From Ignavibacterium sp. (GTDB lineage: Bacteria > Bacteroidota > Ignavibacteria > Ignavibacteriales > Ignavibacteriaceae), in contig JANWVQ010000176.1 in assembly GCA_025056745.1 (NCBI GenBank), positions 1-40,607 on the forward strand: DNA of 40,607 nucleotides, in the 5' to 3' direction. Both the position numbers and the translations under genes were made by a program. Every line of letters starts with the position of its first letter. Positions within the stretch are counted from its first letter, which is position 1. The notes below the pieces were generated by a model. That model saw only the letters and a program-made list of their open reading frames with translations, did not search any database and was not told the origin of the DNA. Of the stretch, positions 1-40,607 are shown piece by piece.

Positions 1-295
1 CGAATGCAATAGCTTTAAGCTGGTTATCTATAACAGTAAGTATGCTGCTATTAAGTCTGGAGCGAGCTTCATCTGCTCTGGGCTGATCGTTACTGTCTTT
101 TGCTGTAATAACATAATCGAAAGAAGATAGTGCGGCTTTACGAGCGGAATAATGCCCAAACATTTTAAGATTTATTGATAAAGCACGTTTAAGTGTTTTA
201 TAAAAGTCAATAGTATTACGTTTAGGGAAAGGCAAAGCATCAATAATATTTGCTTGTTGAATGAAGTCATTTAGTTTTGGATAAAGTGTTGACAT
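1..295 (-). CDS. Phage portal protein, N-terminal part (cut by window edge)
   Basis: Leftward frame that starts with ATG at 295-293 and stays open for 98 codons to the window edge. It begins MSTLYPKLNDFIQQ and contains a stretch reading ARKAALSSFDYVITAKDSND, which resembles the early part of Mu gp29/DUF935-type portal proteins, where a segment of this kind precedes the portal core. It starts 28 bases after the large terminase stop, the place a portal gene occupies in Mu-like phages. A portal forms the dodecameric ring through which DNA enters the head. The assignment rests on position and weak similarity, since only about a fifth to a quarter of the usual length is visible. Confidence 0.6.
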   Translation of the reverse strand, partial: MSTLYPKLNDFIQQANIIDALPFPKRNTIDFYKTLKRALSINLKMFGHYSARKAALSSFDYVITAKDSNDQPRADEARSRLNSSILTVIDNQLKAIAF

Positions 296-322
296 AATAG
301 AATTCCTTTTTTTTTGTTAGAG

Positions 323-1906
323 TTATAATTGATAATAATCTTTAAAAGGTTTAACCGGCTGGTTAAACTTTTTTACTAAATTCCTTTCGTGTATAAACTC
401 AAAAGCGCAGATTAAAGCATCTGGGGCGTCATCCTGAGCACCGTCTTTTTTTGTGCCGCTGAATGAGAAGAACTGCGATAGAAATTTTTCACCATCAACG
501 GTTTTAGAAAATCCGGGCGCAAATTTTATTTTGTTATTTGCATAAGCAAGCTGCAAGTTTTTAGCAAGGTCATCAACACGATAGCGTTTATATTCTATAT
601 GCGGAAAAGGTATCGAATTAATTTTAGTATAATTTCGTATGTGTTGAGACCAAGTAGATTCCTGTGATACATTTCCATCGAAGGCAATGCCGACAATATT
701 GTTAACGGATTGTTTGAGCAAGAAGACGCTTTCAATAAGTTGATTAGCATCGCTAAAAGATCTACAGACAACCTGCGGAATAAAATAAACATCCTGTTGC
801 GGAGAATAAAGGAGCGGAACTATTGCAGTAGTATCGCCTTTGGACTTTTTGCTAAGGTTAGGATCGCAATAGATGATGCCTTTAACATCTGGAGGCAAAG
901 AAAAATACTCTTGATAGTTTTCACGCTTAAAAAAATCTCCATCGGGCGGCACGGGGTTATTTTGAAAATTTGCCTGCCAATCGGATTCAGAAAGAGGTTT
1001 GAGAATTTCTTTAAGTTTTGATTCGGTAATGCGACCGAATTTTTGGTGCCACAGAGGAATTTTATTAAATGCTTTATAAGTGTAAACATTCCAATCGGCT
1101 GGCAGCAAATTATTTTCTTTTTGTAATCTAAGATGATGGACAGCAGAAGTATTAATAAAATCATTTGCAAGGATTAAAAACGTTCCATTTTTGTTTAAGC
1201 TGTGGAAGGCTTCAGATAGTTTCATAATTCTTGTTTCAACTGCATTAGCGGAGAAAGAGGATTCGAGAGTTTCGATGTCATCGCCCAGTAGGAATTGAGG
1301 GCGGGCAAATATATCAGAGTAGCCACGAAGCGAGCGACCTTCAGAAAAAGCGGCACAGGAACGTATAGGATTATTCTGTCCATCAAGCATTTTAATCTGA
1401 AACTCATCGCTGTTAGCGTTGATTACTTCAAACTTATAATCCTGAAGCAGCTTTGCATTTTGCGAGAGTATAAGAAAAATACTTTTTAAAATTTTTGATG
1501 ATTTAAAAATAGTCTCCGAATAAATGCCTGCGGTGTTTACCTTGCCTGTTAATAAAAGCCAGAGCAAAAGTTTTTTTGCAGTAACAGTTTTTCCGTGTTT
1601 GCGAGGACCGATAAAAAGATGGAAACCCGGTAATAAAGAAGCCTTAACAATATCTTTAAGCATTGAGTTAGGAGCCGCATAATCTTCGTAAAGCAAGGGC
1701 GGGAAATAAAATTTATCAAAGTTCCAAAAGGATAATTTTGAGAGTTCTTTTCTTTTTTCGATTGCGACTTTTGTTGCGTCTTTACCTTTGAATTCTTCTA
1801 TTTTAAAGCCGAGAGAAGATTTTTTTAATTCATCAAGTTCTTTTTGCAAATCGTTTTGCTTGATGAACTCATCCATTGAATATTTTGAAAGAGAAAATTT
1901 TTCCAT
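323..1906 (-). CDS. terL: Phage terminase large subunit (Mu gp28-like)
   Basis: 527 residues, usual length for a large terminase. The ATPase domain has a Walker A motif GPRKHGKT at about residues 100-107 and a Walker B candidate FLLGDDIE at about 206-212. The C-terminal RNase H-like nuclease shows the expected acidic residues: Asp348 in IIYCDPN, Asp410 in GIAFDGN and the cluster DDAPD at 492-496. The enzyme would cut and translocate phage DNA into the prohead through the portal. It follows the small terminase candidate with a 52-base gap holding a perfect hairpin, and precedes the portal. Overall type resembles Mu-like terminases. Confidence 0.9.
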   Translation of the reverse strand: MEKFSLSKYSMDEFIKQNDLQKELDELKKSSLGFKIEEFKGKDATKVAIEKRKELSKLSFWNFDKFYFPPLLYEDYAAPNSMLKDIVKASLLPGFHLFIGPRKHGKTVTAKKLLLWLLLTGKVNTAGIYSETIFKSSKILKSIFLILSQNAKLLQDYKFEVINANSDEFQIKMLDGQNNPIRSCAAFSEGRSLRGYSDIFARPQFLLGDDIETLESSFSANAVETRIMKLSEAFHSLNKNGTFLILANDFINTSAVHHLRLQKENNLLPADWNVYTYKAFNKIPLWHQKFGRITESKLKEILKPLSESDWQANFQNNPVPPDGDFFKRENYQEYFSLPPDVKGIIYCDPNLSKKSKGDTTAIVPLLYSPQQDVYFIPQVVCRSFSDANQLIESVFLLKQSVNNIVGIAFDGNVSQESTWSQHIRNYTKINSIPFPHIEYKRYRVDDLAKNLQLAYANNKIKFAPGFSKTVDGEKFLSQFFSFSGTKKDGAQDDAPDALICAFEFIHERNLVKKFNQPVKPFKDYYQL

Positions 1907-1930
1907 AATAATAAGTTTTTTTCTTTTTCT

Positions 1931-1958
1931 TAAAAAGACAGACTAAAGTCTGTCCTAC
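1931..1958 (-). terminator. Palindrome between terminase genes; intrinsic-terminator-like
   Basis: Perfect 8-bp inverted repeat GACAGACT / AGTCTGTC (1937-1944 and 1947-1954) separated by AA. Read leftward it is followed at once by TTTTT, so it has the shape of an intrinsic terminator between the small and large terminase genes and could lower terL expression. A related palindrome lies upstream of the small terminase gene at 2650-2670, so it may instead be a member of a REP-like repeat family. Confidence 0.6.
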
Positions 1959-2624
1959 TTAAAATCCTTTGCCTTGTTGTCCTTTGTGAGTTTGCCATTT
2001 ATGGAATTCTTCGGTATAAATTTTAATAATATCATCGCTTGTGGCATTAGGCACAAAGCGTTTAATAATCATAGCAATAACATCAGCATCAACACGTTTA
2101 ATATGTGATTCGATTTCGAGGTCTTGCAGATAGACACGAAGTCTTATCATTTTATAAAGCATATCAATGCGTGATGAGATAACAATGCGATCATTGTTTT
2201 CAAGCTCTGCAAGGCAGTAAGAGAGCTGGTGTTTAAGTGTTTCAATGTGGTCTATGCTGTCTGCAATAATTTTAGTTTGAATAGTACGACCTTTGCGAGT
2301 AGCTTTACCAAGCTCTGCTTCGCCTGCAAACTTTTGAAGTGCATAACGAGCAACGTGTGTAGGCACTTTAAATTTTTGTTCAAGTTTTTCGAGCGTATAT
2401 TCCGGATGATTAACCTTCCAGATAGCTATTTTTTTTAAGAAATTTTCATCTGAATAATTTCTTACTTTAATACCGGCAATGTCTGGGAATTTATGCAAGG
2501 CATTGTAAACCTGACGAGTGGTATAACCAAACTTTTGTGCAATAAATTTGGCAGTAGCTTTGGGATTTTTTTTCTTAAATTCAGCGATTTTTATTTGCTG
2601 CTGTTTTGTTAAAAAAGTTCTCAT
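1959..2624 (-). CDS. Probable phage terminase small subunit (tandem HTH protein)
   Basis: 221 residues. Two helix-turn-helix-like units are visible: residues about 5-45 (KKNPKATAKFIAQKFGYTTR) and about 60-100 (NHPEYTLEKLEQKFKVPTHV), which resemble each other in spacing and so look like an internal duplication. The rest is charged and helical. A DNA-binding protein directly ahead of terL in a phage is most often the small terminase, which recognises phage DNA and presents it to the large subunit; Mu gp27 is the positional equivalent. A plain transcriptional regulator is the alternative. The start ATG at 2624 is preceded by AAAGGAAT. The gene is bracketed by two related palindromes. Confidence 0.6.
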   Translation of the reverse strand: MRTFLTKQQQIKIAEFKKKNPKATAKFIAQKFGYTTRQVYNALHKFPDIAGIKVRNYSDENFLKKIAIWKVNHPEYTLEKLEQKFKVPTHVARYALQKFAGEAELGKATRKGRTIQTKIIADSIDHIETLKHQLSYCLAELENNDRIVISSRIDMLYKMIRLRVYLQDLEIESHIKRVDADVIAMIIKRFVPNATSDDIIKIYTEEFHKWQTHKGQQGKGF

Positions 2625-2649
2625 TATTCTATTCCTTTTACTTAAAATA

Positions 2650-2670
2650 ACAGGCTAAAGCCCACCCTAC
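2650..2670. repeat. Second copy of the CTAAAG palindrome family
   Basis: The 21-base core matches the element at 1938-1958 at 16 positions, including the flanking CCTAC. The inner stem is GGCT/AGCC here and GACT/AGTC there, a compensated base-pair change, which supports a selected hairpin. Same orientation as the other copy, one on each side of the small terminase gene. Confidence 0.55.
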
Positions 2671-2833
2671 AAAAAAATATAAAAATGATAGTGTCTAATT
2701 CTTTCATAAATCGTTTATACGGGGCTTTTAATTAAAATATGATACTTATATCGTCTTAATCATTAAAAAGGCTTATACAACGCATATAAAAGCGATTTTT
2801 AAAAAGTAAACTTTATCAAAAAAAACGTCAAAA

Positions 2834-2915
2834 GTTGACCAAAAGTTGACCATAAAAACGCCGTTTTACGTGCTTTTTTGTTCAAAGGTTGACCATAAGT
2901 TGACCATAAGTTGAC
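2834..2915. repeat. Five GTTGAC direct repeats with 11-bp phasing
   Basis: GTTGACC occurs at 2834, 2845, 2888 and 2899, and GTTGACT at 2910. Within the two clusters the period is exactly 11 bp, so the motifs fall on the same face of the helix. Between the clusters is a 43-bp step. Such phased arrays are typical binding sites of a phage regulator or replication protein. The protein that would bind is not identifiable here. Confidence 0.65.
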
Positions 2916-3022
2916 TTTTTCGAATAAAAAAAAACCGAACTAAAAAAAACACTAAGGAGTATAAAAGCCTTAATTTTAGGCTAAAAAACGCATATTCAGA
3001 AAACTTATTATAAAAAATTGGA

Positions 3023-3478
3023 CTAAGAACTAGCATAATTGATCCAAATTTCGAGATAAGAAACAGCAAAATCAGAATAAACAGCATCAAAATTAAGTGG
3101 TTGTTCAGAATCTGTATAAGAAACTTTAGTAAAATATGAATCAATATTATCTTCGTGTTGGTTTATGTAATCTGTAAAAGAAGGTGAAAGGATAATTGAC
3201 TCAATCTCTTCGATGAGGTCAACTGATGCAATAGAAGCACTTGTTTTATCACCTGATGCATCTGCAAAAGCGAAGAAAGTAACTTTAGCTTTTTTTATTA
3301 TTGGTGCTAAGTTAATATCAGAAAGCCCGTTGCGTGCTGGTTCTATATAAACCCATACAGCGGGAGCAACAGTTGGTATTTCGTTAAACTTACCTTGTTC
3401 TATATTAACACCGGTTAAGCTATGATGTTGTTTAAGGTAATTAATTATAGCGGGAATAATTTTATTATACTTAATCAT
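3023..3478 (-). CDS. Phage tail-completion protein (Mu gp37-like, tentative)
   Basis: 151 residues, no signal or membrane segment. The pattern is an N-terminal helix (PAIINYLKQHH), then alternating beta segments such as APAVWVYIEPAR and AKVTFFAFADA, then a long helix SVDLIEEIESII and a C-terminal strand. This alpha/beta layout and size are those of the DUF1834/Mu gp37 and related head-tail or tail-terminator proteins. Its ATG overlaps the stop of the upstream gp36-like gene by four bases (ATGA at 3475-3478), so the two are translated together. Identity is by pattern and position only. Confidence 0.5.
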   Translation of the reverse strand: MIKYNKIIPAIINYLKQHHSLTGVNIEQGKFNEIPTVAPAVWVYIEPARNGLSDINLAPIIKKAKVTFFAFADASGDKTSASIASVDLIEEIESIILSPSFTDYINQHEDNIDSYFTKVSYTDSEQPLNFDAVYSDFAVSYLEIWINYASS

Positions 3479-3828
3479 ATATTCTCCAATCTATAATCAT
3501 TATTAAAGTAAAAGACCTTTGCATTAGAAGCTTTGTCGGAATTGGATTTTTTATCAGAAAGAATTTTCAATGCTTCTTTATAATGTTTTTCTGTAAGGTC
3601 AAGAATTTCCTGCGACTGCCCTGTGAACTGAGACTGCAATAGATAATCTAGGATCCAAACAAAAGGCTGTTTAACCCAATCGGGTATATCTGTTAAATCA
3701 ATAGCAACAATATTAATAATAATCTGTTTTGCCTGCTCAGCAAAATCCTCATAAGTATTAGGATAAGTATCAAAATAAGTTTTTGCCTGTCGGCTAAGCA
3801 GGTTATTTATCTGTTCTTTAGTAAACAT
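3475..3828 (-). CDS. Head-tail connector protein (Mu gp36-like, tentative)
   Basis: 117 residues, all-helical. It opens with FTKEQINNLLSRQAKTYFDT and contains a hydrophobic helix near the middle (IPDWVKQPFVWILDYLLQSQ), the arrangement seen in DUF1320/gp36-like connectors that join the portal to the tail. First gene of a leftward pair with the gp37-like gene, and divergent from the scaffold gene. In Mu these two genes lie downstream of the capsid on the same strand, so here they have been inverted or recruited to the opposite transcript. Moderately sure of a connector role, less of the exact family. Confidence 0.5.
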   Translation of the reverse strand: MFTKEQINNLLSRQAKTYFDTYPNTYEDFAEQAKQIIINIVAIDLTDIPDWVKQPFVWILDYLLQSQFTGQSQEILDLTEKHYKEALKILSDKKSNSDKASNAKVFYFNNDYRLENI

Positions 3829-3969
3829 TATATATCCTTTTAATTCCTAATGCAAAAATGGAAAAAGAAAAAAAATAAAATTGGTCAGATATGTGTTTAG
3901 ACAAACAAATAGTATTGCAATAAATAATTTTGGACAGAAAACTAAAACAAAGGAGGACAAAAAAGGTTT
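3829..3969. promoter_or_regulatory. Divergent promoter region between connector and scaffold genes
   Basis: 141 bases separate the two divergent structural transcripts, so both late promoters should lie here. The scaffold gene has an AAAGGAGG ribosome-binding sequence at 3949-3956, 13 bases from its ATG, with a second weaker AAAAGG close to the start. No clear consensus promoter could be assigned. Confidence 0.45.
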
Positions 3970-4473
3970 ATGAAGTTAAAAGATTTATTAAAAAAACTTT
4001 TCCCTGATAAAACAGCAGAAATAGACCAACTTGAAGATGAAACAAAACAGCAAAGCAAAAGCGATGATAATGACAGTAAGCAAAAAGTTGATGATGCTCT
4101 GCTAAAAAAACTTTATGAAGAAATAAAAGCAGAGAATAAAAAGCTGCTTGATGAACTTGCTAAAGTTAAAGAAAAAGAAGAAGCCAGGGAAAAAATTTTA
4201 GCACAAAAAGCGGAAGCTGAAGTAAAAGCAAAGATTGAGGATGCATTAAAAAAGGCGATAGAAGAAAAACGTATCCCTGCAAAAGATGATAAAACCATAG
4301 CCAGTATAAAAGCACTGCTTGAAAAAGACTTTGATAATGGGGTTGTAGTATTAAATGCAATGCCCAAAATATCAGACGAGAAACCTACACAAACACCGGT
4401 CACTAATGAGAATAAAAATGTAGGCGGAATATTGGGAAAAATTTTAGAAAGAAACCAAATAACACAAAACTAA
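3970..4473 (+). CDS. Phage scaffold protein, without protease domain
   Basis: 167 residues, very rich in Lys, Glu and Ala. A long coiled coil spans about residues 40-110 (KKLYEEIKAENKKLLDELAK, then Ala/Glu/Lys repeats). The C-terminal part contains AIEEKRIPAKDDKTIASIKA, resembling the C-terminal scaffold region of Mu gpI-type proteins, where a Lys-Ile-Pro-Ala motif precedes a helix. Located directly before the capsid gene, the standard scaffold position. No serine protease domain is present, so this is the equivalent of the Mu Z scaffold alone; a separate protease, if any, is not in the window. Confidence 0.7.
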   Translation: MKLKDLLKKLFPDKTAEIDQLEDETKQQSKSDDNDSKQKVDDALLKKLYEEIKAENKKLLDELAKVKEKEEAREKILAQKAEAEVKAKIEDALKKAIEEKRIPAKDDKTIASIKALLEKDFDNGVVVLNAMPKISDEKPTQTPVTNENKNVGGILGKILERNQITQN

Positions 4474-4490
4474 TTTTAGGAGACTATTAG

Positions 4491-5444
4491 ATGAAGATAG
4501 ATCAAATATCCAGTCTAACTGGCAGAGCAGCAAACTTATTGAGCAAAATGTTAGAACTTGCCCCACTGTTGCAATATGCAGAATTTCGTAAAGATTATTC
4601 AACTGGTATTAACGTACCCGATAAGAGTACATTTACCGGAAGCGCAGCCAGAGCGGTAAATGCACCGATTCAGAAAGACAACCAGACACCTAATCCTGTT
4701 ACGGTTTCATTAGCTTTATATGGCAGAGAATTAGGCGTTGATGACTTATACAAAAAAGACGCAGAACTAAGCGGAAGCCCAAACGGATTAATGAGATGGT
4801 TAGATAGACAACTTAGTGCGTTAGCCGTTAAGCTTGCTAATGAAATTCAAGTTGATATGATACAGGGCACTGGTACAAGCAACAGGATGCTTGGTTTGGG
4901 GAATTTTGTTAAAGATGCTGCAGCTGGTGGGCAAACAGCAGCGCTTGGTTTTACAGCTGCCGAGCAAGCAGCAATGAACACACAGGTTTCTCTACAATTG
5001 AACACAACTGCAAACCAAGATAGCTTTATAGAAACGCTGTTCAAAAAACTTGCAGAGGTACCGGGTGCAAATGCAATAATATGTAACGCAAATCTTGCCT
5101 CACGATTAACTACTATTGCAAAAAGACTTGGGGCTGCTGGTGAAAGCATAAATACTTTTGGTGTGCCCGTAACCACGTTTAACAATGTACCGATTGTGAG
5201 CGTTGATACTAATACGATAACTCAGACAGAGAGCGACGGTACCAATAATGATTGCACCTCGTTATATATTGTGAGATTTGCAGAAGAGCTTGGTGTTGCC
5301 TTTTCTACTAACAGCGGATTTTATTTTCAGGACTTTCAGGATTACCAAAGCTCGCCAGCCGGTGTAAGCCGAATGCAGTTCTTTTTAAATTTGGTCGTTG
5401 AGCGTAATGATGCTTTAAGACGATTAAGTAGGATAAGATTATAG
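4491..5444 (+). CDS. Major capsid protein (HK97-type)
   Basis: 317 residues. The middle and C-terminal part has the HK97-fold pattern: a long helix with an NEIQVDMIQGTGTS-like segment (about 118-135), a region predicting the peptide NAIICNANLASRLTTIAK, then the strand pair FNNVPIVSVDTN and a C-terminal GVSRMQFFLNLVVERNDALR. The order of a spine helix, an N-A-x-I-x-x-N element and IVRFAEELGVAFST is typical of capsid and encapsulin-like shell proteins. A good ribosome-binding sequence TAGGAGAC precedes the ATG, 17 bases after the scaffold stop. Major shell subunit of the head. Confidence 0.85.
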   Translation: MKIDQISSLTGRAANLLSKMLELAPLLQYAEFRKDYSTGINVPDKSTFTGSAARAVNAPIQKDNQTPNPVTVSLALYGRELGVDDLYKKDAELSGSPNGLMRWLDRQLSALAVKLANEIQVDMIQGTGTSNRMLGLGNFVKDAAAGGQTAALGFTAAEQAAMNTQVSLQLNTTANQDSFIETLFKKLAEVPGANAIICNANLASRLTTIAKRLGAAGESINTFGVPVTTFNNVPIVSVDTNTITQTESDGTNNDCTSLYIVRFAEELGVAFSTNSGFYFQDFQDYQSSPAGVSRMQFFLNLVVERNDALRRLSRIRL

Positions 5445-5525
5445 CATCTTCCATCTCTAATATACTCTGGTTAATAATCTGATGTATTGCTCAGCAGCGA
5501 ATGAATTAAGGACGGAGGAAAATAT

Positions 5526-5765
5526 TTGCAAAGAAAAAACAAACTAAATGATAAAGAGTTTTGTATGAAGGAAAACAAATTAAATGAGAAAGAGAAAATA
5601 ACGTTCACTTTTGGTATTGTGCTTATAGAGGAAGCCAAAGAAATTGAGATAGAAATAGAAACTCAATCTGAAGAAGAAGCTTTTAGTAAGCTGCCAAATA
5701 TTATGAAGGAAAAATATCCGTTTAACACTTGGTATTATAACGGCAAGATAAAAAGAGTGGAATAA
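5526..5765 (+). CDS. Small acidic phage protein of unknown function
   Basis: 79 residues if it starts at the TTG at 5526, which is preceded by a strong GGAGG (5514-5518) at seven bases. The first ATG in frame is at 5565 and has no comparable ribosome-binding sequence, so the TTG start is preferred. The protein is short, charged, with runs such as KEIEIEIETQSEEEAF and a C-terminal WYYNGKIKRVE that reads like a beta strand. It lies between capsid and lysis genes. I do not recognise it. Confidence 0.6.
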   Translation: MQRKNKLNDKEFCMKENKLNEKEKITFTFGIVLIEEAKEIEIEIETQSEEEAFSKLPNIMKEKYPFNTWYYNGKIKRVE

Positions 5766-5768
5766 ACA

Positions 5769-5981
5769 ATGAAAGCGTGGTATAAATCAAAAACGATCTG
5801 GGTCAACCTGTTATCATTGGCAATTGAGTTAGCACAATATCTTTTGAATGCTCAGATAGTGCCAAGCGGTACAATTCTGGTGATAGTAAACTTGCTTAAC
5901 ATAATTCTAAGATTTTTACATACGCAGGCGGTAGGTTTAACAAACGATGACAAAAGACTTAAAAAAGTTGATATTAACTGA
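5769..5981 (+). CDS. Holin-like small membrane protein
   Basis: 70 residues with two hydrophobic segments, about residues 9-27 (IWVNLLSLAIELAQYLL) and 33-53 (GTILVIVNLLNIILRFL), joined by a short turn, and a charged C-terminus. It begins with the WYKSKTIWVNL pattern common in small phage membrane proteins next to endolysins. It overlaps the muramidase gene by 35 bases in another frame. Size, topology and position all fit a holin that would form pores in the inner membrane and release the muramidase. Sequence family not firmly recognised. Confidence 0.65.
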   Translation: MKAWYKSKTIWVNLLSLAIELAQYLLNAQIVPSGTILVIVNLLNIILRFLHTQAVGLTNDDKRLKKVDIN

Positions 5982-6534
5982 ACAAGACTATGATGATGCT
6001 GCACAGTTGCTTGGAGTTAATAAAGCAGTTATAAAAGCCGTAGCAGAGGTTGAATCTGCTGGCAATGGATTTTTGAATAATGGAATGGTAAAGATACTTT
6101 TTGAAGCTCATATATTTAGCAAGCTAACAGGCGGTAAATATGATAAAACTCATCCAAGCATATCAGCACCAAAGTGGGACAAGAGTTTATATAAAGGCGG
6201 AGTAAAAGAATATGAGCGCCTTAATGAAGCCCTTAAATTAAATATAGAAGCTGCATATAAATCAACGAGTTTCGGGAAATTTCAGATTGTGGGGTATAAT
6301 TATTCAAGCTGTGGTTATGCAAGTGTTTTAGAATTTGTTAATGCAATGCAAACAAGTGAGGGTGAGCACCTGAAAGCGTTTGTTAATTTTATAAAAAGTA
6401 AAGGGATGGATAAACTGCTGCAAAAACTTGATTGGGCAGGTTTTGCCAGATCATATAATGGCAGCGGTTATAAGTTAAATCGCTATGATGAAAGACTTGC
6501 AGTAGCTTACAAAAAATATTCTGAGGCATTATGA
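5947..6534 (+). CDS. Phage endolysin, N-acetylmuramidase (DUF3380 family)
   Basis: 195 residues, a single domain with no signal peptide, so it needs a holin for export. Recognisable are VIKAVAEVESAGNGF (about 28-42) with the catalytic-type Glu of the AVxxVES motif, ILFEAHIFSK (about 50-60), a region of conserved Trp/Tyr, STSFGKFQIVGYNY (about 106-119) and the C-terminal WAGFARSYNGSGYKLNRYDE. These are the landmarks of the N-acetylmuramidase family PF11860. It cleaves the glycan strands of peptidoglycan at lysis. Its start overlaps the holin-like gene and its end overlaps the next gene by ATGA. Confidence 0.88.
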   Translation: MTKDLKKLILTEQDYDDAAQLLGVNKAVIKAVAEVESAGNGFLNNGMVKILFEAHIFSKLTGGKYDKTHPSISAPKWDKSLYKGGVKEYERLNEALKLNIEAAYKSTSFGKFQIVGYNYSSCGYASVLEFVNAMQTSEGEHLKAFVNFIKSKGMDKLLQKLDWAGFARSYNGSGYKLNRYDERLAVAYKKYSEAL

Positions 6535-7019
6535 AAAATGTTGTCCAAATTTTATTTGTCTTTTTACTTGGTTGTTTGGCAGGCTATTTAATAAAACCAT
6601 CTAAAACAATTACTGGGGCAACATTAACACAGGGCAAAACGGATACAGTTTATATTGCAGGTAAAACAGATACAATAAAAATTTACAAAAAAATTAAAGG
6701 CAGCAGCACGGAAATACCAGTTAACGCAAGCCCTCAAACCTCGTTATTTGAGAAAAAAATATTTATTGAAGCCAAAAACGAGACAAAGGCGGATGTTAAT
6801 ATTACGATAAATACTTATCCTGCCTGCGACAGCATAACGTTGGATTGGTTTGCTAATATAGAGGCAAAACAACTTGAACGTGTTGACACAATAAAAATAA
6901 CCAAAATTGACACACTTCAGGTTTTTATTGAAAAACCACAAGCATTTTATGATACATTTGAGTTTGGATTTGGAACAGCAGTTGCGGCGGTTTTAACAAT
7001 TTTTCTTTTAACAAAATGA
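6531..7019 (+). CDS. Spanin-like protein with hydrophobic segments at both ends
   Basis: 162 residues. The N-terminus MKNVVQILFVFLLGCLAGYL is a short membrane segment containing LLGC, which could be a lipobox with the mature protein starting at Cys15. The last 18 residues (FGTAVAAVLTIFLLTK) form a second membrane segment. The stretch between is hydrophilic, Thr/Lys/Asp rich, with repeats of the TDTVYIAGKTDTIKI kind. A unimolecular spanin such as T1 gp11 has exactly this plan: lipid anchor in the outer membrane and C-terminal segment in the inner membrane. The hydrophobic run continues past the Cys, so a simple two-pass inner membrane protein remains possible. Overlaps the muramidase and the next gene by ATGA. 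Confidence 0.55.
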   Translation: MKNVVQILFVFLLGCLAGYLIKPSKTITGATLTQGKTDTVYIAGKTDTIKIYKKIKGSSTEIPVNASPQTSLFEKKIFIEAKNETKADVNITINTYPACDSITLDWFANIEAKQLERVDTIKITKIDTLQVFIEKPQAFYDTFEFGFGTAVAAVLTIFLLTK

Positions 7020-7252
7020 ATGTAGAACAAATAAATATTCGTACAATGCAGGATGTAGAACAATTACGGAAAGATGTAACAGAGATAGACAAGAAATTGG
7101 AACTGCTGTTACAACAAATTGCTGAATTAAAAAATGCTTATACAAAACTGCTTGATGACCACGAAAACAGAATAAGATTTTTAGAAAGATATGCTTTTGC
7201 TCTTATCGGAATTATGGGATTGCTTTCTTTAATATTAAGCTATTTTAAATAA
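7016..7252 (+). CDS. XhlA-like coiled-coil membrane protein of the lysis cassette
   Basis: 78 residues. Residues about 8-58 form a heptad-rich coiled coil (VEQLRKDVTEIDKKLELLLQ continuing to LDDHENRIRFLERY) and residues about 59-77 a membrane segment (FALIGIMGLLSLILSYF). This is the plan of the haemolysin XhlA family (PF10779), small phage proteins that act with holins and endolysins or as accessory membrane factors. Starts in an ATGA overlap with the spanin-like gene and closes the four-gene lysis cassette. No catalytic role is expected. Confidence 0.7.
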   Translation: MNVEQINIRTMQDVEQLRKDVTEIDKKLELLLQQIAELKNAYTKLLDDHENRIRFLERYAFALIGIMGLLSLILSYFK

Positions 7253-7440
7253 ATGATTAGTTTGATATTGATAGTTTCTGAAGAGATGTTTAATGCGGTA
7301 GTGGATGTGTTGCCATACTGAAGCAATTAACAAGCATAATGCTTGCAATAATATTTTATGGTATTATTTTTTCTTTCTGTTCTATGATTTGCGACTATTC
7401 AATTTTTTTAATAATATAATTTAAAGAAAGGAAGTTTAAA

Positions 7441-8286
7441 ATGGGATACAACTTAAAAAAAGACAACAAATATGTTTTTAACCGTGTAGTTAACGACGTA
7501 ATACTTTATGACTATAATGTGCAGGCAGGTAGTGCAGGGCATCTAGGAAAATCAAGTGTATCTATAAAGATAGTCCCTAGGACGATAGACCTGATTGACG
7601 GCAGCAAATTACAGCTTGGTTATGATATGACATTTGAAATTATATCCGAACAGCTTTACAGTGCGTTTGAATTTGATAAACTTAAGAATAAACAAGGACT
7701 TATTTGCTTACCGGATATACCGCTTTGGATAGGCACAACAACAGGCGGGATGATAAGATTTAATGTTGAGGTGGACGTGGCGCCCGGAGAGAACAAAGGG
7801 CAGGTAAAAATAAGCGGCAGTAAATTTGGCAGTAAGTTAAATGATTTAATAGGTGCAAGGTGGGATGGAGCCGTATTTGAACCCTGGGCAGTATCGGAAA
7901 AAGGAGCAGAGACTCAAAGCCCGATAACACCCAACACATTTACCTATGAGTATGTACTTGACACCAAAAATAAGTGGGTAGAATTTCTAGATCCAACAAA
8001 TCCGCAAGTCGGCGACGACTTACACCAAGTCCGGATTGCACTACTTGGTAATATTGGCAGCGGAGCCTCAGAATCAGTTAACGGAGAAGATGTAATGGGA
8101 CAACGTACAAGTCCAATTTCAAATCTTGTTGTAAAATTATTTACTGAAGATGGATGGGTTACACTTCTTCAAGGACAAGAATACGGTCTAAATTATATTA
8201 ACGGTTATTATTATGTATTAATCATTAATACTAGTAGCTACAGATTGTCATATGGCTCCAAAATAAGAATTTCATTTACACCATAG
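7441..8286 (+). CDS. Probable major tail tube protein
   Basis: 281 residues, mainly beta strands, no signal peptide or membrane segment. It begins MGYNLKKDNKYVFNRVVNDV and has Gly-rich loops such as KISGSKFGSKLNDLIGARWD. A C-terminal domain (about 185-281) begins with LHQVRIALLGNIGSGASESV and looks like a separate beta module, perhaps an Ig-like decoration. The gene sits just before the frameshifted tail-assembly chaperone and the tape measure, the place of the tail tube gene in siphophages. No sheath gene is found nearby, so a contractile tail is unlikely. Function is from position, not from a recognised family. Confidence 0.6.
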   Translation: MGYNLKKDNKYVFNRVVNDVILYDYNVQAGSAGHLGKSSVSIKIVPRTIDLIDGSKLQLGYDMTFEIISEQLYSAFEFDKLKNKQGLICLPDIPLWIGTTTGGMIRFNVEVDVAPGENKGQVKISGSKFGSKLNDLIGARWDGAVFEPWAVSEKGAETQSPITPNTFTYEYVLDTKNKWVEFLDPTNPQVGDDLHQVRIALLGNIGSGASESVNGEDVMGQRTSPISNLVVKLFTEDGWVTLLQGQEYGLNYINGYYYVLIINTSSYRLSYGSKIRISFTP

Positions 8287-8309
8287 TTTCAACTTTAAGA
8301 AAATAATAG

Positions 8310-8336
8310 GGCGAGCTAAAAACTCGCCTTTATTTT
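8310..8336 (+). terminator. Intrinsic terminator after tail tube gene
   Basis: Stem GGCGAG (8310-8315), 7-base loop, CTCGCC (8323-8328), followed by TTTATTTT. It lies between the tail tube and chaperone genes, so strong tube expression can end here with partial read-through to the tail genes, which need fewer copies. Confidence 0.85.
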
Positions 8337-8348
8337 GGAGTAAAACAG

Positions 8349-8639
8349 ATGAAATCGGAAAAAGTCTATAAAATAAATAACACATACTTTGCACTTAGAG
8401 AAAAATATTCTTTAAGAGACTGGGGAAATATACTAAAGATAATTGGAGATCTTGACCCCGAAAACAATAAAAACAGTTTTATCATTTTGCTTAGCGAAGG
8501 TAAAATAATAGATTTATTGAACATCATATTAAATGGGAAAGTGCCGGAAGAAATATATGAAGAAGATTTTGCAGAGGTAACGAGGGCAATAAACGATTTT
8601 TTTTTAAGAAAGCAAAGTTTGATAAAAAATATAAGCTGA
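8349..8639 (+). CDS. Tail assembly chaperone, short (G-like) product
   Basis: 96 residues, helical and charged, beginning MKSEKVYKINNTYFALREKY. It is the zero-frame product of a gene whose last codons contain nine T residues followed by AAG (8597-8608). The upstream neighbour is the tail tube and the downstream neighbour is the tape measure, which is where lambda G and GT lie. The short form would bind the tape measure protein while the tube assembles around it. Ribosome-binding sequence GGAG at 8337-8340 comes straight from the end of the terminator. Confidence 0.8.
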   Translation: MKSEKVYKINNTYFALREKYSLRDWGNILKIIGDLDPENNKNSFIILLSEGKIIDLLNIILNGKVPEEIYEEDFAEVTRAINDFFLRKQSLIKNIS

Positions 8640-8896
8640 TTTTTGAAAACCTCAACAAAGAGTATGATAAGGTAGTTGCTGAGTTAGAAAAGCTCAGCGA
8701 AGTTGATGTTGATTATTATATGCCTGAAATAAAGGTTGATTTGTTGTTGTTTAAGTTAAGCGGAGGCGACATAAGTAAAACCGCACTAATTGAGAAATTG
8801 GACGCCGAGTTTTGTTTTGACTGGTATTATATGTTAAGAGTAAAAGAAATAAATGAGATGAAAGTTAGAGCTGCAGAGTGGCAAAGATTAAAGTGA
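8600..8896 (+). CDS. Frameshifted extension of the tail assembly chaperone (GT-like)
   Basis: A -1 frame that is open from 8561 to the TGA at 8894-8896 and has no ATG until 8720. The slippery heptamer T TTT TTA (8600-8606) is in the correct phase for the zero frame; after slippage the reading goes on as KKAKFDKKYKLIFENLNKEY and ends RAAEWQRLK. The fusion would be 182 residues: 86 from the short product and 96 from the extension. The C-terminal part is helical with a Trp/Tyr-rich end (EFCFDWYYMLRVKEINEMK). Conserved logic in tailed phages: the longer form recruits tail tube subunits. The frameshift itself is predicted, not shown. Confidence 0.82.
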   Translation, partial: FFKKAKFDKKYKLIFENLNKEYDKVVAELEKLSEVDVDYYMPEIKVDLLLFKLSGGDISKTALIEKLDAEFCFDWYYMLRVKEINEMKVRAAEWQRLK

Positions 8897-9039
8897 ATTG
8901 TTCTTTTTATCCGGTCTTTTATAAAAAAGCCAGCTTGTAAAAGAATCAACAGCAATTATAATAAACAAAATTAATATCAGCGTAAAAAAGACTTTCATAA
9001 AAAAAGTTATTTGTTGTCCTAAAGATAGAACAAAGACTA

Positions 9040-11394
9040 ATGCCAAACAATGAAATAAATCTTAAAATTACCATAGACGGCAAAGAAGCTGCGGCTGCAA
9101 TACAGCTTACTGATAATAATATTAGAGAGCTTTATAATAGTTTTAAGTATGGCAAGCAGGAAGTTAATGGATTAACCACTGCCATTTCACAGGGGTTTAA
9201 TAATGCAAGAGAAATTATACAGGGTTTTAAGGAAACGTTTAGCGTTTTATCCAGTGTATTCGGCAGCCAGATAAAAGCCTACCAAGAACAAGAATCTGCA
9301 TTAATAAAGCTGAATACTGCCTTAGGTCAAACCGGGCAGTTATCAGAATTTAACGTAAAATCATTAATAGATTACAGTGCAGAGCTACAGCGCACAACAG
9401 TTTACGGTGATGAACTAACTCAGGGAGTTATGGCTCAGCTTATTGCAATGGGTTTGAATGTTGAACAAACAAAGCAGGCAACTTTACAGGCTGCTAACCT
9501 TGCAACAGTAATGGGCACAGACCTTAACTCGGCTGCGAGAGCTATGGCAGATTTATTTCAGGGTAATTCTGGGCTGATAGGCAGATATGTAAAAGGGCTT
9601 GATGAAGCGATTATAAAAAGCGGTGATCTCGACGCAATAATGAGGATGCTTAATGAGAGGATTGGCGGTCAGGCTGTTGCAATAGGGCAGAGCAGTATTG
9701 GTGCCCTTGCAAAAATGAATAATGCAATTGGCGACTTAAAAGAAAATACAGGTAAGATTATAGCAGAAGCTTTTGCACCTTTAATAAGGATGATAAGCGA
9801 TATAGTTGCTGGGCTAAATAACCTATCGCCAGAGCTAAACGGAATAATCGGTTTAACAGCTTCGTTCACAACTGTATTGATAACATTAAGAGTAACAGGA
9901 TTGTTGCCAGCAATTAGCTCTATTGAATTATTTGGAGTAGCTTTAACCGGACTGAAAGCAACGCTTGTTAAAACCGGAATTGGTGCTTTGATAGTAGCAC
10001 TTGGTTATGGGTTGTATGAACTATCTAAAGCTTATGAACACTGGCAAAACGTAAAGGATGCGGGTAAAGAAAGCCATAACGCTGTGCTTGATGAGTTAAG
10101 AAAAAATGCGGAAAATCTCAGTAAAGCACAGTTAAAGCAAAGAATTGAGGAAGTGAAAACAGAAAAAGATAAATTATCGGCTGAACTTGATAAATTAAAA
10201 TCTGATTATGAAAAAAGTTTTACTGTTAGAAAAAAAACTGACAAAGAGGGTAATGAATATATCTTAAAATATGAAAACGAGAAAACAAAAGAGCTTAGCA
10301 CTCAGATAAAGTCAACAGAGCAACTTATAAAACTAAAAACCGATGAATTGAGAATTTATAACCAGATGCTTACCGCTAAACCAACAATCAGCAATAAAGA
10401 CCAAAATAAAGACTCAAGTGTTGATAAAGAGTTTGAACAAAAGAAGAACGCACTTACAGAAAGCCAGAGGCACGCAGAGGCAATGTTAAAGTTAGAAACT
10501 GAAAATGATTTTGCACTTTACCAATTAAAATTGCGACACTTTGATGAAATGATTGAATTATATAAAAAATATGGAAGAGACGTTACTGAATTAGTAAATC
10601 GAAGGACAGAAATAGAAAAAGAAATAACCAAAACTTATAAAGCACCAGAGATAAGCCTCGAAGGACAAACGGAAGATTTTGAACTAAAAAATGTAATTGA
10701 TATTGAAGAATATAAGAGACGAATAAAAACACAAAGCCGTATGGATGAACTTAATTACTGGTATGAGACTGAGAAAGCGAGACTAGATGCTTATGAAGAA
10801 AGTATTGAAGCACAAAAGATATTAGATGAAGAATATAGCAAAAGAAAACGAGCCCTTGATACTGAAGAAACAGAGAATCGAATCCGAATGGCTTATGATA
10901 CTTTTAGCACAATTGGTAATATGGTGGGGCAAAATACTGCTTTAGGTCAAGCAGCCGCAGTGGCACAATCACTATATAATACGTATGAAGCTGCATCTAA
11001 AGCCTTAACTGTAGGCCCAATCATAGGCCCAATATTGGCTGGGGTTATTACTGCTCTTGGCTTGGCACAGGTAGCAAAAATAAGACAGATAGACCCACCA
11101 AAGGGCTATGCAATGGGCGGACGCCTTAAAAAAGGGGAAATCGGGTTTATTGAGGGTTATGGAAATGAAATTATTGCTCCGGAAAAAACTTTTGTGGAAG
11201 TATTTAAAAACGAATTACGCCCGCAAATTTATAGCGGACAAAACACCAGCCGTTTAGAAAATATATTGATAAATTATGTGAGAAAAATTGAAGAATGGAG
11301 TAACTCTATTGAACTTAGAGCAAGTCTCAACAATACGGACATTTATTTGAGCGGGCAATTAGGTAAAGCAATTCTTGAGCGAAATAAATTATGA
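9040..11394 (+). CDS. Tail tape measure protein
   Basis: 784 residues, the longest phage gene here. The N-terminal third has tape-measure features: FKETFSVLSSVFGSQIKAYQ, then a segment around residues 85-200 with ALIKLNTALGQTG and LNSAARAMADLFQGN. Residues about 262-330 are hydrophobic (LIVALGYGLYELSKAY near the end). A long coiled coil follows (about 345-440 and 470-620). The C-terminus has another hydrophobic stretch (about 650-685) and ends with a Gly-rich motif GGRLKKGEIGFIEG seen in many such proteins. It sets tail length and is ejected with DNA; by the usual 0.15 nm per residue the tail would be near 120 nm, a rough estimate. Its stop overlaps the next start by ATGA. Confidence 0.9.
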   Translation: MPNNEINLKITIDGKEAAAAIQLTDNNIRELYNSFKYGKQEVNGLTTAISQGFNNAREIIQGFKETFSVLSSVFGSQIKAYQEQESALIKLNTALGQTGQLSEFNVKSLIDYSAELQRTTVYGDELTQGVMAQLIAMGLNVEQTKQATLQAANLATVMGTDLNSAARAMADLFQGNSGLIGRYVKGLDEAIIKSGDLDAIMRMLNERIGGQAVAIGQSSIGALAKMNNAIGDLKENTGKIIAEAFAPLIRMISDIVAGLNNLSPELNGIIGLTASFTTVLITLRVTGLLPAISSIELFGVALTGLKATLVKTGIGALIVALGYGLYELSKAYEHWQNVKDAGKESHNAVLDELRKNAENLSKAQLKQRIEEVKTEKDKLSAELDKLKSDYEKSFTVRKKTDKEGNEYILKYENEKTKELSTQIKSTEQLIKLKTDELRIYNQMLTAKPTISNKDQNKDSSVDKEFEQKKNALTESQRHAEAMLKLETENDFALYQLKLRHFDEMIELYKKYGRDVTELVNRRTEIEKEITKTYKAPEISLEGQTEDFELKNVIDIEEYKRRIKTQSRMDELNYWYETEKARLDAYEESIEAQKILDEEYSKRKRALDTEETENRIRMAYDTFSTIGNMVGQNTALGQAAAVAQSLYNTYEAASKALTVGPIIGPILAGVITALGLAQVAKIRQIDPPKGYAMGGRLKKGEIGFIEGYGNEIIAPEKTFVEVFKNELRPQIYSGQNTSRLENILINYVRKIEEWSNSIELRASLNNTDIYLSGQLGKAILERNKL

Positions 11395-12722
11395 TTTTGG
11401 ATGTGCAATATAAAATGCCCAATAAAACTATTGATGCCGTTATAATTATGGGCAATAATCTAACGACTAGATATAGAGTTGACCCTGTTGATATTAGCCC
11501 TTTTGAATATGGTGCCGGTAATGATGCAGATAGTATCATTTTTGCCAATACAGTTAAAATAAAATTTAGTCTTACAAACGAAATAGTTCCTACTACTAAA
11601 AAATTCTTTGAAATAATATCTTTGGCTATGGTATCAGAAACTTCAGTTTATTTGTATGAAAATGGTAATCCGATATTTTTTAAAGGCAACGTCGATAAAA
11701 AAGATTTTGATTTTGATTTTGATAGGAAAACAGTTAGTATAAGTTTATCCAATCCATTATTAGAGTTGAAAAACATAAACCCCAGATTGTTAAATCCAAA
11801 TGAAATAGCAGAACCTTACCCTTATATTGGTAATTTAAAATGTGCAACTTTTGAGAAAGTAATAACAAAAACCATCAAGCTTGTTTGGGCTGAGTTTGGA
11901 AACACATTTATTTATAGTGATATTAAAGCAGATACAGACTATCCTTTTTTGGGGCAGAGCTGGCAGGCTCCTGCTCAATATTTCGGTGATGTTGCAAACA
12001 GATTTTGGGGTAGTGATAGCAAGTTTACTAATTGCCTTGATTTGATTAAAGCCATTGGCAATACTTTGGGCTGCGTTGGACTGTTAATAGGAAAAAATTA
12101 TTATTTGATGCCGAGATACTTTAACATCAATCGCCCGGTGATACCGTTAGAAAACATTAGTAAAATACAGTTAAAACAAGGGGTAAAAACAATTAAAGGA
12201 TTAAAGGTTAATGTTAAACTTGCTGGCGGAACTTATGTTGCTAATTATGGCAATGTAGCTAACTCCGATTATATCGAAGAAATAGATATGATGCACGCAG
12301 GCGGTAATATACCGGGGACTAATCAGGCTTATTATTTGCCAGTGCTTATACCCGGTTTTGTGGCTGGTATAGGCAATGAACAATGGGTGCCCGTGAGTAA
12401 TAAATTTTACACACAACTTGTGCCTTATCCAAGAGCATTATGGTCTATGATTGGAGAAAGTATTTGGAGAGGTATAGAAAATAGGTATATCTATAATGTG
12501 GAAATGTTTGGTATAAACTATAGTTACGGGAATTATTATAAATTGCCTGACAACCCTACTATATTTAAGGCTCGTAAAATTAAATATGACTATAAAAACC
12601 AGAAAACAACAATGGAACTTACTAATGTTATTGATTATGTAGAACCATATAGCCCATCCATCATTATGCCAGGTACGGGGTGGGAAACTTCCGAAGAAAT
12701 AATTGGAGAAACAATAGATTAA
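11391..12722 (+). CDS. Tail tip / distal tail protein (unnamed family)
   Basis: 443 residues, mostly beta, no signal peptide. The N-terminal half reads like a distal tail or hub protein: strands such as DAVIIMGNNLTTRYRVDPVD, and SVYLYENGNPIFFKGNVDKK, a typical hub-domain hairpin. Around residues 195-245 lies a helical part (FTNCLDLIKAIGNTLGCVGL) of the kind found in baseplate hub proteins, followed by a C-terminal beta domain that reads TTMELTNVIDYVEPYSP near its end. The gene follows the tape measure with a four-base overlap and precedes fibre modules, so a tail tip role is likely. I do not recognise a named family. Confidence 0.65.
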   Translation: MILDVQYKMPNKTIDAVIIMGNNLTTRYRVDPVDISPFEYGAGNDADSIIFANTVKIKFSLTNEIVPTTKKFFEIISLAMVSETSVYLYENGNPIFFKGNVDKKDFDFDFDRKTVSISLSNPLLELKNINPRLLNPNEIAEPYPYIGNLKCATFEKVITKTIKLVWAEFGNTFIYSDIKADTDYPFLGQSWQAPAQYFGDVANRFWGSDSKFTNCLDLIKAIGNTLGCVGLLIGKNYYLMPRYFNINRPVIPLENISKIQLKQGVKTIKGLKVNVKLAGGTYVANYGNVANSDYIEEIDMMHAGGNIPGTNQAYYLPVLIPGFVAGIGNEQWVPVSNKFYTQLVPYPRALWSMIGESIWRGIENRYIYNVEMFGINYSYGNYYKLPDNPTIFKARKIKYDYKNQKTTMELTNVIDYVEPYSPSIIMPGTGWETSEEIIGETID

Positions 12723-12726
12723 TCGT

Positions 12727-12930
12727 ATGACAAGCCTTGATAACTATACATTAAAAACACGACTGCCTTATGAAAAAGGAACAGTCAGATTATATAAAAA
12801 TGGAATAAGACTGAAGAACCCGGATGATTATACCGAAGATAATGATTGTATGACGCTGCATCTTGTTGTTCCTTTTGATACCAGCGATAATTGGACTATA
12901 GATTATAAAAAGAAAATTCAAGACAACTAG
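12727..12930 (+). CDS. Small tail appendage module protein
   Basis: 67 residues, predicted all-beta. It contains VRLYKNGIRLKNPDDYTEDN, a strand-turn-strand pattern that recurs in the last 60-70 residues of the next protein (MLFRNGILLVPGQGNDYSIS). The shared plan is strand, Asn-Gly-Ile turn, DY, short strand and a final Tyr-Lys strand. A free-standing copy of the C-terminal fibre module is therefore likely, perhaps a decorating or host-binding subunit. Starts 4 bases after the tail tip stop. Family not recognised. Confidence 0.6.
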   Translation: MTSLDNYTLKTRLPYEKGTVRLYKNGIRLKNPDDYTEDNDCMTLHLVVPFDTSDNWTIDYKKKIQDN

Positions 12931-12942
12931 AAGGAATAAAAA

Positions 12943-13782
12943 GTGACTGGAACAAAAATTAAAAGCAGTACCCAGCTCAATATTGACGCTGACCTTGATC
13001 TTAACGGTAAAAGAATTACCAATATTGGGGTTCCCACTAACGCAGATGACGCAGCAACTAAGCGTTATGTTGATGAACTTGTTATGAGCTTAAAGTTAAA
13101 AAAGCCAGTTAAAGTTTGCATCGATGTTGATTTAGATGGTGTTATTCCAGGGGTTAATACCTTTGATAATGTTACTCTTCAATATGGAGACCGGGTATTA
13201 TTGATCGGGCAAGAAGATACAAAGCAAAACGGTATATATACTTTTACGGACAGTGAAAGCCCTCTACTTAGGGCTGCCGATGCTGGAACGCCGGATGATT
13301 TGGTGAGTGCTCTTGTTTTTGTTGAAAGTGGTAATGTATATAAAGATACTGCTTGGCTTTGCACAAGTGACCCAGGAGATCTTGCTATTAATTGGGTAAG
13401 ATTTGGGCCTTCGCTTGGCAATACTTATACACCCGGTGATGGGATAGACATTTCTAATGATATAATTAGTGTTAAGAAGGACAGCACTTTAACCGTTAAT
13501 AATGGAGAAGTTGGTGTTAATCCATCCAGTGTAATATTAAAGGATAACTTTGTTTTTATGGAGCGTTTAACTGGTGAAATTGACGGTAGTAACACAGAAT
13601 TTAGTTTAGTCAATACTCCCTTAAATGATAAGCTAATGCTGTTCAGGAATGGTATATTATTGGTGCCAGGCCAGGGAAATGATTATTCTATAAGCGGTAA
13701 TACCATAATTTTTAGATATGCTCCCCAAGATGGTGACAATTTATTTGCGTGCTATTTAAAGTGGGTTGAATGGAACCCGTGA
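12943..13782 (+). CDS. Tail fibre protein, likely receptor-binding
   Basis: 279 residues. Starts at GTG 12943, supported by AAGGA seven bases upstream. The N-terminus reads DLDLNGKRITNIGVPTNADD and continues to ATKRYVDE, the signature of trimeric tail fibres in which N-G-x-x-I-x-N and A-A-x-K-x-Y-V-D join a beta stem to a shaft. The middle part has DTKQNGIYTFTDSE, also common in fibre proteins. The C-terminal 75 residues form a module like the preceding small protein. It is the last gene before the phage right end; the stop codon lies inside a terminator hairpin. No chaperone or lysogenic conversion gene follows. Confidence 0.75.
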   Translation: MTGTKIKSSTQLNIDADLDLNGKRITNIGVPTNADDAATKRYVDELVMSLKLKKPVKVCIDVDLDGVIPGVNTFDNVTLQYGDRVLLIGQEDTKQNGIYTFTDSESPLLRAADAGTPDDLVSALVFVESGNVYKDTAWLCTSDPGDLAINWVRFGPSLGNTYTPGDGIDISNDIISVKKDSTLTVNNGEVGVNPSSVILKDNFVFMERLTGEIDGSNTEFSLVNTPLNDKLMLFRNGILLVPGQGNDYSISGNTIIFRYAPQDGDNLFACYLKWVEWNP

Positions 13783-13796
13783 AAGCGGGCTTTTTT
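13776..13796 (+). terminator. Intrinsic terminator overlapping the fibre stop codon
   Basis: CCCGT (13776-13780), GAAA loop, GCGGG (13785-13789), then C and six T. The loop is a GNRA tetraloop and the TGA stop codon (13780-13782) sits at the stem/loop border. It ends the rightward late transcript before the phage end and the host gene remnant. Confidence 0.8.
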
Positions 13797-13838
13797 AATA
13801 AGAGGGGATAAATTATCTGACAGAATGACAGACAAAAA

Positions 13839-13876
13839 ATTCTCAAATATCGAGGAAAACTTATTCTCAAATAGCG
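13839..13876. repeat. Two 14-bp direct repeats at the phage right end
   Basis: ATTCTCAAATATCG at 13839-13852 and ATTCTCAAATAGCG at 13863-13876, identical at 13 of 14 positions and 24 bp apart. They lie 13 to 50 bases inside the inferred phage end. Transposable phages such as Mu carry several transposase-binding sites of this kind at each end. The sequence is not a known consensus, so the role is inferred from place and repetition. A nearby pair of TGACAGA heptamers (13818-13824 and 13826-13832) may belong to the same end structure. Confidence 0.6.
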
Positions 13877-13889
13877 GGATACAATATAA

Positions 13890-14147
13890 TATACGGATGG
13901 ATTTACGAAACTTTTCCCTTCAATATTTACTATTGTTGCGATGATTATAAGTTTAGTACTGTTGTCATATTCAGTAAAAAACATACCAATCGGAACCGCC
14001 TATGCTGTTTGGACTGGAATTGGTGCAGCTGGAACAGCAATTTTAGGAATATATTTATTCAACGAATCAAAAGAGCCTTTGAGGATATTTTTTATAATTT
14101 TGATTGTCATTGGTATTGTAGGATTAAAATTTTTTGATAGAAGTTAA
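13890..14147 (+). pseudogene. sugE: SMR family exporter gene (sugE/gdx-like), 5' end removed by prophage
   Basis: 85 codons in frame, reading [18 protein letters not shown] followed by a segment with [20 protein letters not shown]. These are the C-terminal three membrane segments of a Gdx/SugE type small multidrug resistance protein, which is about 105 residues long. About 20 N-terminal residues are missing, including the first membrane helix that carries the essential Glu for proton and guanidinium binding. Frame is closed at 13887-13889 by TAA, and the homology starts just after, so the break is the prophage junction. An internal ATG at 13941 would give only 68 residues and no working protein. 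The missing 5' part should be found at the left prophage end. Confidence 0.88.
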
Positions 14148-14159
14148 TTCAATCTAAAA

Positions 14160-16073
14160 TTATTTTCTGTTTTTAATCTGATTGTAAAATTCAAGTGCCA
14201 AAGGATTTTTCGGATTCAGTTGTAAACTTTTCTCAAGTGCATAAATAGTTTGTTCAACATTTCCATCCAAATAAAAAGCGCCAGCAAGATTATACCAAAC
14301 TTGATAATCTGCATCACTATATTTCACTGCTTCTTGCAGATAAGGTAGTGATTTTTTGTGGTCATTTAGTTTAAGATAACATTGTCCCAACCATTTGTAA
14401 GTAAAAAAGTCTGGTTTTATGGAATGTAATTTTTGAAGATAAGGAATTGCTGTATCAACCAATCCTTTATCAATTAAATAAGCTGCCACTGTTTTATAAG
14501 GAACATCATAATAAGGTCTCTCTGCGATTATCGCATTCATCTCTCTCAAAAATCCATTAATATCATTCTTTGAAAGATAATATTCAGCCAACATACTATG
14601 ACCAGTTTCCCACATAATTTGTTTATTAAAAATTTGAGCTGCAATCGTGTCAACAATTGAAGTCATTTTGTAATTGAGCATTTTATAATTTGGAGTTCCC
14701 TTCGGGACAAAAGGATATTGACCAGTAAGAACTATTATGGAAAAATTTGCAAGCGTAGAGTCTAACGCAGTAAAAGGAAAGTTTGCTTTAAGTATGCTAT
14801 CAGCTTTCTCTTCTGTTATTTCTGATCTGCGTCCTTTGGGAAGATAATTTCGTTTTTTCATTTCATCAAAAAATGTATCCGCTATAAGTCTATATCCTTC
14901 AATGTTGGGATGAAGATGATCTACAGTGAGATTATATCCAACTAATTGATATGGACTATTTTCTCTGAATACTGAATCAATATTAACAACTGGCACATTG
15001 TATTTTGCTCCAATTTCAGAAATAGCATCATTAATTTTTTGAGGAGCTCTGAATCTTAATGCATCATATTCTTTTGCTAGAAGAAAAAGCTCTTGGGCCT
15101 TTTCAATATTTCCTTTCTGAAGTTCAACATTTGCTTGATTAAAAATTTCTTCAGCGGCAGGATATTTTTCAGTCTTAACTGATACAAAAGGTTTGTGTTC
15201 TCTTAAATTACTTGTCAGTTTTCCTATGATGAGCGGGACATTTTCATTTTTAATCATTTCTACCATATCCGTTATGTTACCTTTAAATTGTTCAATACCA
15301 GCCCAGAACTCATCCGAATCGTAAATTATTAATGAATTCCCAATCATTTGAGACATTAAAGTCTCATTATCTTCTACTTTCTTTTCTCCAAGATCTTTAA
15401 ACAATCCATAAAACCAGCCAATTATATCTCTCAACAACTGTGTAATCTTGAAATTGTATAACCAAAGATAAAGATTGACTAAATGTCTGGATTTCCCCAT
15501 TGAAACTGTTGAACCAACACCAAGAGCACCGTAGTATTCGTTATGTCCAGCATAAATTAAAATTAAATCAGGCTTTTGCTCCAAAACAGCTGGAAGAAAA
15601 TCTCTAAGTGTATATGAATTTATAGCAGAAATCCCGAGATTTATAACTTCAACATTATTTTCAGGATATAGTAATTCAAGTTTTCTTTTCAATTGTCTTG
15701 GAAAAGAGGCATTTGGGACATAAGGCCATCCGGCGGTAGAACTACCACCAAAAGCAAAAACTCTGAATGTGTTAGGTTTCTTTACTTTATCAAATCCATC
15801 TGGCAATGCTGAAGGTACTGATCTCGTCCCGTAAAAATATTTATGAGGAATTTCTGGATTTAGAAAAAGTTTATCAGAGTGATAATCTGTTATTGTTTTG
15901 AAAATAGTAAAATCGCGTCCATAATTTACAATTCGAAGTGTTATTTCAATTAATACAAAAAACATTATTGGAATTAGAATCAAAATAAGATAAAACCATT
16001 TAGGAGGTTTTTTTATTACAGAGTTTCTTGTATTAGAATTATTTGATTTAAGATGTTTTTTCTTCATATTCAA
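14160..16073 (-). CDS. Membrane-anchored SGNH hydrolase with C-terminal TPRs
   Basis: 637 residues. A basic N-terminus and one membrane segment at about 27-48 (FYLILILIPIMFFVLIEITL) anchor the protein. The hydrolase part shows the four SGNH blocks: FAFGGSSTAGW with likely catalytic Ser111, INLGISAINSYT (about 145-156, Gly block), YAGHNEYYG (about 174-182, Asn178) and DHLHPN with Asp385 and His388. From about residue 480 to the end are TPR-like helices, the best being YQVWYNLAGAFYLDGNVEQT and the following ALEKSLQLNPKNPLALEFYN. It probably removes an acyl group from an envelope polysaccharide or lipid at the periplasmic face; substrate unknown. It converges with the sugE remnant and is divergent from the isomerase gene. 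Confidence 0.75.
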   Translation of the reverse strand: MNMKKKHLKSNNSNTRNSVIKKPPKWFYLILILIPIMFFVLIEITLRIVNYGRDFTIFKTITDYHSDKLFLNPEIPHKYFYGTRSVPSALPDGFDKVKKPNTFRVFAFGGSSTAGWPYVPNASFPRQLKRKLELLYPENNVEVINLGISAINSYTLRDFLPAVLEQKPDLILIYAGHNEYYGALGVGSTVSMGKSRHLVNLYLWLYNFKITQLLRDIIGWFYGLFKDLGEKKVEDNETLMSQMIGNSLIIYDSDEFWAGIEQFKGNITDMVEMIKNENVPLIIGKLTSNLREHKPFVSVKTEKYPAAEEIFNQANVELQKGNIEKAQELFLLAKEYDALRFRAPQKINDAISEIGAKYNVPVVNIDSVFRENSPYQLVGYNLTVDHLHPNIEGYRLIADTFFDEMKKRNYLPKGRRSEITEEKADSILKANFPFTALDSTLANFSIIVLTGQYPFVPKGTPNYKMLNYKMTSIVDTIAAQIFNKQIMWETGHSMLAEYYLSKNDINGFLREMNAIIAERPYYDVPYKTVAAYLIDKGLVDTAIPYLQKLHSIKPDFFTYKWLGQCYLKLNDHKKSLPYLQEAVKYSDADYQVWYNLAGAFYLDGNVEQTIYALEKSLQLNPKNPLALEFYNQIKNRK

Positions 16074-16188
16074 CTTTTCAAAATTATTATTAGTTTATTA
16101 AAATCTTTAAATATGAAAACATTATTTCCTTTAAGACGCAAGTCAAATTTAGTAAATTGAGTATTATAAAAAGTCGAAATAAACTCTG

Positions 16189-18039
16189 ATGAAAATTTCT
16201 TTTTATGCAGTATTACTGATAATTTTTCTTCAATCAATTACAATTGGTCAAACTTTATCTAAACCGTACGTCGCAAAAGTTGGAACAAAATTTATATCTG
16301 ATTCAGAATTTCTTGAAAGATATGAATTTACACCAGGATTTAGAAGACATATTAAACAATTAGATGATTCGAATAAACTTGAATTTTTATTTACTTTAAT
16401 TGCTGAAAAGCTATTTGCTCTTGAGGCAAAAAGTATTGGATTAGACACAACAGAAGTAATTCGCTTTTCAAAAAAAGCATTTGAAAGAATTTTCGTTAGA
16501 GACAAATTATTCCAAGAAGAAATAAGAAAAAAAATTACCATCACTGATGATGAAATAACTGAAGCAACTATAAAAAACAACTCAAAACTTTATGTAAAAT
16601 TTCTTTTTTCAAATGATAAAGAGGAAATTGAACAACTTTATGATTTCTTAAAAAATGGCGTAGAATTCGATTCTATCTTGATTGAAAGCCCTGAATATGA
16701 TGAACAAAAAGAACCGATTGAAGTTTTATTTGGTCAGATGGATGAGTTTATCGAAGACTCATTGTATAAACTAAATGTAGGTCAATTCACAAAACCAATT
16801 CTAACACCTGATGGTTGGTATATTTTCAAACTTGTCAATAAATCTCAGAACCTTTTCATAACAAACGATGATAAAGAAAATGCAAAAAAAACTGTTATCC
16901 GAATAGTTGAAAACAGAAAACTGATTCAACGTCAAAAAGAATTCTACAAAGAATATTTTCAAAACAAAAAAGTTGATGTTGATCCAAAGTTGTTTGAAAT
17001 TTTAGCACAAAAGATTTCATCAATTTTTGAAAACAAAAGAAAAAACTTTTCTTACAAAGAAAATCAACCAACTTATCTTGATGCTTATGATATTATCAAA
17101 CTTGAAAATGAAATTTCTTATAATAACCTCGTATCACCTTTTATAATTTTTGAACAAGATCCTATTTCTTTCAGAGAATTTATTCGAAATCTCGCCTTCG
17201 ATGGTTTTAATTCAAAAGAATATAAAATTAATATCATTCGTGCCTCGTTAGATTTCTACACTAAAAGATTTATCGAGCACGAATTCTTTTATCGAGAAGG
17301 ACTAAAGAGGGGATATCATAAAAATCCAGATGTAGTCAGTGAAGTTGAAAAATGGCTTGATAATTATCTTTTTCAAATGTTTCAAAATCAAATTATAGAT
17401 TCTATTCAAGTATCCGATGATGAAATAAAAGCTCTTTACGAATCTCAAAATAAACCAAAAGAGTTTACTACCGTTGTTAATATCATAGAAGTTTTGACAG
17501 ATGATTTGAATATAGTTGATACTGTTTTAAATGAAATAAAAAGAGGAACAGATATAAGATTGCTTGCAGCCCGATATAGTATCAGAGAATTCACAAAAGG
17601 CAGAAATGGTGAATTTGGTAGATTTCCTGTTACCTCATTCGGAGAAATAGGGAAGATAGCCGAAAAAATGCAAGTAGGAGAAATATATGGACCTTTGAAA
17701 GTTCCTGAAGGATATTCAATATTCAAATTAATAGAAAAAGATACTGCTTATGTAGAAAAGCCTAAACCTTTCGAACAAGTTAAAGAACAATATAGACAGG
17801 AACTTGCATTTGAAAAATCCAGGTTGAAGTTAAATGAACTTACCTACAATCTTGCATTGAAATACAACATCGAGCTAAATATTCAGGAACTTGATAAAAT
17901 AAAAGTTACAAGATTGCCAAGTTTCGGTATAAGAAATCTTGGTTTTGGTGGGAAAATTACTGCTGTTCCAATACTTGCTCCAAACTTCGAATGGGCATAT
18001 CGATGGATTCAAACTCAAAACAAGAAAATTCTACCATAA
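16189..18039 (+). CDS. Periplasmic peptidyl-prolyl isomerase, parvulin type (PpiC/SurA-like)
   Basis: 616 residues with a signal peptide (MKISFYAVLLIIFLQSITIG). An N-terminal SurA-type helical region follows. Two parvulin-like regions are seen: one at about 130-225 (KLYVKFLFSNDKEEI to GWYIFKLVNKSQN) that looks reduced, and one at about 425-525 with the more complete pattern, LLAARYSIREFTKGRNGEFG, then MQVGEIYGPLKVPEGYSIFK. It would help outer membrane and periplasmic proteins fold. It is upstream of topA on the same strand but 124 bases apart, with a promoter-like element in between, so probably a separate unit. The exact subfamily is uncertain. Confidence 0.78.
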   Translation: MKISFYAVLLIIFLQSITIGQTLSKPYVAKVGTKFISDSEFLERYEFTPGFRRHIKQLDDSNKLEFLFTLIAEKLFALEAKSIGLDTTEVIRFSKKAFERIFVRDKLFQEEIRKKITITDDEITEATIKNNSKLYVKFLFSNDKEEIEQLYDFLKNGVEFDSILIESPEYDEQKEPIEVLFGQMDEFIEDSLYKLNVGQFTKPILTPDGWYIFKLVNKSQNLFITNDDKENAKKTVIRIVENRKLIQRQKEFYKEYFQNKKVDVDPKLFEILAQKISSIFENKRKNFSYKENQPTYLDAYDIIKLENEISYNNLVSPFIIFEQDPISFREFIRNLAFDGFNSKEYKINIIRASLDFYTKRFIEHEFFYREGLKRGYHKNPDVVSEVEKWLDNYLFQMFQNQIIDSIQVSDDEIKALYESQNKPKEFTTVVNIIEVLTDDLNIVDTVLNEIKRGTDIRLLAARYSIREFTKGRNGEFGRFPVTSFGEIGKIAEKMQVGEIYGPLKVPEGYSIFKLIEKDTAYVEKPKPFEQVKEQYRQELAFEKSRLKLNELTYNLALKYNIELNIQELDKIKVTRLPSFGIRNLGFGGKITAVPILAPNFEWAYRWIQTQNKKILP

Positions 18040-18102
18040 AAATTTTTTAATACAAAAAACATCTTTCGAAATAAAAATAAAACAGTTTAGGAAGATTATT
18101 TG

Positions 18103-18136
18103 TTTGGAATTTATAAAAAAGAAAGATGTAATTTTG
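18103..18136 (+). promoter_or_regulatory. Candidate FCB-type promoter of topA
   Basis: TTTG at 18103-18106 and TAATTTTG at 18129-18136, 22 bases apart, fit the -33/-7 pattern TTTG and TAnnTTTG of Bacteroidota housekeeping promoters; the next bases CA continue the known TAnnTTTGC form. The -7 element lies 28 bases before the topA ATG. A 9-bp inverted repeat ACATCTTTC (18059-18067) / GAAAGATGT (18121-18129) overlaps it and could be an operator. Confidence 0.5.
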
Positions 18137-18163
18137 CATTCGCTTTAAAAAAGAAAAGGTATT

Positions 18164-20491
18164 ATGGCAAAAAATCTTTTAATAGTAGAATCTCCGGCAA
18201 AAGCAAAAACAATTGAGTCATATCTGGGAAAAGAGTTCATAGTAGCTTCTTGCTATGGGCATATCAGAGACTTGAGTAAAAAAAATATGGGAATTGATAT
18301 AAAAAATGGATTTACTCCAACATATAAAATTCCCGAAGATAAAGCCAAAGTTGTAAAAGAATTAAAAAAGCTATCAGAAAAAGCAGATTATGTTTGGCTT
18401 GCAACAGATGAAGATCGAGAAGGAGAGGCAATTTCTTGGCACTTAAAAGAAGTTCTTGAACTACCAGATAAAAAAATAAAAAGAATCGTTTTTGATGAAA
18501 TTACAAAAAACGCAATTCAACAGGCTGTTGCTAATCCAAGAAACATTGACTATAATTTAGTTGATGCCCAACAAGCCCGCAGAGTTTTAGACAGAATTGT
18601 TGGATTTGAACTTTCTCCAATTCTTTGGCGAAAAATTCGAACTAAACTTTCTGCAGGAAGAGTGCAATCTGTAGCAGTTAGATTAATAGTTGAACGTGAA
18701 AGAGAGATTGATTCTTTCGTTCCAGAATCGAGATACAAAGTAACCGCTATTTTTCTAACAAATAACGGAAAAACTCAAATTCTTAAGGCGGAATTACCAG
18801 AATTTTTGAAGGATGAATCCGAAGTAAAAGAATTCTTGAATAAATGTAAATCCGCAGATTTTATAGTTGATTCAGTCGAGAAAAAACCTTTCAAACGCTC
18901 TCCTGCTCCACCTTTTACAACATCAACTTTGCAACAGGAAGCAGCACGAAAACTAAGATTTTCAGTCTCAAAAACTATGTTGATCGCGCAGAGATTATAT
19001 GAATCTGGACACATAACCTATATGCGAACTGATTCTGTCAACTTATCAGATTTTGCATTATCTGCTGCTGAAGAATCAATCAAAAAAGATTTTGGAAGCG
19101 AATACTCTCAACCAAGGAAATATCAGACAAAATCTGCAACAGCTCAGGAAGCTCACGAGGCAATAAGGCCAACTGATTTTTCAAAAGAATCAATTCCAGG
19201 TTCAAAAGATGAACAAAATCTTTATCAATTAATTTGGAAACGTGCAATTGCTTCTCAGATGAGTGATGCACAATTAGAAAGAACAACAATTAATATTAAA
19301 ATTTCAAATACTAATAACTATTTCGTCGCAAAAGGGGAAGTCATTTTATTTGATGGTTTTCTTAAAGTTTATCTTGAAAGTAGTGATGAAGAATCAGAAG
19401 AAAACGGTTTTGATTCAATTTTGCCATCAGTTAAAAACGGTGATCAGCTCGAACTAAAAGAAATAACAGCAACTGAAAGATTCACCCGCCCACCTGCAAG
19501 ATACAACGAAGCCTCTTTAGTAAAAAAATTAGAAGAACTCGGAATTGGAAGACCTTCAACATACGCCCCAACAATTAGCACAATTCAAAAGAGAGGTTAT
19601 GTTCTCAAAGAAGATCGTGAAGGTAAAGAAAGAGAATACAAAGTTTTTCAACTTGATGATAAAAGAACAATCACAGAATTCACAAAAACTGAAATCTATG
19701 GCTCAGAGAAACAGAAACTATTTCCCTCTGATTTAGCAATGTTAGTTACTGATTTTTTAATGAAGCACTTTCCTCAAATAATGGATTATCAATTTACAGC
19801 AAAGGTCGAGGAGGAGTTGGATGAAATTGCTTTAGGTAAAATCAAATATCAGGAAATGTTAAGTGAATTTTATCCAACATTTCACAGTAAAGTCGAAGAA
19901 ACTATTGAAACAAGTGATCGAGTAAGCGGTGAAAGAATTCTTGGAATTGATCCATCAACAGGGAAAACTGTTTCAGTTAGAATGGCTCGATTTGGACCTG
20001 TTGCACAACTTACTAATCCAAATGATCCCAATGAAGCGCCTGTTTATGCTGGATTAAGAAAAGATCAAAAATTAGAAACCATAACTTTAGAAGAAGCTTT
20101 AGAATTATTTAAACTTCCAAGAGTTGTTGGCGAATTAGATGGTAAAGAAATAATAGCTTCAATTGGAAGATTTGGCCCTTATATCAAATATGACAATAAA
20201 TTCATATCAATTAAAAACAAGTTTGATCCTCATACAATCACATTAGAAGAAGCAATTTCAGTGATAGATGAAAAACAAAAAGCAGATTCAGAAAAATATG
20301 TAAAAATATTTGATGAGGATCCTAAATATCAAATACTAAAAGGTCGTTGGGGCGTTTACCTCAGAGCCGGAGATAAAAACGTAAAATTACCTAAAGATAG
20401 AGATCCTTTGTCATTTACTTTTGAGGAAGTTGTAAAATTGGCTGAAGAATCTTCTTCTTCAAAATCTAAGAAAAGAAAAAAAAGTAAATAG
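18164..20491 (+). CDS. topA: DNA topoisomerase I
   Basis: 775 residues, normal length. The Toprim domain opens LLIVESPAKAKTIESYLG (residues 5-22) and has the metal-binding triad in ATDEDREGEA (Asp82, Asp84, Glu86). The catalytic tyrosine is Tyr286 in ITYMRTDSVNLS. The C-terminus, from about 600, carries Topo_C repeats (GKTVSVRMARFGPVAQL, IGRFGPYIKYDNKFI and GRWGVYLRAG) and a basic tail rather than zinc fingers. It relaxes negative supercoils by passing a single strand through a transient 5'-phosphotyrosine nick. It is followed 9 bases later by the carboxypeptidase gene, probably cotranscribed by chance. Confidence 0.96.
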   Translation: MAKNLLIVESPAKAKTIESYLGKEFIVASCYGHIRDLSKKNMGIDIKNGFTPTYKIPEDKAKVVKELKKLSEKADYVWLATDEDREGEAISWHLKEVLELPDKKIKRIVFDEITKNAIQQAVANPRNIDYNLVDAQQARRVLDRIVGFELSPILWRKIRTKLSAGRVQSVAVRLIVEREREIDSFVPESRYKVTAIFLTNNGKTQILKAELPEFLKDESEVKEFLNKCKSADFIVDSVEKKPFKRSPAPPFTTSTLQQEAARKLRFSVSKTMLIAQRLYESGHITYMRTDSVNLSDFALSAAEESIKKDFGSEYSQPRKYQTKSATAQEAHEAIRPTDFSKESIPGSKDEQNLYQLIWKRAIASQMSDAQLERTTINIKISNTNNYFVAKGEVILFDGFLKVYLESSDEESEENGFDSILPSVKNGDQLELKEITATERFTRPPARYNEASLVKKLEELGIGRPSTYAPTISTIQKRGYVLKEDREGKEREYKVFQLDDKRTITEFTKTEIYGSEKQKLFPSDLAMLVTDFLMKHFPQIMDYQFTAKVEEELDEIALGKIKYQEMLSEFYPTFHSKVEETIETSDRVSGERILGIDPSTGKTVSVRMARFGPVAQLTNPNDPNEAPVYAGLRKDQKLETITLEEALELFKLPRVVGELDGKEIIASIGRFGPYIKYDNKFISIKNKFDPHTITLEEAISVIDEKQKADSEKYVKIFDEDPKYQILKGRWGVYLRAGDKNVKLPKDRDPLSFTFEEVVKLAEESSSSKSKKRKKSK

Positions 20492-20500
20492 AGTAAGAGT

Positions 20501-21985
20501 ATGAGTAAGATATTTTTTATTCTTTTGATATTGTTGATTTCTAAACATTATCCACAAAATCTTCCGCTCGAAGAAAACAAATACCAATATCCAACTTCTC
20601 ACAAACAATTGTCAGAATTTGTTAAAAAGCTTGATGAATCTTCAGACCTTTTGAATGTTGAAGAAATTGGGAGATCAGTTGAGGGCAGAGAAATTTTTGC
20701 ATTAAAGTTTTCAAAAAATCAATTCGGTAAAGATGAAAGTAAACTTCGTATTTTATTTTTCGCTCAACAGCACGGCAATGAACAGTCAGGAAAAGAAGGT
20801 GCTTTGCTTCTTGCTTATAAATTAATACAAAAAGAAAATAGCCATCTTTTTGATAAAATTGATTTAGCAATAGTCCCTCAGGTTAATCCTGATGGTTCAG
20901 AAGTAAATAAAAGAAGAAATGCTAACAACGTTGATCTGAACCGTAATCATTTATTAATTGATCAACCTGAGGTAAAAGCTCTTCATAATTTTTTCTATAA
21001 ATATTACTTTGAAGTCACTTTAGATGTTCACGAATACAGTCCTTATTCACAAGATTGGAGAGATTATGGTTATATCAAACGAGCAGATGAACAATTAGGT
21101 TTACTGAGTAACATAAACATATCTGAAAAAATCCTGAGCTATTCCAAGCAAAAAGTATTACCATTTATATCTAATGCCCTTCAAGAAAAAAATTACTCAT
21201 TTAATGAATATGTTGTTGGTGGCCCACCAAATTTAGAGAGGTTAAGACACAGCACTGTTGATATAAATGATGGTCGTCAAAGTTTTGGAATATTGAACAC
21301 ACTTTCTTTTATACTCGAAGGTAAAAATGGGAAAGATAATTTCATTGATAATATCAAAAGAAGAGCAGAGGGACAATATGAAGCAATGCTTGCTTTGTTA
21401 AGGTTTTGTTATATCAATTCAGAGGAAATTAAAGAATTGATCACCACAGAACGCAAAAATCTTATTTACGACTATTCACCAATCATAGTTCAGATGGATC
21501 ACTTTAAAGATGGATCGAAGTTTAATTTACCAGTTACAAATGCACAGAATGAAATAGACACAACAATTCAAATAGATAATTATAATCCACAAGTAAAAAA
21601 AATTTTAGAAGTCCCTCAACCTGATGCATATTTAGTTCCAAAGGCTTGTAGTCTATCAGTAGAGTTCTTAAATAACCATAAAATTGAATACAATGATAAT
21701 TTACCTGAATTAGGCACGCTACAGATTTATCAAATAGAATCGATTGATACTATTGAAATTGAAGGTGAAAAATTTGGAAATCCTAATGTTATTATCACTG
21801 AAAAGAAAATATCAGAAATAGATCGAGAAAAGTATTACATTGTTCCACTTAATCAAGTTAAAAGAAAAGTAATTTCCTTAGCTTTTGAACCGCAATCGAT
21901 GTTTGGTTTAAGAAATTATGATAAATATAAAAAACTTTTACAAGTAGGAACGGCCTATCCAATTTTCAGATTCTTTAAAGATTGA
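20501..21985 (+). CDS. Secreted zinc carboxypeptidase (M14 family)
   Basis: 494 residues with a signal peptide (MSKIFFILLILLISKH). The M14 zinc ligands are His91 and Glu94 in FAQQHGNEQSGKEG and His177 in LDVHEYSP; Arg148 in NNVDLNRN fits the substrate carboxylate-binding position and Glu273 in FILEGKNGKDN the catalytic general base. The rest, residues 330-494, is a beta-rich C-terminal domain without known role. It would trim C-terminal residues from peptides outside the inner membrane. The gene follows topA closely and converges with katG across a shared terminator. Confidence 0.85.
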   Translation: MSKIFFILLILLISKHYPQNLPLEENKYQYPTSHKQLSEFVKKLDESSDLLNVEEIGRSVEGREIFALKFSKNQFGKDESKLRILFFAQQHGNEQSGKEGALLLAYKLIQKENSHLFDKIDLAIVPQVNPDGSEVNKRRNANNVDLNRNHLLIDQPEVKALHNFFYKYYFEVTLDVHEYSPYSQDWRDYGYIKRADEQLGLLSNINISEKILSYSKQKVLPFISNALQEKNYSFNEYVVGGPPNLERLRHSTVDINDGRQSFGILNTLSFILEGKNGKDNFIDNIKRRAEGQYEAMLALLRFCYINSEEIKELITTERKNLIYDYSPIIVQMDHFKDGSKFNLPVTNAQNEIDTTIQIDNYNPQVKKILEVPQPDAYLVPKACSLSVEFLNNHKIEYNDNLPELGTLQIYQIESIDTIEIEGEKFGNPNVIITEKKISEIDREKYYIVPLNQVKRKVISLAFEPQSMFGLRNYDKYKKLLQVGTAYPIFRFFKD

Positions 21986-22046
21986 CAACTTACAAATCTG
22001 TAATAAAAGAAGTTTATATGAATTTTTTCAACTATTATAATAATTA

Positions 22047-22092
22047 AAAAAGGCTACCTCAGATTTTTTAAGATGATTGAGGCAGCCTTTTT
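22047..22092. terminator. Bidirectional terminator between carboxypeptidase and katG
   Basis: 15-base arms (22047-22061 and 22078-22092) pair with one mismatch: an A-rich side plus GGCT and CCTC on the left, GAGG and AGCC plus TTTTT on the right. The A and T tracts on the two sides make it work for both convergent genes. Confidence 0.9.
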
Positions 22093-22129
22093 AAAGATTC
22101 TAACTAAATATTACTTTACTTCTAAATTG

Positions 22130-24492
<2,363 letters not shown>

Positions 24493-25434
24493 ATGACTCT
24501 TACTCAACTCGAATATCTTTTAGCAGTAGAAAAGTTCGGGAATTTTTCAGAGGCTGCTAAAAGTTGTTTTGTTACTCAACCAACATTAAGTATGCAAATA
24601 AGCAAACTTGAATCAGAACTCGGAGTCATAATATTCAAAAGAGACAGACTACCTATAAAACCAACAGAAATTGGGAAAAAAATCATTGATCAGGCAAAAC
24701 AAATTATAAAAGAAAAAGAAAGATTGTTTGTCATTTTACAAATTGAAAAAGGTGAATTCGTTGGCTCTTTGAGAATCGCTGTTATTCCCACTGTATCATC
24801 ATATTTATTACCTCTGTTTTTGAAAAATTTTACCCAAAAATATCCTAAAGTTGAACTTATTATCGATGAAGTCACAACAGATGAAGTAATTAAAGGTTTA
24901 GAGGATGAAACATTTGATCTCGGAATTATCGCTCTTCGTTCAAATCATAAAAATTTTATAACAGAAACTCTTTACTATGAACCTTTTGTTGCATTTCTTC
25001 CAGTAGATCATAAGCTTATGGAAAAAGAAAAACTATCTCAAGAGGATTTAATTGTTCAAGATTTTCTTTTACTTAAAGAAGGTCACTGTTTGAGAGAACA
25101 AACTCTTGTTGTATGCAAAAAGACAGAGAGTAGTTGGATTGAAAAAAGTAATAATGTAATTTTTGAAAGTGGTAATCTGGAAACTATAATAAAATTAGTT
25201 GATCAAAATTTCGGAATGACTTTACTTCCTTACTTAGCTTTGAATTATATTAAAGACAAAAAGAAACTTAAGCAAATTAAAGAATTCTCTGAGCCAGTTC
25301 CAAAAAGAGAGATAGGATTTATTTATTCAAACACTTTCATAAAAAAACATTTACTTCAATCATTAAAGGAAGAAATTTTAAAAGTAATTCCAGAGGAATT
25401 AATATCAAACAAAAATGGATTAATTGTTCATTAA
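24493..25434 (+). CDS. oxyR: Peroxide-sensing LysR-type regulator OxyR
   Basis: 313 residues. The N-terminal LysR helix-turn-helix spans about residues 1-60 (FSEAAKSCFVTQPTLSMQIS); the substrate-binding-like domain follows from about 90. The redox motif EGHCLREQTLVVC holds Cys199 and Cys208, at the same numbers as in E. coli OxyR, the pair that forms a disulphide with peroxide. Divergent from katG and thus likely its activator. Autorepression is likely given the inverted repeat just upstream. A typical single-gene regulator. Confidence 0.93.
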   Translation: MTLTQLEYLLAVEKFGNFSEAAKSCFVTQPTLSMQISKLESELGVIIFKRDRLPIKPTEIGKKIIDQAKQIIKEKERLFVILQIEKGEFVGSLRIAVIPTVSSYLLPLFLKNFTQKYPKVELIIDEVTTDEVIKGLEDETFDLGIIALRSNHKNFITETLYYEPFVAFLPVDHKLMEKEKLSQEDLIVQDFLLLKEGHCLREQTLVVCKKTESSWIEKSNNVIFESGNLETIIKLVDQNFGMTLLPYLALNYIKDKKKLKQIKEFSEPVPKREIGFIYSNTFIKKHLLQSLKEEILKVIPEELISNKNGLIVH

Positions 25435-25526
25435 TTTCTCAATTTAAATTTTGATTGAAAATAAATTCTTCAACCCATACCTGTTTATATTGTTTTAATA
25501 TCACTTCCAAATTTGTTTTTTTATTA

Positions 25527-25534
25527 TATGTTTG
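25527..25534 (+). promoter_or_regulatory. -7-like element TATGTTTG upstream of L,D-transpeptidase
   Basis: TATGTTTG fits TAnnTTTG. It lies 22 bases before ATG 25557 but inside the longer reading that starts at 25455, so it favours the ATG at 25557 as the true start. No matching TTTG was found 19-22 bases upstream. Confidence 0.35.
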
Positions 25535-25556
25535 TAAAAGCAAAACCGATACAATT

Positions 25557-27293
25557 ATGAATTTCTTCTTTAAATTAACCTTTTTATTGAGCTTTATAGT
25601 CTTAGGTATCTTGCTTGAAAAGATAAATTCCAATAACACCAAACATCAATTGAACTTCTCTGATGAGTTAAAAAACTATCTCGTAATTAGATTTAATCAA
25701 ATTGATTCAACTGATTTTCTTTTCGCCTTTATAAAAGATAATTTCGAAAATTTAAAGAGCTTTTATTCAACGAATAATTTTAAACCTGTAATATTCAGCG
25801 ATTTAAAATCAATATATATAGTAGATTCATTATTAGCCTTTTTTGAGAAATCAAATGAACACGGAATAAATCCTGAGGTTTATAATATCAAAGTCATAAA
25901 AAATGAATTAAAAAAAATTACCGAACCCAATAAATCATTAAATGAAAAATATTCTCATATAATTAATTCAGAGATTTTAATTGCAAATTCGTTAATCAAT
26001 TACTCAACTCATCTCAGGCAAGGTTTTGTTGACCCTACGAAATTGTTCTCTCCAAATTATGTATTACCACATCGAATCCTATCTGACAAAGATAAAATGG
26101 AAGTTTTAAGTACTAAAAATAAAGTTGCATTTTTAGATTCAATTCAACCTAAATCAGAGAGATACGTAAGACTTCAAAATGCGTTGAAAAGATACGAGTC
26201 AATTGCAAATGTAAACTGGGAAACTATTTCATTAACTAAAAATAAAATAGAACCTGGAGATTTTTTCCCTCAAATCAAAAACGTTTATAAGAGACTAGTT
26301 TTATTAGGATTTATTGACACAACAAAATTTCAAAAATTGACTTCTAACAAATATGAAAAATTTTTAGTTGAACCTGTAAAATCATTTCAAAAATCTCACG
26401 GCTTGATTCCTGATGGAGTTATAGGCAAAACAACAATAGAACGTCTTAACATTACTCCTCAAGAGTATGTAAAGAAAATAAAACTTAATCTTGAAAGATT
26501 CAGATGGTATGATTATACAGATTCTTCAAAATATATTCTTGTTAACATTCCTGACTTTAATCTTAGAATAATCGAAGGCAAAAAAGAAGTTTCAGCAATT
26601 AAAGTTTGCGTCGGAAGAAAAATCAATTGGCAAACTCCTATTCTGTATGGTCAATTAAGTCATTTGGTATTAAATCCAACTTGGTCTGTGCCTCAAAGTA
26701 TTGTACAAGAAGAAATTTTGAGCGGATTAAAAAAAGATTCTTTGTATTTGAAAAAAAGAAACTTCAGAGCATATAAAAATGGCAAGAGAGTAGATTTGTC
26801 TGAAATAAATGTCAAAGAATTAAAAACTAAAAAAATACGTTTGATTCAAGATCCGGGTGCTGGCAACGCTCTTGGAAAAATAAAATTTATGTTTGATAAT
26901 TCTTTTGGAGTTTATCTTCACGATACTCCAACACGTGCACCTTTTAATTATACAAATCGAGCAGTTAGTCACGGCTGTGTAAGGGTTGAAAATCCTTACT
27001 TGCTTGCAGAGTTTTTATTAAAAAATAATTCCGAATGGACAATTGATTATGTAAAGTTAGAAACTGGACAACAATTAGACGATAAAAATATCTTGGCTGA
27101 ATTTCAAAAAGTAAGAAATAAATTAAGAAAAAACTTTAGTTATGGGAAAACAACAGAAGTTTATTTGAATAATCATATAAATTTATTTATTGATTACTTC
27201 ACTGTATGGGTTGATGAAAATGGAATACTTAATTACAGAGAAGATGTTTACAATAAAGACATAGTACTCGAAAAAAGTTTACCAATTTGGTAA
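25557..27293 (+). CDS. L,D-transpeptidase, YcbB (LdtD) type
   Basis: 578 residues from ATG 25557, the preferred start because it gives an N-terminal membrane or signal segment MNFFFKLTFLLSFIVLGILL; the frame is open further up to 25455, but that adds 34 residues with no clear role. Parts: a YcbB-type scaffold domain around residues 50-250, a peptidoglycan-binding helix motif FQKSHGLIPDGVIGKTTIER (about 315-335), and a YkuD domain with the catalytic SHGCVRVENP and a VYLHDTP loop. It makes 3-3 cross-links in peptidoglycan in the periplasm. Codons end two bases from the convergent trkH stop, inside a shared hairpin. Confidence 0.88.
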   Translation: MNFFFKLTFLLSFIVLGILLEKINSNNTKHQLNFSDELKNYLVIRFNQIDSTDFLFAFIKDNFENLKSFYSTNNFKPVIFSDLKSIYIVDSLLAFFEKSNEHGINPEVYNIKVIKNELKKITEPNKSLNEKYSHIINSEILIANSLINYSTHLRQGFVDPTKLFSPNYVLPHRILSDKDKMEVLSTKNKVAFLDSIQPKSERYVRLQNALKRYESIANVNWETISLTKNKIEPGDFFPQIKNVYKRLVLLGFIDTTKFQKLTSNKYEKFLVEPVKSFQKSHGLIPDGVIGKTTIERLNITPQEYVKKIKLNLERFRWYDYTDSSKYILVNIPDFNLRIIEGKKEVSAIKVCVGRKINWQTPILYGQLSHLVLNPTWSVPQSIVQEEILSGLKKDSLYLKKRNFRAYKNGKRVDLSEINVKELKTKKIRLIQDPGAGNALGKIKFMFDNSFGVYLHDTPTRAPFNYTNRAVSHGCVRVENPYLLAEFLLKNNSEWTIDYVKLETGQQLDDKNILAEFQKVRNKLRKNFSYGKTTEVYLNNHINLFIDYFTVWVDENGILNYREDVYNKDIVLEKSLPIW

Positions 27294-27294
27294 A
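27278..27294. terminator. Small hairpin overlapping the stop codon of the L,D-transpeptidase
   Basis: TTTACC (27278-27283), 5-base loop, GGTAAA (27289-27294). Read leftward it is followed by CTTTTTT, read rightward by ATTACTTTTT, so it can serve both convergent genes. The transpeptidase stop (27291-27293) is inside the stem, and the trkH stop lies just beyond. AT-rich, so of moderate strength. Confidence 0.5.
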
Positions 27295-27295
27295 A

Positions 27296-28744
27296 TTACT
27301 TTTTCCAGAAAGAAGGCGAAAGCATAACTAATACAGTAAAAATTTCTAATCTACCAATCAACATAAAAACGCTTAAAACCCATTTATCAAAATCTGGTAA
27401 AGTTGAAAAATTTCCTACAGGTCCGACAACTCCTAAACCAGGTCCGACATTTCCTAAACAAGTGGCAGATGCCCCGATAGCGGTAAAAAAATCTAAACCA
27501 GATAAAGAAAGAATTAGTGCTCCGATGATAAATATTAAAATATAAATCATAAAAAAAGCCTGAACATTAGAAATTATTTCTTGGCTTACTGCCTTTTCAT
27601 TAAATCTTACAGGGATAATTGCCCGTGGATGAATTAATCTTTTAAATTCAAGCCAGCTATTTTTTAACATTAGTGAATGACGAGCGAATTTTATCCCGCC
27701 ACCAGTTGAACCAGTACATCCACCAATGAATAACAAAACAAAAAATACTATTCGAGAGAAAGGAGCCCAATTCTCATAATCTGATGAAACAAATCCTGTC
27801 GTTGTAACCAATGATGTAACGTGAAATAAAGTTTGTCTAAATGATTCCTCAAAGCTAAAGTTATGATGTGGTCTATGAATAAACATTACAATTAAAGTTG
27901 CACCAATTAGAAAAGAAACATATAACTTAAATTCTGTATTCTTTTTGAAGACTTCAAAGTTTCCGTGTAAGGCAAAATAGTGCAAAGAGAAATTTGTACC
28001 TGCTAAAAACATAAAGAAGATAAATACATATTGAACAAAAATAGAATCATAATAAGCTGTGCTTGCATTCTTAGTTGAGAATCCTCCCGTTGCCATCGTT
28101 GTAAAAGAATGATTAATTGCATCAAATAGACTTAAACCACCAATAACTAAAAACAGAACCTCTGCTGCAGTGAAAATCACATAAATTCCCCAAAGTCGTT
28201 TTGCCGTTTCTTTAACGCGTGGATGGAATTTATCTTTTGTTATTCCAGGTACTTCAGCTGAAAAAAGTTGCATCCCACCAATTCCTAATAACGGCATAAT
28301 TGCAAGAGACAATACAATAATTCCCATTCCACCAATCCATTGAGTCATACTTCTCCAAAAAAGTAATCCTGAAGGAAGCTTTTCAATATCTCCAATAATT
28401 GTTGCTCCAGTAGTTGTAAATCCGGACATAGTTTCAAAAAATGCATCTGTGAAAGAGGGAATCGAGCCGTGAATTAAAAATGGTATAGAACCAAAAGCTG
28501 ACATAAAAATCCAACCTAATGTAACGATTAAATAACCTTCTCGCTTTCCTAAATTAGATTTATCAGCATCCTTTGTAAAAAACCAAAGAGCAACACCTGT
28601 TATTATTGTTATTAAAGAAGATATTAGTAATGAAATAATATCATCATCCTTATAGTAAATTGAAAACGGGATCCCGGGCAGCATCAATAATCCGGTTAGA
28701 ATTAGTAAAAATCCAATTACATTAAAAATGATTTTAATATTCAT
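27296..28744 (-). CDS. trkH: Potassium uptake membrane subunit TrkH, second copy
   Basis: 482 residues, polytopic. The four pore loops keep the filter glycines: SGFTTTGATI (about 106-115), MATGGFSTKN (about 216-225), TTTGFVSSDY (about 313-322) and CLGNVGPGLG (about 433-442). Trk/Ktr/HKT-type uptake of K+ driven by the membrane potential, with TrkA as cytoplasmic gate. Similar over its whole length to the next gene upstream, which also has 482 residues, so it is a tandem duplicate. Last gene of the operon trkA-trkH-trkH; 12 bases after the first copy. Different loops suggest some divergence in regulation or affinity. Confidence 0.93.
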   Translation of the reverse strand: MNIKIIFNVIGFLLILTGLLMLPGIPFSIYYKDDDIISLLISSLITIITGVALWFFTKDADKSNLGKREGYLIVTLGWIFMSAFGSIPFLIHGSIPSFTDAFFETMSGFTTTGATIIGDIEKLPSGLLFWRSMTQWIGGMGIIVLSLAIMPLLGIGGMQLFSAEVPGITKDKFHPRVKETAKRLWGIYVIFTAAEVLFLVIGGLSLFDAINHSFTTMATGGFSTKNASTAYYDSIFVQYVFIFFMFLAGTNFSLHYFALHGNFEVFKKNTEFKLYVSFLIGATLIVMFIHRPHHNFSFEESFRQTLFHVTSLVTTTGFVSSDYENWAPFSRIVFFVLLFIGGCTGSTGGGIKFARHSLMLKNSWLEFKRLIHPRAIIPVRFNEKAVSQEIISNVQAFFMIYILIFIIGALILSLSGLDFFTAIGASATCLGNVGPGLGVVGPVGNFSTLPDFDKWVLSVFMLIGRLEIFTVLVMLSPSFWKK

Positions 28745-28756
28745 TTAATGAAGAGA

Positions 28757-30205
28757 TTATTTTTTCCAGAATGAAGGTGAGAATAAAATTAAAACTGTGA
28801 ATATTTCTAATCTTCCAAGAATCATAACAAAACTTAGAATCCATTTTCCAATTTCAGGAACTGAGCTGTAATTTGTAACAGGGCCTGTTGAATTTAATCC
28901 AGGACCTATGTTTGCCAAACAAGCTGCTACAGAGCCCATCGAAGAGGTAGCGTCCATTCCAGCAATATTTAATGCAACTGAACTTATTCCAAAAATAAAT
29001 AAGTAAAGAAGAACAAACCCTCCTACTTTTGCTATAATCTCTGGGTGCACAGCTTTGCCATTATGTCTAACAGGAATTATTGCGTTAGGATGTATTAATC
29101 TTTTGAACTCCATTAAGCTGTTTTTTAATAACAACTGATATCTTACCATTTTTACTCCACCGCTAGTTGATCCTGCACAAGCACCAAATAGTAGTAAGAT
29201 TAAAAATATCTCAGTGAAAAAAGGAGCCCACTGTTGATAATCAACTGTTGAGAATCCAGTTGAACTTAAAACTGAAATATAACTGAAAGCTGCTTGTCTG
29301 AATGAAAATTCGGGATCAATTTTATTGTTGATAGTAAGGAATAAACCAGTTGAAATTATAAGAAACATAATTAGACCAAAGTAAAAACGAAATTCACTAT
29401 CCTGAAAATATGTTTTAATCTCTCCTTTTAGAGCTAAATAGTGCAATGAAAAATTTGTCCCTGCAATGAACATAAAAATGATAATTACATACTCGATATA
29501 AGGTGAATTGTAATATGCAATGCTCTGGTTTTTAGTAGAAAACCCACCACTTGCTAATGTACCAAAAGAATGACAAAGTGAGTCAAACAAGTTCATTCCG
29601 CCAAGCAATAAAAGAAAAGTTTCCAACATAGTAAAAAGAACATAAATTGCCCATAATCTCTTTGCTGTTTCTTGAACTCGTGGATGTAATTTATCTTTGG
29701 TTGGGCCTGCAACTTCCGCCTGATATAGCTGCATACCCCCAACTCCTAATAAAGGCAAGATAGCAATTGATAATACAATAATTCCCATTCCACCAATCCA
29801 GTGAGTCATACTTCGCCAGAATAATATACCGTGCGGAAGTTTTTCTATATCACTTAATATTGTTGCTCCAGTTGTAGTAAAACCAGAAACAGTTTCAAAG
29901 AAAGCATCTGTAAAAGAAGGAATATATCCAGTAATAACAAAAGGTAAAGTTCCAAATAAAGACATAAAAATCCAGCCTGCACTTACGATCAAATATCCTT
30001 CTCTTTTCCCAATCTCTTTGTCTAAATTTTTCCTGGTAAAAAACCATAAAAGAAAACCCGTTAAAGCAGTAATAAAACTTGATAGAAGTATTGCAAGAAT
30101 ATCATCATCTTTATAGTAAAGAGAGAAGAGAATTCCTGGCAGCATTAAAGCACCAGTCAACATTAGTAAAAAGCCAAGGAAGTTAAAAACAAATTTATAA
30201 TTCAT
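28757..30205 (-). CDS. trkH: Potassium uptake membrane subunit TrkH, first copy
   Basis: 482 residues with the same pore landmarks: SGFTTTGATI (about 106-115), LASGGFSTKN, SSTGFSTVDY and CLANIGPGLN. It starts one base after the trkA stop, so the two are likely translated together. The copy that follows is the duplicate. Known trkH genes occur mostly as one per trkA; a double set can give two transporters with different K+ affinity or salt behaviour, as with TrkH and TrkG in E. coli, but which copy has which role cannot be read from the sequence. Confidence 0.93.
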   Translation of the reverse strand: MNYKFVFNFLGFLLMLTGALMLPGILFSLYYKDDDILAILLSSFITALTGFLLWFFTRKNLDKEIGKREGYLIVSAGWIFMSLFGTLPFVITGYIPSFTDAFFETVSGFTTTGATILSDIEKLPHGILFWRSMTHWIGGMGIIVLSIAILPLLGVGGMQLYQAEVAGPTKDKLHPRVQETAKRLWAIYVLFTMLETFLLLLGGMNLFDSLCHSFGTLASGGFSTKNQSIAYYNSPYIEYVIIIFMFIAGTNFSLHYLALKGEIKTYFQDSEFRFYFGLIMFLIISTGLFLTINNKIDPEFSFRQAAFSYISVLSSTGFSTVDYQQWAPFFTEIFLILLLFGACAGSTSGGVKMVRYQLLLKNSLMEFKRLIHPNAIIPVRHNGKAVHPEIIAKVGGFVLLYLFIFGISSVALNIAGMDATSSMGSVAACLANIGPGLNSTGPVTNYSSVPEIGKWILSFVMILGRLEIFTVLILFSPSFWKK

Positions 30206-30206
30206 A

Positions 30207-31547
30207 TTATTTGAAGAGTTTTTCTACTTCAAGGACAACATCGGGGAGACAGATAACTACGACACTGTCACCAGGTTTAATTTGTGTATCTCCTGTTGCA
30301 ATGAACGATTCCTCTCCGCGAACTATTCCTCCAACAATTGCTCCTTTTGGAAAATCAACATCTTTTATTTTATCCTTTGTAACATCCGAACCCGATATTG
30401 CTTTGAATTCAAGAACTTCAGCATCAATACCTTCTAAAGATGCGTAGGATAATAGTTCGCCTCGTTTTATATATCGTGAAATGTTATTAGCAGCGATGAG
30501 TTTTTTATTAATCAAAGAATCTAATCCAATTGTTTGTGTTAATGGCACGTATTCAACTTTATCTACTAATGCAATAGTTTTTTTAACTCCCAAATGTTTT
30601 GCGAGTAAGCAAGAGATTATATTAGTTTCAGCGTCTTCTGTTACTGCGACAAAAGCATCAATATCAATTATTCCTTCTTGAGCAAGTAAGTCTATATCTC
30701 TTCCATCACCTTGAATGACTAAAGTATTTGGTAAAGAATCGGCTAATTCATAAGCTTTTTCGCTATTTGAATCAATTAATTTAACTGTCATTTTATCACT
30801 GATAGCTTCTGCTACCTTTCTACCAATTTTACCTCCGCCTAAGATCATTATCTTATCAAATTTTATATCTTCTTTGCCAGCTAATTTTAAGACCTGATCA
30901 ATTGCGCCTGATTTTGAAATAACAAATACCTGATCATTAGGTAAAAATTTGTCATTTCCTTTTGGAATTATAGTTCTCAAGTTTCTATAAATTGCAACGA
31001 CTCTAAAATCCATTGAAGGATTTTGTTTTGTGATTTCAGAAAGAGTTTTGTGAATTATTGGGGCATTTTTGTCAAGTTTTAAACCAATTACTGAAATTTT
31101 TCCTTTTTGAAATTCAACAATATCTGTTGCAGCGGTTCTGTTGATCAAATTAACTATTTCTTTAGCAGCAAGCTCCTCAGGATAAATCATAAAATCTATT
31201 CCAATTTTCATAAAGTATTCTTGATTATCACTTTCGAGATATTCTGCATTGCCAATTCGAGCGATGGTTTTTTTTGCGCCGAGTCTCTTACCAAGTATTG
31301 AAGTAGTTATATTGACTTCTTCTGATGATGTAACTGAAACCAACAGATCTGCTTTTTCTACGTTAGCTAACTTTAAAGTTCGAACTGAAGTTGAAGAGCC
31401 TTGAATAGTTAGAATATCAGCTGATTTTTCTAAGTAAGATAGGCGTTCTTTATCTTTATCAATGGCTATTATATCGTGATTTTCATTTGATAATTTCTTA
31501 GCCAGTTGGTGCCCTACATCTCCAAGTCCAGCAATTATTATTCGCAT
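30207..31547 (-). CDS. trkA: Trk potassium channel regulatory protein TrkA
   Basis: 446 residues made of two RCK modules. The first Rossmann motif is IIAGLGDVGHQLAKKL (about 3-18), the second ILGGGKIGRKVAEAI (about 234-248); each is followed by a TrkA-C domain (about 140-220 and 365-446). It binds NAD(H) and/or ATP on the cytoplasmic side and gates TrkH. First gene of the operon with two trkH copies, so one TrkA probably serves both. The two-module form is the Gram-negative type. Confidence 0.95.
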   Translation of the reverse strand: MRIIIAGLGDVGHQLAKKLSNENHDIIAIDKDKERLSYLEKSADILTIQGSSTSVRTLKLANVEKADLLVSVTSSEEVNITTSILGKRLGAKKTIARIGNAEYLESDNQEYFMKIGIDFMIYPEELAAKEIVNLINRTAATDIVEFQKGKISVIGLKLDKNAPIIHKTLSEITKQNPSMDFRVVAIYRNLRTIIPKGNDKFLPNDQVFVISKSGAIDQVLKLAGKEDIKFDKIMILGGGKIGRKVAEAISDKMTVKLIDSNSEKAYELADSLPNTLVIQGDGRDIDLLAQEGIIDIDAFVAVTEDAETNIISCLLAKHLGVKKTIALVDKVEYVPLTQTIGLDSLINKKLIAANNISRYIKRGELLSYASLEGIDAEVLEFKAISGSDVTKDKIKDVDFPKGAIVGGIVRGEESFIATGDTQIKPGDSVVVICLPDVVLEVEKLFK

Positions 31548-31621
31548 ATTTTCTCTTTTAGTATTGTTATAAATTCAGAAATATTTAATTATTGATAATT
31601 AAAATCATTATCAAGAAAAAA

Positions 31622-31673
31622 GCTTGTTGAATTTCCATAGTAGAAAACTAACAAGGTCGAAATTTCAACAAGC
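31622..31673 (-). terminator. Terminator of the TPR-protein operon
   Basis: Arms GCTTGTTGAATTTC (31622-31635) and GAAATTTCAACAAGC (31659-31673) pair with one bulge over a loop of about 23 bases. Read leftward the stem is followed by TTTTTT, so it ends the leftward kinase-yhaM-TPR transcript upstream of trkA. Confidence 0.75.
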
Positions 31674-31712
31674 CAGATGAATAAAAATTTTATATATCGA
31701 AAAAATTCATTC

Positions 31713-32486
31713 TCATTTTTTTATCGAATCGTAAAGTTTTTTTGCTTCAGCAAGCACCAAATCGTCATCTTCATCTTGAACAGGAGCTTTCTCTAATTTT
31801 TTGAGAGTCTCCTTAGCCTTTTCAGGTTGATCTTCTGCTATGTAAGCTTTTGCAAGTTCCAGCATAAACATTCTGAAATTAGGATAGAGTTTGTTTGCCG
31901 TTTCTAAAAGTTTCAATGCTTTAGCTGTATCGCCCCATCCTAAGCCTAAAGGCAATCTTACCAAATAAGATTTTTCACAAACTTTTAAGTGCGTTCTTCC
32001 TAAAACATAGTGTGCTAACGCTTGAACATAATTTCCGCCGTTTCCCAATTGAATTGCTTTTTCACAATCTGCTTTAACATCTTTGACAGTTCCTATTGCT
32101 GAAAAAACTCCTTGAAAAAGCGCTATTCTTCCATTTGCAATTGCTCTTCTGACATAAGTTATTGATTCATTAGGAGCTAATTTTACTGATTGATCTGCAT
32201 ATTCAAAAGCTTTTTTATAATATTCAAACTGCTCTTCTTTATCTTTATCAGTTTTATCTGGTAGATGCTCGCCGACATCAACATAGGCACGGCTCAAACG
32301 CCATTTTATTTGCCAATTGTTTGGATAATCTTTATCAGCTTTTTGTAATAGCTCGAGAACTTTTTTATGCTGAAATTCCCGTGCTAAGTTATCAGCTTGT
32401 TTGATTACATCATCGGCAGTTTGTGCAAAGTTGACTTGTATTAGTAGAAAAACCGACAATATTAGAAATAGTAATAGTTTTTTCAT
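31713..32486 (-). CDS. Exported TPR-repeat protein
   Basis: 257 residues with a signal peptide MKKLLLFLILSVFLLIQVNF ending near AQT. The rest is helical with tetratricopeptide-like repeats from about residue 24 to the end, for instance WQIKWRLSRAYVDVGEHLPD, NESITYVRRAIANGRIALFQ and NFRMFMLELAKAYIAEDQPE. It resembles the tetratricopeptide family of regulator-of-microtubule-dynamics type bacterial homologues, whose role is unknown; likely a periplasmic scaffold. Last gene after the yhaM-like gene (18 bases apart). No catalytic residues seen. Confidence 0.7.
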   Translation of the reverse strand: MKKLLLFLILSVFLLIQVNFAQTADDVIKQADNLAREFQHKKVLELLQKADKDYPNNWQIKWRLSRAYVDVGEHLPDKTDKDKEEQFEYYKKAFEYADQSVKLAPNESITYVRRAIANGRIALFQGVFSAIGTVKDVKADCEKAIQLGNGGNYVQALAHYVLGRTHLKVCEKSYLVRLPLGLGWGDTAKALKLLETANKLYPNFRMFMLELAKAYIAEDQPEKAKETLKKLEKAPVQDEDDDLVLAEAKKLYDSIKK

Positions 32487-32504
32487 AATCTTTCCTTTAA
32501 TTAG

Positions 32505-33515
32505 TTAATCGAATAATCCTTCTTGATAATTAGATTTGAAGTGAAGTTTGTGTTCGAATAATTCTGTGTTAGCAAGATTGATATATTTTGTCCAACCTGA
32601 TTGTGATTTTTGTTCTTTTTGAAGAGTTGTTTTATAAGCATTAGTTTTTGCACTTAATTCATCAGCGTGATATAAAACAGCAGCCTCAAGAGTTTTAGGA
32701 ATAACCGGCGAAGCATTTTCCAATTTACCTTGATGAGAGAGTAATAGGTGAAGTAAATTTAACTTCAAATCCTCAGGAAAGCTGCCAATTTTTTTGATTG
32801 CATCTTCAACTAAAGAAACAGCTATTGTAATGTGTCCAAGCAATTTACCTTTAGTAGTATATTCAAATCCAACTTCGGGGCTAATTTCTTCAATTTTACC
32901 CAAATCGTGAATCATTGCACCTGCAATTAACAAATCTCTGTTTATTTCTTTATGAAATTTACACATCAAATTACAAATTTCAATGATTTCGAGAGTATGC
33001 TCAATTAAACCTCCAACATAAGCGTGATGCCAATTTTTCCCAGCAGGATGTTTTGAAAATCTTTCTAATGTTTTTGAATCGAACAAAGTATTAATAAGTT
33101 TCTTGATATTTGGTTCTTTTATTCTATCCATCCAAGCTTTGAATTCCTTGATCATTTCATCAATTTTTCTTTCAGAGACTTTGAGAAAATCTTCCATAGA
33201 AACATCATCTCCATTTGAACAAAGTCTTATCGCTTCTGTTTCGATAGTGAGAATGTTATTATACTCTCCTACTTTTCCAAAAACCTTAATAATTTTTCCT
33301 GTTAATTTTTCATCAAGAGACAATTCTCTTAATTCTTGAAATCCTTTTACATCTTTCCATATGTTGGAAGTAATGGATGAGCTTTTATCTGAAAGTTCCA
33401 AACTCAGGAATTCATCATTGTTTTTAGTTTTTCTTAATTCACTTTTGCTTATGATAAAATAATGATTTACTTCGTCATTTTTTTTGAAGTCAGAGATACT
33501 TTTTTGTTTAAGCAT
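32505..33515 (-). CDS. yhaM: 3'-5' exoribonuclease YhaM-like (OB fold plus HD domain)
   Basis: 336 residues. The N-terminal part (1-95) is an OB-fold nucleic-acid-binding domain (FLSLELSDKSSSITSNIWKD). The HD domain runs from about 155 to 300, with HHAYVGGLIEHTLEI for the first ligands and AGAMIHDLGKIEEIS for the HD pair. YhaM trims RNA or DNA 3' ends with metal ions. It is close in size to the B. subtilis enzyme. Cotranscribed with the kinase upstream (8 bases) and the TPR gene downstream. Confidence 0.85.
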   Translation of the reverse strand: MLKQKSISDFKKNDEVNHYFIISKSELRKTKNNDEFLSLELSDKSSSITSNIWKDVKGFQELRELSLDEKLTGKIIKVFGKVGEYNNILTIETEAIRLCSNGDDVSMEDFLKVSERKIDEMIKEFKAWMDRIKEPNIKKLINTLFDSKTLERFSKHPAGKNWHHAYVGGLIEHTLEIIEICNLMCKFHKEINRDLLIAGAMIHDLGKIEEISPEVGFEYTTKGKLLGHITIAVSLVEDAIKKIGSFPEDLKLNLLHLLLSHQGKLENASPVIPKTLEAAVLYHADELSAKTNAYKTTLQKEQKSQSGWTKYINLANTELFEHKLHFKSNYQEGLFD

Positions 33516-33523
33516 TTAAATTC

Positions 33524-35086
33524 CTAAAAATGTCTTGCACACAGTATTTCGGAGATCATTTCAGTAAATTTATTAAAATCTATCGGTTTGGTAATAAACT
33601 TTTCTACTCCATAAGGTTGATACTTTTCAATTTCTTTAGGATTTTCAGTAAGTAAAACAATCGGGTTGCTGAAATTTGGAATTATTTCATTTAATGATTT
33701 GATAAACTCTAATCCATCCATTAATTCAACATTTGGATTTAATAATATTAAAGCTGGTATTCTTTCCAAAGCTAATTCTAGAGCTTTATATGAATTACTA
33801 CAAGTAATAGTTTTGAACATCCAAAAACTTTCTGTCAAAGTTTTTCTCAACTCTTCCAATAATTTTTGATCCGGTTCTATAATCAAAATTACATCTTCCA
33901 TACTTGGAAAAGTAAGATGAAATTCTGTTCCTTCATTTTCTTTAGAATAAAACCAAATTTGTCCTCCGTGTTTTTCAACAATTTCTTTGACAAGAGAAAG
34001 CCCAACTCCACTGCCTTTTTCTCCTTTTGTCCCTTTTTGAGTGAAGAGATTATCTAAATTAAATAACTTTGAACGATGTTCTTCAGGAATTCCAACTCCT
34101 TCGTCTTTAATAATAAGTTCGACGAAATCTTTATTAAATCGATTTGAGTATATACTGATTTTTTTCCCCTCAGGAGTGAATTTTATTGAGTTACTCAGCA
34201 AATTAGTTATTGCCTGAAGAGCAAGACGTTCATCAACTTTGATATGAATTGAATCATCAACCTGAGTTTTTATCTCAATGTTCTTTCGGATTGACATTCC
34301 TGTTAGATTTGAAATGCTGTTGTAAACCAAATTTGCCAAAGAAATTTTTTGAGGATTTAGTTTGATTCTACCTAGTTTTATGTTTGACCAATCAAGAATG
34401 TAGTTAACAAATTGTAATTGGTTAGTTGCAGAATCTTGGATGTAAGTTAAAAATTCGTTTCGTTCCTTCTCTGATAAGGAGTTATCATTTAATAAAATTT
34501 CAGTAAAACCAATTATACTTGTAAAAGGTGCTCTTAAATCGTGTGAAAGAATGGATAAAAATTTATCTCTTGAAAAAATTTGTTCTTTAAGATTTTCAAT
34601 AGTATGAGTTAGTGAGCTAAAACTTCTCTTAAAAATTGTAATATCATTTGAAAGACCCGTTAATGTAAGAACACCATTTTCTTTGCTTTTGATTATCTTC
34701 TCAAGAATATATAAGAAACCTCCTTTAGGCTTTTTGATTTTATATTCGTGTTCTAAAAGCGTGGTATCATCATTGTTTAATAGGTTTTCAAATTTGGATT
34801 GGTAATCAGATAAATCATCTTCAGCGATGAAAGGAATGAGTCCGTTTGATAATTTTTCTTTTTCCGAAATATCAATGCCAAGTATCTCTAATAAATTTTT
34901 TGAATAAAAGAAATTTTTCTCTTTCTTAAAGATTTGATATTTCCAAAGAAAAACATCATATTTAATTGCCGGAAAACCATCTACGAACTTTTCAAAACAT
35001 TCAAAAACTATTTGCTGATCTGATTGGTTTTCCTCTGAATTTACTTCGTTATCTGAGTATTTATTCTCTTCCATTACACAATTCAA
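33524..35086 (-). CDS. Hybrid sensor histidine kinase with a degenerate receiver
   Basis: 520 residues, no membrane segment, so cytoplasmic. A PAS-like domain covers about 25-150. The dimerisation helix has the phosphoacceptor His182 in FLSILSHDLRAPFTS; the ATPase has the N box NLLSNSIKFTPEG (about 295-307), DEGVGIPEE and GSGVGLSLVKEIVEKHGG. The C-terminal receiver (about 398-518) keeps Thr480 (VLLTENP) and Lys500 (FITKPID), but the phosphoacceptor position is Asn450 in LILLNPNVELMDG, so the usual phosphotransfer to Asp cannot occur. Either the receiver is a phospho-independent partner domain or the kinase phosphorylates another protein. Two starts are possible, Met1 or Met5. Confidence 0.85.
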   Translation of the reverse strand: MNCVMEENKYSDNEVNSEENQSDQQIVFECFEKFVDGFPAIKYDVFLWKYQIFKKEKNFFYSKNLLEILGIDISEKEKLSNGLIPFIAEDDLSDYQSKFENLLNNDDTTLLEHEYKIKKPKGGFLYILEKIIKSKENGVLTLTGLSNDITIFKRSFSSLTHTIENLKEQIFSRDKFLSILSHDLRAPFTSIIGFTEILLNDNSLSEKERNEFLTYIQDSATNQLQFVNYILDWSNIKLGRIKLNPQKISLANLVYNSISNLTGMSIRKNIEIKTQVDDSIHIKVDERLALQAITNLLSNSIKFTPEGKKISIYSNRFNKDFVELIIKDEGVGIPEEHRSKLFNLDNLFTQKGTKGEKGSGVGLSLVKEIVEKHGGQIWFYSKENEGTEFHLTFPSMEDVILIIEPDQKLLEELRKTLTESFWMFKTITCSNSYKALELALERIPALILLNPNVELMDGLEFIKSLNEIIPNFSNPIVLLTENPKEIEKYQPYGVEKFITKPIDFNKFTEMISEILCARHF

Positions 35087-35187
35087 TTTTCTACCTAAAT
35101 ATAATAAATAAATAAATTGCTAATACAATACATATTTGAACTTTATATCTAAATGAGTTTGTTTTTGACATAAAAAAATTGAGGAAT

Positions 35188-37473
35188 ATGAAAAAATCTT
35201 TATTTGTGTTTTTTATAATATTTAATTTATCGCTTAGTCTTTATGCTCAAAATGGAGTTGGAGTTATATCTGGTCAAGTTAGAGAAGCTAACACCAGATT
35301 ACCACTTGTCGCCGCAAATGTAATTATAATTGGTACAGATTTAGGTGCAGCTACTGACGACAATGGAAATTTCATAATAAAAAATGTCCCTTCGAATACT
35401 TATCAATTAAGAGCTTCTATAATAGGTTATAAAAGTCAAATAAAAACAGACGTAATTGTTCAACCCGGAAAAGTAACTCAAGTAGATTTTGAATTATTAT
35501 CTGAAACAATTCAAATTGAAAATGTTGTAGTGAGAGCAGAGTATTTCAATAAAAACATTCTTCAGCCAAATAGTATTAAAAATTTCAGTTACGAAGAAAT
35601 AAGAAGAAGTCCCGGTGGATTTGAAGATGTAGTTCGAGCTCTTTCAATTTTACCGGGAGTTGCACAAGCAGACGCAGGTAGAAATGATTTAATAGTTCGT
35701 GGAGGAGCACCTTCTGAAAACCTTTATGTTGTTGATGGATTAGAAATTCCAAATATAAATCACTTTGGAACGCAAGGCGCAACAGGAGGACCTTTAAGTT
35801 ATATTAATTTAGATTTTGTTAGAGAAACTTCATTCTCAACAGGCGGATTCTCAGTGATGTATGGTGATAAATTGTCATCTGTTCTTAACATTGATTTAAG
35901 ACAAGGAAGGAATGATCGCCTCGGTGGTAAAGCAACTATTTCTGCTTCTCAATTCGGATTAAATCTTGAAGGACCGGCATTTGCTGATAATTCAAATTTT
36001 ATTTTTTCAGTTAGGAGAAGTTATTTGGATTTCATCTTCAAAGCTGCAGGTTTCGCTTTTGTTCCAGAATATTATGATGTTCTTTCTAAATATGAGTATA
36101 AAATTGATAATCGCAATTCAATATCATACTTATTCATTGGAGCTTTTGATAATGTAAAATTTTTTAATGATACTCCAGAAAAACGTTTCGATAATTCCCG
36201 AATTCTTGGCTCAGATCAAATTCAATATGCAACTGGCTTATCATACAAAAGATTGCTTAGTAATGGATTCCTGAATTTTTCTATCAGTAGAAATTTCACA
36301 GATTTTAATTCAATTCAAAGTGATACTTTATTAAATCCAATCTTTAAAAATATTTCAAGAGAAGAAGAGAATAATTTTAAATTAGATGTCGTTCACAAGT
36401 TTAGTCCAACCATTGAAATGAACTTTGGGCTTTCTTCAAAATTAATTGAGTTTGATTCAGATATTCTTTTCCCATTTTTCGTTACGTCGTTTGGTGATAC
36501 TCTATCAATTACATCATTGAAACAATCAAAGAATTTTTTCAAAGGAGCTTCTTATCTAAACTTCAATTTCTTGTTTTTCAACAGATTGATAACCAATATA
36601 GGTTTTAGATTAGACTTTTTCGATGCATTAAATTCAAAATTCTATTTGAGTCCAAGATTTTCCTTTTCATACCCATTAACAAGTATTACTAACTTAAACT
36701 TCAGCACTGGAATTTATCATCAATCACCATCATATATATGGCTTATAGCTGATAAGTCAAATCGAGATTTAAAGAGCATAAAAGTTAATCAATATATCTT
36801 CGGTTTTGACCATCAATTAAATGATGATGCTTTGCTAAAAGTGGAAGGATTCTTTAAAGACTATTCAAATTATCCTACCAGTAAACTCAGGCCATATTTA
36901 GTTCTTGCAAATACTGGCGCTGGATTCTCTGGCAGTGATGACAATTTTTCCTCTTTCGGTTTGGAGCCTTTAGTTAGCTCCGGATTTGGAATTTCAAGAG
37001 GAATTGAATTATCAATTCAAAAGAAACTATCTGATACTCCTTACTATGGTATATTTAGTTTTACTTATGCTAAAACTGATTTTACCTCATTAGATGGAAT
37101 TAGAAGAGCTGGAGCTTATGATCAAAACTGGATAATCAATTTAAGTGGTGGTTATAAAATCAGCAAGTACTGGGAAGTTAGCACAAAGTTTAGATTTGCT
37201 TCCGGTCGTCCTTACACTCCATTCAAAAGTAACGGAACACAATTAGTTTCAGAATATAACTCGAGAAGATTAAAGTCAGCACATAGTTTAGATATTAGAG
37301 TTGATCGCAGATGGAACTTCAAAGGATGGTCTCTTATTACCTATTTAGATATACAAAATATATACAATCAAAAGAATCTGAGCGGAATTAGATGGGATCG
37401 ACAAAAAAATCAAGTTGATGAATCATCATCAATTGGAATTTTACCATCGATAGGAATTAGTGCAGAGTTTTAA
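35188..37473 (+). CDS. TonB-dependent outer membrane receptor with CarboxypepD_reg domain
   Basis: 761 residues from ATG 35188, chosen over the TTG at 35179 because it gives the clean signal peptide MKKSLFVFFIIFNLSLSLYA and GAGGAA-like purines lie just ahead. A carboxypeptidase regulatory-like domain (about 25-105: GVISGQVREANTRLPL) precedes a plug (about 120-230: DLIVRGGAPSENLYVVDGLE) and a short beta barrel ending in Phe. The set is typical of the FCB group, where such receptors import metal chelates, peptides or glycans. No SusD-type partner is next to it, so a metal or cofactor substrate is as likely as a glycan. It stands alone, divergent from the kinase operon. Confidence 0.88.
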   Translation: MKKSLFVFFIIFNLSLSLYAQNGVGVISGQVREANTRLPLVAANVIIIGTDLGAATDDNGNFIIKNVPSNTYQLRASIIGYKSQIKTDVIVQPGKVTQVDFELLSETIQIENVVVRAEYFNKNILQPNSIKNFSYEEIRRSPGGFEDVVRALSILPGVAQADAGRNDLIVRGGAPSENLYVVDGLEIPNINHFGTQGATGGPLSYINLDFVRETSFSTGGFSVMYGDKLSSVLNIDLRQGRNDRLGGKATISASQFGLNLEGPAFADNSNFIFSVRRSYLDFIFKAAGFAFVPEYYDVLSKYEYKIDNRNSISYLFIGAFDNVKFFNDTPEKRFDNSRILGSDQIQYATGLSYKRLLSNGFLNFSISRNFTDFNSIQSDTLLNPIFKNISREEENNFKLDVVHKFSPTIEMNFGLSSKLIEFDSDILFPFFVTSFGDTLSITSLKQSKNFFKGASYLNFNFLFFNRLITNIGFRLDFFDALNSKFYLSPRFSFSYPLTSITNLNFSTGIYHQSPSYIWLIADKSNRDLKSIKVNQYIFGFDHQLNDDALLKVEGFFKDYSNYPTSKLRPYLVLANTGAGFSGSDDNFSSFGLEPLVSSGFGISRGIELSIQKKLSDTPYYGIFSFTYAKTDFTSLDGIRRAGAYDQNWIINLSGGYKISKYWEVSTKFRFASGRPYTPFKSNGTQLVSEYNSRRLKSAHSLDIRVDRRWNFKGWSLITYLDIQNIYNQKNLSGIRWDRQKNQVDESSSIGILPSIGISAEF

Positions 37474-37561
37474 TGTTTTCAATTCCCCTGAATTTCGAAC
37501 TAAATGAAATTAATAATTTTTCCGACTAGAACTTTAATGATGTAAAAAAGTTTATAATTAC

Positions 37562-38062
37562 TTAGTTCTTTTTTATCAACTTTTTATTTTTCTCTAATGA
37601 TTCTTGCTTAATTTTTTCTTTGTATTCAAGTAACTTTGTTTGGAGATTTTTATTATTGGTTGCAATTATTTCTGCGGCAAGAATACCAGCGTTCTTTGCT
37701 CCATTTATTGCAACAGTTGCAACAGGAACACCAGCCGGCATTTGCACTATTGAAAGTAATGAGTCTAATCCATCTAATGATTTTGATTTAACAGGAACTC
37801 CGATTACTGGTAAAATTGTATGCGAAGCAGTCATTCCTGGTAAATGAGCAGAGCCACCAGCACCTGCAATAATAACTTTCAATCCTCGCTTCAGAGCTGT
37901 CTTTCCATATTCTGCCATAAAATCAGGAGTTCGATGTGCTGATACAATTTTAATTTCATAAGGAATTTCAAATTCTTCTAAAATTTTTGCGGCATCTTTC
38001 ATTACTTCTAAATCAGAATCGCTTCCCATAATTATTCCAACTAACGGTTTTGCTTTTTTCAT
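37562..38062 (-). CDS. purE: N5-carboxyaminoimidazole ribonucleotide mutase
   Basis: 166 residues, all core motifs present: [13 protein letters not shown] (about 9-21), [15 protein letters not shown] (about 39-53), [16 protein letters not shown] (about 66-81) and [20 protein letters not shown] (about 107-126). It converts N5-CAIR to CAIR in de novo purine synthesis. Together with purK upstream it is the class I, ATP-using route. A lysine-rich tail (about 145-166) extends beyond the core. Last gene of comEC-purK-purE. Confidence 0.97.
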
Positions 38063-38073
38063 AAATAACCTTT

Positions 38074-39225
38074 CTATAAAATGACTTTTTTCTCTGATGA
38101 TTTTGCAATTTTAATTAATGAATTTAAGTTATCACCAACAACAGTTATATGCCCCATCTTTCGACCAACACGTGAGTTCTTTTTTCCATAAACGTGTAAT
38201 TTCACTCTTTCATTTTGTAATATTGATTCATAATTCTGAAGCACACCAATATCATTTCTTTTGCCGAGAAGATTTATCATAACTGCGAATGGCTTTATCA
38301 TTTCAGTAGAACCAAGTGGAAGATTTAACACTGCTCTAATATGATTTTCAAATTGCGAGGTTATACATCCTTCAATTGTATAATGTCCTGAATTATGAGG
38401 ACGAGGAGCCATTTCATTAACTAAGATTTTATTTCCATTATCCAAAAACATTTCAATTCCAAAAATTCCATAACCATTGACTGCTTCAACAGAATGAATT
38501 GCAATTTCTTCGGCTTGTTTCATAAGTCTTTTTTCTATTTGAGCAGGAGCAATTACTAAATGACATATATGATTTTTCTGAATTGTCTCAACTACCGGAT
38601 AAGTTTTAATTTCTTTTTTAGTACGAACAACCATTATTGCAAGTTCTTTTTGGAAACTGATAAACTCTTCAGCATAAAGCTCTGCGTGTCGAGAGGATAA
38701 TTTTTTAATTGCAGTTTCAAATTGATTTTTGTTTTTGATAGTTGCATTTCCATAACCATCGTAACCCATTTTTCTTGACTTCAATAAAAACTTTTTGCCA
38801 AGAAATGACGAAATATTTTCATAAGTTGAATCAGAACTTACATTTATAAATTGAGGAACTGGAACACCTGCTTTTTGAATTGTTGTCTTTTGAATGAACT
38901 TATCCTGAATCAAAGAAATTGTTTTTGAAGAAGGAATAACTTTTTTCCCTTTCTTTTCTATCTCTGATAAATAACCCGAATCAATAAATTCATTCTCAAG
39001 AGTAATTACATCGCTGGCCTCGATGAACTGATTAAAAATTTCCTCATTATCTACCCAACCGACAAATTCGTTTTTAGTAAGTGAACCAGCAGGAGAATCT
39101 TTTTCTTTTTCAAGTATTGCAACTTCAAAACCCATTCTGATTGCTTGAAAAGCCGACATTCTCGCAAGTTGTCCCCCGCCTAAAATTCCGATTACTGTTT
39201 TTCTGTTTTTTTTGATCAACGACAT
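38074..39225 (-). CDS. purK: N5-carboxyaminoimidazole ribonucleotide synthase
   Basis: 383 residues, ATP-grasp fold. N-terminal Rossmann-like motif [20 protein letters not shown] (about 13-32), ATP-grasp parts [20 protein letters not shown] (about 144-163) and [20 protein letters not shown] (about 253-272), then [20 protein letters not shown]. It makes N5-CAIR from AIR, bicarbonate and ATP. Its ATG directly follows the comEC TAA with no gap, a sign of translational coupling; purE follows after 11 bases. Confidence 0.96.
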
Positions 39226-40607
39226 TTAGAAGTTTCTCCAATCTACAACTTTAATTTCTTTCCCATCTGATTGAAGCAATACGGCTCCAGCGGAATCTGT
39301 CCTTAGAATTTTTGAGTTCATTTTTTGTAATCGCTCCAAAACTATTTCAGATGGATGTCCAAATTTATTTTTAATTCCTGCACTTATCAAAGAAATTTTC
39401 GGAGAGACGGCATTTAAAAATTCTTCTGATGAACCCGTTTTACTTCCGTGATGACCAACTTTTAACACATCTGCATCAAGCATTTTACTTTCAAATTGCG
39501 TGTAATATCTCTCCGCAGGAATTTCAACATCACCAAGAAAAAGAAAACTTGTTTCACCAAATACAATTTTTTTTACTCCACTTCTGTCATTTGAAGAAAG
39601 TCTATCAAAATACTTTTCAGTTGTGTCGTTGAGTATGTAAATAGCGGTGTTATCAACCAATAATTTTTCTTTGTGGTAAATTCTTTTAGGAATTTTTAGC
39701 TCATCCAAAAATTTATTGAACTTGATTGATTTGCCTGAAGAATCAGGTTCGGGAATAAAGACTTCTTTTATTCTTTGATTAACAAGCAATGAATAGAAAC
39801 CACCATAATGATCGTTATCAAAATGGCTGATAAATCCATAATCAATTTTTTTAATTCCAAGATAATCGAGCAAAGGGATGATTACTCTTTCCCCCACATC
39901 AAAGAATGGATCAGATTTACCAGCATCAATCAGTGCGGTTTTACCTTCAGGGAATTTAATAAGAAAAGAATCTCCTTGATCAACATCAATCATCAGAACA
40001 TTTAGTTTACCATTTTCCAAAAGTTCTTTGTCATCAAGCAATGAGAAAACATAAATATTTGAGAAGATGAAAATTGAAAAAAGAATTTTAATTGCTGGTT
40101 TATAAATCCTGTTCATTCCATAGATGAACAAAGCAAGGAATGAATAAAAAATCAATCCATCTAAAATTGAATAATCACTAATCTTTATATGCGAGTATTC
40201 ATAACTTCCGGTAACCTCAACAACTTTAAACATCAACGCAGTAAAAAAATTATTTGTTATACCAAAGAATGAAGCGAAAGCATAAGAGATTGAGCCGATT
40301 AAAATTGTAATTATTCCAAGTCCAACAATCAGAGCAGCTAAAGGAATTACAAAAAGATTTGCTAATAATGCAATTACAGAAATCTTGTTAAAATAAGCCA
40401 CAGTAAATGGTAATGTTCCGATTTGTGCTGAAAGAGAGACACCAATGAATAATAAAATCTTTTTGACAATTTCATTTTTAATTTTCATCTGCTGAATTTC
40501 TTTTTGTAATATTGGATATATCAACGCTATTGACAAAACAGCAGAATATGATAACTGAAATCCGGGATTAAAAATTTGTTGTGGTTGTATAAATAAAATG
40601 ATTACAG
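39226..40607 (-). CDS. comEC: ComEC/Rec2 DNA-uptake channel, C-terminal part (5' end outside window)
   Basis: The frame stays open from the stop at 39226-39228 to the right edge, with no stop up to 40607; upstream of the TTG at 40536 the reading is still family-like (NPGFQLSYSAVLSIAL), so a start at 40536 would be wrong and the gene is truncated by the window. Visible are the ends of the Competence membrane domain (several hydrophobic segments) and the C-terminal metallo-beta-lactamase-like domain: ISHFDNDHYGGFYSLL (HxDxDH), then VGHHGSKTGSSEEF and a GHPS motif. ComEC moves single-stranded DNA across the inner membrane. Probably the operon has more genes further right. Confidence 0.9.
   Translation of the reverse strand, partial: VIILFIQPQQIFNPGFQLSYSAVLSIALIYPILQKEIQQMKIKNEIVKKILLFIGVSLSAQIGTLPFTVAYFNKISVIALLANLFVIPLAALIVGLGIITILIGSISYAFASFFGITNNFFTALMFKVVEVTGSYEYSHIKISDYSILDGLIFYSFLALFIYGMNRIYKPAIKILFSIFIFSNIYVFSLLDDKELLENGKLNVLMIDVDQGDSFLIKFPEGKTALIDAGKSDPFFDVGERVIIPLLDYLGIKKIDYGFISHFDNDHYGGFYSLLVNQRIKEVFIPEPDSSGKSIKFNKFLDELKIPKRIYHKEKLLVDNTAIYILNDTTEKYFDRLSSNDRSGVKKIVFGETSFLFLGDVEIPAERYYTQFESKMLDADVLKVGHHGSKTGSSEEFLNAVSPKISLISAGIKNKFGHPSEIVLERLQKMNSKILRTDSAGAVLLQSDGKEIKVVDWRNF

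Follow-up and report, generated by a model that had tools for sequence, protein, structure and literature searches.

A conserved translational frameshift in tail assembly genes was reportedly described by Xu, Hendrix and Duda in 2004. The slippery heptamer of phage lambda is G GGA AAG. In long-tailed phages with chaperones of the G/GT type, the gene lies downstream of that of the major tail (tube) protein, and GT, made at a low ratio, is needed for tail assembly and absent from virions. The G/GT frameshift chaperones of lambda, which have been reviewed (PMC5009743), consist of a short G protein and a -1 frameshifted GT protein, with the heptamer near the end of G and the gene directly before that of the tape measure protein. 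A low shift rate suffices for lambda-type chaperones (PMC5009743), and 6-7% frameshifting has been measured in an HK97-like chaperone cluster (PMC3711429). In phage P2 and relatives such as Smp131, the E/E+E' genes are shifted on slippery runs of the type T6G, T7G or T7C (PMC3931495).

The window, the whole stretch of 40,607 nucleotides from Ignavibacterium sp. that was analysed, is contig C40 of a 2.74-Mb genome and its left part is a prophage (Table 1). This prophage very probably encodes a tail-assembly chaperone of the lambda G/GT type that is expressed by programmed -1 ribosomal frameshifting. It shares with lambda the short G and the predicted -1 frameshifted GT, the heptamer near the end of G and the position directly before the tape measure gene, but its products have no Pfam or PHROG similarity and its heptamer is T TTT TTY. 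As in P2, two tail genes would be joined by a -1 shift on a run of T residues whose length and last base vary among relatives; however, P2-like phages are myophages of Proteobacteria and no P2-type tail genes were identified in the window prophage. Within the known G/GT class the gene is a new member that is orphan in sequence; this placement is well supported, and the proposed mechanism is an ordinary one. It brings a sequence-orphan family from phages of Ignavibacteria, on which the literature searched contains little phage work, into the range of the lambda-type chaperone frameshift.

Table 1. Positions in the window of the predicted chaperone gene, its proposed frameshift elements and the neighbouring prophage genes
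Feature	Position	Strand	Remarks
Terminase large subunit	326-1906	-	phrog_38
Major head protein	4491-5444	+	strand of the head and tail genes
Endolysin	5947-6534
Upstream ORF, 281 aa	7441-8286	+	possible tail protein
ORF G, zero frame, 96 aa	8349-8639	+	predicted short form of the tail-assembly chaperone
Open region of the -1 frame	8561-8893, stop 8894-8896	+	supported by homologues and selection
Heptamer T TTT TTT	8597-8603	+	conserved (family form T TTT TTY); Phe84 and Phe85 codons, preceded by that of Asp83
Heptamer T TTT TTA	8600-8606	+	overlaps the first, in phase; T9 copies only
T extension of GT, 97 residues	8603-8893	+	-1 frame
Tape measure protein	9040-11394	+	PHROG tape-measure families, best E 1e-15
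QacE-like ORF, 68 aa	13941-14147	+	small multidrug-resistance phage family, phrog_1395, E 5.5e-14

Overlapping frames and their conservation in relatives

Two overlapping open reading frames are found at 8349-8896, the second of which lies in the -1 frame and has no conserved start of its own. The T run comprises nine T residues (8597-8605) followed by A8606. The -1 frame is closed upstream by the TGA at 8558-8560 and its first ATG, GTG or TTG codon is the ATG at 8720. The predicted products are a G protein of 96 residues and a GT protein of 182 residues (85 + 97). These results confirm what the original prediction had stated about the nine T residues, the -1 frame open from 8561 to 8896 without a nearby start, and the coordinates and sizes of the two products.

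Under a Markov model of the window, 0.04 sites of such architecture are expected per window, and the + strand has one. With a loose criterion the scan also passes two places on the minus strand (1576 and 934) in the terminase region, apparently shadow frames of that gene. The heptamer scan by itself is unspecific, and in AT-rich sequence an open shifted frame at a T run is only suggestive. Since the two minus-strand places pass too, the significance of the site rests on its conservation across relatives and not on the pattern alone.

Relatives were searched with the G part and, independently, with the T part. Both parts were found at 31 further loci, which are prophages in Ignavibacteria genomes and IMG/VR contigs and whose proteins are up to 57-59% identical to those of the window; the named relatives of the chaperone gene are Ignavibacteriota and Melioribacter MAGs. 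When the window proteins were used as single sequences against viral contigs nothing was found and alignments were needed to reach the relatives; for T, the alignment proved too diverse to be used in the viral-contig scan. A tblastn search of 50,697 phage records with G and T gave no relative. The resulting set of 32 loci, the window included, comprises copies with both parts intact, for which the heptamer, its phase and the open codons were tabulated by script. Because the script reports a locus only when it has a heptamer, those without output were inspected separately. Near-duplicates within the set (L021/L022 and L035/L036) reduce the number of independent events. Copies that were left out are one cut by a contig end in G404, which shows GATTTTTTTACG, one in G044, in which T has one base more than in G047, degenerate remnants in G146, G088 and G158, and a weak and probably unrelated match in G111 C18.

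An in-phase heptamer of the form X XXY YYZ lies at the same aligned point in all 32 loci; it is of the T type in 30 of them (T TTT TTA in G069) and of the A type in two. It is followed by 11-44 zero-frame codons up to the stop and by 85-108 open codons in the -1 frame. The original prediction had proposed comparison of the heptamer with related phages and had named relatives with both parts fused by an insertion or deletion as the sign of a sequencing error. The heptamer is kept with the -1 extension in 31 of 31 relatives and none of the 31 has both parts in one frame, which supports the programmed -1 frameshift in a tail-assembly chaperone that it put forward. The relatives' alignment provides a way to annotate, in dozens of genomes, a hidden coding stretch of 257 nt (8640-8896 in the window).

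The substitution patterns concern the nature of the T part. Between close pairs of relatives the dN/dS of T is ~0.09-0.18 (for example 0.083/0.916 and 0.023/0.234). Between the window and L029, the sequence beyond the zero-frame stop has mismatch fractions of 0.34 at first, 0.24 at second and 0.61 at third codon positions (p=3e-6). The low dN/dS and the excess at third positions indicate that the -1 frame of T is the one in which it evolves as a protein. Both parts are under purifying selection. T could in principle be made as a separate protein of 58 residues from the in-frame ATG at 8720, without any frameshift. However, the conserved -1 protein starts at the slip point, ~39 codons before this ATG. 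Furthermore, the first possible start in the -1 frame lies anywhere from -51 to +237 nt from the slip across the loci, and since its position varies no start is conserved. Synthesis of T from an internal start is highly improbable.

The predicted slip site and the probable mechanism of recoding

Asp83, Phe84 and Phe85 (GAT TTT TTY) form the sole invariant run of adjacent G residues in the broad alignment. Because these codons are invariant, the slip site of the family is assigned to T TTT TTT at 8597-8603. The second heptamer, T TTT TTA or in some copies T TTT TTG, is present only in T9 copies, which make up 11 of the 32 loci including the window. The original prediction had chosen T TTT TTA at 8600-8606; this heptamer is indeed in phase, but the one shared by the family lies three bases upstream. 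A slip at either site would give a product of 182 residues, with one residue different (Phe or Leu). Several relatives, but not the window, also carry A AAA AAA 12 nt 3' of the first site, and this sequence was rejected as the site of the family. At two loci, L059 (G073) and L070 (G076 C2), the slippery site itself has switched from the T type to A AAA AAA with the -1 architecture retained. G076 holds two such prophage copies, one of the T type and one of the A type.

It is proposed that most ribosomes would translate the zero frame to its stop and release the 96-residue G protein. In a minority the tRNAs would slip back by one base on T TTT TTT, or in a T9 copy such as that of the window possibly also on T TTT TTA, and these ribosomes would continue to 8893 and produce the 182-residue GT protein. 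In E. coli, A_AAA_AAG is far more prone to shifting than either U_UUU_UUU or U_UUU_UUA (PMC5009743).

The window's T9 run reaches a length that has been implicated in transcriptional slippage in bacteria (Tn with n>8, PMC3711429; 9 As or Ts, PMC5009743), so that RNA polymerase might add one U and a fraction of the mRNAs might encode the fusion in one frame. T9 is found in 11 of the 32 loci and A9 in two. However, the run types at this one site also include T6C (3 loci), T6A (1), T7 (8) and T8 (7), and in the four relatives with only T6C or T6A and the eight with T7 the architecture is unchanged. L029, a near relative, has T7. A run of nine or more T residues is present in the window but is not what the family keeps at the junction, as 19 of the 32 loci have runs of eight or fewer. 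Polymerase slippage needs a long run and no phase, while ribosomal slippage needs a phased heptamer and no long run. Since what is retained across the family is the phased heptamer and not the run length, ribosomal -1 frameshifting is favoured and transcriptional slippage as the mechanism is unlikely. A transcriptional contribution is possible in T9 copies such as the window. It is equally doubtful that one gene family uses two recoding mechanisms, with ribosomal -1 frameshifting in the T6-T8 copies that is supplemented or replaced by transcriptional slippage in the T9 and A9 copies, the window's among them. The natural series T6C, T6A, T7, T8, T9 and A9 provides a test set for ribosomal versus transcriptional slippage.

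The same series bears on whether the gene is truly in one frame and only appears split because the T run was misread in sequencing or assembly, or is a broken pseudogene. Homopolymers are error-prone, and the extra base in the T part of G044 compared with G047 is an example of such a disruption; it breaks the -1 frame and may be a sequencing error or decay. However, the frame relation is identical in the 31 other loci, T6C copies included, no fused copy was found, and both parts are under the purifying selection described above. The short runs (T6C, T6A and T7) and the A9 runs in relatives exclude a miscounted T run for the family, and error or pseudogenization has a negligible probability compared with programmed -1 ribosomal frameshifting.

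Signals that could stimulate the shift were also considered. No downstream RNA structure is conserved across the relatives. A hairpin ~75 nt downstream in the window was rejected as a stimulator, being beyond the usual spacing and its sequence not being kept in relatives. Shine-Dalgarno-like matches are found upstream of the slip in the window (AGAGG at 8573-8577 and GAGGG at 8582-8586). Such matches show a slight excess over background (-3.9 versus -2.7 kcal/mol, p=0.0009) among loci that are related to one another; the bias is weak, several loci have no match, and a stimulator of this kind is not claimed.

Proposed chaperone role and prophage neighbourhood

Neither the G nor the T part matched a Pfam or PHROG family or a sequence in the PDB. 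Known chaperone families are very diverse and the absence of a sequence match does not exclude membership. AlphaFold models G (pLDDT 86.7) with a beta hairpin and helices. The best match of this model among solved structures is the HK97 tail assembly chaperone gp13 (PDB 2ob9), with a similar predicted fold over 71 residues; however, the Z of 3.5 is weak and tied with 5ir0 at 3.4, the identity is 11%, and common ancestry is not implied. The weak viral structure matches of the G model include Arthrobacter and other tail assembly chaperones. A Foldseek search of the PDB gave no match at E 0.001. The T model had no useful structural match. It is mainly the G/GT architecture and the position before the tape measure gene that point to a chaperone role. 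By analogy to lambda, the partner bound by G would be the product of the neighbouring tape measure gene, and T would recruit tail-tube subunits.

The tape measure gene lies directly downstream of the chaperone gene, and a homologous gene is in the same place in relatives. The original prediction had placed the chaperone between a tail tube gene and the tape measure. The tape measure assignment stands on its PHROG matches, while the tail-tube label of the upstream ORF is unconfirmed, as searches of Pfam and PHROG matched no family to it. This ORF also gave no profile match to the protein at the same place in relatives; one partial relative was found, upstream of the chaperone of G110.

The terminase gene is located at the left end of the contig, on the strand opposite to the head and tail genes, and the QacE-like ORF lies at the prophage's right edge. 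With L029 the window shares 87% identity in the head protein but only ~57% in the chaperone (8349-8896), and the tape measure closest to the window's is that of L020. This is module mosaicism within the prophage family.

Several further observations were made in the relatives. The chaperone regions of L004/L007 (G044) and L005/L008 (G047) are near-identical although the genomes belong to two different genera. In L060 (G158:C236), at 16-1003, a CRISPR-like array with 11 repeats of 37 nt, GTTTTTGAATGAAGTCCAATAAAACAAGGATTGAAAC, at a spacing of ~73 nt abuts a T-gene remnant (~769-1003), and this may be a MAG assembly junction via a phage-derived spacer or a real insertion. L029 has tandem repeats with a unit of ~30 nt at 5659-5965, in an open frame between the tail-protein and chaperone genes, and many 7-nt repeats are found close by.
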